41,928 nt of DNA from a virus, in the IMG/VR virus record IMGVR_UViG_3300027489_000004, positions 1 through 41,928 of that record. One strand, written 5' to 3'. The notes below the pieces were generated by a model, which searched no databases, was not told where the DNA came from, and saw nothing but the letters and a program-made list of their open reading frames with translations. Made by a program: the position numbers and the translations under genes. Below, piece after piece: positions 1 through 41,928 of this stretch. Position 1 is the stretch's first letter, and every line of letters begins with the position of its first letter.

Positions 1-60
1 TTAATAGTAATTAATTGAAAAAAGTTAGTAGTAATAACTTTAAAAGAACAACCTGCTAAC

Positions 61-134
61 TGTGGCCGCGCAAGCGCGGCGGTGGCCGCTGCGCGGCGTA
101 GTGCCGGGGGGCGGTGCTGACGCACCCCCCGGCA
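61..134. repeat. Cluster of three GC-rich hairpins
   Basis: Three back-to-back inverted repeats are visible: GCCGCG/CGCGGC (65-70 and 75-80, loop CAAG); GCCGC/GCGGC (85-89 and 93-97, three-base loop); and a perfect 10-bp stem TGCCGGGGGG/CCCCCCGGCA (102-111 and 125-134) whose 13-base interior can extend by TGC/GCA. The GC content contrasts sharply with the AT-rich flanks. No T-run follows on the plus strand, so a simple intrinsic terminator is not the best reading. Origin structure, packaging-related signal or RNA element are alternatives. Confidence 0.6.
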
Positions 135-426
135 AAGACAATACCTACCAACTTAATATTTAATTATTACAGCTTACTATTTGATTATTAATAATAAAGG
201 AAATTTTGTGCCAAAACCCATTGCCAGGCCAATTTTGTTCCTAAGTTGCGATTCCTGAACGGTTTATGGCGCGATTTTTATTGTCAACTGTTGTTGGTGA
301 GTCTTAAGTTTTTGAAAGGTGGCTTGTTTTCTAGGGTGAACTATACTGCACAAATAGGCAACATCTTTCCATGTAAGGGTTTATGATCGATTTAAAAAAT
401 ATTTGCAAGTTTTCGTTCAATGTCCG

Positions 427-456
427 TTGACATAGTGTCGATGGATGGAATATCAT
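427..456 (+). promoter_or_regulatory. Early promoter with operator-like repeats
   Basis: A consensus -35 TTGACA (427-432) is followed after 18 bp by TATCAT (451-456, five of six matches), 51 bp before the first start codon. Two features suggest control: an inverted repeat TGGATG/CATCCA (442-447, 454-459) across the -10 box, and a 9-bp direct repeat AGTGTCGAT (434-442 and 460-468) either side of it. It is the only good sigma70-type promoter seen before the rightward gene block, so it probably drives the early operon with host RNA polymerase. Confidence 0.6.
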
Positions 457-506
457 CCAAGTGTCGATAGGGAATAGGAAATAGGAAACAGGAAAGGGAT
501 TGAATC

Positions 507-818
507 GTGATACCATCACTCAAAACCATCGGCCAGGCTTTCGGTGTTGAAAAAGCCCGCGCCATCCGTTCCATCATGGAACAGTTTACTGACCGTCACC
601 CCCTTCGGAATATCCGGCCAGTCCTGACCCTGGAAAAGATTTCGAGCATTATCGGGGGTTGCGGGGTTGAATACATTTCCAGGGGGAATGGCGCGAAATC
701 TCCAGCTATCACCTATGTCAACATGGGCGACACATATGACACAACGGTTATGTGGGTCCGGGGCCGATTCCAGGTTGGTTGCTGGGGGGATATTGTCGAG
801 GGTGGAAATTACGAATAA
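507..818 (+). CDS. Hypothetical early protein (103 aa)
   Basis: This is the first gene of the rightward block. It starts at GTG 507 behind an AGGAAAGGG ribosome binding site (about 490-498). The N-terminal part is helical and charged; the C-terminal part is rich in Gly, Trp and aromatic residues. I see no signal peptide, membrane segment or known motif. It lies directly behind the early promoter, a position where phages usually put host-takeover or anti-defence genes; that role is inference only. A CGCAAGT motif follows seven bases after its stop. Confidence 0.6.
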   Translation: MIPSLKTIGQAFGVEKARAIRSIMEQFTDRHPLRNIRPVLTLEKISSIIGGCGVEYISRGNGAKSPAITYVNMGDTYDTTVMWVRGRFQVGCWGDIVEGGNYE

Positions 819-888
819 TTCTGACGCAAGTCTCCCGGCCCCCTTCGTTCTAGTGTTGTCAATGGTCTCAATAGGAAAGGAAATTCAA

Positions 889-1248
889 ATGATCTGCCCT
901 CATGTTCGCGTCCAAATGCTTTCGGCTATCACCAAGGAAACCAGCAAGAAATCGGTTTACGCCTTGGGCATTTTCCTCCGCGCCATGCGGAAGGTCGAGA
1001 TTTATTGCGCCTTGGGTGGAACGGTCCAGGATGGCGCGGCCAAGTTTTTCAATGGTCATTTCTTGGCCAAGCTTGAGAAGGCTATAGCTAAGGGTGAGAA
1101 GTACGCCGAAAAGGCCAAAATCAAGGCGGAAAAGGCCAGGCCCGAGGTCATGCTCTTTCTCGACCCAACCAATAGCCTTCCCCAGTACCAGGGCAAGGAA
1201 ATTGATGGTGATTATTCCAGCTGGCTTGTTTGGAATAACATGGATTAA
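889..1248 (+). CDS. Hypothetical early protein (119 aa)
   Basis: I chose ATG 889 because ATAGGAAAGGA lies just upstream; the frame is open further back, but that part overlaps the previous gene and lacks a ribosome binding site. Residues 58-86 form a Lys/Glu/Ala-rich helix, probably coiled-coil or nucleic-acid-contacting. The C-terminal 30 residues are more acidic and aromatic. There are no membrane segments. It sits in the ORFan block between two cassettes with the same leader type. Function unknown. Confidence 0.65.
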   Translation: MICPHVRVQMLSAITKETSKKSVYALGIFLRAMRKVEIYCALGGTVQDGAAKFFNGHFLAKLEKAIAKGEKYAEKAKIKAEKARPEVMLFLDPTNSLPQYQGKEIDGDYSSWLVWNNMD

Positions 1249-1318
1249 TTTTCGCAAGTAATTCCAAGTGGTTCGTTTAACTGGTGGATATGTGATTTTA
1301 ACAGGAAAGGATCGGACA

Positions 1319-1762
1319 ATGGGGAACACAGATCAGGTTATTCTGGAAACGGTTGAGCGGGCGATTGACCGCGCCAATGATGCCGGTGAGAATTGGGCTG
1401 ATTTTGTCGATGATGCCCTTTTGGCTATCGGTGAGGAACTGCACGAAGACCAGGATTTCGGGCGTGACCATGAAATTATCGCCCGCCTGGCGGATGGCCG
1501 CGAAATTTATTGCGAAACGGATGGTTCTGGCGGATACGGTATTACCAATCTGTATCGCCACTATGATTGCGATATCGATGCTGGCGAAGGTGGCGAATCC
1601 ACCGTGTTGGCGCGGAATCTGTCCGAGGCAGTCCGCAAGGCCAGGAAATGGGTTGCAGCTGGAGAATGGCGCACCAATGACGCTGTAATCCTATGCGTTT
1701 GGGGTTGCGATGGTGAAACCACTATCCGCCTTCTCCCTCAGTCTGGAGTGGTTTGCGATTAA
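1319..1762 (+). CDS. Hypothetical acidic early protein (147 aa)
   Basis: The start is ATG 1319, behind AGGAAAGGA; an upstream GTG-type extension is possible but has no ribosome binding site. The protein is clearly acidic, with many Asp/Glu in residues 1-60 and an Asp/Gly-rich middle. It has a few cysteines near the end and no membrane segment. Acidic small early proteins include DNA mimics and anti-defence proteins in other phages, but no homology is claimed. The CGCAAGT motif occurs at 1253-1259, between this gene and the previous stop. Confidence 0.65.
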   Translation: MGNTDQVILETVERAIDRANDAGENWADFVDDALLAIGEELHEDQDFGRDHEIIARLADGREIYCETDGSGGYGITNLYRHYDCDIDAGEGGESTVLARNLSEAVRKARKWVAAGEWRTNDAVILCVWGCDGETTIRLLPQSGVVCD

Positions 1763-1794
1763 CCCTAGGAAAAGGAATAGGAAAGGATCAGGAA

Positions 1795-1986
1795 ATGAAC
1801 GGATATTTCACGGTTGCGCGGTTCCCATCGAATTGCCCCGAAACGGGCAGGCCCATCAAAAAGGGCGACCGGATTGCCTATTTCCCAGGCCAACGGAAGG
1901 CTTTCCACGAAGATTCCAAAACCGCCCAGGAATTGCGGGGCCAGCAGTTTGCCCGATCATGGGGCATGGTGGATGCGAACTGGTAA
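1795..1986 (+). CDS. Small hypothetical protein (63 aa)
   Basis: The start is ATG 1795, behind GGAAAGGATCAGG. The 63-residue product has a compact motif CPETGRPIKKGDRIAYFP (residues 14-31), which looks like a small beta domain with one Cys, followed by a basic/Gln-rich helix. I have a vague impression of similar short phage proteins but cannot name a family. The CGCAAGT motif follows seven bases after the stop (1993-1999). Its codon use matches its neighbours, and the strong ribosome binding site supports translation. Confidence 0.6.
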   Translation: MNGYFTVARFPSNCPETGRPIKKGDRIAYFPGQRKAFHEDSKTAQELRGQQFARSWGMVDANW

Positions 1987-2043
1987 TTTCCCCGCAAGTT
2001 TTTCCCCGCCTTCCGTTTGGATGGTAGGGGGGTAGTTCCCCAG

Positions 2044-2071
2044 GTTTTCCCGATTAGGAAAGGACAGGACG
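2044..2071 (+). promoter_or_regulatory. TTTTCCC/AGGAAA leader element, copy 1
   Basis: The leader before the 2072 gene reads GTTTTCCC, then GATTAGGAAAGGACAGGA. TTTCC can pair with GGAAA across a six-base loop, placing part of the ribosome binding site in a small hairpin. Very similar leaders occur at 3017-3042 and 6113-6137. Confidence 0.5.
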
Positions 2072-2515
2072 ATGCCTCAAGATTTGAAAGACCTTTGGAC
2101 TTCCAATGCCTTTGGCGACATTTCCGGCTGGGAATCTCTCCCGCCAGAGGAATTGCATCGCGAATGCGAAGAAATGATCGCGGCCTGGGCCGATAACGGG
2201 TGGAATGTGGATGACATTTCCCCGGAAGGCATGATTCAATTCCTGAAAAAGGAATGGGCCAAGGAAAAGAAATTCATTTTCGTTCGCTGGTCACCCAATG
2301 ACCTGGAATTCCCTAACGGCGACCGCTATGACCATGAATCCCTGGTGGAGCGGTTTTTTGAATTCTGCGAAAAGGAATACCCCCAGGCCGAATGTGATGT
2401 TGGCGTTTGCAGGTTCCGGGGTGAATCCCTGTACCAGGGGATTGGGATGGAAGTTGCCGAAAAGTTTTTTGGGATTCATGGCGCGGACGAAGATCTTTTC
2501 GTCACTCGCGACTAA
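2072..2515 (+). CDS. Hypothetical acidic early protein (147 aa)
   Basis: The start is ATG 2072, after the AGGAAAGGACAGG ribosome binding site. The protein is strongly acidic and rich in Glu, Asp, Trp and Phe, with helical stretches of Glu around residues 24-36 and 88-104 and one pair of cysteines near 107-112. There is no membrane segment or recognised motif. Its position and charge fit an early host-interaction protein, but this is inference. The following intergenic segment contains an inverted repeat (CCGGTTTCAACCCGG near 2519-2533), possibly a weak attenuator. Confidence 0.65.
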   Translation: MPQDLKDLWTSNAFGDISGWESLPPEELHRECEEMIAAWADNGWNVDDISPEGMIQFLKKEWAKEKKFIFVRWSPNDLEFPNGDRYDHESLVERFFEFCEKEYPQAECDVGVCRFRGESLYQGIGMEVAEKFFGIHGADEDLFVTRD

Positions 2516-2576
2516 CCTCCGGTTTCAACCCGGAACTTTTCAACCATTTAAATCTTGACAGGGGTAGGGGTATATC

Positions 2577-2987
2577 ATGCGTTTTCCCGTTCAGAAGGTT
2601 TGCCTGTTCTATCGCCGGAAATATGGTTATCCGGTGACCTCCGCGATAAATGTGGAGATCGAGCCGGATATCCAACACATTGACAGTTCCTGGTCCCGCC
2701 TGGAATGTGATTCCGATGAGATTGATTCCAGCCTCGACCTGAATGAAAATGCCGAAGATATCTGGCAGGTAATCGACGGTTTTTGTGTGGCGCGGGCTAT
2801 CAAGGGTTACCTGGGCATGGATGATTTCGGTGATGGAATTATCTGGTGGACAAGGGCGAAGCTGGGTGAGCATGACCAGGAATCCCAGGATATTTACTTC
2901 GCCACCATTCGCCGCCTGTTTGGTGAGGAAGTTTTGGAAAAGGCGCGGCTGGCTTATTTCCTGGGCGAAAAAAAGTCGCGCAAGTAA
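2577..2987 (+). CDS. Hypothetical acidic early protein (136 aa)
   Basis: ATG 2577 follows a weak purine-rich ribosome binding site (GGGGTAGGGG). The product begins with a short basic, aromatic segment and then becomes very acidic (about residues 26-62, with many Asp and Glu). A helical C-terminal third ends in a basic tail. No motif or membrane segment was seen. The stop codon overlaps the fourth copy of the CGCAAGT motif (2979-2985). Unknown function; same gene-block context as its acidic neighbours. Confidence 0.65.
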   Translation: MRFPVQKVCLFYRRKYGYPVTSAINVEIEPDIQHIDSSWSRLECDSDEIDSSLDLNENAEDIWQVIDGFCVARAIKGYLGMDDFGDGIIWWTRAKLGEHDQESQDIYFATIRRLFGEEVLEKARLAYFLGEKKSRK

Positions 2988-3016
2988 TTTCTGGTTTCCC
3001 GTTTCACTTTTGGACA

Positions 3017-3047
3017 GTTTTCCCAATTAGGAAGGACAAGGATCATC
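3017..3047 (+). promoter_or_regulatory. TTTTCCC/AGGAA leader element, copy 2
   Basis: GTTTTCCCAATTAGGAAGGA precedes the 3048 gene. It matches the leader at 2044 almost base for base, including the potential TTCC/GGAA pairing over the ribosome binding site. Confidence 0.5.
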
Positions 3048-3344
3048 ATGTTGAATCGCGTTGCCTTTAACCTGCCCACATTTGCCATTCAGGATGACCT
3101 AATGTGCCAGGAGATTTTCGGCTATTACACCCATGCCGGAATCAAGCTTTCGGTCCACCTTTTCCGGTTCAGCACCGCTTACACCCAGAAATGGATGGTT
3201 AATGTTTACAGCGATCATTTTGTTTTTGCAGACAGGCTGGCCCAGATCAATCTGCCTGGGGATACGGAGCTTTACACGGTCCTGCAAAAGGCCAACGATC
3301 TGACCGTCGAAACGGCCAAGGTCCGCCAGGAGGTGGCAGCGTGA
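3048..3344 (+). CDS. Hypothetical early protein (98 aa)
   Basis: The start is ATG 3048, after GGAAGGACAAGG. The product is a mixed alpha/beta protein with many aromatic residues in the first 60 positions and a helical C-terminus. I see no known motif. Its stop overlaps the GTG start of the next gene by four bases (GTGA), so the two are translationally coupled. This marks the change from spaced cassettes to a tightly overlapping operon. Confidence 0.6.
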   Translation: MLNRVAFNLPTFAIQDDLMCQEIFGYYTHAGIKLSVHLFRFSTAYTQKWMVNVYSDHFVFADRLAQINLPGDTELYTVLQKANDLTVETAKVRQEVAA

Positions 3345-3580
3345 GTTGCCTCCCTCTAGATAGTTACACCGTCAATTTCCGGTATTGGATCGATGGTGAA
3401 ATGCGGCAGGTTCAACACGATACCCCGATATTCGGAATAGCCTTGGCCAAGGTCCAGGCTGGTGAGAAGGCTTGCCGGGAGCATGGCTACGATTACCTGG
3501 CGGAAATATTCCCTAGGCTGGCCGCTCCGATTGTCACCGGAACCCAAAAAGGCCTAGATCACCTGAAGGGGCTACTGTGA
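3341..3580 (+). CDS. Small hypothetical protein (79 aa)
   Basis: The GTG start at 3341 overlaps the previous stop (GTGA) and has AGGAGGTGG upstream, a strong ribosome binding site. The product begins with a beta-like aromatic segment (Tyr-Trp rich) and ends with a helical region. It has no membrane segment and no known motif. Its own stop again overlaps the next GTG start (3577), so it belongs to a coupled three-gene run. Confidence 0.6.
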   Translation: MSCLPLDSYTVNFRYWIDGEMRQVQHDTPIFGIALAKVQAGEKACREHGYDYLAEIFPRLAAPIVTGTQKGLDHLKGLL

Positions 3581-3822
3581 CCCCAGAACGGTTTTGGGCG
3601 AATTGCCAACGGCGCGGGATTTCCAGGCAGACTGTGGAATATATCGTTCGGCAGCGTGACCTGGAAATCCCCGTTACCATGATTGTGAGAAGATTAAAAG
3701 GCCGAAGGGAGGCGGATAGGAAGGCGGGAAAATCATCGACCGATTTCCGGTTGTCCGAAAATGCAGTCTGGAATATCATCTACCAGCATCGTCGCATTTT
3801 CGGTGACCAAAAACAGGAATAG
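3577..3822 (+). CDS. Small basic protein with HTH-like pattern (81 aa)
   Basis: The GTG start at 3577 overlaps the previous stop by four bases. The protein is basic and helical. Residues 7-40 (RRGISRQTVEYIVRQRDLEI followed by VTMIVRRL) look like a degenerate helix-turn-helix, and a second helical part follows around 58-75. DNA binding is therefore plausible, but no family was recognised. It sits just before the lipoprotein and the sigma-like pair. Confidence 0.5.
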   Translation: MTPERFWANCQRRGISRQTVEYIVRQRDLEIPVTMIVRRLKGRREADRKAGKSSTDFRLSENAVWNIIYQHRRIFGDQKQE

Positions 3823-3826
3823 ATCG

Positions 3827-4096
3827 ATGATTTCCCCATCCACCCTGGAAAGGGTTCAAGGCCTCATTCGCTCGAAAAAATCCTGGTGTTATTGCGGCCT
3901 GTCCAAGGAAATGGTCAAGCTGATCGGGGAATCTGGCGATAGAACAGATATGGTGGAAATGACAGGAAAGCGGATACGGATCAAGGCAGGGAAACAGGAG
4001 GAGGAAATAAGATGCGATGGATTGTGCCGATGCTTGTGTTGCTTGCGGGGTGCAGAAGTGCAGCACCCGTGCATCACGAATGCAGAAAACCACTAG
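3827..4096 (+). CDS. Hypothetical protein (89 aa), overlaps lipoprotein gene
   Basis: The likely start is ATG 3827; the ribosome binding site is weak (CAGGAAT). The first 60 residues are helical and basic with no obvious motif. The last 28 residues are Cys-rich (DGLCRCLCCLRGAE) but are encoded where the lipoprotein gene at 4012 begins in another frame, so the tail may be dictated by that overlap. It is not membrane-bound by eye. The 85-bp overlap resembles nested gene pairs of phages, but it lacks the transmembrane anchor of an i-spanin. Confidence 0.45.
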   Translation: MISPSTLERVQGLIRSKKSWCYCGLSKEMVKLIGESGDRTDMVEMTGKRIRIKAGKQEEEIRCDGLCRCLCCLRGAEVQHPCITNAENH

Positions 4097-4167
4097 AAGT
4101 GTCCGTAAATTTCTCGTACAACCTGCCGAATGACCAGGGGTCAGTCTGTGTGGGGGTGCGGAAATGA
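4012..4167 (+). CDS. Small lipoprotein (51 aa)
   Basis: This short gene starts at ATG 4012, behind a very strong ribosome binding site (AGGAGGAGGAAATAAG), and its stop overlaps the next ATG (ATGA at 4164). The product starts MRWIVPMLVLLAGCRSAAP: one Arg, a hydrophobic stretch and a perfect lipobox LLAGC with Cys14 as the acylation site. The mature part would be about 38 residues with two further cysteines. Small lipoproteins in phages include o-spanins (Rz1 type) and superinfection-exclusion proteins. With no i-spanin beside it and an early location, exclusion is as likely as lysis. Confidence 0.65.
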   Translation: MRWIVPMLVLLAGCRSAAPVHHECRKPLEVSVNFSYNLPNDQGSVCVGVRK

Positions 4168-4628
4168 ATAGGGATGAACTGGTGATGGATGTTATCGATT
4201 CTGGTTACCTCCAGAAGTATTGCAGTAAATTTCTTCGCCCCTGGATGGACCGCGATGAATTTGAGGCTGAATTGTATTTGGCTACGGTGAAAGCTTCGCG
4301 GAAATACCTCCCCGAAAAAGGAGCCTGGAGAACCTTTGTTTTTTGGTGGTGGAGATCGGCCCGATCCGAAATGACTCGCCAATACAAAAAAAGGTGCAAG
4401 TGGGCGGGCATGGTCTCATTTTCCGCATTGGAGTTTGAGATCATCGACCGGAAAGCGGAAACCATTGTTTCCAGGATGGCCGAGGCGGCGGTAGATCGAC
4501 TGTCCAAGGAAGAAAAGTTTTTCCTCTTTGGATCGTCGATGAAGGAAACGGAGCGGCGCGGGATCACTCGTTCTCAATACGAGATTCGCCGCCGCCAGAT
4601 TCGCCGGAAGATCGCAGGGGAGCTTTGA
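4164..4628 (+). CDS. Sigma-factor-like protein 1 (154 aa)
   Basis: The ATGA overlap with the lipoprotein gene sets the start. Residues 29-77 resemble sigma70 region 2: an acidic helix (DRDEFEAELYLATVKASRKY), then Gly and an aromatic-rich WRTFVFWWWRSA stretch followed by basic residues, as in regions 2.1-2.4. Residues 110-150 form a helical, very basic end that could be a region 4 helix-turn-helix (MKETERRGITRSQYEIRRR). It is short, like phage and ECF-type sigma factors. It would direct RNA polymerase to phage promoters. The family call is by pattern only. Confidence 0.55.
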   Translation: MNRDELVMDVIDSGYLQKYCSKFLRPWMDRDEFEAELYLATVKASRKYLPEKGAWRTFVFWWWRSARSEMTRQYKKRCKWAGMVSFSALEFEIIDRKAETIVSRMAEAAVDRLSKEEKFFLFGSSMKETERRGITRSQYEIRRRQIRRKIAGEL

Positions 4629-4634
4629 TTTAAA

Positions 4635-5204
4635 ATGCCCAAACCAGAGTTAGATTTCCGCCTGAATGAAGACCAGAAAAAGCTGGCCGAAGATAACTTT
4701 CGCCTGGTTTACTGGTTTATGGAAAAGCAAACCATGCCGGATGGAATCGACTGGGATGACTACCAATCCTATCTGATCCGGTGGTATCTGCGTTCCATCG
4801 TCACTTACGATGAAGCCAAATCCAAAATTTCGACCTATGTGGTGCAGATGCTCCGATGGTCTCGCCTTCACTACATCACCGCATATGTGCGGGAGAAAAA
4901 GAAGGGTATATCCTCAATTCATGGGGAGGAGGGGGATGCTGTTGAATTTCCCGTTTGGGACGATCAAGATCATGGGATCGTGACCCAGGAAAACCGCGAC
5001 TGCCTGGAAAAGCTTTTCGAGAGTATCGGACCTGTCAGGGAGAAAATTGTCCGCAAATATATTTCCGGCGTTTCCCCGACGATCATCGGTAGACAGGTTG
5101 GAATTTCCCGCCAGCGTGTAGAGCAGATCATCGAAAAATCTGTTCTCCTCATGCGAAAAAAAGCCAAGGATTCCGGCATCCGAAATCCGATGGAGGTGGC
5201 ATGA
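4635..5204 (+). CDS. Sigma-factor-like protein 2 (189 aa)
   Basis: ATG 4635 lies six bases after the previous stop. Residues 20-85 resemble sigma70 region 2 (DFRL...WDDYQSYLIRWYLRS, then ISTYVVQMLRWSRLHYI). Residues 124-175 form a typical region 4 helix-turn-helix with GRQVGISRQRVEQIIEKSV as the turn and recognition helix. The acidic linker (95-115) is unlike region 3. Together with its neighbour this gives two consecutive sigma-like genes, probably switching transcription to middle or late promoters. Domain order and length fit the phage/ECF-like sigma group. Confidence 0.7.
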   Translation: MPKPELDFRLNEDQKKLAEDNFRLVYWFMEKQTMPDGIDWDDYQSYLIRWYLRSIVTYDEAKSKISTYVVQMLRWSRLHYITAYVREKKKGISSIHGEEGDAVEFPVWDDQDHGIVTQENRDCLEKLFESIGPVREKIVRKYISGVSPTIIGRQVGISRQRVEQIIEKSVLLMRKKAKDSGIRNPMEVA

Positions 5205-5341
5205 TGGATTTCATGGGTTGGGCTTGCCTAGCCGCGCCCGTATGGCTAATCTTGGTGTTTGTGATCGGTATCTACGATAGGATAGGAAAGGAGATCGGAG
5301 ACAATGGAAATGGCAAATCATCCCCGTTCAGCAGAAACTAG
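5201..5341 (+). CDS. Small single-pass membrane protein (46 aa)
   Basis: The gene begins ATGATG at 5201/5204, overlapping the previous stop (ATGA) with GGAGGTGG just upstream, and ends inside the next gene at 5341. The product has one transmembrane segment at residues 5-25 (GWACLAAPVWLILVFVIGIY) followed by a hydrophilic, partly charged 20-residue tail. Such small proteins can be holin-like, antiholin or host membrane effectors. Its early location argues against a main holin. It is below usual gene-calling cut-offs, but the ribosome binding site and coupling support it. Confidence 0.55.
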   Translation: MMDFMGWACLAAPVWLILVFVIGIYDRIGKEIGDNGNGKSSPFSRN

Positions 5342-5801
5342 GGAACAGCACCGTCTCTACTGGTCGAAACTGACCAGTTTGCAACGGGAAACAACCGATC
5401 TGATTCTCTCGATTGCCAGCGATGGCGGAGAGAATGAGAGGCAGGGGGCGCGGCAGATTTGCGAACTGTTTGCAAGTCACCAAGTTGTGCGGGCGATAGA
5501 ACAGGCCCAATTCCTGGCCAACTACTGCGCCCCGGAAGAGCGGTTCGACAGGTTTGCGACTATCCTGGGGAATTATCTCGAAACCCTTCCAGAAAATCCC
5601 CACCAGGCTTGTGCCATCGTGTATAATCTCTGTGGAACCAGGGAGATTGATCTGCTGGTGAATGGGAATTCGGAAGTCCCAGAAATTTGCACCAAAGCGT
5701 TGATTTTCCTGTCTGGACGGCGCAAGGGTTTTGTAGTAGAGAGAATGGAAGCGGTTCTGATCAGTATCGCTAAGGCAATGGAAATTGGAAAAGGAGAATG
5801 A
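5304..5801 (+). CDS. Hypothetical helical protein (165 aa)
   Basis: ATG 5304 follows AGGAAAGGAGATCGGAG. The protein appears all-helical, with alternating hydrophobic and charged residues and several Cys scattered through residues 49-125. No membrane segment or motif was recognised. It is translationally close to the CsrA-like gene (its stop lies inside the spacer of that gene's start), so the two are probably made together. A regulatory partner role is possible but unsupported. Confidence 0.6.
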   Translation: MEMANHPRSAETREQHRLYWSKLTSLQRETTDLILSIASDGGENERQGARQICELFASHQVVRAIEQAQFLANYCAPEERFDRFATILGNYLETLPENPHQACAIVYNLCGTREIDLLVNGNSEVPEICTKALIFLSGRRKGFVVERMEAVLISIAKAMEIGKGE

Positions 5802-5803
5802 AA

Positions 5804-6103
5804 ATGGCGCGGCGCATTGGTGGCTTGGTGATTTCTCGCATGGTTGGCGATGCGATTCAGTTGCTCTACCCGAATGGCAATGAAATCTTGGTCGAGGTCA
5901 AAAACCTCATCAAGGATGGGGCTGTCATTCAGGTGGGAAGTGACTGCTACGATATGCTGGTTGGCGATAGCGTCACCATTCCAGGGGTGCAGAGCATTTC
6001 TTCATCGGGCATCTACCTGGAGAGTACTGAGGGCGGGCGGGTTGCCATCCGCCTAATCGCTGATCCCAGGATTCGCATTCTGCGTACCGAGTTGCTTCGT
6101 TGA
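5804..6103 (+). CDS. CsrA-like protein with two CsrA-type repeats (99 aa)
   Basis: ATG 5804 has AAGGAG seven bases upstream; an ATG at 5798 overlaps the previous stop. CsrA is a post-transcriptional regulator that binds GGA motifs in mRNA leaders. Residues about 8-46 read GGLVISRMVGDAIQLL, then an EILVEV strand and AVIQVGS, like CsrA strands 1-4. Residues 47-99 repeat the pattern (DMLVGDSVTIPG, then GRVAIRLIADPRIRILRTEL), matching the CsrA end with its conserved Arg-x-Glu-Leu. Normal CsrA has about 60-70 residues and acts as a dimer; this looks like two units in one chain. The call rests on motif pattern. Confidence 0.55.
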   Translation: MARRIGGLVISRMVGDAIQLLYPNGNEILVEVKNLIKDGAVIQVGSDCYDMLVGDSVTIPGVQSISSSGIYLESTEGGRVAIRLIADPRIRILRTELLR

Positions 6104-6112
6104 TTGTTTGTT

Positions 6113-6144
6113 GTTTTCCCTAATAGGAATGAAAGGAAACTGAA
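6113..6144 (+). promoter_or_regulatory. TTTTCCC/AGGAA leader element, copy 3
   Basis: GTTTTCCCTAATAGGAATGAAAGGA lies in front of the annealing-protein gene, matching the leaders at 2044 and 3017. TTCC/GGAA pairing over the first GGA is again possible; a second AGGA stays free. Confidence 0.45.
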
Positions 6145-6906
6145 ATGGAAGAGGTTGTTGTGGAATCCACCGATATCGTTGTGACCCAGCCAAAACCAGC
6201 GCCTATTGACCCGGCGGCAATTGAAGCTGCCCTCATGCGGAATGACTACGGCAGACTTCCCGTTGCGGAAAAAGTCGCCTTGTATCGTCGCACCTGCGAA
6301 AGCATGGGGTTGAACCCGCTCACCCAGCCCTTTGGGTTCTTTAAAATGTCTGGCGGGGCCGAGGTGCTGTATGCGAAACGCACCGCAGCGGACCAGTTGC
6401 GCCAGATTCATGGGATCACCTTGGTTGATTGCACAGAATCTTGGGACAAGGATACCGGAATTTTCAGCATTACGGTGCGGATGCGTGACAAGCATGGCCG
6501 CGAGGATATCGACCGGGGTGATGTTTTTATTCCTCCCACTTGCAAGGGCATGGATTTGGCAAACGCCAAAATGAAGGCAATAACGAAGGCCAAGCGGCGT
6601 TGCACCCTGTCCCTCGTTGGTCTGGGCTTCCTGGATGAAACCGAGGTTATGGATGCCCGCCTTGCGGTCATCAAACAGTCACCGGAATTCGTTTCCGAAA
6701 TCACGCAGACCCCGATGGTGACTCAGGAACCACTGGCCGATGAGGATGCGAAACGCCAGGCTTTTATCTTGTTCAAGGAACTGGCCGAAAAGATTCCTGA
6801 CCTCAAGGCCCAGATGATGGCGAAGTTTCCAGGTCTAGACAGTAAGACCATGACCCGCCAGCAATGTGCTGCCTTGATTTTGTTTCTCGATTCCCTCAAG
6901 TCTTAA
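6145..6906 (+). CDS. RecT-like single-strand annealing protein (253 aa)
   Basis: Phage annealing proteins of this type pair complementary single strands during recombination and replication. Residues 40-170 carry the familiar signature: CESMGLNPLTQPFGFF (51-66), VLYAKRTAADQLRQIH (74-89), a beta segment with GREDIDRGDVFI (118-129), and LANAKMKAITKAKRRCTLSL (138-157) followed by GLGFLDETEV. This resembles widespread phage RecT/Rad52-superfamily proteins; the exact subfamily is uncertain. Start ATG 6145 follows GGAATGAAAGGA. It lies directly before the helicase gene, forming a recombination/replication pair. The C-terminal 60 residues are helical and less conserved. Confidence 0.75.
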   Translation: MEEVVVESTDIVVTQPKPAPIDPAAIEAALMRNDYGRLPVAEKVALYRRTCESMGLNPLTQPFGFFKMSGGAEVLYAKRTAADQLRQIHGITLVDCTESWDKDTGIFSITVRMRDKHGREDIDRGDVFIPPTCKGMDLANAKMKAITKAKRRCTLSLVGLGFLDETEVMDARLAVIKQSPEFVSEITQTPMVTQEPLADEDAKRQAFILFKELAEKIPDLKAQMMAKFPGLDSKTMTRQQCAALILFLDSLKS

Positions 6907-6923
6907 AAGAAAAGGATAGGACA

Positions 6924-8519
6924 ATGAGTTTCACGCCTACAGAAGAACAGATGAAGATTTTTGATATCATCGGGAAGGAGATTTCTTTCCGGGGTGGTCA
7001 GATCGAGAATCTTGCGGTTGATGCGGTTGCTGGTTCAGGAAAAACCACCACAGCAGTCGCGTCGATTCCGTATGCAAGATCAGTACATGAGAAGATCGGT
7101 TTTACGGCATTTTCCAAGGAGATCGCAAAGACTCTCCAAAGCAAGGTTGGTCTATCCTGTCAAGCTGGAACGATGCATTCCATTGGTTATGGTCTTGTAA
7201 GGGATCGTTTTGGCGATGTTGAGATAGCCAACTGGAAATATGAAGACATTGCCAAGAAGCATTTTCCCAGCCTATTCAGGGATGGTAAGAATGGTTCAAA
7301 ATGGATCAAGCCGGAATTCGCCGCCTTTGGGGCGCTGTGCCGGATCATACGGGAACAAAACTGCGAGATCGGTTTCGTCTCATCGGACACGATTAAAAAA
7401 ATATCCCAGATAGCTGATGAGCAGGGAATAAGCCTTCCATCGAAATCGTGGATTCCTGAACTTGTCGGAGCCTGTTTTGAGTGCATCCAGATCGGCGCGG
7501 ACAATCCAAAGGAAATTGATTACTGCGACATGGTATGGTTGCCTGTTTTTCACAAGTTGGGCGTAGATAAATTTGATCTGATTTATGGTGACGAAGCCCA
7601 GGATTTCAACCCGATCCAGCAACAATTCTTCATCCAGCTCGGAGAGAGGAAGGTCTTCATCGGTGATCCATTCCAGTCGATCATGGGGTTTGCAGGGGCA
7701 GACACGAATTCATTCAAGAATTTGACCAAATGGCTTGACGCGCACACGAGAACATTATCCACTTGCTGGAGATGCCCTGTATCCCATTTGGATTTGGCGC
7801 GTCACTTTGTGCCACATATTCGTAGTGCCGCGAATGCAATAGATGGGATTGTCAATCCTGGGGTTACCAGCGAGTTTGTGATTCATAGTTCAGGACCAGG
7901 TGACATGATACTTTGCCGGTCCAATGCCCCTTTGGTTGGAATGGCCTATAGGTTTTTTGAGTCTGGAAAACCAGCTGTTGTTCGTGGAAAGAATATTGGC
8001 CAGGGGATAGTTTCTCTGGCAAAAAAATTGAGACCGGACGATATGTCTGATCTAAATATCAAGATTGGACGCTATAAGGAAAAGGAGAAGCAGAAATTGA
8101 TTGATCGCGATGCGAAGCAAGATGCGTTTAATGTCCTGAATGATCAGGTCAAGTGCATGAACGAAATCATGTCGCATTACGATTCTGTCAATGAATTCCT
8201 GGAAGGTTGCGAGAAACTTTTTGGGGATGATGGCGAAACAAGACAGGATCAAGTGATCTTGTCATCCGTTCACAGGTCGAAGGGTCTGGAGGCAGGGAAA
8301 GTAACTATTCTCGAACCCTCGAAACTGTGTGCCTGGGGTGAGACAGAGGAGTCTTACCAGCAGGAAAAGAATCTTGCCTATGTCGCCTTGACGAGGTCAA
8401 AAGGAGTTTTGAACTTCTGTGGCGAAATTGGCAAGAGTTATGAGGAAGGAGGTTTGCATGGTTGGGCCTCGACTATCGCAAACCAAAATTTAGCACCATC
8501 ACGAAAGGCGAGGTTTTAG
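6924..8519 (+). CDS. UvrD/Rep-like superfamily 1 DNA helicase (531 aa)
   Basis: ATG 6924 follows AGGATAGGACA. Motifs in order: Q motif TPTEEQ (4-9), Walker A AVAGSGKTT (34-42), motif Ia FTAFSKEIAKTL, Walker B DEAQDF (223-228), motif III VFIGDPFQSIMGFAG, motif IV arginine in LSTCWRCP, motif V in VHRSKGLEAGKVTIL, and motif VI VALTRSKG near the end. This is the full set of SF1A helicases, shorter than UvrD (about 720 aa), as is common in phages. It unwinds DNA with ATP hydrolysis during replication or recombination. It sits between the annealing protein and the DUF669-like gene. Confidence 0.9.
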   Translation: MSFTPTEEQMKIFDIIGKEISFRGGQIENLAVDAVAGSGKTTTAVASIPYARSVHEKIGFTAFSKEIAKTLQSKVGLSCQAGTMHSIGYGLVRDRFGDVEIANWKYEDIAKKHFPSLFRDGKNGSKWIKPEFAAFGALCRIIREQNCEIGFVSSDTIKKISQIADEQGISLPSKSWIPELVGACFECIQIGADNPKEIDYCDMVWLPVFHKLGVDKFDLIYGDEAQDFNPIQQQFFIQLGERKVFIGDPFQSIMGFAGADTNSFKNLTKWLDAHTRTLSTCWRCPVSHLDLARHFVPHIRSAANAIDGIVNPGVTSEFVIHSSGPGDMILCRSNAPLVGMAYRFFESGKPAVVRGKNIGQGIVSLAKKLRPDDMSDLNIKIGRYKEKEKQKLIDRDAKQDAFNVLNDQVKCMNEIMSHYDSVNEFLEGCEKLFGDDGETRQDQVILSSVHRSKGLEAGKVTILEPSKLCAWGETEESYQQEKNLAYVALTRSKGVLNFCGEIGKSYEEGGLHGWASTIANQNLAPSRKARF

Positions 8520-8524
8520 CTCCA

Positions 8525-9031
8525 ATGTCTCAAGATCAACCTAGCTATGATTGGGTCGATGATCTAATTAACACCTTTGGTGAGGAATTCGATCCCAGCA
8601 GCAACCGCAAGCTGCAACCCGAATCCATGACCGATGGCGAGTACACTCTCCAGGTGGTGGATGCTCAACTCGACCGGATCGCCTCTACTGGCGCGGCAGT
8701 CCTCCGGTGGACCCTCAAGGTTCTGGATGGCCCGAGCTGCAAAGATGCCCTGGTTGAGAAGGTGAATTTTTTCGCCTCTCAGGCTGGCGTGAATGCCCTT
8801 GGTGCTGACCTCCAGTTGCTGGGGATCAATTGCCGGGAGTGGCGTGAGAAGAACATTCCCCTGGGGCGCGGCATCGTCGAGGCCTTGCCCCGTCTGATCG
8901 GTGTGGTCTATGTTGGCCGGAAGCGCACCAGCACGAACAGCACCAACGGGAAGGTTTATCATAATATCAATGTCCTGTCGGTGAAGAAAACCGCCGCAGA
9001 GGCAAGCAACCCCGAAGGAACTCCGTTCTAA
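8525..9031 (+). CDS. DUF669-like, putative ssDNA-binding protein (168 aa)
   Basis: The middle part (about 35-110) has the pattern of phage DUF669-type proteins: GEYTLQVVDAQLDR, a Ser-Thr-Gly-Ala stretch, LRWTLKVLDGP, then NFFASQAGVNALGADLQLLG. These occur beside helicases and recombinases and are thought to bind single-stranded DNA. ATG 8525 is chosen, with a moderate ribosome binding site GGCGAGG; a TTG at 8462 behind AAGGAGG would add 21 residues. The stop overlaps the next ATG (TAATG). Confidence 0.55.
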   Translation: MSQDQPSYDWVDDLINTFGEEFDPSSNRKLQPESMTDGEYTLQVVDAQLDRIASTGAAVLRWTLKVLDGPSCKDALVEKVNFFASQAGVNALGADLQLLGINCREWREKNIPLGRGIVEALPRLIGVVYVGRKRTSTNSTNGKVYHNINVLSVKKTAAEASNPEGTPF

Positions 9032-9588
9032 TGAGCCAGAATCCTCCAGAGGGTGAACAGGCCCAGGAACGCTTGAAGAAGCGGGAACAGGGCATTCAAA
9101 AATACAAGGAAATGCTTGCCGAATGCATAGCGAACGGCGACAAACTTGTGCCCCTCTGGAGGAATTCCCTCATCACTTCTGGGACATTCACTATCGCCAC
9201 CATCCGCCGCTGGGTGTATGAAGGGCGATTTCCCTTTATCAAAATTGGGCGGCGCAGATACACCAGTAACAAGGTGCTGGCCCAATGGATTCTAGACGGG
9301 CAGAAGGACAAGGAAGTCTTTTGCCTTGGCTATACCAAAACCCTTTCCAGGATTTCCTACCAATGGAAGGGTATTTACAGGAAGGCGCGGGAAGTCACCA
9401 ACGAGCGAAGGATTGCCGCTGGTCTTCCCCCGCTTCCTGAATGGCAGAATGACCCGCCAAGGGATGCTGTTCCACCACCGGAACCTGTCATTGAAAGTCA
9501 ACCTGAACCTGAACCAATGGTCAGGAAGGAAGTCATCGTAGAAGACCTCATGCCGTCTGATGAGGATTTGTATTCCGATCCAGGATAG
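9031..9588 (+). CDS. Excisionase-like winged-HTH protein (185 aa)
   Basis: TAATG overlap with the previous gene defines ATG 9031. Residues 50-90 read TFTIATIRRWVYEGRFPFIK, then IGRRRYTSNKVLAQWI, the helix-turn-helix plus wing of the MerR/excisionase (HTH_17) fold. Before it is a charged helical region; after it comes a basic helical part and a Pro/Glu-rich acidic tail (about 145-185). No integrase is visible in the window, so a role in excision is not supported. A replication initiator or origin-binding helper next to the primase gene is more likely. Confidence 0.6.
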   Translation: MSQNPPEGEQAQERLKKREQGIQKYKEMLAECIANGDKLVPLWRNSLITSGTFTIATIRRWVYEGRFPFIKIGRRRYTSNKVLAQWILDGQKDKEVFCLGYTKTLSRISYQWKGIYRKAREVTNERRIAAGLPPLPEWQNDPPRDAVPPPEPVIESQPEPEPMVRKEVIVEDLMPSDEDLYSDPG

Positions 9589-9601
9589 GAAGGGATAGGA
9601 A

Positions 9602-11599
9602 ATGGGATTCTCCGTTGCCGATGCCGTGCGTCTACTAGTTGGACCCGAATCTCTCACCGAGGTTCGGGTTCTTCTTCAATCCGCAGATGACCGAATCTGC
9701 CGGAACCAGTATTACCTGGGGTCGCAAGCCGAGGATGTTGCGCGGGATGTTCATCCCCTAGATCAGTTGTCGAACTGTATCGGGATTTACCTCATCCCCA
9801 ATCCGATTGATCCGAAACTGATTGACCGGAATACCAAGTGGCGCAAGCCATTCATTACCAAAATCCCATCCAGCAACCAGAGCAGTATGCTCTCCCGGCG
9901 ATGGATTTTGGTGGATTGCGATTCCATCCGGCCTGGAGAGTGTTCAGCAACCGAAGCCGAAAGAGTTGCTGCATTCGATCTGGCAGAAAATGTCATAGCC
10001 AGCCTGTCGGTTTTTGGCTTCGGCAATCCGATCAAGGCTGATTCCGGCAATGGTTGCCACTTGATATATCCCGTGGAAATGCCCCCGGATCAGCCCACAA
10101 GCCAGTTGATCAAGGAGTTTCTGGGGCAACTAACCAATCGATGCAAGGTGACCGGGGCCAAGGTTGATCCTGTCACCTGGGATTCCCAGCGCATGGTGCG
10201 ACTATACGGGACCAAGTCTCGCAAGGGTGAATCCACCCCGGATCGCCCTCACCGCTTGTCTGGGATCATTGACCCTGGAACACCGGATTCGGCTGGAATA
10301 AACACCAAGGCTTTCCACGCCGCTCTAGAGGCATGGCGGGAACAGGATCGACTGATCCAGGGAGACGGGCAACGCGACCCAGTCGAAGCTGCTCGAAAAT
10401 ATGTCAGCAGAATTGAAGGGGCAATATCCGGGGCTGGGGGCCACAACAAGACCTACAGGGTTGCCAGTCTTCTTGTGGAGGGTTTCGGCCTAACCGATGA
10501 TCAAGCATTCGGGGTAATGCAGGGCTGGAATACCTCATGCAAGCCGGAATGGTCAGAGCGCGATTTGAGACACAAAATTGAATCGGCTAGGGCGAAGGCC
10601 GATCAGAGCAAGATTGGCCACCTATTGGTCAAAAATCAGCCCACTACGGCGAAGCAGACGATACCGGACGGTGTTCAGAAAACGGATGCCACCGTTGCTG
10701 ACCTCATCCGCCTTGGACAGTCCCTCCAATGGTTGTGGCCAGGTTGGATTCAACGCGGTGTTCTGGTTGGCATTGCCGCTGAACCTGGGGCTGGAAAGAC
10801 AAGATTTTGTGCCGACATAGCTAGGCGGGTTAATCATGCCCTGCCTTGGCCGGATGGTACTGCCCCCACCCTGGATAGGGGCGCAAAGGTTATGTGGTTG
10901 TGCTGCGATGGTCAATGGGGAGAGATCACGCAGTTTCCGCAGCAATTTGGGATACCGCCCGAAGCGATTTACCTGAATAGCTGGAACCTTGATCCCACCG
11001 ATGGAACGGTGCTGGACGAGGCGAAGCAGTTCAAGGAGCTAGAGGAGCGCATCAATAGGACAGGGGTATCCCTTGTTTTCGTTGACACGGTGATGAACAG
11101 CACCACTCATAACACCACCCGTCCAGAGGAAGGGGTTAAGTATTTCAAGCCCTTGGCAGAAGTGGCGCAGAAGACCAACACAACAATAATTCTGGTGACG
11201 CACCTGTCTGCCGGTGGAGAGGCATTGGGGCGGCGCATCGTTGGCCAATGCCGACAGATGATCAGCCTGGAAAAGATCGAGGGGGAACCACACAACTCTC
11301 CAAAGAGGAAAATCTATGTCAGCAAATCCAATAGCGTGATTCCCCCAGAATTGACCGCGACTATGGGAAATTCCGGCAATGAATACGCCGGGGAAGCTTT
11401 GCGGGAAGAGGTCAGAAAAGTTGATCCTCATGCCTGGCTGGCGACCTATTTGAAGAGTGGCAAAAAGCCTATGGACTTGATCCTTATTGACTCAAAGCTG
11501 CATGGGATTGATGGTGCTGCTTTCGATGATGCAATCATGTATAAATCTGTAACTGATCAATCTCCGTATAAATGGACTAGGCTGATTAGGAGTGACTGA
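9602..11599 (+). CDS. Primase-polymerase fused to RecA-fold ATPase/helicase (665 aa)
   Basis: ATG 9602 follows AGGAAGGGATAGG. The N-terminal half is an archaeo-eukaryotic primase (PrimPol): metal-binding VDCD (Asp105, Asp107), SGNGCHLIYPVEMP (148-161) and a later basic part around RMVRLYGTKSRKG. The C-terminal half has Walker A AEPGAGKT (393-400), Walker B VFVDT (Asp495) and VTHLSAGG, as in RepA-like hexameric helicases. It probably initiates and primes phage DNA synthesis at the origin. With no DNA polymerase in the window, the host replicase presumably elongates, unless PrimPol also polymerises. Confidence 0.85.
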   Translation: MGFSVADAVRLLVGPESLTEVRVLLQSADDRICRNQYYLGSQAEDVARDVHPLDQLSNCIGIYLIPNPIDPKLIDRNTKWRKPFITKIPSSNQSSMLSRRWILVDCDSIRPGECSATEAERVAAFDLAENVIASLSVFGFGNPIKADSGNGCHLIYPVEMPPDQPTSQLIKEFLGQLTNRCKVTGAKVDPVTWDSQRMVRLYGTKSRKGESTPDRPHRLSGIIDPGTPDSAGINTKAFHAALEAWREQDRLIQGDGQRDPVEAARKYVSRIEGAISGAGGHNKTYRVASLLVEGFGLTDDQAFGVMQGWNTSCKPEWSERDLRHKIESARAKADQSKIGHLLVKNQPTTAKQTIPDGVQKTDATVADLIRLGQSLQWLWPGWIQRGVLVGIAAEPGAGKTRFCADIARRVNHALPWPDGTAPTLDRGAKVMWLCCDGQWGEITQFPQQFGIPPEAIYLNSWNLDPTDGTVLDEAKQFKELEERINRTGVSLVFVDTVMNSTTHNTTRPEEGVKYFKPLAEVAQKTNTTIILVTHLSAGGEALGRRIVGQCRQMISLEKIEGEPHNSPKRKIYVSKSNSVIPPELTATMGNSGNEYAGEALREEVRKVDPHAWLATYLKSGKKPMDLILIDSKLHGIDGAAFDDAIMYKSVTDQSPYKWTRLIRSD

Positions 11600-11600
11600 A

Positions 11601-12044
11601 ATGGCTGGCAAGGAGTGGAATCATTACATTGATGAGATCACTTCTGCCGATGTTGAGTTTGAGGATATCCGGCGGCTGATCAATGACATCGAGAACGGCA
11701 AGTCAATTGATCATCTTGATGGCGAGAAGCTGCTGACCGATCTCTGCAATCTTCGCTACCGTTTCGGTTTCTTTTTCATGTCCTGTTTGGCGATTACTTC
11801 GATCACCAAACCCAAGGGGTGCATCCACGATAGTATCCGCGACATAACCAGGGCGATTAAGAACCTGAAGCGGTTACGGATGGTCATGCGAGAGGTTGAA
11901 TATGCCGCGAGTGAAGAAGGCGACGAGTGCGAGTCCTGTGGGGCGAAATTCCAAGAACCTGTCCAGGAAGGCGAAGAACCAGAAACCGAAGGCGACCAAG
12001 AAAGCCCCGATGAAGGTGGTGGCGAAGAAGACGCTGGAGCTTGA
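11601..12044 (+). CDS. Hypothetical protein with acidic tail (147 aa)
   Basis: ATG 11601 has TAGGAGTG nine bases upstream; an alternative GTG 11592 overlaps the primase stop. Residues 1-100 are helical. From about residue 103 the chain becomes very acidic (EGEEPETEGDQESPDEGG) with a CESC pair before it. This tail is encoded in the same DNA as the N-terminus of the next, strongly basic ORF, in another frame. Function unknown. An acidic tail can interact with basic DNA-binding partners, possibly the overlapping gene's own product. Confidence 0.6.
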   Translation: MAGKEWNHYIDEITSADVEFEDIRRLINDIENGKSIDHLDGEKLLTDLCNLRYRFGFFFMSCLAITSITKPKGCIHDSIRDITRAIKNLKRLRMVMREVEYAASEEGDECESCGAKFQEPVQEGEEPETEGDQESPDEGGGEEDAGA

Positions 12045-12180
12045 TTATTCCAAGGTCAAGCTGGCCGATCTACCGAAGAATGCCGATGGTACTCCCAAAA
12101 AAAAGCATTTCGTCCTCTGGTTGATTAACAAGCTGAATCGGGCGATCCCCAAGAATAAAAGAAAAAAAAATACCTTGTGA
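11902..12180 (+). CDS. Small Lys-rich basic protein (92 aa), overlapping gene
   Basis: ATG 11902 has AGAGG six bases upstream and lies inside the previous gene in the +1 frame (143-bp overlap). The product is extremely basic: residues 1-45 are rich in Lys, Ala, Pro and Ser like histone H1 or AlgP-type tails. The second half (about 48-80) looks like a folded helical segment before a poly-Lys end. It extends 136 bases beyond the acidic gene, where no other gene is present. A DNA- or RNA-binding protein is plausible. A +1 frameshift fusion of the two frames is a less likely alternative. Confidence 0.45.
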   Translation: MPRVKKATSASPVGRNSKNLSRKAKNQKPKATKKAPMKVVAKKTLELDYSKVKLADLPKNADGTPKKKHFVLWLINKLNRAIPKNKRKKNTL

Positions 12181-12228
12181 TCGTATAAGAAATGTGGTTG
12201 GTGAATGGAACAGGAGAGGATTCATATC

Positions 12229-12441
12229 ATGGAAGATTTGCTTTTCCCTTCAGTTGGATGGCTAAACCTGTCCAAGCAGGAATTTCTGGATATCGCTGAT
12301 CGTGCTGGCGGTGTTCAGGATGTTGTCATCAAGGACGATCTGAAGCAGTTGATTGCTTTTTCCAAGCTGTTGATGAGAATCATCGACTGCCAGGACAAGC
12401 AGTTGCAGGCCTATGATCGTTCCGAGGTGGCAAGGTTTTGA
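12229..12441 (+). CDS. Small hypothetical protein (70 aa)
   Basis: ATG 12229 has AGGAGAGG nine bases upstream; an ATG at 12205 lacks such a site. The product is helical with an acidic/hydrophobic first half and a Leu-Ile-rich amphipathic helix (about 36-56), suggesting a small oligomeric protein. No motif is known. It is followed after 37 bases by the exported-protein gene. Confidence 0.5.
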   Translation: MEDLLFPSVGWLNLSKQEFLDIADRAGGVQDVVIKDDLKQLIAFSKLLMRIIDCQDKQLQAYDRSEVARF

Positions 12442-12478
12442 TCCGGTGGAACCGGGTTTTTCAGAAGGAGTCTTTGCC

Positions 12479-12823
12479 TTGAAGAAGTTTGCATTTGCCT
12501 TGTGTGCCGTTGCCGCTATTGCGGGGTATTCCCAGGCTGGGATTTTTCGCAAGCGGGCCACCACCGTCACCGCAGTCCAGGCGAAACCCGCCGCTGCCCA
12601 GGTGAAGGGTGATACCAGCACCGCGCAGGGTGTGGCGTTGCTGATCGTCCAGACTGGCCGTTTCCGCCACTTTGGAGGGTACAATGGTTTCGAGGGCATT
12701 GGCATGGGTTCTACCCCGGCGCAAGCCGAGGCCCAATGCTGCTACAGGAACCGCTTCACTCCCCGTGAGCGGGCCTTTGCCCAGATGCCCAACGGGATGT
12801 GGGTTTGCGTCTGCCGGTACTAA
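12479..12823 (+). CDS. Exported Cys-containing protein (114 aa)
   Basis: The start is taken as TTG 12479: AAGGAG lies eight bases upstream and the product then begins with a classic signal peptide (KKFAFALCAVAAIAGYSQA, cleavage likely after Ala20). The mature part has a GGYNGFEGIGMGSTPAQA loop (about 64-81), a CCY pair, and ends in WVCVCRY, giving four cysteines that could form disulfides. Similar short exported proteins with GFEGIG and CCY are, as I recall, common in planctomycetes; that is memory, not a search. In a phage it may alter the infected cell's envelope. Confidence 0.6.
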   Translation: MKKFAFALCAVAAIAGYSQAGIFRKRATTVTAVQAKPAAAQVKGDTSTAQGVALLIVQTGRFRHFGGYNGFEGIGMGSTPAQAEAQCCYRNRFTPRERAFAQMPNGMWVCVCRY

Positions 12824-12834
12824 TCGGCTATAAT
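12805..12834 (+). promoter_or_regulatory. Promoter-like -10 before structured segment
   Basis: A perfect TATAAT (12829-12834) directly follows the stop of the exported-protein gene, with a weak -35-like TTGCGT (12805-12810) 18 bp upstream. Transcription would begin at about 12841, exactly where the run of hairpins starts. The -35 is poor, so another sigma factor (for example a phage-encoded one) or chance cannot be excluded. Confidence 0.45.
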
Positions 12835-12840
12835 TGAAAC

Positions 12841-12985
12841 GGACCTTCCGGTCTGTCCCTTGTGACGGCCTCGCATTAATTCAAAACCCGTACTGCCTGG
12901 CTTATAAGCATTCAGGTCTGGCAGAAAGTAGAAACTCGGCGTTAGTCGAGGGATGAGGGTGATACGGTAGCCCCTCATGCGAGTG
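12841..12985 (+). ncRNA. Structured non-coding segment (candidate RNA or leader)
   Basis: This intergenic segment has several possible stems in sequence: GACC/GGTC (12842-12853); CTGCC/GGCAG (12893-12897, 12920-12924) enclosing the palindrome GCTTATAAGC; CTCG/CGAG (12935-12938, 12947-12950); and ATGAGGG/CCCTCAT (12953-12959, 12972-12978). ACTCG (12934-12938) can instead pair with CGAGT (12980-12984), so two exclusive folds exist. It ends about 20 bases before the ribosome binding site of the next gene. It could be an independent small RNA or a switch-like leader. It matches no RNA family that I recognise. Confidence 0.45.
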
Positions 12986-13013
12986 CCAACACTACAGGAA
13001 AAGGAGAATGGAA

Positions 13014-13475
13014 ATGGAAGAGAGAATGACGGTCGAGGATGCCTGGCTTTTATCCGTATTTAGCACGATGAAGGAAACCCGCAACGATAGGTTGCTGCAA
13101 TGCGCTTTTGGTATTGGCTACGGGAAATGGATGGCCAAGCGGGAGCCATTCGCAACTGTCCAGATGGGGGAATCTCCCAGGTGGTGGGTTGAGTTTGATG
13201 GCAAATATCATTCAGAGGGGCCAGTCTTCATCCAGTCCATCCTGGATCGTGTTGGCGACCATGACATTGAAAACCGCGCCCAAGCGGTAATCCACAACGC
13301 CACAGTTGAATTCTGGGGTGGCGAGGAAGAATACCAGAAAATTTGGGGATGGATGAAAAACCATTCTGATCTGGAGAGTTTGGATAACACCTGCATTGAA
13401 TGCGGATGCCGGGGATTGGCCACATACGAGCATACCTGTGGGTCATGCAGGGCAGCTTGGATCGAAAGCCACTAG
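13014..13475 (+). CDS. Zinc-ribbon-tailed hypothetical protein (153 aa)
   Basis: ATG 13014 has AAAGGAG seven bases upstream; ATG 13008 lies too close to it. Residues 1-110 form a mixed fold with many Trp and aromatic residues. Residues 127-145 hold a Cys cluster (CIECGC, then CGSC) typical of a zinc ribbon. It lies between two structured non-coding segments, so its expression may be controlled by the upstream one. Function unknown; nucleic-acid or protein binding is plausible from the zinc ribbon. Confidence 0.6.
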   Translation: MEERMTVEDAWLLSVFSTMKETRNDRLLQCAFGIGYGKWMAKREPFATVQMGESPRWWVEFDGKYHSEGPVFIQSILDRVGDHDIENRAQAVIHNATVEFWGGEEEYQKIWGWMKNHSDLESLDNTCIECGCRGLATYEHTCGSCRAAWIESH

Positions 13476-13649
13476 AGTGGAATCCTGCGCCGATCTCCCG
13501 TGCGGATGCGGGCAGTTAAACCGGGAGAGTTGTAAGGACGGCAACCAGCTTGGAATAAAGAATAGGACGAAGAATCTTTTTGCAATTTAGATTCTTTTCT
13601 GTTGTCATCTGGCTGGCGTTACTGGGATCGTGCCCCTAACAGGTGAATT
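13476..13649 (+). other. Second structured non-coding segment
   Basis: There is no gene here. Stems visible: TCTCCCG/CGGGAGA (13494-13500, 13522-13528), with an alternative CCCG/CGGG inside; GTTG/CAAC (13529-13532, 13542-13545); and AAGAATC/GATTCTT (13570-13576, 13590-13596) followed by T-rich sequence, which could act as a terminator. The next gene's ribosome binding site (AGGTG) follows. Candidate structured RNA or terminator region; not a tRNA (no acceptor/T-loop pattern). Confidence 0.4.
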
Positions 13650-13907
13650 ATGAGCGACAGGGATTCAGACCATATGCTGTTGGAATTGCAAGAGGCGCGG
13701 GCTGAAATTGATCGGTTGCGGGAGTCAATCCGTTGGCGTTCACGGTGGGATGAGCCACCGCCAACGGTTCATGGGATATACCTTGTGATTGGTTTTAATT
13801 TCGACATGAAAAGAAGGATTTGGGTAGCTAAATTTGATGGTAAGTGGCCAGATAATTTAGCTGTCGATCATTGGCGACCAATCGGCCCGCTGCCGGGAGG
13901 GGAGTGA
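13650..13907 (+). CDS. DUF551-like small protein (85 aa)
   Basis: ATG 13650 has AGGTG upstream. Residues 1-28 form a charged helix. Residues 30-85 follow the layout of phage DUF551-type domains: a WDEPPPTVHGIYLVIG strand pair, WVAKFDGKWP, and a final HWRPIGPLP that matches the typical His-Trp-x-Pro-x-x-Pro ending. These domains are common in phage accessory regions with no known activity. The stop touches the ATG of the next gene (GTGATG). Confidence 0.6.
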   Translation: MSDRDSDHMLLELQEARAEIDRLRESIRWRSRWDEPPPTVHGIYLVIGFNFDMKRRIWVAKFDGKWPDNLAVDHWRPIGPLPGGE

Positions 13908-14170
13908 TGCCTGAACCAGTTTGCTCCAGCATCGAACCCTTGATTCTATGCTATGTCTGGGGTATAGCTAGCCGCGCCCAGATTGCAGACTGGTTGGGTC
14001 TCAAAGAGGATGAGATTGATCCAATTCTTGAATATCTTCGCAGTAAGCTTGATCTGTTTCGCATTCTAGCGGAAGGACCGGCCATCCCTCATTACTCGAA
14101 ATCCTTGGACGATTGGTCACTTTTTCCAAGTAAGAAGCGCAATCCTCTTCCACCCCTGGATTGTAGCTGA
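13907..14170 (+). CDS. HTH-like small protein at end of rightward block (87 aa)
   Basis: ATG 13907 follows GGGAGGGGAG. Residues 18-50 (SRAQIADWLGLKEDEIDPIL) look like a helix-turn-helix of the winged/MarR-like kind, with Ile-Ala-Asp-Trp-Leu-Gly as helix and turn. The remaining part is Pro-rich. Its last 170 bases lie opposite the 3' end of the HNH gene, so the C-terminus of one of the two genes may be fortuitous. It is the last gene of the rightward block. Confidence 0.5.
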   Translation: MPEPVCSSIEPLILCYVWGIASRAQIADWLGLKEDEIDPILEYLRSKLDLFRILAEGPAIPHYSKSLDDWSLFPSKKRNPLPPLDCS

Positions 14171-14414
14171 ACCAGGACCGCAGATGCCCGAATGTGAAGT
14201 GGCAGTCACGGCACAAGGCAATCAAATTAGCCTCATCCAACTCTGCTCCGCCGAATAGCAGGGGTAGCTTGTGGTGCGCCTCAAGGGATTTTCTGGTTCC
14301 ACAGGCGGCGCAATGCTTTCCATGAATGAAGCGGGCGCGGAAGGCGGGCCACTCCGGTGAACGGACTTGTCCACCGAAGATCATCGTGCCAATGGAATAT
14401 AGCGTTTTCAGCAT
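14001..14414 (-). CDS. HNH endonuclease (137 aa)
   Basis: This metal-dependent nuclease has CAACGTRKSLEAHHKLP (35-51), with the HH pair at 47-48, Asn63 in ANLIALC, and CRDCH (68-72), closing with FGHLRSW. Cys35, Cys38, Cys68 and Cys71 form the structural zinc site. The layout matches the phage-associated HNH family often found near packaging or structural genes. ATG 14414 has no clear ribosome binding site, and a strong hairpin lies upstream, so expression may be low or separately controlled. Homing or packaging-related cleavage are both possible. Residues after about 82 are antisense to the convergent gene. Confidence 0.8.
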   Translation of the reverse strand: MLKTLYSIGTMIFGGQVRSPEWPAFRARFIHGKHCAACGTRKSLEAHHKLPLLFGGAELDEANLIALCRDCHFTFGHLRSWFSYNPGVEEDCASYLEKVTNRPRISSNEGWPVLPLECETDQAYCEDIQELDQSHPL

Positions 14415-14446
14415 GATTAAGCCGGGGAACCCTGCCGCCCACCCAA

Positions 14447-14494
14447 AGCCACCGGGAACACCCCGGAGCCCCAGAACAGAGTCCCCCGGTGGCT
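14447..14494 (-). terminator. Strong hairpin between late operon and HNH gene
   Basis: A perfect 10-bp stem AGCCACCGGG/CCCGGTGGCT (14447-14456, 14485-14494) with a 28-base GC-rich loop follows the stop at 14500 on the minus strand. Only TTTGGG follows the stem, so it is a poor intrinsic terminator by sequence but could slow or stop late transcription before the HNH gene. Confidence 0.4.
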
Positions 14495-14499
14495 CCCGG

Positions 14500-14832
14500 T
14501 TAGTCCAACATTTCCTTGATGATCTTGAACGCAATGCGGGCGACCATCAGCCAGGGAACGATGCCAATGGCGGCAACATTCTGCCCATCGACAGTCTGAT
14601 CGCCACCCTGTTTCAGAACGCTGGTCAACAATTCCTCATCGGACAGTTTGGCCAATGCCTCGATTTCCCCGGCGACAACCTGGCCACCGCCGATGGATTG
14701 GGCGAGACCGTAGCCAAGGACATTCCAGGCGGCATGAACGAGATCGGGCAGGGAAACATCCTTGCCGCGAATCTTGTCGAGCATTAACAGCAATGCGTCC
14801 TGGGGAAACGAATTCGGATAGGGCAATAGCAT
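14500..14832 (-). CDS. Hypothetical protein with hydrophobic C-terminus (110 aa)
   Basis: ATG 14832 follows TAGGAG with good spacing. The N-terminal 80 residues are helical and slightly acidic. Near the end (about 86-106) a hydrophobic stretch VAAIGIVPWLMVARIAFKII could cross or lie on the membrane. It follows the cysteine peptidase gene, so it may belong to the lysis module, but a single C-terminal segment does not match a standard holin. Unknown function. Confidence 0.55.
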   Translation of the reverse strand: MLLPYPNSFPQDALLLMLDKIRGKDVSLPDLVHAAWNVLGYGLAQSIGGGQVVAGEIEALAKLSDEELLTSVLKQGGDQTVDGQNVAAIGIVPWLMVARIAFKIIKEMLD

Positions 14833-14842
14833 GGGTGGACTC

Positions 14843-15850
14843 CTAGAGAGATGACCAATCAATTACATCGACTTTTTGTTTGGGGAATCCCTTGATGGCA
14901 GAGAATGCCCAGGAATCCCCCTGCCGCAGCATCCCGTCGATTACGGATGCTTCAGCCCAAAAACCGCAGAGTGGGGGCGACCCTACGCCAGTTGGTCCCG
15001 TTGTCGCATTTGGTCCCCAGGAATTCTTGATCCAGCCACCTTCGCGTGGGCCGGTCTGATATCCCCAGAGTGCCATGCAATGATTCCAAACCCCAGATGC
15101 CTTGCAGAATCCATACTCGTCACGCTTCATAGAAAATCCGCGATTGGAGCAGATCGCAATGCCGTATCCCTGGGCCAATGCTTTCTTGGCAGATTCCCAA
15201 CTTTTAACCTTGGTGATTTCCTGGACAGGATTCACCTTTGAAACCTTCTCAAGGTCATCGGGCACTCCATTGTTCCCGAATTGGTCACACAAGGAGATAG
15301 AGTATTTCGAGAGATCGTAAGAACCATACTTTCCACGGGGCAAGATACCGTACTGCTTGACATACTCTGCGGCCCATGCCCCGATAGAACCCTGACCTCT
15401 TCCCAGTCTCCCATTCCCAATCTCAATCCTCGATCCTCCATAAACCACCTCCTGGCAGAGTTCCTTCCATTCCTCATGCGCCCCGCCATAAATCTGCATA
15501 ACCATGCTGGCCTCGACCGCAGCAACGGTTCCAAAACCAACACATGATCCATAATTTTTTTGGTTTTCTTCGTCTGGGTCTTTCCCGGTCACCAGCTTGT
15601 GAATCTTCCAGATGAAGACTTCTGGCGGAAGATCAGCCAGGGAGACCTCTCCAGCTGGAGTGTCAGCAAACGCTCCAAAGGGCTGGAGCGAGGCAATCTC
15701 GTCAACAGCTTCCGGGTCGTTAACCCAACCCAGGTTCTGGGGAGCCGGGAGACCGTGCCCAGGTTCTTCTACAGGCTGTTCCACCGGAGTAGGATCAATG
15801 CCCAACCCTGTGATCGGGGTTGGGGTTCCCATGTCATTCTCCTCGCTCAT
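14843..15850 (-). CDS. Papain-like cysteine peptidase (335 aa)
   Basis: The papain (C1) triad is visible in the right order: Cys103 in NYGSCVGFG with Gln97 just before it as the oxyanion residue, His257 in GVWNHCMALWGY, and Asn276 in WIKNSWGPN, whose NSWG motif is characteristic of C1 peptidases. The first 75 residues are Pro-rich and may be a pro-region or linker. The start overlaps the previous stop (ATGA) behind TGGAGG. There is no signal peptide. In this position, after the tail genes, it could cut cell-wall cross-links during lysis or process virion proteins. Unusual in a phage. Confidence 0.75.
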   Translation of the reverse strand: MSEENDMGTPTPITGLGIDPTPVEQPVEEPGHGLPAPQNLGWVNDPEAVDEIASLQPFGAFADTPAGEVSLADLPPEVFIWKIHKLVTGKDPDEENQKNYGSCVGFGTVAAVEASMVMQIYGGAHEEWKELCQEVVYGGSRIEIGNGRLGRGQGSIGAWAAEYVKQYGILPRGKYGSYDLSKYSISLCDQFGNNGVPDDLEKVSKVNPVQEITKVKSWESAKKALAQGYGIAICSNRGFSMKRDEYGFCKASGVWNHCMALWGYQTGPREGGWIKNSWGPNATTGPTGVGSPPLCGFWAEASVIDGMLRQGDSWAFSAIKGFPKQKVDVIDWSSL

Positions 15851-16548
15851 TGGATCGCCTCCAGAATCCTTGCTGCCCTTTCCAGCCTAGAAACGGCTAA
15901 ATCCCGAATGTTTTGATTCAGGATGGTATTCGGGTCGGTTGGCAGGTCTTTGTTGAATTCCTCGCCCATCCTGGCCCGAATATCCCGCAATGCGGTATTG
16001 GGCAGCATGGCGCGGGAAATCTCGATTGATCGCTGGAATGCCTGTCCAAGGGTGACGAAGCTGGGGTCTTTGTAGATTTGGGCAATCTGCCGATATGACT
16101 GGGCTAAGGCGGATTTGTTCTTTGCCTTATCGGTCTCGTTTAATGCCCCGTAAATGGCTTGAATTGCGTCTGCCAGCGGATCATTGATAGGAAGGTCGGG
16201 TTTGGTGGGATCGACGGGTTTTGGTGGCACTACGGGGCCAGGATTGCCAATAACCACCTCGATGGCAACGGGATCGGAAGGTTCGTCGCCCAAAGCGGTG
16301 AAACCGTAGAGGGTATACCTGCCGGGTAGATTGCAGGTGATAACAGTTGCCGTCTTGTCGGCTAGGAGTCCCGGCGGGAAAATGTTCACCCCGGGTGAGG
16401 TGGCAAAATATTTTACCGCTTTGCCGCTTAACTGGGTTGGTTTTATTACCACAAAGCTTCCCGGCTGGCCTTGAACCGGGGTGCTAAAGGTCAGAGTTGG
16501 TGGTTGGTTTGCGACAAATAGTAACAGGGTGGGTAGCAGACTGTTCAT
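15847..16548 (-). CDS. Exported planctomycete-type protein (233 aa)
   Basis: The start at ATG 16548 is fixed by ATGA overlap with the phosphoesterase stop. A hydrophobic N-terminus (NSLLPTLLLFVA) looks like a signal peptide. Residues 20-100 form an immunoglobulin-like beta domain (FPPGLLADKTATVITCNLPG, then GRYTLYGFTALGDEPSDPV), followed by a Pro/Val linker and a helical C-terminal domain of about 120 residues. I recall very similar two-part proteins in Gemmata-like planctomycetes. Its place in a phage late operon suggests a host-derived gene used on the cell surface or virion. Confidence 0.65.
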   Translation of the reverse strand: MNSLLPTLLLFVANQPPTLTFSTPVQGQPGSFVVIKPTQLSGKAVKYFATSPGVNIFPPGLLADKTATVITCNLPGRYTLYGFTALGDEPSDPVAIEVVIGNPGPVVPPKPVDPTKPDLPINDPLADAIQAIYGALNETDKAKNKSALAQSYRQIAQIYKDPSFVTLGQAFQRSIEISRAMLPNTALRDIRARMGEEFNKDLPTDPNTILNQNIRDLAVSRLERAARILEAIQ

Positions 16549-17396
16549 GTTTGGTATGCCCTCATGGTGCAATCAACTCCGGTATTCCGATCACGCAGAT
16601 ATCGCAACTCAAGCCACCACCCTCCAAGAGGGCGAGGACCGCGACCCTTCTCCGCATGATAACCATCATCCTCTATCTTATATGTTGAACTTCTCAGGAA
16701 TAGCTGCTGCCTGGAACAGACCACTCCGCTGTTGTTGATTCCGTAGACGATATTCTCGTCAAGGTTTCGCCTGTGAATGTGACCAGAGATGTAGACATCT
16801 GCTATATACATACCGCGGGTTCTAGAATTATCTATTAGGCCGCGTGTAATTTCCCCGCCTCCTCCAGCCCCGTGGTGAAAAAAGATAGTTTTACTCACTC
16901 TATTCTTTGGGTTCTCAACTAGGTTTGCCTGGACAAATCCCCAATACTTTCCAAGAAGGACGGGTGATTTGGCCCGCTTCAAGCCCGCGACGAATCGGGA
17001 GCAGACATCTGTGTCATGGTATTTCTCCCAGGATGTTTCATGGTTGCCCTTGGATACCAGGGCGATTACATCCTTGTAGGGTTCAAACCAGTCGATTGCA
17101 TCGTCGATTACTGTGTCGATGTAATTGTCTGTCTGGTGTTCAGGGCGCAAGGACTTGGCCGATTTCCGCTTATCGAACTTGCCCTGCATAATGTCGAATG
17201 TGTCGCCAATAAGAAGGACTGGGATTCCTTCCTTTTTAGCTTCTTCCAGGTCGCGCTTGAGAAGGTCACGGTTGCATTGAGCGGAGTCCCAATGCAGATC
17301 AGACAGGAGCATCACCTTGCTTCTATCGTTTGGCTTGATGCCGTCGAATTCCAGCTTGTAGGCGTGAGGATCGGTCTGCCGTATTGACCACTTCAT
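16545..17396 (-). CDS. Calcineurin-like metallophosphoesterase (283 aa)
   Basis: All five metal-binding motifs are present in order: SDLHWD (Asp33, His35), GDTFD (Asp65), GNHE (Asn118, His119), HHGAGG (His174/175) and GHIH (His206, His208). It hydrolyses phosphoester bonds; substrates of the family range from proteins to nucleotides and DNA. It is not fused to other domains. It follows the tail fibre and precedes the exported protein in the late operon, with stop and start overlapping. Possible roles are DNA-end processing or nucleotide signal removal. No transmembrane segment was seen. Confidence 0.85.
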   Translation of the reverse strand: MKWSIRQTDPHAYKLEFDGIKPNDRSKVMLLSDLHWDSAQCNRDLLKRDLEEAKKEGIPVLLIGDTFDIMQGKFDKRKSAKSLRPEHQTDNYIDTVIDDAIDWFEPYKDVIALVSKGNHETSWEKYHDTDVCSRFVAGLKRAKSPVLLGKYWGFVQANLVENPKNRVSKTIFFHHGAGGGGEITRGLIDNSRTRGMYIADVYISGHIHRRNLDENIVYGINNSGVVCSRQQLFLRSSTYKIEDDGYHAEKGRGPRPLGGWWLELRYLRDRNTGVDCTMRAYQT

Positions 17397-17438
17397 GGTG
17401 CTTCCCTGGAGAGTAATAGGGCAGACCGATTGGCAAGA

Positions 17439-17573
17439 TTATTTCTTCTTCTTGCTCTTTCCGGCTTTCGAGAGCGCGATGGCAATGGCTTGCTTTTGTG
17501 GCTTGCCAGCCTTCATTTCTTTGCGGATGTTCTGACTTACAACCTTATTCGATGAACCTTTCTTCAACGGCAT
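17439..17573 (-). CDS. Short basic phage protein, DUF6496-like (44 aa)
   Basis: This small gene starts at ATG 17573, with a perfect AGGAGG five bases upstream. The product [20 protein letters not shown] continues with [18 protein letters not shown] and a run of lysines, a pattern I recognise from short phage proteins found near structural and DNA-metabolism genes (DUF6496-like). Function is unknown; the charge suggests nucleic-acid contact. It falls between the phosphoesterase and a tail protein and is below usual length cut-offs. Confidence 0.75.
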
Positions 17574-17581
17574 AAAGCCTC

Positions 17582-18079
17582 CTAGACTAGACTCCAGATT
17601 CTCCAACGGCTTGAAGTGCCGTCATACATTCCCAACACTACATGGTTGGCTTGAAGGGAAACATTGTTTCCATTATGAGTCAGGAATCTATTCTCTGCCG
17701 TGCTATTAGCATCTTCGTGCTTCAGGGTTATCGTGTTTGCTCCCCTGTTCAGGATGTAAATAACACGCCAAGCATTTGCTGCTGCACCGCCAATTGGAAC
17801 TAGCCCGGTCAGATCATAATTCCCGGTGGACTGTATTCGGATCAATCCGTTTTGACCAACTCCAAGATTGTTGGTATTTCCAGAAAGCGTGACGCTTGTT
17901 GGCTCAAATGCAAATGATCCAGCAGTTGTGTAAATCTGCCCGCCACTAATTCCAACATGGACGGCATCACCAATGTAGCCCTTGTAAGCTACTCCGGTTA
18001 TTTGGTCGGCAGCAACGATGTATTCTGTCCCGTCAAGCGGGTATCGTGTTGTCAGTTCGCTGATCTTTTTGCTTGCCAT
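17582..18079 (-). CDS. Virion-associated beta-rich protein (165 aa)
   Basis: The start at ATG 18079 ([11 protein letters not shown]) gives the N-terminal pattern seen in many phage tail or fibre-attachment proteins (a short KKISEL-type linker followed by TEYIVAADQ). The rest is beta-rich with Gly, Asn and Thr, as expected for a surface protein or fibre accessory. An in-frame ATG at 18091 is also possible. It follows the small 111-aa gene in the operon and probably decorates the fibre or baseplate. Confidence 0.55.
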
Positions 18080-18081
18080 GA

Positions 18082-18417
18082 TTAAGCCCACCTCTGGTTC
18101 GGAATTGTCGGGTCTTCCGGGTTTGGTTCCACGATGAATGGCAGAATCTCCGGTGGCAAATCCATATCCACCAGGGAGCGGACCATCACCCAGTATTGGT
18201 TATCCGCTTTCAGATTCGGAACCTGCTCACCATTCGGGCCTTCGGTGGTCGTGCCGTCTGGATAGTAATGAACCCCGATCACGCAAATAGCCAGCGTCAA
18301 AGTGGCTTGTGTCGTGTGGAATTCACCAGTCTCTGGATCGCGGGTGGTGTAGCCAAGCTGCTCACCGATGAGACCAGCTTGTTCCTGTGAATCGAATTTC
18401 AGCAGCAGATCAATCAT
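18082..18417 (-). CDS. Tail-region hypothetical protein (111 aa)
   Basis: The product begins MIDLLLKFDSQEQAGLIGEQ and is mixed alpha/beta with an acidic, Pro-rich end. Similar short proteins occur next to tail fibre genes in other phages; I cannot name a family. It lies directly after the large fibre protein and its stop is three bases from the next start. An assembly helper or baseplate component is likely from position only. Confidence 0.5.
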   Translation of the reverse strand: MIDLLLKFDSQEQAGLIGEQLGYTTRDPETGEFHTTQATLTLAICVIGVHYYPDGTTTEGPNGEQVPNLKADNQYWVMVRSLVDMDLPPEILPFIVEPNPEDPTIPNQRWA

Positions 18418-18427
18418 AAGCCACCTC

Positions 18428-21400
18428 TCAAGTAGAAAGCTGTTGCAGCTTGGTGTTGGTCAGTCGTGCGGGGTAGTAGATGAGCTTGGCGATGTGGCCA
18501 GAAATTATGCCGCCAGTTTCTCCAGCCATTAGATACAACTTGTCTGTTGATGGGATTGTCCCTGAAGTATCAGTTCCAACCGCTGCCCCATTCGCAGACC
18601 CAGCAAAATCGTTAGCTTTATAAGCTAATGCTGACTTGCTAGGATTTGAATATGTTCCAATTGAGAAGTCAGCTTGTGTTACGCCAGAGGTGTACACATA
18701 TCCTCTCAGATCGGTGGCACCAGCCCTGTATAGTTGAATAATATTTGCCGGGTTTGATAGCGCAGTCCAAGCTCCAGTAGTCGCCGAAGAGAAGAAATCA
18801 AAGTCCGCAACTACACTCCCCTCCCCTTGATTCCACATTGATCCAAACGATGTCCCGGTGATCTGGCAGACATCGGCTGAACGGGTGACGGAGCTAGAAG
18901 TCGTTCCGGTGTAGGAGGTGGGGAATGCCCCCTGTTCTATCTGTGCGCCAAATACATACACTCCAGACGAACCATCGCCCGTGTAGGTAATCCCACCAGA
19001 AGTGTCCGAATTATATAAAAAGAAGTCAAATCTAGCTATTCCTGCCTGAACAGCAGTTGAAGTTACAGATAGCCTGTACCAACCATTTCCAACATTAGTG
19101 ACGCTGTAGGAATCACAGTTGTACTCGTTAGCAAAGCTGCCATCTGATAAATCAAACCTTCCCCTTACTGATTTCCCTGTAAATGCAAAAGAGTTATCAA
19201 AACCAAATCCAACAACTGACCTTCCATTAGCCTTTACAAAAATTGATGCTGTAACCGAAACCCCTGCGCCAGATGCCACCGATGCTGATGTCTGTTGCCT
19301 TAGCCAATGTGGGCCATTTGCCGTGTTTTCAGTTAGTAGGCTAGCCGTGCTGCCATCTGGGCCTGTTCCGCTGCTGCTAATGGATGAATCATATTTTTCC
19401 CAAACAGCATTAGAAAAAGTATTTGAAAAGTAGCAATTATTCGTCCTTTGCTCCTCCAGCAATAATCCCCTGCTGACCCATTGGCCACCGGAGTAGACAT
19501 GGTCGAATCGGGGGCCAGCGGTAGTTGATGCTTCAGTCTTGGCGTATTGAGTTGGGGATGCTGAATTTTCAACTTGCGCTCCCCAAAACAAAACCCCATC
19601 AGTCCCATTTGGTGTAACTGGTGTAGAACTGTTATCGGAATTAAAAATGCCAATTTGGTAATAAGACCAAGTTCCTGTAGCTGTTACGCTACATCTGTAC
19701 CAACCATTTCCAACATTTTGAATTGTGGCCGTGTAACCAGAACCAACAGTACCAACCACTCCATTCAAAACATCAAACCAAACATTAAAAACTGATCCAG
19801 TCAAATTGACAAATCCAATCCATCTTTTCCCTGCTGATTTTGCATAAATTGAAAATGTATTTGTTCCTGAAACATTTATGTTTCTATAAAATGTAACGCC
19901 AAGCGCACCGTTCGGATAAACCAAACTTGCGGTTTGCGTCCCATTTGGAGCAACATAATAATTTTGTATAATCGAAGTTGAAGCGGATTTCGTCCAATAT
20001 GCATTATCGAATTGTTCTGAATAATTAAGCAAATTCACATTCGCATATTTCAGCGTTCCAGTCGAATCAAAGTACGATCCAGTCGAAGCCCTGCTGAATG
20101 ATGGGGCAGGCCCAGCAACTGGAGTAAGCGTCTTATTGAGGGCGAATTGCAGATTGAGCGTTGGATCGGGTTCGCTGAGAAGTTGCAGCGTGGCATTCGG
20201 CAAGCGTTTGTTGTAATAGCGCAGGCGGGCGATGTGGCCGTTTAGATAATAATCACCAGTCCTTTGGCCAATTCTCAAATTAGATTGTCCTGCCGGTATT
20301 GCCACGCTCGTATCAAATAGCCCGTTTGATCCAGAATAAAAAGCTGCATCATTTAATTTCCATGTTGCTGAAGAATATACAGAAACATTTGCTGGAACTA
20401 CTTGATTATCGAGTAAAGCCTGTGTTCCCGCTGTAGTTATTACTGCGTAACGATTTTTATTTGACGCTGTAGAACCAGAAGTCCCGGTTACAAGTATTCT
20501 GTTGTTGTTTGTTCCGTCATCAACTTGCCACAAAAAAGACTCGCTCTGTGCGCTGCCAACAGATGGGCTGTAAAGATCGTATTCCGCTGCTACACTCCCC
20601 TCCGCCCCATTCCAGAATCCTGAAAAGTCCGTCCCAGTAATCTGGCAGACATCAGCGGAGCGGGTGGTTGATGCGGAGGTGGTGGGGATGTAGCTGGTGG
20701 GGAATGCGCCGGATTCGCCTTGCGCTCCCCATATCAAAATTCCGTTAGTTCCACTAGCTGTTGATGACAATGATCCATTTGCATCAGATACGCCAATTTG
20801 GAAGAATAAAAAACTTGACGATGTTGATGCCAGAGAGCATCTAAACCATCCATTGGAGCAGTTAATCATGCTGGCGGTTAGGCTGGTATTATTTGTTCCA
20901 ATCGCTCCATTTGCCAAATCAAACCAGCATACATAGACTCCGCTTAGATCGTAAAAATAAACAATGCTTTTCTCTGCTGCTTTTGCGAAAACCGATATGC
21001 ACGAATATGCAGCAGATCGGTAAATCCTTGTCATCGTTGTCGATGATGTCGGGTACATTTTTACAGCAGTATTTGTCCCATCTGGTGCTGTACCAGAGGA
21101 AGTTATTCTGGCAACATTTGAATCAACCCATGTGCTAGTAAAATCTGACGAATTTGTGACAAGGTTAGTCCTCTGCTCCTCCACCAGCAAACCACGAGAC
21201 ACCCAGCTTGTGCCGTTAAAGGTGTGATCGAAGCGGGGAGCGGAGTTTGCTGAGGAGGTGGTTGGAACATAAGTGCCAACGGTGGATGATGCTTCTAGTT
21301 GTGCGCCCCAGATGAAAATGCCTGACGATCCATTCCCAGCGTATTGCGGAAAACCTGAAGCAGACCAAGCTGCTGGATTAGCCGAATCACTTAATGCAAT

Positions 21401-21991
21401 GTGCGCCGTACCATTAGACCAGTTAATTGACCATGTGGCCCAACAGCGATACCAGCCATTGCCAACACTTTCAATTCCGTATGTGCCAGTTCCACCATTG
21501 ACGCTTCTTGTATTGGCAATTGTTCCATTTGACAAGTTGTAAACAACGGTAAACCTGCGGAGTGCCCCAGTACCTTCATAAAGCTGAATGCAGCCAAACG
21601 ATCTTTCCGCCGCCTTCATGTAAACACTTTGAGTGACAGGAGCCGAGACCGTTATTGGATTCCTGTATATGACCTTTTCATTGCTTGTGTTGTCATCGTA
21701 CAGCTTATCTGCCGTTGTTTTGCCGTCTGGAGCAACTGCTTGATTTGATGAAACATTTACGCTGTAAATTGACCAATAAGCATTGGTAAAATCTTCGCTG
21801 TAATTCAATAAGTTGACTGGCGCATACCGCAGCACCCCGCTCCCATCGAAGTAGCTGCCGGTGGATGCTCTGGAAAAACTGGGCGTGGGTCCACGATAAG
21901 CGGTCAAGGACTTATCCAAGGCGAAGCGCAGATCGAGGGCAGCGGATAAGCCGGGATTCGTGCGTCCAGCGTGGAGGAGTGGTAGGCTCAT
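18428..21991 (-). CDS. Large tail fibre/receptor-binding protein with internal duplication (1187 aa)
   Basis: The protein is built from two similar halves of about 590 residues: PSFSRASTGSYFD occurs at 37-49 and again at 630-642, followed each time by NLLNYSE. Each half has two modules with GNGWYRC or similar (NGWFRC), WGAQ-x-E and SYIPTT or similar, as in phage head-spike/tail-fibre sugar-binding domains, and a following TRSADVCQITGT and LamG-like beta sandwich. The first residues (MSLPLLHAGR) resemble fibre attachment ends. It would bind the host surface. Size, beta content and position support the role; the receptor is unknown. Confidence 0.75.
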   Translation of the reverse strand: MSLPLLHAGRTNPGLSAALDLRFALDKSLTAYRGPTPSFSRASTGSYFDGSGVLRYAPVNLLNYSEDFTNAYWSIYSVNVSSNQAVAPDGKTTADKLYDDNTSNEKVIYRNPITVSAPVTQSVYMKAAERSFGCIQLYEGTGALRRFTVVYNLSNGTIANTRSVNGGTGTYGIESVGNGWYRCWATWSINWSNGTAHIALSDSANPAAWSASGFPQYAGNGSSGIFIWGAQLEASSTVGTYVPTTSSANSAPRFDHTFNGTSWVSRGLLVEEQRTNLVTNSSDFTSTWVDSNVARITSSGTAPDGTNTAVKMYPTSSTTMTRIYRSAAYSCISVFAKAAEKSIVYFYDLSGVYVCWFDLANGAIGTNNTSLTASMINCSNGWFRCSLASTSSSFLFFQIGVSDANGSLSSTASGTNGILIWGAQGESGAFPTSYIPTTSASTTRSADVCQITGTDFSGFWNGAEGSVAAEYDLYSPSVGSAQSESFLWQVDDGTNNNRILVTGTSGSTASNKNRYAVITTAGTQALLDNQVVPANVSVYSSATWKLNDAAFYSGSNGLFDTSVAIPAGQSNLRIGQRTGDYYLNGHIARLRYYNKRLPNATLQLLSEPDPTLNLQFALNKTLTPVAGPAPSFSRASTGSYFDSTGTLKYANVNLLNYSEQFDNAYWTKSASTSIIQNYYVAPNGTQTASLVYPNGALGVTFYRNINVSGTNTFSIYAKSAGKRWIGFVNLTGSVFNVWFDVLNGVVGTVGSGYTATIQNVGNGWYRCSVTATGTWSYYQIGIFNSDNSSTPVTPNGTDGVLFWGAQVENSASPTQYAKTEASTTAGPRFDHVYSGGQWVSRGLLLEEQRTNNCYFSNTFSNAVWEKYDSSISSSGTGPDGSTASLLTENTANGPHWLRQQTSASVASGAGVSVTASIFVKANGRSVVGFGFDNSFAFTGKSVRGRFDLSDGSFANEYNCDSYSVTNVGNGWYRLSVTSTAVQAGIARFDFFLYNSDTSGGITYTGDGSSGVYVFGAQIEQGAFPTSYTGTTSSSVTRSADVCQITGTSFGSMWNQGEGSVVADFDFFSSATTGAWTALSNPANIIQLYRAGATDLRGYVYTSGVTQADFSIGTYSNPSKSALAYKANDFAGSANGAAVGTDTSGTIPSTDKLYLMAGETGGIISGHIAKLIYYPARLTNTKLQQLST

Positions 21992-22267
21992 TTACGGCAT
22001 CCTCAGGTGCTGCGTGACGATGGAAAGCTTTTCAACTACCTCTTCCATCCTGTCAATCTTGTCATTCATCTTGGCTAAACCAGTCTGCATTCCTTCCAAT
22101 ATTTCAGCCTGTTTCTCTACCGTCTTGGCCAATGACTTGTTAGTCTCTTCCGTTGAATCAAGGAACTTAACATGACGGTCTTTTAATGGAAGAACCACAT
22201 ACCAGAAGACGAAGGCTAATCCAGCCGAAGCAAGTCCATACTGTTCAGCGAATTTGAGCCAATCCAT
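21992..22267 (-). CDS. Membrane-anchored coiled-coil protein, holin- or spanin-like (91 aa)
   Basis: The N-terminus has one transmembrane stretch (about 11-28, GLASAGLAFVFWYVVLPL). After a basic KDR the rest is a heptad-like coiled coil with LAKTVEKQAEILEGMQ and similar repeats. This topology suits small phage holins of the BhlA/UviB type or an inner-membrane spanin. It lies between the Cys-rich tip proteins and the large fibre, and no other late protein has a clear N-terminal membrane anchor except the exported one. A lysis role is the best guess, unproven. Confidence 0.5.
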   Translation of the reverse strand: MDWLKFAEQYGLASAGLAFVFWYVVLPLKDRHVKFLDSTEETNKSLAKTVEKQAEILEGMQTGLAKMNDKIDRMEEVVEKLSIVTQHLRMP

Positions 22268-22324
22268 GCCATACGGTCCCCAGGCGCGGCCAAGGTGGTT
22301 GGCATAGTCTACTAAACATATGTG

Positions 22325-23716
22325 TTATTTGGCAATATAATCTTCGCAAGTCAGGCATTGCTTGACTTCCAGGGAATAGTCAATCTTCCTGCATTCCCCA
22401 TGTATGGCGCATTTGTACTTGCTGCAACTGCCACATCCGGCGCGGTTTGATCCCTGGATAGCCTCTCCAAGGTGAAGGCATGGCAATGTCACCCTCTGAA
22501 TGACCGGCGATTGCTGCTGCTGAATCACAGGTGGAGCGACCACCTCTGGTTCTGGTTCGTCAACAAATACTGGCATGGTTCCTTCTGCTGGAGGCGTATA
22601 ACACTCCACAGGAAGGATTTGATCGTTGGGAAAATTCAAGGCATACAACCAGACCTGAAAATTCGCCCTGGTTGCCGTAAGGATTACAGGACTTTGGGCC
22701 TTGGCGACATTGGCGGCGGAAACAATCCAGCCCGCGCCGTTATCGTTCGTGCAGATATAGATCACCCCATTGCCAATCTGTTTGACAATAATGTCGATTC
22801 CCTGCACACCTGGAGCGTGTTGAACCTGTTGAACCACCCCAACAGCCTCAATGCCGCCTGGTAGCCCCAAAAGCCCATAGGTGGCAGCAAATGCTGGGGA
22901 ATTGAATGTGCAGGTTCCTGTTGGCGGGGCAGTCCCAGTCAATGTAATCGTGTCGCAACCGCACGAATCGGTGGTTCCACAGGTTGCCGTGTTGAATCCA
23001 AACTGGGTGAAATCCCTTATCAGAGTATTGTTTGTTGACTTGACGAATCCCCGGAGACAGGTCAACCATTGGGAGCCATCCCAGAATCCACAGGTATCTG
23101 GAACAGCATTTCCTGTTGAACCGCAACCAACCCTCATGGAAATCAAGCCAACATTTATCCTGGCAAAACTGACAGGATCGCCTTTGCCCCCATTCTGATT
23201 GACGGTTATCGCCTTATAGGTCGGTGATGAGAATGCCCGTCCACGATATGGGGTAGTGTCGAGACTAGGTGTTTCTGTCAGGGTTTCTGACCATGTCGAA
23301 TAAACGGCCCAGACATTGCCACCAGTTCCAGGGACAAGGACATAGATCGTTACGGAAACGCTGATCTGGGTAGTGTTCAGCGCGGTCAAGACTGCCCGCA
23401 ACTTGTATTGGTTGGCGCAAGACCCTCCCGATATTCCGCCAAAAAGTGATTCGGCCACCCAGACATTTGGATTCGGCTCATTGTCCTGGCCAGGATTGAT
23501 GCATTTGAATTGAGCGGTCTTCTCTTCAAATCCCAACCAGAATGAGGGGCTGGGCGTTGTCGCTGGAGGGCAGATCGGCCCATAGAATGTCACGCCTATC
23601 ATCCCGCCAGCCTGGGGGAATCCGATGGCGCATAACGAGCAGTCAATGTTCACCGGAATGGTGGGCGGCAAATCCCCGCAGACATTTGATGCCACATTCT
23701 GGATGTACTGCGTCAT
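22325..23716 (-). CDS. Cys-rich tail-tip protein (463 aa)
   Basis: The protein is beta-rich with about 22 cysteines, unusual for a cytoplasmically assembled phage protein. The last 55 residues form a compact Cys cluster (CLHLGEAIQG, AGCGSCSKYKCAIHGECRK, then CLTCEDY), probably a small zinc- or disulfide-stabilised domain; I associate this type of ending with planctomycete and phage proteins. It overlaps the upstream gene by four bases (ATGA). Position after the tape measure suggests a tail-tip or baseplate component. Confidence 0.55.
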   Translation of the reverse strand: MTQYIQNVASNVCGDLPPTIPVNIDCSLCAIGFPQAGGMIGVTFYGPICPPATTPSPSFWLGFEEKTAQFKCINPGQDNEPNPNVWVAESLFGGISGGSCANQYKLRAVLTALNTTQISVSVTIYVLVPGTGGNVWAVYSTWSETLTETPSLDTTPYRGRAFSSPTYKAITVNQNGGKGDPVSFARINVGLISMRVGCGSTGNAVPDTCGFWDGSQWLTCLRGFVKSTNNTLIRDFTQFGFNTATCGTTDSCGCDTITLTGTAPPTGTCTFNSPAFAATYGLLGLPGGIEAVGVVQQVQHAPGVQGIDIIVKQIGNGVIYICTNDNGAGWIVSAANVAKAQSPVILTATRANFQVWLYALNFPNDQILPVECYTPPAEGTMPVFVDEPEPEVVAPPVIQQQQSPVIQRVTLPCLHLGEAIQGSNRAGCGSCSKYKCAIHGECRKIDYSLEVKQCLTCEDYIAK

Positions 23717-24780
23717 GGGGTCACATAAACCTGGAGATTGGATGGGTTAAACTTGATGACCTCACTTCCACCACCCACATAATTAAAGGTGACATTGAAT
23801 TTCCAATTCGACCTGAATGCCCCGCAGAGCATATACATATACTGATCGCAGATGTTCCAGGTGGTCGAATCTCGATTGTAGACCCAGTACCTGGATGAAC
23901 CTATCTTGGGAGACTTCAGAGTCTGACCGGATGCCGCGCTGCCAACCATGAACAAGTGGCAGTCCACAGAGAATAGCTGGTAGGTTGGGACTATTTCCGG
24001 CTTGATTGGCAATGGACTGTAATAGTCAACATCCTTGAACCCTTGTATCGGATATTTAACGAATGCCATGCCGAAGTAGAAGATCAGCGTGTAACCGATG
24101 TACTGTCCAAGAAGAGTGCCTTCCGAAGAATAAGTGTTTACTGGTGTGCAGAATGGGATGAAATTCTGGTTATAGGAATCGACCTTTGTCGGATTGGAAC
24201 CTGAATCCTCGTAATATTGAACCGCGTTGAATGGTTCCGCCACATCCTTGTTTGTCCAGAAATAGTTGGCCGGATGCATGAAACCCAACCAATCTGGTTG
24301 GTTGTTGAATGCCGTTGAAGCATCTGTGAAATAAAATCCGTACCTGTTTGCGTAAGCGTTGTTGTTCGGGCTGGCTCCCTTTAGCCTTCGCCTCACCATC
24401 GTGACCATATGGGCTTGCTGTACTGCTGGGCCGGATGCCCGATTGTTATATGGGTCCATCGGGCCGATGATCTTGCGCTCTCTCCAGGGGGCAAGGTTTG
24501 CCGCCTGGAAGTATGTTGGCAATGTCACCGCGCTGGGTGTCTGACCGTATAGTTGATGCCTGGTCAAAGCGTCTGGTATTTGCGGATCAAGCAGTAATTG
24601 CGTCCCTGGATTTGTCGAATATGCGGCGCATCCAAACCATCCAGAGTCAGGATAAGTGGCTAGTGGTGGAGATGATCCCAGGGTGTGGATGCAGAATTCC
24701 TTGAATGGCATACAATGCCTGACTGGCACAGTATTGCAATCCCCGGCCAGCAGATAAGCCTTAGCTCCAGCACCCATCAA
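23713..24780 (-). CDS. Tail-tip structural protein (355 aa)
   Basis: Tyr-, Asn- and Pro-rich with long beta-type segments and few helices, as in virion surface proteins. It contains several cysteines (for example in DCNTVPVRHCMPFKEFC at 14-30) and no enzyme motifs. The start ATGATG at 24780 directly abuts the previous stop, and its own stop overlaps the next ATG. It forms part of a set of Cys-containing tip genes with its neighbours. Exact role unknown. Confidence 0.5.
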   Translation of the reverse strand: MMGAGAKAYLLAGDCNTVPVRHCMPFKEFCIHTLGSSPPLATYPDSGWFGCAAYSTNPGTQLLLDPQIPDALTRHQLYGQTPSAVTLPTYFQAANLAPWRERKIIGPMDPYNNRASGPAVQQAHMVTMVRRRLKGASPNNNAYANRYGFYFTDASTAFNNQPDWLGFMHPANYFWTNKDVAEPFNAVQYYEDSGSNPTKVDSYNQNFIPFCTPVNTYSSEGTLLGQYIGYTLIFYFGMAFVKYPIQGFKDVDYYSPLPIKPEIVPTYQLFSVDCHLFMVGSAASGQTLKSPKIGSSRYWVYNRDSTTWNICDQYMYMLCGAFRSNWKFNVTFNYVGGGSEVIKFNPSNLQVYVTP

Positions 24781-25236
24781 TCACCCGCTGAATGTGACAG
24801 TAACTGGGCACTCACAAAATCCATCGGAAATAATTCCCGTGAATGTCAATGTCACGATCCCTGTGGAAGGGTTCTGACTGCACGATCCAGTTGGAGTGCC
24901 CGTCACATTATCCAGCGACCAATCTGGATACAATTCGGCCTGGTTGATGGTGCAACTGATTGGTGGCCCAGCATTAGTCCAGGCGAAGATAATCCCAAAT
25001 GATCCTGAAGAATATCCCCAGGCAAAGTCGCAAGCCCCGGTCCTGGTCAATGTCCCGGTTATAACCGTGGTTGGCCACCCTGTGTTACAGGTGGTGTTTG
25101 GCGGGATTGGAGTAGACGGTCCAGCGGTGAAGGACATCGTCGCGGGAAGTTCCCTCAAACCCCAGCAGGGGAAATATGCTGGAGCATAGGTTGTCCCAGG
25201 AACCAATGTCTTGCAGTCAATTACTGTGGTACTCAT
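24781..25236 (-). CDS. Cys-rich tail-tip protein (151 aa)
   Basis: A Thr/Gly/Pro-rich, beta-type protein with eight cysteines, among them DCKT near the start and FCECP near the end. It resembles extracellular beta-sandwich proteins more than cytoplasmic ones. The start overlaps the upstream stop by four bases, so translation is coupled. It probably contributes to the tail tip together with its neighbours. No family recognised. Confidence 0.5.
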   Translation of the reverse strand: MSTTVIDCKTLVPGTTYAPAYFPCWGLRELPATMSFTAGPSTPIPPNTTCNTGWPTTVITGTLTRTGACDFAWGYSSGSFGIIFAWTNAGPPISCTINQAELYPDWSLDNVTGTPTGSCSQNPSTGIVTLTFTGIISDGFCECPVTVTFSG

Positions 25237-25661
25237 GCGCCCACACAGGTCGTGTCATATGTTACAACCAACATTCCGCCGGTGCATTGAACTGATGTTA
25301 CATGGGGGCAATCAAGGTTGTTTGGTGTTCCACCGCTTTTTATGAATTCATATAATTGATTCCCATTAACATCCATCACGCGAGGTCTTAATAAAACAAT
25401 GTCTCCTACCGCTGCCTGACTGCCATCAATCGCATATGCCTGGAGAGCGGTAGTTGTGCCAGAAAGTCCGTTAATAGTATCGTCTTGGTAGTCATACCCG
25501 TTATCACACAATTCTTGTTCAACCCATGCGTGTGGATAACCAACGCACGATCCAGAACCAGATTGAGACGCTCCAACTTCCGTTATTCTTGCAATTATCC
25601 ATTCTGACTGAATTTCAACAGTCAGATCATTCACCAGTCTATTTCTGCTTACTACTGCCAT
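25233..25661 (-). CDS. Tail-tip protein with beta-barrel-like pattern (142 aa)
   Basis: The middle part (about 86-104, AVGDIVLLRPRVMDVNGNQL) looks like an OB-fold or adhesin-tip barrel as seen in other small phage tip proteins. Five cysteines are present (SCVGYP, LCDNG, DCPH, QCTG, TCVG). The first 30 residues (LTVEIQSEWIIARI) form beta strands. One-base overlap with the upstream gene (TAATG). The position fits a hub-associated tip protein. Confidence 0.45.
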   Translation of the reverse strand: MAVVSRNRLVNDLTVEIQSEWIIARITEVGASQSGSGSCVGYPHAWVEQELCDNGYDYQDDTINGLSGTTTALQAYAIDGSQAAVGDIVLLRPRVMDVNGNQLYEFIKSGGTPNNLDCPHVTSVQCTGGMLVVTYDTTCVGA

Positions 25662-26743
25662 TACACATCATACCTGAATAGTTTTTCCATTGGATAAGAC
25701 AAGTATATTGGCCTGTAGTCTTGTTTTGGATTGAGTGCATTTGGCCTAGCACTAACATAATAATATTTGTAATCAGAACCATGAATCGTTAGGTTGTGGC
25801 CGAATGCCGGAATGGCTTGTCCAAGTCCACCAGGAATTCCTTGACCAAGATCATCATTGTTCTGGCTGAAGTATTCAAAAATGTATGTTATGTCGCACAT
25901 CCTGGTGTGTTCTGGCCTGGCTCCGACATTAGCGGCTTGACCGATTATTTGGTACGGAGGCGCGTATTTATTGACTTCTATCCCCTTGAATAAAAGCGTT
26001 CCAGCCTTGAACTTTATGAAATCGTATTGGTTCACTCGGCCCAATGCTTCTGTTATGTTTTTGCAGAAAACCATTTCATAAGGGACGAAATACCATGTCA
26101 TTTTTACTGTTGGCTTGCATATTAAGACATTAACGCCAGCACCAGATGTTGCCCCGACAGGATTACCATCCGGCCATCCATGACGATATTGGAAAACATT
26201 GGTTGGAGTTGTCAGAAATTCTGCATTCGTCTCCATCGATATTTCAACGAATCGGTTGTATTCCTTGCAGTCTGTGAATTGGCTGAAATTGGCAGCATTC
26301 TGGAAGTCGTAATAATATTTCTTGTTGACTTCCCAGGTGGCCTTCAAGGAATCGTCTGTCTCAATCAGATAAGGCCTTGGCTCGAATTCGACCACCATAC
26401 GATACTGCGAATAAATCGCCACATCTCGAAAATGGTTTTGCAATATCCTCTGGAGTGGCGCGGCCTCAATCCTTCCCTCTGGGGTGATACCCTCAATGTT
26501 GGATATCCTGGTTGCGTACAAGTAATCGAATTGTGGATGCGCTGCTGGAAGATATCTATTTAGATTTCCTTGGGCGGTGAATGCGGCAGCACCAAGGATG
26601 TCTCTGATGAATGCGCCCATCTGACCACGGCGCAAAACATATTCAACCGATGCTACACCGCCGCCCGTTGTAAACGAGGCCTTTGATGGACTGATTCTAT
26701 CAATCCGTTCTGCTGCATCACCGGTCGTTTGATTAAATGGCAT
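25661..26743 (-). CDS. Tail hub/distal tail-like structural protein (360 aa)
   Basis: It lies directly after the tape measure, where siphophages usually encode the distal tail and hub proteins. Beta-rich with Tyr, Phe and Arg; no enzyme motifs. ATG 26743 has AAAGGTAGG upstream. The region around YRMVVEFEPRPYLIETD (115-131) and the later MTWYFVPYEMVFCKNI suggest layered beta sheets. The assignment is from position and composition, not sequence identity. Confidence 0.5.
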   Translation of the reverse strand: MPFNQTTGDAAERIDRISPSKASFTTGGGVASVEYVLRRGQMGAFIRDILGAAAFTAQGNLNRYLPAAHPQFDYLYATRISNIEGITPEGRIEAAPLQRILQNHFRDVAIYSQYRMVVEFEPRPYLIETDDSLKATWEVNKKYYYDFQNAANFSQFTDCKEYNRFVEISMETNAEFLTTPTNVFQYRHGWPDGNPVGATSGAGVNVLICKPTVKMTWYFVPYEMVFCKNITEALGRVNQYDFIKFKAGTLLFKGIEVNKYAPPYQIIGQAANVGARPEHTRMCDITYIFEYFSQNNDDLGQGIPGGLGQAIPAFGHNLTIHGSDYKYYYVSARPNALNPKQDYRPIYLSYPMEKLFRYDV

Positions 26744-26764
26744 CTCTTTGCCTACCTTTATTAA

Positions 26765-28465
26765 TCAGAATGGGCCAGCGAGAACCCTGCGCCTCACATC
26801 CTCAAACCTCTCCATATTCCTCTGCCTAATACCATCACCACCAACCTGCTCAAGACCACCATTTCTATTCCTATTATCCATTCGTTCAAGTGCTTCCGCA
26901 CAACGCCGCGTATTATTTGCCGTATCAGCAGCAGCTGTAGAGGCTCCAGCACCAAGTGATTGAGCCAAGATGTTTTTACCAAATTCCGTAATACCAGAAT
27001 AAGATGCCTGCCTAGCACCCATCCCAATCGACGCTCCAGGCTTAAACTCAAATTCCTTGAGGAATCCTGTAAACTTTCCAAGGCTAAGTGCTGCTGTTGC
27101 AATTCCACCGATCAACAATGAGAGACCACCAGTCATCATCGCCGCGCCAGTTGCTGCCGCTGTTGCAAACGATATGACTGCAACGATTGCCCTATACGCC
27201 AGAATCATTGAGAATCCCTGGAGCCACCAAATAAGCGGTTCCATTATGTAGGCGAATGCCTTGGTCAAGAATGTCGCAACCTGAACGAATATCTCGATTA
27301 TTGAGAAAAGGTCTCTAAACTTGGGGAACAATTGAATGAATAAATCCAGAAATGCAGCGACAAATTGAGAGATTAATGGCGCAAATTCCTTCGCTATTGG
27401 AACCAGGAAGTCAGCGAAATTCCTTACGGCAGCAGTAGCACCTTCCACAACAGGCTGGAGGGCCATGCCTATGGTTGCGTACAAGTCCTTCATGGCGAAC
27501 CCAAGCTGGGCCACCAATCCAGGATTGAAGGCAGCTACAAATTTCGTCGCGCTACCAATGATTCCAATCAAATCATCAAACGAAGACTTTAATTTCCCGA
27601 AGAAACCAAAGAAGTTTTCAATATCTTTTTCAGGCTTTTTCTTCTCTTCGCCTTTCCCTCCCTTTTCAGCATCTTTATTTTTCTGCTCTTTATCGAGCAT
27701 TGCCTGCCATTTTGTCTCTAGTCTTTCATTCCTACTTTTCGCCTTTTCCTCGTCTCGAAGAGATTTTACATATTCTCTCGATCTCTGAGCGTTCAGAGAT
27801 TGCTGAGACCTTCTTTTAGCATCCTCTTCTTTCTTCTTGGCCTTCTCTTCCTCTACTTGCCTTTTTTCTTTTTCTTTCATGTACTTTGCAAAGTATTTCT
27901 TGTCCCTTTCCCTAACTTTTTCTTCTTCTTTTTCTTTGTCTCTCGCTGCTTTTTCCAAACTTTTTCTTTTCTTTTCTTCCGCCTTCTCTATTTCTTTTGC
28001 GTTTTTTTCAGCATCCCTCAATGCTTTTGCTTGAGCAGATTTCTGTATATTCTCCTTTTCCTTTTCAGCGCGAAGTAACTCCCTAGACCTTTGAGCCTCC
28101 AGCGATTTCTTTGCCCTTTCCTGGCCCTGAATATCGGCAAGCATCTGCCTTGAACGCTGCTTCGATAGAGAAGCAATAGCCTGGCTTTCCGCATTGAATT
28201 GGGCTATCAACGCTCTGGATCGTTGAGCCATTAGCGACTTAACAGCAGATTCTTCTGCCTTTGCCGCTCTCAACATTTCAGCCGATCTTTGCCGGTTCAA
28301 TCCCTTTGCCGATGCAGACATATCGTCCGCAAGCTTCTTAATTGATTTGGCAAGCTTCTTCGCTTCAGCGTCAACGACATTGACTGCTGGCTTTATCGCA
28401 TCAGCAATCGACTTGGATACTGGATCACCGCCGCCAGCCCCAGGTGGTCCGAAGCTATTTGCCAT
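26765..28465 (-). CDS. Tape measure protein with 22-residue repeats (566 aa)
   Basis: Tape measure proteins set tail length and enter the cell during DNA delivery. The N-terminal half is a long charged coiled coil. Four exact 22-residue repeats start at Leu56, Leu78, Leu100 and Leu122, each with Leu-x-x-Gln-Arg-Ser (for example LMAQRSR and LEAQRSR). From about 290 to 470 hydrophobic helices alternate, as expected for membrane-insertion segments. The C-terminal 100 residues are Gly/Ala/Arg-rich. At about 0.15 nm per residue the tail would be about 85 nm. ATG 28465 follows GGGAGGAAG and overlaps the chaperone end. Confidence 0.85.
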   Translation of the reverse strand: MANSFGPPGAGGGDPVSKSIADAIKPAVNVVDAEAKKLAKSIKKLADDMSASAKGLNRQRSAEMLRAAKAEESAVKSLMAQRSRALIAQFNAESQAIASLSKQRSRQMLADIQGQERAKKSLEAQRSRELLRAEKEKENIQKSAQAKALRDAEKNAKEIEKAEEKKRKSLEKAARDKEKEEEKVRERDKKYFAKYMKEKEKRQVEEEKAKKKEEDAKRRSQQSLNAQRSREYVKSLRDEEKAKSRNERLETKWQAMLDKEQKNKDAEKGGKGEEKKKPEKDIENFFGFFGKLKSSFDDLIGIIGSATKFVAAFNPGLVAQLGFAMKDLYATIGMALQPVVEGATAAVRNFADFLVPIAKEFAPLISQFVAAFLDLFIQLFPKFRDLFSIIEIFVQVATFLTKAFAYIMEPLIWWLQGFSMILAYRAIVAVISFATAAATGAAMMTGGLSLLIGGIATAALSLGKFTGFLKEFEFKPGASIGMGARQASYSGITEFGKNILAQSLGAGASTAAADTANNTRRCAEALERMDNRNRNGGLEQVGGDGIRQRNMERFEDVRRRVLAGPF

Positions 28466-29173
28466 TTTGCGCTTCCTCCCACCTTTTCTCCAGTTCCTCT
28501 GGAGTCAGGCCCAATGCCATTCCAAGATTGAAGAACTCGTCCTTGGAACGGTCAATGAACTTGCCGTCCTCATCGTAATCATACATCTGTTTAATTGGTC
28601 TTGGAATACCCTTATTATCCCTTTCTCTGTAATAGAGCAGGGATATCTGGCGCATTGTCAACTGCGATACTTCTGACATGGACAAGCAGAATGGCTCATC
28701 CAAGAGACCGGCGACGATCTGAGGCCAATTTGGTTCCTCTACTCCGCCGCCGGTTTCTCCGCTTTTTTTGGGTATGATCTCTCCGTAATCATCCCAACAA
28801 CATCCTTGACCTCTGGCTCGGTTGTAATGAGCCTCATAGCCTCATCTCTGTCAACATTGAATATTGCGGAAACCATTGCGCTTACACCCTTGATAGTCTC
28901 AAGGGCATCCTGGCAATACTCTCCACCGAAGTTGAACCGGCCCTGGGTGATGTCGCGTAACAGCCTTGAAAGCTGAAGAGCATATTCCTCCTCACCGATC
29001 AAATCCTTATGCGCCTTTAATGCCTCAATTGCATCATGCTCAATCATCCGCTCAATCTTGGATTGAGCCTTCAGATTGATCAGAGATAGTTGGTATTTCT
29101 TCCCTTGGCTATCAGTCCACTCTGGCGGCGCACCATGTGTGCCGATCACATCAGAAACCGTATTGATGGGCAT
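28455..29173 (-). CDS. Tail assembly chaperone, -1 frameshift fusion (239 aa)
   Basis: Most long-tailed phages make two chaperones from one start, the longer by a -1 ribosomal frameshift (lambda G/GT). Here the zero frame runs from ATG 29173 to a stop at 28739. After slipping at CCCAAAA (28772-28766) the -1 frame stays open to the stop at 28455, ending just inside the tape measure gene. The extension of about 100 residues contains LLDEPFCL, a Tyr/Arg-rich middle and GLTPEELEKRWEEAQ, which look like real coding sequence. Order tube, chaperone, tape measure is standard. Confidence 0.8.
28707..28772 (-). promoter_or_regulatory. Programmed -1 frameshift site
   Basis: On the minus strand the bases are TAC CCA AAA AAA GCG in zero frame, so C CCA AAA is a canonical X-XXY-YYZ slippery heptamer (28772-28766) followed by more A residues. 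Eleven bases further a 7-bp perfect stem ACCGGCG/CGCCGGT (28754-28748 with 28713-28707) can form with a 34-base loop, a possible stimulatory structure or pseudoknot. Confidence 0.8.
28739..29173 (-). CDS. Tail assembly chaperone, unshifted product (144 aa)
   Basis: The G-like product that results when no frameshift occurs. ATG 29173 lies four bases after the upstream stop and has GAGG at suitable distance; the frame is also open from ATG 29206 but that overlaps the previous gene. The protein is mostly helical and acidic with LKAQSKIERMIEHDAIEALK as a central helix. It ends KKAEKPAAE after the slippery site. Ratio of long to short product is typically low in such systems. Confidence 0.75.
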   Translation of the reverse strand: MPINTVSDVIGTHGAPPEWTDSQGKKYQLSLINLKAQSKIERMIEHDAIEALKAHKDLIGEEEYALQLSRLLRDITQGRFNFGGEYCQDALETIKGVSAMVSAIFNVDRDEAMRLITTEPEVKDVVGMITERSYPKKAEKPAAE

Positions 29174-29174
29174 T

Positions 29175-29666
29175 TTAGAACCTCGGAATCGTATCGGTAT
29201 CGTCATTCTTGTTGTTCAATGTAACAACAAGGTCTATATTCCATTCTATTGTGCCTTTTACCGTTACGGCATAATTATATGAAGTCACGAATGCTAATTC
29301 TGTCCTGAAGAATGTCCTGTTCCCATCTATCATCAATGAAACAGTAACAAACTCACCAATGTCCAATATTGGCAATTCTTTATAGAAACCATGCAACTTT
29401 ATAGTCGCATCAAACATTCCACCTTTGACATATTTCCTTGGGACTCCCTTGTTGAACCACTCTGGGAAGTCGGTGGGGGTTGCTTCTATATTGGAATCTC
29501 TGAATATCTGAACCGTTGTCAACTCAATTGGTTCGTCTTTTATTTCAAAAGACCAGCTATCAGCAACCAAGAATCTGGCATTATTAAGCAGCACCCCCGC
29601 TCTATACCCAGAATAGAACGGGGATGTTGTTTCTCTTGTCGGATAATTTGCGCCAAATGCTGGCAT
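29175..29666 (-). CDS. Tail structural protein (163 aa)
   Basis: Located between the tail tube protein and the chaperone. The fold pattern is beta with FLVADSWSFEIKDEPIELTT (32-51) and strand pairs later (FFRTELAFVTSYNYAVTV). It resembles tail-tube or tube-associated proteins in general layout, so it may be a second tube or initiator protein. No motif allows a closer name. ATG 29666 is used. Confidence 0.5.
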   Translation of the reverse strand: MPAFGANYPTRETTSPFYSGYRAGVLLNNARFLVADSWSFEIKDEPIELTTVQIFRDSNIEATPTDFPEWFNKGVPRKYVKGGMFDATIKLHGFYKELPILDIGEFVTVSLMIDGNRTFFRTELAFVTSYNYAVTVKGTIEWNIDLVVTLNNKNDDTDTIPRF

Positions 29667-29671
29667 CTACA

Positions 29672-30022
29672 TTATCCCAGGTTTGCTGCGAGAGACCCTG
29701 AAACCTCGATGGTTGCCTTTTCCTTGACCGATGTGTCAACGGTCACGCTGGTGATTAGGACTTGATACGGTCCAAGGGTGACCGCGCCACTAATACCAAA
29801 GGTGAAACTTGCCAATGCTCCGCTTGACGGAGCGGTTCCGTTGTACGGTCCAGAGGCAGAGACCGTGCCACCCTGGATTCCGGCAATCAGATTCTTTTGG
29901 CCAACAGACTGGAAGTTTGTCACTTCGACCTCTTCGGTCTCAATGGCAATGCTCCAGGTATCCATCGGATAGGCAACACCACCAATGGAAAGAGTCGCAT
30001 TCTTACCAGCGTAGAAAGGCAT
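29672..30022 (-). CDS. Probable major tail tube protein (116 aa)
   Basis: A short protein starting MPFYAGKNATLSIGGVAYPM with DTWSIAIETEEVEVTNF, a pattern I associate with phage tail tube subunits (first strand, then an EVEVTNF strand that forms the tube wall), and a second half of regular beta strands ending in Thr/Val. Tube subunits form hexameric rings. Length and position just before the chaperone gene support this. AGGAGG precedes the start. Confidence 0.6.
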   Translation of the reverse strand: MPFYAGKNATLSIGGVAYPMDTWSIAIETEEVEVTNFQSVGQKNLIAGIQGGTVSASGPYNGTAPSSGALASFTFGISGAVTLGPYQVLITSVTVDTSVKEKATIEVSGSLAANLG

Positions 30023-30023
30023 C

Positions 30024-30506
30024 TTACTGACCTCCTAGAATTGCAATCTTGTATGTTCCGCCAGAACCCCCGGCAGTCACTTTGAGGGTCTTGACCGATG
30101 CACTAACAGTCTGGGCGGTTGCTTGTCCAAAGACGAAAAAACCGCCGGATGGGACAACCATTGCCGGGGCTGTTCCAGACAAAGGCCAAGTCAGAGGATT
30201 TGAAGTACCCTGCTGTAATGTCACTTGCCCGTCAGAACAACTAATGGCAATCGCAAAAGCCCTGGTCATCACCAAGGATTGCGACAAGAAATCAGTCAAA
30301 GATTGCAGATCGTATGTCTGCGATGCTGATGCGGAAAGGGTTCTTTCTTCGGCATAAACAACATTGGCTGGTGTAGCTCCAGTCAATGAAGGTGAAACAC
30401 TAGCCGAAATAGAATCCAAACCCTGTATTGTGTTGGAAAATCCGGTATTAGTCTTGGTTTGAATCCAAGATATTGACCCATTAACACCAGCTGTTGTTAG
30501 TGCCAT
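30024..30506 (-). CDS. Tail/virion structural protein (160 aa)
   Basis: Ser/Thr/Ala/Gly-rich beta protein. It contains repeats of short strands (for example TLSASASQTYDLQSLTDFL) and ends with a Gly-rich segment. It shows no enzyme motif. Neighbouring genes of similar size and style suggest tail tube accessory or decoration. One-base overlap with the upstream gene. Role unknown. Confidence 0.45.
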   Translation of the reverse strand: MALTTAGVNGSISWIQTKTNTGFSNTIQGLDSISASVSPSLTGATPANVVYAEERTLSASASQTYDLQSLTDFLSQSLVMTRAFAIAISCSDGQVTLQQGTSNPLTWPLSGTAPAMVVPSGGFFVFGQATAQTVSASVKTLKVTAGGSGGTYKIAILGGQ

Positions 30507-30886
30507 CAGACATCCTCAAGCACGAACAGTTTAAGATTTCCACCTGGTGTGCTGGTCACCTGAAGCGTAGCGCAGTCATTGGTAACCGGGCAGTTTGTGG
30601 GGAATCCAAATTGCCAGAACAATGGCTTGTTGGCCACCAGGGTGAATGTATCAACCGTCGATCCGCCGGAACTCTTGGTGACCACCGTCATGGCGGCATC
30701 GGCGTACATGAGGATTGACTTGACCTGGCTTGCGTCAATCGGGCAGACAACAACAAAGTTGCTTGCCGCAGGGGCAATCGTCACATCCAGATTAACTTCA
30801 CCATCAGCCGATTGGCTTGCCTGGAAAGTCGCGGGTGTTCCATTATTTGCGCTGAAATTTATCCCAGCGGTATGGGTAATCGCCAT
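30506..30886 (-). CDS. Small virion structural protein (126 aa)
   Basis: Beta-rich, starting MAITHTAGINFSANNGTPAT, with two cysteines near the end (NCPVTNDCATLQV). It looks like a surface or decoration protein, or a part of the tail. It overlaps its neighbours by one base each (TGATG, TAATG type), so it belongs to the tightly packed late operon. No family was recognised. Confidence 0.45.
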   Translation of the reverse strand: MAITHTAGINFSANNGTPATFQASQSADGEVNLDVTIAPAASNFVVVCPIDASQVKSILMYADAAMTVVTKSSGGSTVDTFTLVANKPLFWQFGFPTNCPVTNDCATLQVTSTPGGNLKLFVLEDV

Positions 30887-31320
30887 TACGAAATCCTCGT
30901 TTCGACGCTCTTATAAGTAATTACCATACCTGAAATATCGTAATTACTTGCCTGACCGGATACAACCTCAAACGCCGGATTTGTTTCAAGTTGACAGTCG
31001 TAAACGGATGCCGCTCCAGAAAGCAGGGGCTGGAAAAGCTGATTTCTTATGTTTTCCCTGAGATCGAACAGGGTGGCCACATCAGCCTCATACACCCTGT
31101 TTCCAGCCTGGATGATCGTCACCTCAACCGAATATAGGTACTCGACAATATTGCCGAATGCCTCGTCACCAATAATCTCCCGTCCAGGGGAAACGATGAC
31201 GATGGGAACCGTATCTTCCTGAACCAGAACGGGACGCTTTCTAATGACAATGGTTGGGACGCTGGGAATGGTTGCCAGCCGATCCCTGACCGCATCCAGA
31301 ATCTGGTAGAAAACGCTCAT
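30886..31320 (-). CDS. Tail completion/terminator-like protein (144 aa)
   Basis: A mixed alpha/beta protein with a helical start (MSVFYQILDAVRDRLATIPS) followed by strands (VPIVIVSPGRE, YLYSVEVTII) and a helical stretch, the layout of tail terminator or completion proteins such as lambda gpU. The family is diverse in sequence, so this rests on fold pattern and position between the connector and tube genes. Its role would be to cap the tail and join it to the head. Confidence 0.55.
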   Translation of the reverse strand: MSVFYQILDAVRDRLATIPSVPTIVIRKRPVLVQEDTVPIVIVSPGREIIGDEAFGNIVEYLYSVEVTIIQAGNRVYEADVATLFDLRENIRNQLFQPLLSGAASVYDCQLETNPAFEVVSGQASNYDISGMVITYKSVETRIS

Positions 31321-31736
31321 TAGTTGATACCTTCCGCCGCTTCCGATGTCGCGCGGATTGCCCAGCGTGTTCGATATGCCCCATCGTCAATAATATCGAC
31401 CCTGTAATGCTTGCCCTTCTCATCCGTTATCCGGGCATTGATCCTTGGCGCAAACAGGGAATCGCTATACACCAGGAAGTCGCTATCCTCTCCGGTGGCA
31501 ATCAATGTCTCTGAGTTGTCGGCAACAATTGCATTAGCCAACTCGTTCTTGAACACCAGGAATTCGATCCCGGCCCCGTAAACAATCGATCCACCACCAC
31601 CATCCACACCGATGACTGCTGGTCTGCGAATCACATTGGGAATGGTTATCGCAGACTCACCCTGGTTCTGGAAAGTGATCGTCTCTTTGTTGTCAAAGAT
31701 GAGGTAATCAGAGGTTATGTCCAATGTGAGTGCCAT
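31320..31736 (-). CDS. Head-tail connector/closure-like protein (138 aa)
   Basis: Beta-type protein with MALTLDITSDYLIFDNKETI at the start and YRVDIIDDGAYRTRWAIRAT near the end. Small beta-barrel proteins at this place in siphophage operons are head closure proteins (SPP1 gp16/HK97 gp7 types). No motif confirms it. It overlaps its neighbours by one base (TAATG). Confidence 0.5.
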   Translation of the reverse strand: MALTLDITSDYLIFDNKETITFQNQGESAITIPNVIRRPAVIGVDGGGGSIVYGAGIEFLVFKNELANAIVADNSETLIATGEDSDFLVYSDSLFAPRINARITDEKGKHYRVDIIDDGAYRTRWAIRATSEAAEGIN

Positions 31737-32230
31737 CAGCTAGGAACCACCTCCCAGGTGAGCGGTCTCCACTCTGCGGTCGGAGTCCAAGGTTCTGGGT
31801 TGCTCTTGGCTAATTCAATTGGAATCACAGAACTCGCCGTATTTGGCATCATCAGTCTGGGAGCCATGTATCTTCTCCCTGGGCCGGATGCCCCATATCG
31901 CAGGGAGTTGAATTTGGCTGGATCACAGATTGAATCGTCATAACCAAGACTGATTGTCAGGCTCTTGGCTTTTCGCACCGTGCTAATATTGATTGCAGCA
32001 GGGGCATATCCAGCACTTTTGCGAAGATTTCCGGTTCTGCGTTTTGGAAACTCTCCAGGACGAGAGGCGACCCTGCTTGGATAATAATTCCTACTAATGT
32101 CTTCCTTGTGCTGCCTGACAACAGCCTGAGCAATGTTGCGAAGCTTGGTGGAAACATTGGCCGGATTGTATCCAGCCGGAATTCCCCTAGGCGAGGAATA
32201 TCGTATTTCCACCATAGCTACAACAGGCAT
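31736..32230 (-). CDS. HK97 gp10-like tail component (164 aa)
   Basis: Typical gp10-family pattern: a helix with LRNIAQAVVRQHKEDISRNY (31-50), then RTGNLRKSAGY (65-75), the conserved Thr-Gly-x-Leu-Arg motif, and later beta strands (SLTISLGYDD). Such proteins occur at the head-tail interface and take part in tail completion. Start is ATG 32230 or the in-frame ATG 32215 (MVEIRYSS); both are possible. Confidence 0.65.
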   Translation of the reverse strand: MPVVAMVEIRYSSPRGIPAGYNPANVSTKLRNIAQAVVRQHKEDISRNYYPSRVASRPGEFPKRRTGNLRKSAGYAPAAINISTVRKAKSLTISLGYDDSICDPAKFNSLRYGASGPGRRYMAPRLMMPNTASSVIPIELAKSNPEPWTPTAEWRPLTWEVVPS

Positions 32231-32238
32231 CAGTCACC

Positions 32239-32556
32239 TCAATCGGTAACGATGTAAGTCAGGTGGCCAGCAACTGAAACCGCAGCTGAGAGGTTAAGGT
32301 TGAGTGCTTCACCCTGGTTGGTCTCAAACTGGCCAATCAGCCCGCCTGGAGTGGCTTGTCCAGCAGAAGGGGCAGCACCACCATTCGCGGCCAATGCCAT
32401 ACCACCGCTAAGGTTGTTGGATGCCGATTGCCAGGTTGCCGTCACATCACCGGCAGCAACCATCACATAGGACAGAACCCGAATTCGCTTCCCGGTCACG
32501 GCAGCTACAACCGTGTTTGAGCCGGAACTGGATGCGCTAATTGCTGCGTACTTCAT
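32239..32556 (-). CDS. Beta-sandwich virion protein (105 aa)
   Basis: Sequence pattern MKYAAISASSSGSNTVVAAV, then KRIRVLSYVMVAAGDVTATW and GEALNLNLSAAVSVAGHLTY is one I recognise from a widespread family of small phage proteins near capsid genes, with no experimental role known to me. It would form a small beta sandwich, perhaps a head decoration or fibre protein. The start overlaps the upstream stop (ATGA). Confidence 0.55.
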   Translation of the reverse strand: MKYAAISASSSGSNTVVAAVTGKRIRVLSYVMVAAGDVTATWQSASNNLSGGMALAANGGAAPSAGQATPGGLIGQFETNQGEALNLNLSAAVSVAGHLTYIVTD

Positions 32557-32771
32557 CGGGATACTACCCTCAACATCCGCTGATATGGACCGGCAAGACT
32601 TTGTTTCGCCTTCATCAGACCGTCTAGGCGACTGGTCAGGATTTGAAGGTAATCGCCCCAGCTTACGGATTGACCGTCAATCGTGTAATTCGGTTTCGGA
32701 TTGACCGTAGCCTCCTTGATGGCAGCGGCAAGGTTGTCGATTGCGGAGCTAATATCATCCGCTGCTGCCAT
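32553..32771 (-). CDS. Small helical phage protein (72 aa)
   Basis: Short protein with an acidic helix (SSAIDNLAAAIKEA), a TIDGQSVSWGDYLQILTSRL segment and a basic C-terminus. Similar short proteins occur between capsid and connector genes in many phages. The WGDYLQ segment is a recurrent signature as I recall. It could be an assembly chaperone or a connector subunit. Overlaps both neighbours. Confidence 0.5.
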   Translation of the reverse strand: MAAADDISSAIDNLAAAIKEATVNPKPNYTIDGQSVSWGDYLQILTSRLDGLMKAKQSLAGPYQRMLRVVSR

Positions 32772-32950
32772 TACTTCGCCTCCACGGGGCGTGATTCGTG
32801 CAACTGGTATCGGATACGGTATTCGCTCTTAGCCTGTTCTTTGCTGTAGGCCTTGATAAACGCCCGTGGGAGTCCCATCCCTGAGACTTCCCACAGGCGA
32901 TTAACAGGCTGTTGCTGTTGAGGCTGTTGCTTCTGCTGGGTGGGTTGCAT
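32771..32950 (-). CDS. Small Gln-rich protein (59 aa)
   Basis: The real start is ATG 32950, behind TTGAGGT; the same frame is open further upstream but that part is antisense-like and lies within the capsid gene. The product begins with a Gln/Pro run (QPTQQKQQPQQQQP), followed by a small alpha/beta segment (LWEVSGMGLPRAFIKAYS) and a basic end. It lies between capsid and connector genes. Unknown role. Confidence 0.5.
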   Translation of the reverse strand: MQPTQQKQQPQQQQPVNRLWEVSGMGLPRAFIKAYSKEQAKSEYRIRYQLHESRPVEAK

Positions 32951-32964
32951 CAGCTTTACCTCAA

Positions 32965-34308
32965 TTAGGCGTTGTTGTTCTTGACGGTGTGCCAAGGACT
33001 CCAGACGCTGGGGATACCCCGCTCGTTGGCGAAGTAGGTGGCCACAATGCCCCGATCCAGCATCTCGTACTGGTTCGGCGCGGCCTGGGTCACGGTCAGC
33101 GGGAAGTTCTGCATATACTTGAAGGACTTCCCAGCCTCCATCATAAACCACAGACCATCGGTGTTGGCCTGGTTCAGGTTCAGACCATCCGATGCCAGGC
33201 AACGCTGCTCGATCAGCGGGCTGGACAGGATCGTGAACTGTCCAGAGTAAGGATTGCCGGTCGAGGAGGCGACATTCAAGCTCACCGCGCTGGACTGGGT
33301 TGCCCCAGGAGCGGTGCGAAGCTCCGTGCCGGAAGCACCCAAGATCAGCTGGGCGGTTGCCAGACGCGCCGGGTTCACCAGGACGGTGTTCGGCGTGATC
33401 AGCAGACGCTTGCCGGTATGGGGGTCTTCCATGCGGCTGAACAGGAGGCTGGCGGATTGGATCGAGGTCCAGTCCACCAACTGGTTGGTGTGGGCGTTGA
33501 GGTAGCCCAAGGTGCGGCTGGTCTGGTAGGTGTTGTAACCAGTCCCGTTGTAGATGAACGGGTTGGTCACACCCAGGACCGCGTCGATGACTTCCAGTTC
33601 TTTGCGGTAGGCGAGTTCTTCGCCAACGCTGGATGCCATCTGGAGAACCTGGCCGGTCAGGTCGAAGAAGACGGTCTCCTTCAACACATCAATAGCCAGA
33701 GCGTTCTCACGGGTTTCGGGAGTGGTGATCCACCTCTCACCGAATTGGGCGCGGGTAGTGGTCTCACCGGGGGCGCGTTTCTTGGCGCGGTCACCGATAT
33801 TCTGCACCCCGATCACCTTCTGACCGTTGAGCTTCGTGGACTCAACAGGCATCAGACGGTCGGCAATCAAGGCAGGGTTCTGGAAGGCTTCCAGAATCTT
33901 GACCTCGACCAGGCCACCGACGATGCCGGTGAATGTGTTGATGTTGAGGAACGCGCTGGGATCGAGACCGAAACCAGTCGCCTCAACCAAGGCCCGCTTG
34001 TCGCCAGCGTATCCGTTCGCTTCCATCATGGAACGGGCAGCGGTGTACTGGCCCATTGCACGGGAATCGGGGCTGAAAAGCTGCCGCCAGCTAGGCCCGA
34101 TGATCGCCTCGGCCAGTTCCTGGAGGCTGAAATTTTCGGGACGCAAGGCCCGATCCTTCAGCGTCAGGTTACCGGCGAAGTCGCGATTGTCGTTGCCGTC
34201 CTTGTCGCAAAGGCCAAGACCCTGGCGCATTTCGGTCAGGAAACGCCAGCGACCATTGGTCTCCTTGGAGCGGGACTCAAACAGGTCACGAAGCTTGATC
34301 ACATTCAT
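32965..34308 (-). CDS. Major capsid protein (447 aa)
   Basis: Position (after protease and decoration genes, before connectors), size and pattern support an HK97-type capsid protein. ATG 34308 has GGGAGA eight bases upstream. Residues 1-110 are charged and helical like an N-arm or delta domain. TGIVGGLVEVKILEAFQNP (126-144) and a Glu-Leu-Ala-Tyr-Arg region (about 226-250) match the E-loop/P-domain helix layout. LITPNTVLVNPARLATAQLI looks like the spine helix and following strand. The closest comparison I can make is Mu-type head subunits. No protease site could be fixed by eye. Confidence 0.8.
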   Translation of the reverse strand: MNVIKLRDLFESRSKETNGRWRFLTEMRQGLGLCDKDGNDNRDFAGNLTLKDRALRPENFSLQELAEAIIGPSWRQLFSPDSRAMGQYTAARSMMEANGYAGDKRALVEATGFGLDPSAFLNINTFTGIVGGLVEVKILEAFQNPALIADRLMPVESTKLNGQKVIGVQNIGDRAKKRAPGETTTRAQFGERWITTPETRENALAIDVLKETVFFDLTGQVLQMASSVGEELAYRKELEVIDAVLGVTNPFIYNGTGYNTYQTSRTLGYLNAHTNQLVDWTSIQSASLLFSRMEDPHTGKRLLITPNTVLVNPARLATAQLILGASGTELRTAPGATQSSAVSLNVASSTGNPYSGQFTILSSPLIEQRCLASDGLNLNQANTDGLWFMMEAGKSFKYMQNFPLTVTQAAPNQYEMLDRGIVATYFANERGIPSVWSPWHTVKNNNA

Positions 34309-34336
34309 TGTTCTAGTTCTCCCTTATTGGCTTGTA

Positions 34337-34876
34337 TTAGACGGAGGTGGTGTTGTTGTAGTCAGCGAAGTTGTAGGGCGACCACCGCCCGATCAACCTG
34401 ACGCGAACCTTGGTGGTGTTGCTGGCATAACGCTCCACCACATAACCCAGGGCTTCACCGGCATCGGTGGTCTTCACCAGGGATTGGCTAGCCACATTCC
34501 CGGCCCCGGCAGCGGCAGTCACCGAAGCGGCAACCAGATCGCCAGGCTCGAAAGTGGCAGCAGCGCAATCAGCCTCGTAAAGAGCATCGGGAGCGAAGGT
34601 GATGCCTTCACCGTTGAAAGCGGGGTAACCACCGGAAGTGTCAGCGGCAAGCTTGCCTTGCAGGGCCACTCCAGCGAAGACGGCGCGAATGGCAGCTTGA
34701 TCGGTGTTAACCGTGCCGGTTGCCACATACTGGTCAAAGGGCTTCAGCACCTTGTTGGTTGTATCCCAGAACAGCAAATCGCCAACGCTGATGGCAACGG
34801 ATGCCACGCTAGGCAGGTTCATCACGGTATCGGAAGCTGGCTTGTACAGCTTCGATCCACCAAAAGCAGTTCCCAT
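34337..34876 (-). CDS. Head decoration protein (179 aa)
   Basis: An Ala/Gly/Val-rich beta protein directly before the capsid gene, where decoration or stabilising proteins sit. It contains DLLFWDTTNKVLKPFDQ (33-49), FAGVALQGKLAAD (67-79) and YVVERYASNTTKVRVRLIGRW, with strand patterns like the parasitic-protein type found on many metagenomic phage heads. A strong AAAGGGG ribosome binding site supports high expression, as expected for a virion component. Confidence 0.6.
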   Translation of the reverse strand: MGTAFGGSKLYKPASDTVMNLPSVASVAISVGDLLFWDTTNKVLKPFDQYVATGTVNTDQAAIRAVFAGVALQGKLAADTSGGYPAFNGEGITFAPDALYEADCAAATFEPGDLVAASVTAAAGAGNVASQSLVKTTDAGEALGYVVERYASNTTKVRVRLIGRWSPYNFADYNNTTSV

Positions 34877-34896
34877 CGTCTATACCCCTTTCGTAA

Positions 34897-36183
34897 TTAG
34901 TTTGCCAACCAACGGAACAAGGAATCACCTTCAGGAAACTTCTTGCTACCCTCTTTCGACTCCTGGAAGGTAGCCTGAGTGGGTGAGCATTTGGGTTTCG
35001 CGGCGAGATTCGCAGCGGCAATCCGCTTGATCTGCCGCTCCAAGGACTCCGGGCTAAGACCACCAAGGTCTTGAACCAGAGACTCTTCAAACTCGACTCC
35101 GTTGGACTCGCAAAGAGTACGGATGGCATCCTTGGTCTTGTAGTGTGCGAGTTCGGCTGAAGGATCGATGGACTCCTTCATGGCTTTCTTTTCTTCTTCC
35201 TCGTCGGACATATCCTCGTCCGGCTTTTCCTCGTCCATCGACTCCATCTTCGCGCCGCACTTCTCGCACATCTTGGCGTAATCGCCTTCCTTCATCTTCT
35301 CGTCTTCTTTGCCATAGCTCCCCTCGGTTACGGGAGACTCTTCGGCCTTGGTTTCTTCCTGGACGCTCTCTTGCGCTTCCATGTCATAATCCCCTGCTTC
35401 ACCAGTTAAAATGGCAACAATTTCATCCGCTTTCTTGTCATCGGGCGTGTCGTTCTTTGTCAGAATCTGCATGATCATCTGATGCATTTCCTTGGCATCT
35501 TCAGATTCGTCATCAGATTCCTTCAGAGTCCCGGTCGGCTTTTTAGCCCCCTTGGACTTGGCTTTCACGAATTTGCGTTTCGCGCCAACAGCCTGTCTTT
35601 TGCTCTTGTAACGAACTCGATTTCCCGCCGCTTCTTCTGTTTCCTGCTCACTTGGCGATTGCGATTCCGTAAGCGATTTAGTTGTTGCCGGGTCTGCAAC
35701 GAGATCGACATGGCGAACCTCGGTGATCCTGGAAACCACAAAAATGTCGTTCTTGTCCACCGTGCCCTCACCCTGGGCGTTGTGGCTCATTCCGAATACA
35801 TCGTTCATCTCTTCCCTTTCCGCCGCCTCGCAAACCGAATCGGCTAGGGGATGATTCTTCAGGTAGAGGAGATCGCCGTAGATTCCCTCACTCTCCACGA
35901 AGCGGACATTGATGAATTTCCCGAAACGGTCATGGCTCGACCTCTGCTGGGTCGGACCTTTCTCCGGGTGATCAATGTTAACCTTGATCCCCTCATACAG
36001 GGGAACCGCTTCCTTGAGTGCTTCCGGCAGATACCGGCGACCATTCTGGGAGTTGAACCCGATGATCTTCACACCCTTGATGATACCCTTATCGCGGTCA
36101 ACAACGAGCTTTTTCCCAGGTTGGATTGCTCCAAACTGGAAGATGCCCTGCAACTCTTCGACCAATAATTGGGTACTTTGCAT
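34897..36183 (-). CDS. Prohead protease fused to scaffold (428 aa)
   Basis: The N-terminal 170 residues follow the herpesvirus/phage assembly protease fold: KVNIDHPEKGPTQQRSSHDR (67-86) with candidate His72, GMSHNA (131-136) with candidate nucleophile Ser133, and HVDLVADPATTKSL (158-171) near the end of the domain. Residues 175-380 are Lys/Glu-rich and very acidic, like a scaffolding protein, and the last 45 residues are helical and could bind capsid protein. Such single-gene fusions are known in siphophages. A 6-bp stem CTTGAC/GTCAAG (36200-36205, 36213-36218) overlaps the preceding stop. The ribosome binding site is weak. Confidence 0.75.
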   Translation of the reverse strand: MQSTQLLVEELQGIFQFGAIQPGKKLVVDRDKGIIKGVKIIGFNSQNGRRYLPEALKEAVPLYEGIKVNIDHPEKGPTQQRSSHDRFGKFINVRFVESEGIYGDLLYLKNHPLADSVCEAAEREEMNDVFGMSHNAQGEGTVDKNDIFVVSRITEVRHVDLVADPATTKSLTESQSPSEQETEEAAGNRVRYKSKRQAVGAKRKFVKAKSKGAKKPTGTLKESDDESEDAKEMHQMIMQILTKNDTPDDKKADEIVAILTGEAGDYDMEAQESVQEETKAEESPVTEGSYGKEDEKMKEGDYAKMCEKCGAKMESMDEEKPDEDMSDEEEEKKAMKESIDPSAELAHYKTKDAIRTLCESNGVEFEESLVQDLGGLSPESLERQIKRIAAANLAAKPKCSPTQATFQESKEGSKKFPEGDSLFRWLAN

Positions 36184-36213
36184 ATCGCTATAATCTTCGC
36201 TTGACGAAATCTG

Positions 36214-37296
36214 TCAAGTCCCCCCTATCACCTTTTTTGCTTTTTTGATCCTTGCCGCCCGTTTCTGGGGAGTTTCAGCCAGCAATTGTTTTTCGTCAAG
36301 AAGCATTCCGGTTACGGGGTCCAGCATACTCGCCCACTCTAGTTTTTCGCCTTTTCGCAGTCTTTTCATAGCTGCGTTGTACCTGCGAACCCCAACCGCC
36401 ATGATCCGCCTGTCCTTGGAACTGGTCGAAAACCATTCATTGAAAATCTTGGCATTGGGAATGATCCGCCCCTTGAAATCAAAAAACTTCTGGGCATCCA
36501 GCGACATAATCGGTGTCAACCAACACCGGCAGTTGTACGCCATCGACCCGTCCGCCTCTAGTGGCGGGTTTGGCATCTGGTCAAACCCAGGATTGTCATA
36601 GCGAGGTTTCTTGTAATAGATCGTGCCATTCCTGGCGCGGTGGGCTGGGCGGATGCGCTCGTCCAGGATGCCATGAACCTGGAAACCAACCAAATCTTTA
36701 GGCAGGGATTCGTAAGCAATTTTGCCAGCTTTTCCTATCAATTCGGACATGGATGTTCGGGCAATCGTGTATGCGTTGTTACGCATTGCCCTGAAATATT
36801 GTTCCAACAAGTTTTGTCTTTTCATTGTGTCTGTTTGGAGTGACACAATCGCCGCCATCGTGGACGGGTTCATCCCGCTCTTCTGCATCTTCTTGAGTAG
36901 CCTATCGGCTACACGCTGATTAGCCACAATCTTCAAGATGACATTCTTGGGAACACCAGGAAACAGGGTCTTATTGATCGTCCGCTTCGCCTCCAGCATG
37001 GAATACTTTTCCAAGGTGGAAGTGAATATGCGCCCCATGTTTCGCAAATAAATTGTCGTAAGTGACTCGATCCGCTTTTCCACGAAGGAAGCAAATTCTG
37101 AAAATCCGATCTCGATGTTGTAAGCGATATGCTTCGGACTTTTTAGGTTTTCATCGACCAATGAGAATCGCAATCTGCGTGAAATAATACCCATAGCCTG
37201 CCGGGCAATGCGGTTGATCGAGTATTGGACTTCAATATGTTGAATCCCAATAAGCGATGCCAATTCCGCATTGAACCGGCGCGTCCTGGAATCCAT
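36214..37296 (-). CDS. Mu F-like minor head protein (360 aa)
   Basis: The SPP1 gp7/Mu gpF-type signature is clear at residues 205-262: FQVHGILDERIRPAHRARNG (205-224), then PPLEADGSMAYNCRCWLTPI (244-263), with Asp212, His219, Cys256 and Cys258 as conserved positions. The first 200 residues are helical with Arg/Met-rich stretches. These minor head proteins sit near the portal and take part in capsid assembly or DNA injection. It follows the portal gene with one-base overlap (TAATG), the usual order. Confidence 0.85.
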   Translation of the reverse strand: MDSRTRRFNAELASLIGIQHIEVQYSINRIARQAMGIISRRLRFSLVDENLKSPKHIAYNIEIGFSEFASFVEKRIESLTTIYLRNMGRIFTSTLEKYSMLEAKRTINKTLFPGVPKNVILKIVANQRVADRLLKKMQKSGMNPSTMAAIVSLQTDTMKRQNLLEQYFRAMRNNAYTIARTSMSELIGKAGKIAYESLPKDLVGFQVHGILDERIRPAHRARNGTIYYKKPRYDNPGFDQMPNPPLEADGSMAYNCRCWLTPIMSLDAQKFFDFKGRIIPNAKIFNEWFSTSSKDRRIMAVGVRRYNAAMKRLRKGEKLEWASMLDPVTGMLLDEKQLLAETPQKRAARIKKAKKVIGGT

Positions 37297-39881
37297 TACT
37301 CCTCCGAATTACCCGAATAGCGTTGGTGACCCTTTGGCAGCAGGTCATTATCTTGCTTGTAATTCGGGTTGGATGGTCTGCCATTCCTGAGCAGGTAGAG
37401 GAATGCCTCAACCCGCTTCAGTCCCCACCTGCTTCGGCTCATGCCTGGGGCGTGGGATGTTGAGAACGCTCCAGCACCCCGGCGGAATACGGATTTCAAA
37501 GTTGCCATTGTGGCCTTGAATTCCGGGTCTTTCTCGTTGTGCTTCTGCATCAATGCCTTTATCTGGTCATCTGTTTCCTTGGAGAAGTCCAGATCAGCAT
37601 TTGCTTTTGAGGCTGAATCCTTGGGGTTCTCCTTGCTGCCCTTTCTGCGCTCATGCGGTTTCGCCGTGGTCTTCCTGGGATCATTCTTCCCCGGCTTGCC
37701 GTATTGAACCTCGGATACATTCTCGGTCTTGCCATCAGCGGAATCCATCTGCCTGGCCACCTTCTTGGCCCAAGACCAACCGGAATCACCGCCCCACAAA
37801 AGCCAGGCAATATAACCGTTGGAGTCCTTGCCCCAGCCCTCGCCCTTCTTGTCCACTTCGTGACGGGCGAAGAATGAGGTCATGCGCTTGATCGTGGAAG
37901 GCGACATTTCCTTGCCATTGGACAGGTCGCGGGCGCGGGCAATGCCAACAGCGGTTCCGCCCCTGCCATACTTTTTACGCAACTCCAGACCCCGCTTTGC
38001 TGCGGCGCGAACCGATGCCGGTGGAGTGAAGTCGATCTTGTCGTACTTGCCCTCTTGCAGGGATTCAGCCACCAGCTGGTCTTCCGGTTCCGGCGTTTTC
38101 TGCAAATCCTTGTCTGTCCCGGTTGGTAACTCCTTAACGGGGTCCATCCCACCAGCGGCGCGGGGCGGAACCTTCTGGGTATTGGCAATTGATTCGGGGA
38201 AGATTTCGTCAATGTGCGACTCGTCCATGAGAGGGAAGGCGGCGCGGGCGATGGCGCGGCCAACATCCACGGGAATCTGCCCTGTGGCGACCCGCATGAC
38301 GATGGCGGTGAGGTTTTCGATCTGGAGACCGTTAAGGGCAGAATCCGAAATCTGCTGCTCGGTTTCCCCAGGTGCAAGCTCGTCTGGCATGAGTTCTTGC
38401 ATCTTCTGGATGTTGTGCTGCTCTTGCTCGAAATCCAGGCCGCGCTCTTGGGCGATGGTCTGAACAGACTTGGCCCCGATGTTGTAATAAATCTGATCTG
38501 CCTGGGAATCGGCAATCTTGTCACGCGCCTCGACTGCTGGAGGAGTGATGATGATTTCGACCTGATCGAGAACATTGATGGGAAGGCGACCCATCTCGGC
38601 GGCATGGCGAATGACCCTGGTGATGATCCGCAAGAAATGGCGACGATAGAAGGCCTGCAACCTGACGCAGTTGCGGAGGAATGGCGATTCGGCAGTCAGG
38701 CTCGATGCATAGTTAGCACCGGAGATGTTTGCGCTGGAAAGCCATTCCGGGGCGTTGTGACGGTTGCCAGCGGATCGCAGCAAGGCCTGGAAGATATCTA
38801 GGTGATCCGTTGCCGATTCTGCTCCCGGCGGTTTCACATAGTTCATGCCCTTGGGGATATCCAGGAAGGTTCCCGGCTCGATGCGCTGATAATCCGTAGA
38901 CCGTCCAGTTGGAGCGTTGGCGACCGAATAGTCTGTCGCATCATCCACGAAGGTTTCAACCTGTTGGATGCTTGCCGTATCGTGTTGTCGCACGGCAGCA
39001 ATGGCAGACTGGACCGATGCACCCTCGCCCAGGTTCCGGCGCAATTTGGCGGCAATTGAGAATGTTTCCAGGGTCTCAAAGCTGAAGTCAGAAACGCCCC
39101 GCTTGATCGACTTCGGGACATTGCACTTGATGTGAACCATGTTGTGAGCTTTGACAATCTCCCCTGTCGGAGTTTCGGGGGTCTTGTCGTGATTGTCATC
39201 CTCTCCACGGGGAGCCGAATGGACAACATGGTAATTCTTGATGTGGAATACATCGTCCGGGTCGGTCTCAATTCCGTAAGACCAATGGGCGAAATCCTCG
39301 CCGGGTGGCTGGATCACCTGTTCCGGCTCGACGGTGCGGACCAATAACCGTCCAGAAGGCTGAGGGAAAAGGCGGAGGAAGCATTCTCCATCTGTGCGGG
39401 ATCGGGTGAAGACTTCCTGTTCAAGCAAATCCCATTCGTTGTCGTTGCGGAATTTCTCGACCACATCCTGGACGGCGCGGACTAGTGAGTCCTCGACATC
39501 TGAATCCGCCTTGGGACCGATGCGGTAGTTGAACCCCGGCCCGATGACATACGAGCAGAGTCCGTTGAGGAGTCCCTGGGCATTCGGATTTGTTGTGGCG
39601 ACTAATCGTGCCTGGGCGCGGAAGAGTCCAAGCTGCTGCTCTGAATACCAGAACGGGTAGTTGGACCCGTAGATGCGGTCTTGGGGATTTGAAATAGGAT
39701 AGCTATAAACCCCGCCATCTCTAAAACGATCAAGAAGGTCAATATAAGAACTAAGCCAGAAATCATTAGTAAGAATATTTTCTCGTAGGTTTCTGCGTAC
39801 TTTTTTCCCATGCTCAGGGGAGATGCGCCCATTGGACCGTCCAGGGATGAGGAAATTGAGGATTTGTTGCCATACGCTCAT
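37296..39881 (-). CDS. Portal protein with C-terminal extension modules (861 aa)
   Basis: The first about 530 residues match lambda-type portals (wing and stem with LVRTVEPEQVIQPPGEDFA, IPKGMNYVKPPGAESATDHL and helical clip). The remainder is unusual: residues about 610-710 carry TPPASVRAAAKRGLELRKKY, GRGGTAVGIARARDL and WLLWGGDSGWSWAKKVA, and about 790-861 carry RRGAGAFSTSHAPGMSR and FLYLLRNGRP. I recall both as separate recurring phage modules of unknown activity. A Lys/Ser/Pro-rich linker joins them. Start overlaps TerL stop (ATGA). The extension could add DNA- or protein-binding surface to the portal vertex. Confidence 0.8.
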   Translation of the reverse strand: MSVWQQILNFLIPGRSNGRISPEHGKKVRRNLRENILTNDFWLSSYIDLLDRFRDGGVYSYPISNPQDRIYGSNYPFWYSEQQLGLFRAQARLVATTNPNAQGLLNGLCSYVIGPGFNYRIGPKADSDVEDSLVRAVQDVVEKFRNDNEWDLLEQEVFTRSRTDGECFLRLFPQPSGRLLVRTVEPEQVIQPPGEDFAHWSYGIETDPDDVFHIKNYHVVHSAPRGEDDNHDKTPETPTGEIVKAHNMVHIKCNVPKSIKRGVSDFSFETLETFSIAAKLRRNLGEGASVQSAIAAVRQHDTASIQQVETFVDDATDYSVANAPTGRSTDYQRIEPGTFLDIPKGMNYVKPPGAESATDHLDIFQALLRSAGNRHNAPEWLSSANISGANYASSLTAESPFLRNCVRLQAFYRRHFLRIITRVIRHAAEMGRLPINVLDQVEIIITPPAVEARDKIADSQADQIYYNIGAKSVQTIAQERGLDFEQEQHNIQKMQELMPDELAPGETEQQISDSALNGLQIENLTAIVMRVATGQIPVDVGRAIARAAFPLMDESHIDEIFPESIANTQKVPPRAAGGMDPVKELPTGTDKDLQKTPEPEDQLVAESLQEGKYDKIDFTPPASVRAAAKRGLELRKKYGRGGTAVGIARARDLSNGKEMSPSTIKRMTSFFARHEVDKKGEGWGKDSNGYIAWLLWGGDSGWSWAKKVARQMDSADGKTENVSEVQYGKPGKNDPRKTTAKPHERRKGSKENPKDSASKANADLDFSKETDDQIKALMQKHNEKDPEFKATMATLKSVFRRGAGAFSTSHAPGMSRSRWGLKRVEAFLYLLRNGRPSNPNYKQDNDLLPKGHQRYSGNSEE

Positions 39882-41173
39882 GCCATTAGTCTCCGCGCAA
39901 CACGCCCCGATTTCCGGTTATTCCAAATGCCAATCATTGCCCTCAACGCCATTTCCAATGCGTCAGGCCCGTCGTCGAACTTCCCCAGGGGAAACTCGCG
40001 CAGTTGTGCGACGAGAAGGCGGGAACCCTCTGATCTCCTGAATCGGATGTTCCTATTGGCGAGATAGGGTCCAATCCTTCTGATACGCACATCCTTGTTG
40101 ATGGTATTGTAAAGCTGGATAATTGGAATATCAGTTCCCCGGCTTTCACACTCAAGCATGATCTGTTTGGCCAGCAGATGCTGGAACTGGTTGGTCTCCA
40201 CAACCAGGGCATCCGGCTCAAAGTCTGTCGCCTCCTTTGCGAATCTGCTAACGATCTGCTCCGTATCCAGCTTGAGCATCACCGCATCACAGTAGAGAAT
40301 GTTCTGCCTGTCGCGGGCCAGCTTGATGATTGCCGAATAGTCACCATGACGGGCATCCTTTCCCTTGGATGGGTCTATTGACAGAGTACTGATGGTTATG
40401 TGTTCATTCTTGGGGAAGTCATCGACCCAGATATGCTCTCCAAAGTGAGAGTTGGGCCATTCCGCACCATCTGAATCCACAAATTCTCCATCGAGTTCCT
40501 GGGAGGCTTGCTTGTCTGAGTATTGCTTGGAGATCGCCCCCACAAACTCTCCAGCGAGGAAGGGATTCTGCGAGGTCTTGGATTTGAAGATGGCGGTGTT
40601 TTCGCGGTCACCTTTTCCGAATACATTGTAAGTCCAGTTTGCCATGCCCTTGGGCGTGAAGGTGGCGGTGAGGAATCCCATGTCCCCGCCTTCACGAAGG
40701 CGACCGATGGCGATGTTGAACACTTCCTCGCTCATGTAGGATGCTTCGTCCATCCAGATGCCGGAAAGGTTGGGTCCGCGCAGCTTGTCTGGATCGTCAC
40801 CGGAACGGAAGATGATTTCGCTGCCGTTGTTGAGAACGAGGCGCGGCGGTTGCTTCCACTTCTCCTTGGTCACACCAAGGTCATCCGCCAGCTGGTAGAT
40901 GGTACGCATCGTCGCATCTTGGAGAATCGTGTAGGTCGGGCTGATCACCATGAAGAGGCGATTCCGGCCCTTCTCCGACATGGCGCGGCGCAGAAGGTCA
41001 TAGGCTCCCACATAGGACTTGCCGCTACCGATTCCTCCCACGAATCCGCGATAGAGGGCATCCGAGTGGTGGAAATCGTATTGCACCTTGTGGAGGCGCA
41101 TCGTCTTGGTGACGGTCTTGAGATCAGTCGATTTCTGTGTCTTCGTCGATATCCCCTTCGGTTTCGGCGGCAT
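39878..41173 (-). CDS. terL: Terminase large subunit (431 aa)
   Basis: The packaging ATPase/nuclease. Numbered from ATG 41173: Walker A GGIGSGKS (46-53), Walker B GIWMDE (138-143), coupling TATFTPKG, and the RNase H-type nuclease with Asp267 in LSIDPSKGKD, Glu326 in VVETNQFQH and Asp400/401 plus Asp404 in KFDDGPDA. The order and spacing are complete. ATG 41173 is chosen (GGAGA upstream, overlapping TerS by 50 bases); a shorter form from Met at 41101 is possible. It is followed by the portal gene with ATGA overlap. Confidence 0.9.
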   Translation of the reverse strand: MPPKPKGISTKTQKSTDLKTVTKTMRLHKVQYDFHHSDALYRGFVGGIGSGKSYVGAYDLLRRAMSEKGRNRLFMVISPTYTILQDATMRTIYQLADDLGVTKEKWKQPPRLVLNNGSEIIFRSGDDPDKLRGPNLSGIWMDEASYMSEEVFNIAIGRLREGGDMGFLTATFTPKGMANWTYNVFGKGDRENTAIFKSKTSQNPFLAGEFVGAISKQYSDKQASQELDGEFVDSDGAEWPNSHFGEHIWVDDFPKNEHITISTLSIDPSKGKDARHGDYSAIIKLARDRQNILYCDAVMLKLDTEQIVSRFAKEATDFEPDALVVETNQFQHLLAKQIMLECESRGTDIPIIQLYNTINKDVRIRRIGPYLANRNIRFRRSEGSRLLVAQLREFPLGKFDDGPDALEMALRAMIGIWNNRKSGRVARRLMA

Positions 41174-41774
41174 CGTTGAAGGTCTCCGGTAGGCGGGGCG
41201 AATATGAATTACTGTTGACCGTGATGGGGATTTCCATTGACTTTCCAGAGGTGGAGGAGTCAACGATCTCCTCGACTATTTCGAGGCGGACTTGGTTGAC
41301 AGAGTGGACTTCCTGTCGCTCAACATATCCGCGATCCCGGCCCAGGGTCTTGAGCATGAGTTGGATGGCCCATTGTTGACCATCCTCGACCGCTTCCATC
41401 AATTTGCGCTCTGCCTTGTCCAGCATCTTGCCCCGCTCATCCTTGGCGATGGCATCAAGTTCAGGATCGTTGACGATGCGGTTGGCCAGCTTGGCCTTGG
41501 TCACGCCCAAATGTTCGGCGCAGAGGTAGTAGAGTCCTTTGCAGCGTTTGAGCGAGTCGATGATCTCCTGGTTGGTTAGCTTGGAGATTGCGGCAGGGTC
41601 ATGTCTCTTGACACGATCCCTGACCGGGACCACCTCTTGCTTCTCCATGCCGACAAGGGATTTGAGGTCGAATGCGTCCGATGCCCGGTCCTCTCGCGCC
41701 AGATAGCGTTTGTCAGCTTCCGATTTGGTGGGGCTACCCTTGGGGCGACCGCGAGGCCTGGGGGATGGGTCCAT
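41124..41774 (-). CDS. terS: Terminase small subunit with AT-hook-like start (216 aa)
   Basis: The first gene of the leftward block, directly before TerL. The start PRPRGRPKGSP is an AT-hook-like motif that would bind the minor groove of AT-rich DNA. Residues 60-110 form a helix-turn-helix (NQEIIDSLKRCKGLYYLCAE, then LGVTKAKLANRIVNDPEL), as in other small terminases, followed by an oligomerisation helix (120-150) and an acidic C-terminus. It recognises the packaging site and stimulates TerL. The upstream ribosome binding site is weak (TTTGGAAAA). Confidence 0.75.
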   Translation of the reverse strand: MDPSPRPRGRPKGSPTKSEADKRYLAREDRASDAFDLKSLVGMEKQEVVPVRDRVKRHDPAAISKLTNQEIIDSLKRCKGLYYLCAEHLGVTKAKLANRIVNDPELDAIAKDERGKMLDKAERKLMEAVEDGQQWAIQLMLKTLGRDRGYVERQEVHSVNQVRLEIVEEIVDSSTSGKSMEIPITVNSNSYSPRLPETFNDAAETEGDIDEDTEID

Positions 41775-41799
41775 AAAATTTTTTCCAAAAAAATTGGGT

Positions 41800-41895
41800 G
41801 GTCAATAAAGGACTATTGGAATCGTAAAATGCCACCCCCACCCTTGTCAATTTCCGATATGAGATGTCAATAATAAGTATGTCAATAAAGAGTAT
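41800..41895 (-). promoter_or_regulatory. Right-end late promoter/operator region with ATTGACA repeats
   Basis: On the minus strand three perfect TTGACA boxes (plus-strand TGTCAA at 41845, 41865 and 41880) and a fourth TTGACC (at 41800) occur within 90 bp, each preceded by ATT or AT; three share CTTTATTGAC or CTTATTATTGAC. The one at 41850-41845 has TACGAT (41826-41821) 18 bp downstream, a usable -10, putting the transcript start about 40 bases before TerS. Repetition suggests an operator or a binding site for a phage sigma factor or activator, not only a promoter. Confidence 0.5.
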
Positions 41896-41928
41896 AAATG
41901 TGTGTTAAATATTTGAGGGGTTATGCGG

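Follow-up and report, generated by a model that had tools for sequence, protein, structure and literature searches.

What function a papain-type cysteine peptidase could serve in the late operon of a virus is the question raised by the viral sequence analyzed here (IMG/VR record IMGVR_UViG_3300027489_000004; the entire 41,928-nucleotide stretch is referred to as the window). An initial sequence-only reading proposed that a 335-amino-acid protein encoded in the window carries a complete C1-type catalytic triad. The open reading frame and its coordinates proved to be correct, and the gene, whose strand had not been given, was located on the minus strand (Table 1). Besides the strand, the present analysis added a predicted oxyanion-hole glutamine, a tightly linked upstream partner gene, and membrane-anchored relatives.

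Table 1. Coordinates, strand, and characteristics of features in the window.
Position	Strand	Feature	Basis or remark
12413-12823	plus	Small secreted protein with GFEGIGMG...CCYR motif	Common to related phages (L023:9898-10248); presumably resembles planctomycete secreted proteins
14001-14414	minus	HNH endonuclease	Conserved downstream of the cassette
14500-14832	minus	Conserved 110-aa protein, hydrophobic C-terminus	Just downstream of the C1 peptidase gene
14843-15850	minus (read 15850→14843)	C1 (papain-family) cysteine peptidase, 335 aa	Sequence, alignment, profiles, model
15847-16548	minus	Partner protein (233 aa); from N- to C-terminus, a hydrophobic signal-like segment, an Ig-like domain, a Pro-rich linker, and a helical domain	
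16545-17396	minus	Calcineurin-like metallophosphoesterase (PF00149)	4-bp overlap with partner gene (ATGA type)
17439-17573	minus	Lys-rich small ORF, 44 codons, between tail genes and phosphoesterase	Sequence reading only
18428-21991	minus	1187-aa tail protein	Two similar halves, each about 590 aa
21992-22267	minus	91-aa protein, N-terminal membrane segment and coiled coil	Candidate holin- or spanin-like protein
32965-34401	minus and plus	Two long ORFs overlapping on opposite strands	447 aa (minus), 470 aa (plus)
34897-36183		Prohead-protease-like protein (phrog_29592)	Assigned by inspection

The active-site motifs NQKNYGSC (Q97, C103), WNHCM (H257), and IKNSWG (N276) occur in the order known from papain, i.e., oxyanion glutamine, nucleophile, histidine, and asparagine, with Q97 at the canonical C-6 position. 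C103, H257, and N276 were thus found where the sequence-only reading had placed them. In a 44-row family alignment, the four catalytic columns were invariant among ungapped rows (Q97 41/41, C103 42/42, H257 43/43, N276 44/44), a pattern that, judged from the alignment, exceeds chance. The only Pfam match of the protein was Peptidase_C1 (PF00112; E = 0.0027), with a score of 18.2 bits against a cut-off of 20.7, while a 50% identical homologue (L023, on the same contig as L102) scored 29.3 bits and thereby exceeded the gathering threshold. C1 profile matches were obtained for 13 of 26 family members. No match to CHAP, NlpC/P60, or any recognised muralytic domain was found in the protein by the Pfam scan.

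Profile searches against the PDB retrieved enzymes of the papain family, and in the alignments the Cys and His/Asn motifs coincided. An AlphaFold model (pLDDT 88, pTM 0.86) gave xylellain as best Foldseek match in the PDB (E = 1.5e-11), followed by cathepsins, with a probability of 1.00; the top matches were all C1 peptidases, to most of which the protein is 13-18% identical. Membership of the C1 (papain) family, on which predicted fold and residue set agree, is therefore well supported, and the enzyme would, from its residues, be catalytically competent. Fold and Q-C-H-N order of the active site are shared with members of MEROPS C1/PF00112 such as xylellain (3ois), cathepsins, papain, and Lpg2622. 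In contrast to typical C1 peptidases, the window protein scored below the Pfam cut-off, showed no Pfam match to an I29 propeptide domain, and has an additional N-terminal region with a conserved GW at residues 41-42. Helical I29-type propeptides are typical of many C1A enzymes but do not define all C1 members. The Pro-rich N-terminal extension that had been noted earlier is present; it is, however, disordered in the model (residues 1-36, pLDDT <50) and missing from almost all homologues, so that it is not a feature of the family.

A C1 peptidase had been regarded as unusual for a phage, a view that found no support in this form. ORF382 of Xanthomonas phage XacN1, likened to the window protein by annotation alone, is annotated as a C1 peptidase (PMC5852040), and structure matches in BFVD included several C1-like proteins of uncultured phages, some of them named N-acetylmuramidase or peptidoglycan-binding protein; for A0A6J5TCZ4, A0A8S5PQA2, and A0A873WLH1 the papain-family likeness is one of structure only. 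The occurrence of C1 peptidases in phages is therefore not new, whereas the present family, with its previously unrecognised partner gene, is: for the annotated phage C1 peptidases, no conserved secreted partner has been described.

A single-sequence scan of viral contigs was unsuccessful, and homologues were reached via a tail-protein scan that led to L023, from which a two-row profile was built. This profile yielded 43 environmental viral contigs and a 26-row profile yielded 37 contigs of bacterial genomes, together 80 further homologues. No sequence relatives were found among 50,697 named phage records, and PHROGs held no family for the peptidase. The catalytic residues were invariant across homologues except in one variant (L114:6709-7527), in which a 27-residue internal deletion removes the catalytic His and which may represent an assembly error or an inactive copy. 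Apart from a Mucilaginibacter scaffold and several metagenome-assembled contigs of other phyla, the bacterial homologues belonged mostly to Gemmataceae or other Planctomycetota. A planctomycete is therefore the most likely host, as had been anticipated, and the virus probably infects planctomycete bacteria. In the Limnoglobus family, 36 of 95 genomes gave a peptidase match, some with several copies; two of the 36 were marginal (E about 3e-4) and one was an end fragment.

The partner gene overlaps the start of the peptidase gene by 4 bp (ATGA). Clustering placed its homologues next to the peptidase gene in 45 of 61 non-redundant loci and a profile did so in 49 of 61; they were also adjacent in 9/9 further host loci. 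Several of the 12 loci that remained without a partner begin at a contig end. In three loci (L128, L130, L136), the 91-aa membrane protein of Table 1 is encoded in place of the partner, directly upstream of the peptidase; in L148, L118, L117, and L120, another secreted or lipoprotein-like ORF was found, with a similar helical C-terminus (a weak similarity, judged partly by eye). In L109, L112, and L101, partner and peptidase shift as a unit between other late genes. The partner was modelled as an Ig-like domain followed by a five-helix domain; the helical domain is what the homologues have in common, and the Ig part varies. A PDB profile search with the partner gave nothing convincing, and its profile was too variable for a scan of the collection. 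Assignment of a function from the Ig-like domain was dropped, as this domain resembles many Ig folds and is not indicative. A reading as chagasin-type inhibitor was also abandoned, because the signature motifs were not seen on inspection. We infer that the partner acts in trans as a pro-domain, chaperone, or anchor.

The gene order shared by the window and its nearest relatives was tail, 111 aa, 169 aa, phosphoesterase, partner, C1 peptidase, 110 aa, and HNH. In related phages, the metallophosphoesterase serves as a landmark for the lysis neighbourhood: in relatives without the C1 peptidase, the next gene encoded GH108, Amidase_2, a PG_binding protein, or DUF5675. An earlier count of this slot (26/75 loci) was biased, because the seeds came from the slot itself, and searches of whole records were relied on instead. 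Thirty whole virus records with the phosphoesterase but without C1 contained 11 Amidase_2/GH108 matches, whose positions were mapped by hand from contig ranges. Nine of the 11 lay close to the phosphoesterase gene (about 1.2 kb at most): six immediately downstream of it, two immediately upstream, and one next to it on the opposite strand; the remaining two were at other sites. The placement in the late operon that had been noted earlier corresponds to the site at which related phages keep their lysis enzymes. Some proteins at the lysis position (L182:6387-6977, L024:3231-3842, L204:9004-9642) share an NxHxAG...WSxGCQV motif, sometimes with a PG_binding domain and mostly without a Pfam catalytic family; they are possibly an unnamed type of lysin.

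No canonical muralytic domain was detected in 57 scanned ORFs of the window (Pfam scan, among 25/29 families listed). Likewise, Amidase_2, GH108, Phage_lysozyme, M23, and NlpC/P60 were absent from 15 records of phages with the C1 peptidase (32-60 kb), in a search of these five families that a fast-diverging or unlisted lysin could escape and whose positive controls matched for every family except GH108. Its position in the lysis slot and the lack of a recognised lysin therefore make the C1 peptidase the best lysin candidate.

Hydropathy analysis indicated no signal peptide or N-terminal signal-anchor in the window peptidase, while in 25 of 81 family members (two from viral contigs, 23 from host loci) the GW motif is preceded by a hydrophobic N-terminal segment. 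On a quick tree with weak deep branches, this trait changed at least seven times. The anchored relatives resemble signal-anchored (SAR) endolysins, and the two variants may by analogy parallel signal-anchored and cytosolic endolysins. Two host loci (L153, in Pan216, and L134) adjoin terminase, portal, tape-measure, or virion genes, and two of the four peptidase copies in genome G077 have tail-fibre genes at a distance of about 1.5 kb; these copies are therefore located in prophages. A different context was found in Gemmataceae chromosomal DNA, where three loci with shared flanking genes (L121, L131, L129; about 9250-11450) carry the pair of partner and peptidase, together with a third small secreted gene, surrounded by housekeeping genes. 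The scanned neighbours encode RNase E/G, an aldo-keto reductase, MoaA, DUF1501, GNAT, and a kinase; none of them is a recognised phage gene, which suggests domestication or a host origin, between which the tree does not decide. The role of the cassette may therefore exceed lysis.

We propose, with a probability of roughly 0.6, that phages of Gemmataceae-like planctomycetes carry a late lysis cassette in which the C1 peptidase serves as lytic enzyme, either alone or as one of several. The peptidase would be translated via the ATGA overlap with the secreted Ig-like/helical partner. In the window phage, the signal-less enzyme would reach the periplasm via a pore in the inner membrane (candidate holin), while in many prophage relatives it would carry its own N-terminal membrane anchor. 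Its periplasmic targets would be envelope peptide bonds, either in peptidoglycan stem peptides and cross-links or in planctomycete envelope proteins, and the partner may hold, fold, or restrain the peptidase via the helical domain. Lysis role, export route, substrate, and partner function are all conjectural parts of this proposal; the lytic reading is supported by fold, invariant residues, linkage to the partner, genomic position, anchored variants, absence of any other lysin searched for, and the cell-wall names of some BFVD structure matches. Counting against it are the D-residues of peptidoglycan stems, as the substrates of true C1 peptidases are ordinary L-peptides, and the comparison phages of the slot argument, which probably infect other bacteria; moreover, a second, C39-like cysteine peptidase (PF03412) is encoded shortly downstream of C1 in two relatives (L023:4466-5005, the same contig as L102, and L111:13373-13801). 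The envelope of planctomycetes is unusual and, although long thought to be without peptidoglycan, does have it (PMC4432640). The sequence-only reading had suggested that the enzyme may suit the peptide-cross-linked wall of such a host.

An alternative is a lysogeny or fitness gene (moron), also domesticated in chromosomes, whose product would be an exported protease that, with its partner, alters the surface of the host, prevents superinfection, or benefits the host. The many Limnoglobus-family genomes that carry the peptidase, in part in multiple copies, and the chromosomal loci without phage genes among the scanned neighbours agree with such a role; the location of the viral-contig copies in the late operon and lysis neighbourhood, the lack of another lysin of the families searched in these phages, and the presence of several host copies within prophages speak against it, and we consider it unlikely. 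We regard as rather unlikely, too, that the enzyme is packaged in or on the particle and degrades protein layers of the host surface during adsorption or DNA entry. Planctomycete envelopes are rich in protein, and the peptidase gene lies downstream of tail-fibre genes and, in L109, L112, and L101, between structural-type genes and a tail gene. However, the peptidase is not fused to any structural module, its gene is coupled by 4 bp to that of a secreted partner, and the membrane anchor of many relatives is at odds with packaging in virions.

Processing of capsid or tail precursors in the cytoplasm by a maturation protease would fit the late-operon location and the missing signal peptide, but appears highly improbable: the window contains a separate prohead-protease-like gene (Table 1), the upstream partner is secreted, homologues are anchored in the membrane, and chromosomal copies occur without phage structural genes among the scanned neighbours. 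The lytic reading is thus retained, with the term endolysin probably describing the mode of working rather than an established membership. Endolysins of the papain-like superfamily (CHAP, NlpC/P60, Amidase_5) are similar to the window protein in clan-level fold, probable role, and genomic place; the families differ, as the window protein has the Asn and NSWG of a true C1 peptidase. PeiW and PeiP, which we take to belong to family C71, are also cysteine peptidases with which viruses lyse cells by cleaving cross-links in the wall, but come from another family and act on archaeal hosts. They appear as archaeal-virus pseudomurein endoisopeptidases in the title of a cited work (PMC10318531, reference 100).

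Neither a C1-type endolysin nor the way in which planctomycete phages lyse their hosts was described in the literature searched. A broader proposal, which we advance tentatively and at less than even odds, is that, across planctomycete phages and prophages, all standard lysins are replaced by a lysis system made of a true papain-family peptidase and its own secreted partner, the helical domain of which would act in trans as anchor, chaperone, or restraint, and that this system has been kept in some host chromosomes. The peptidase family provides a concrete candidate lysis enzyme, with a candidate partner gene and active-site residues that are open to testing. If the lytic reading is true, the classical papain family would join the enzymes used by phages for lysis.
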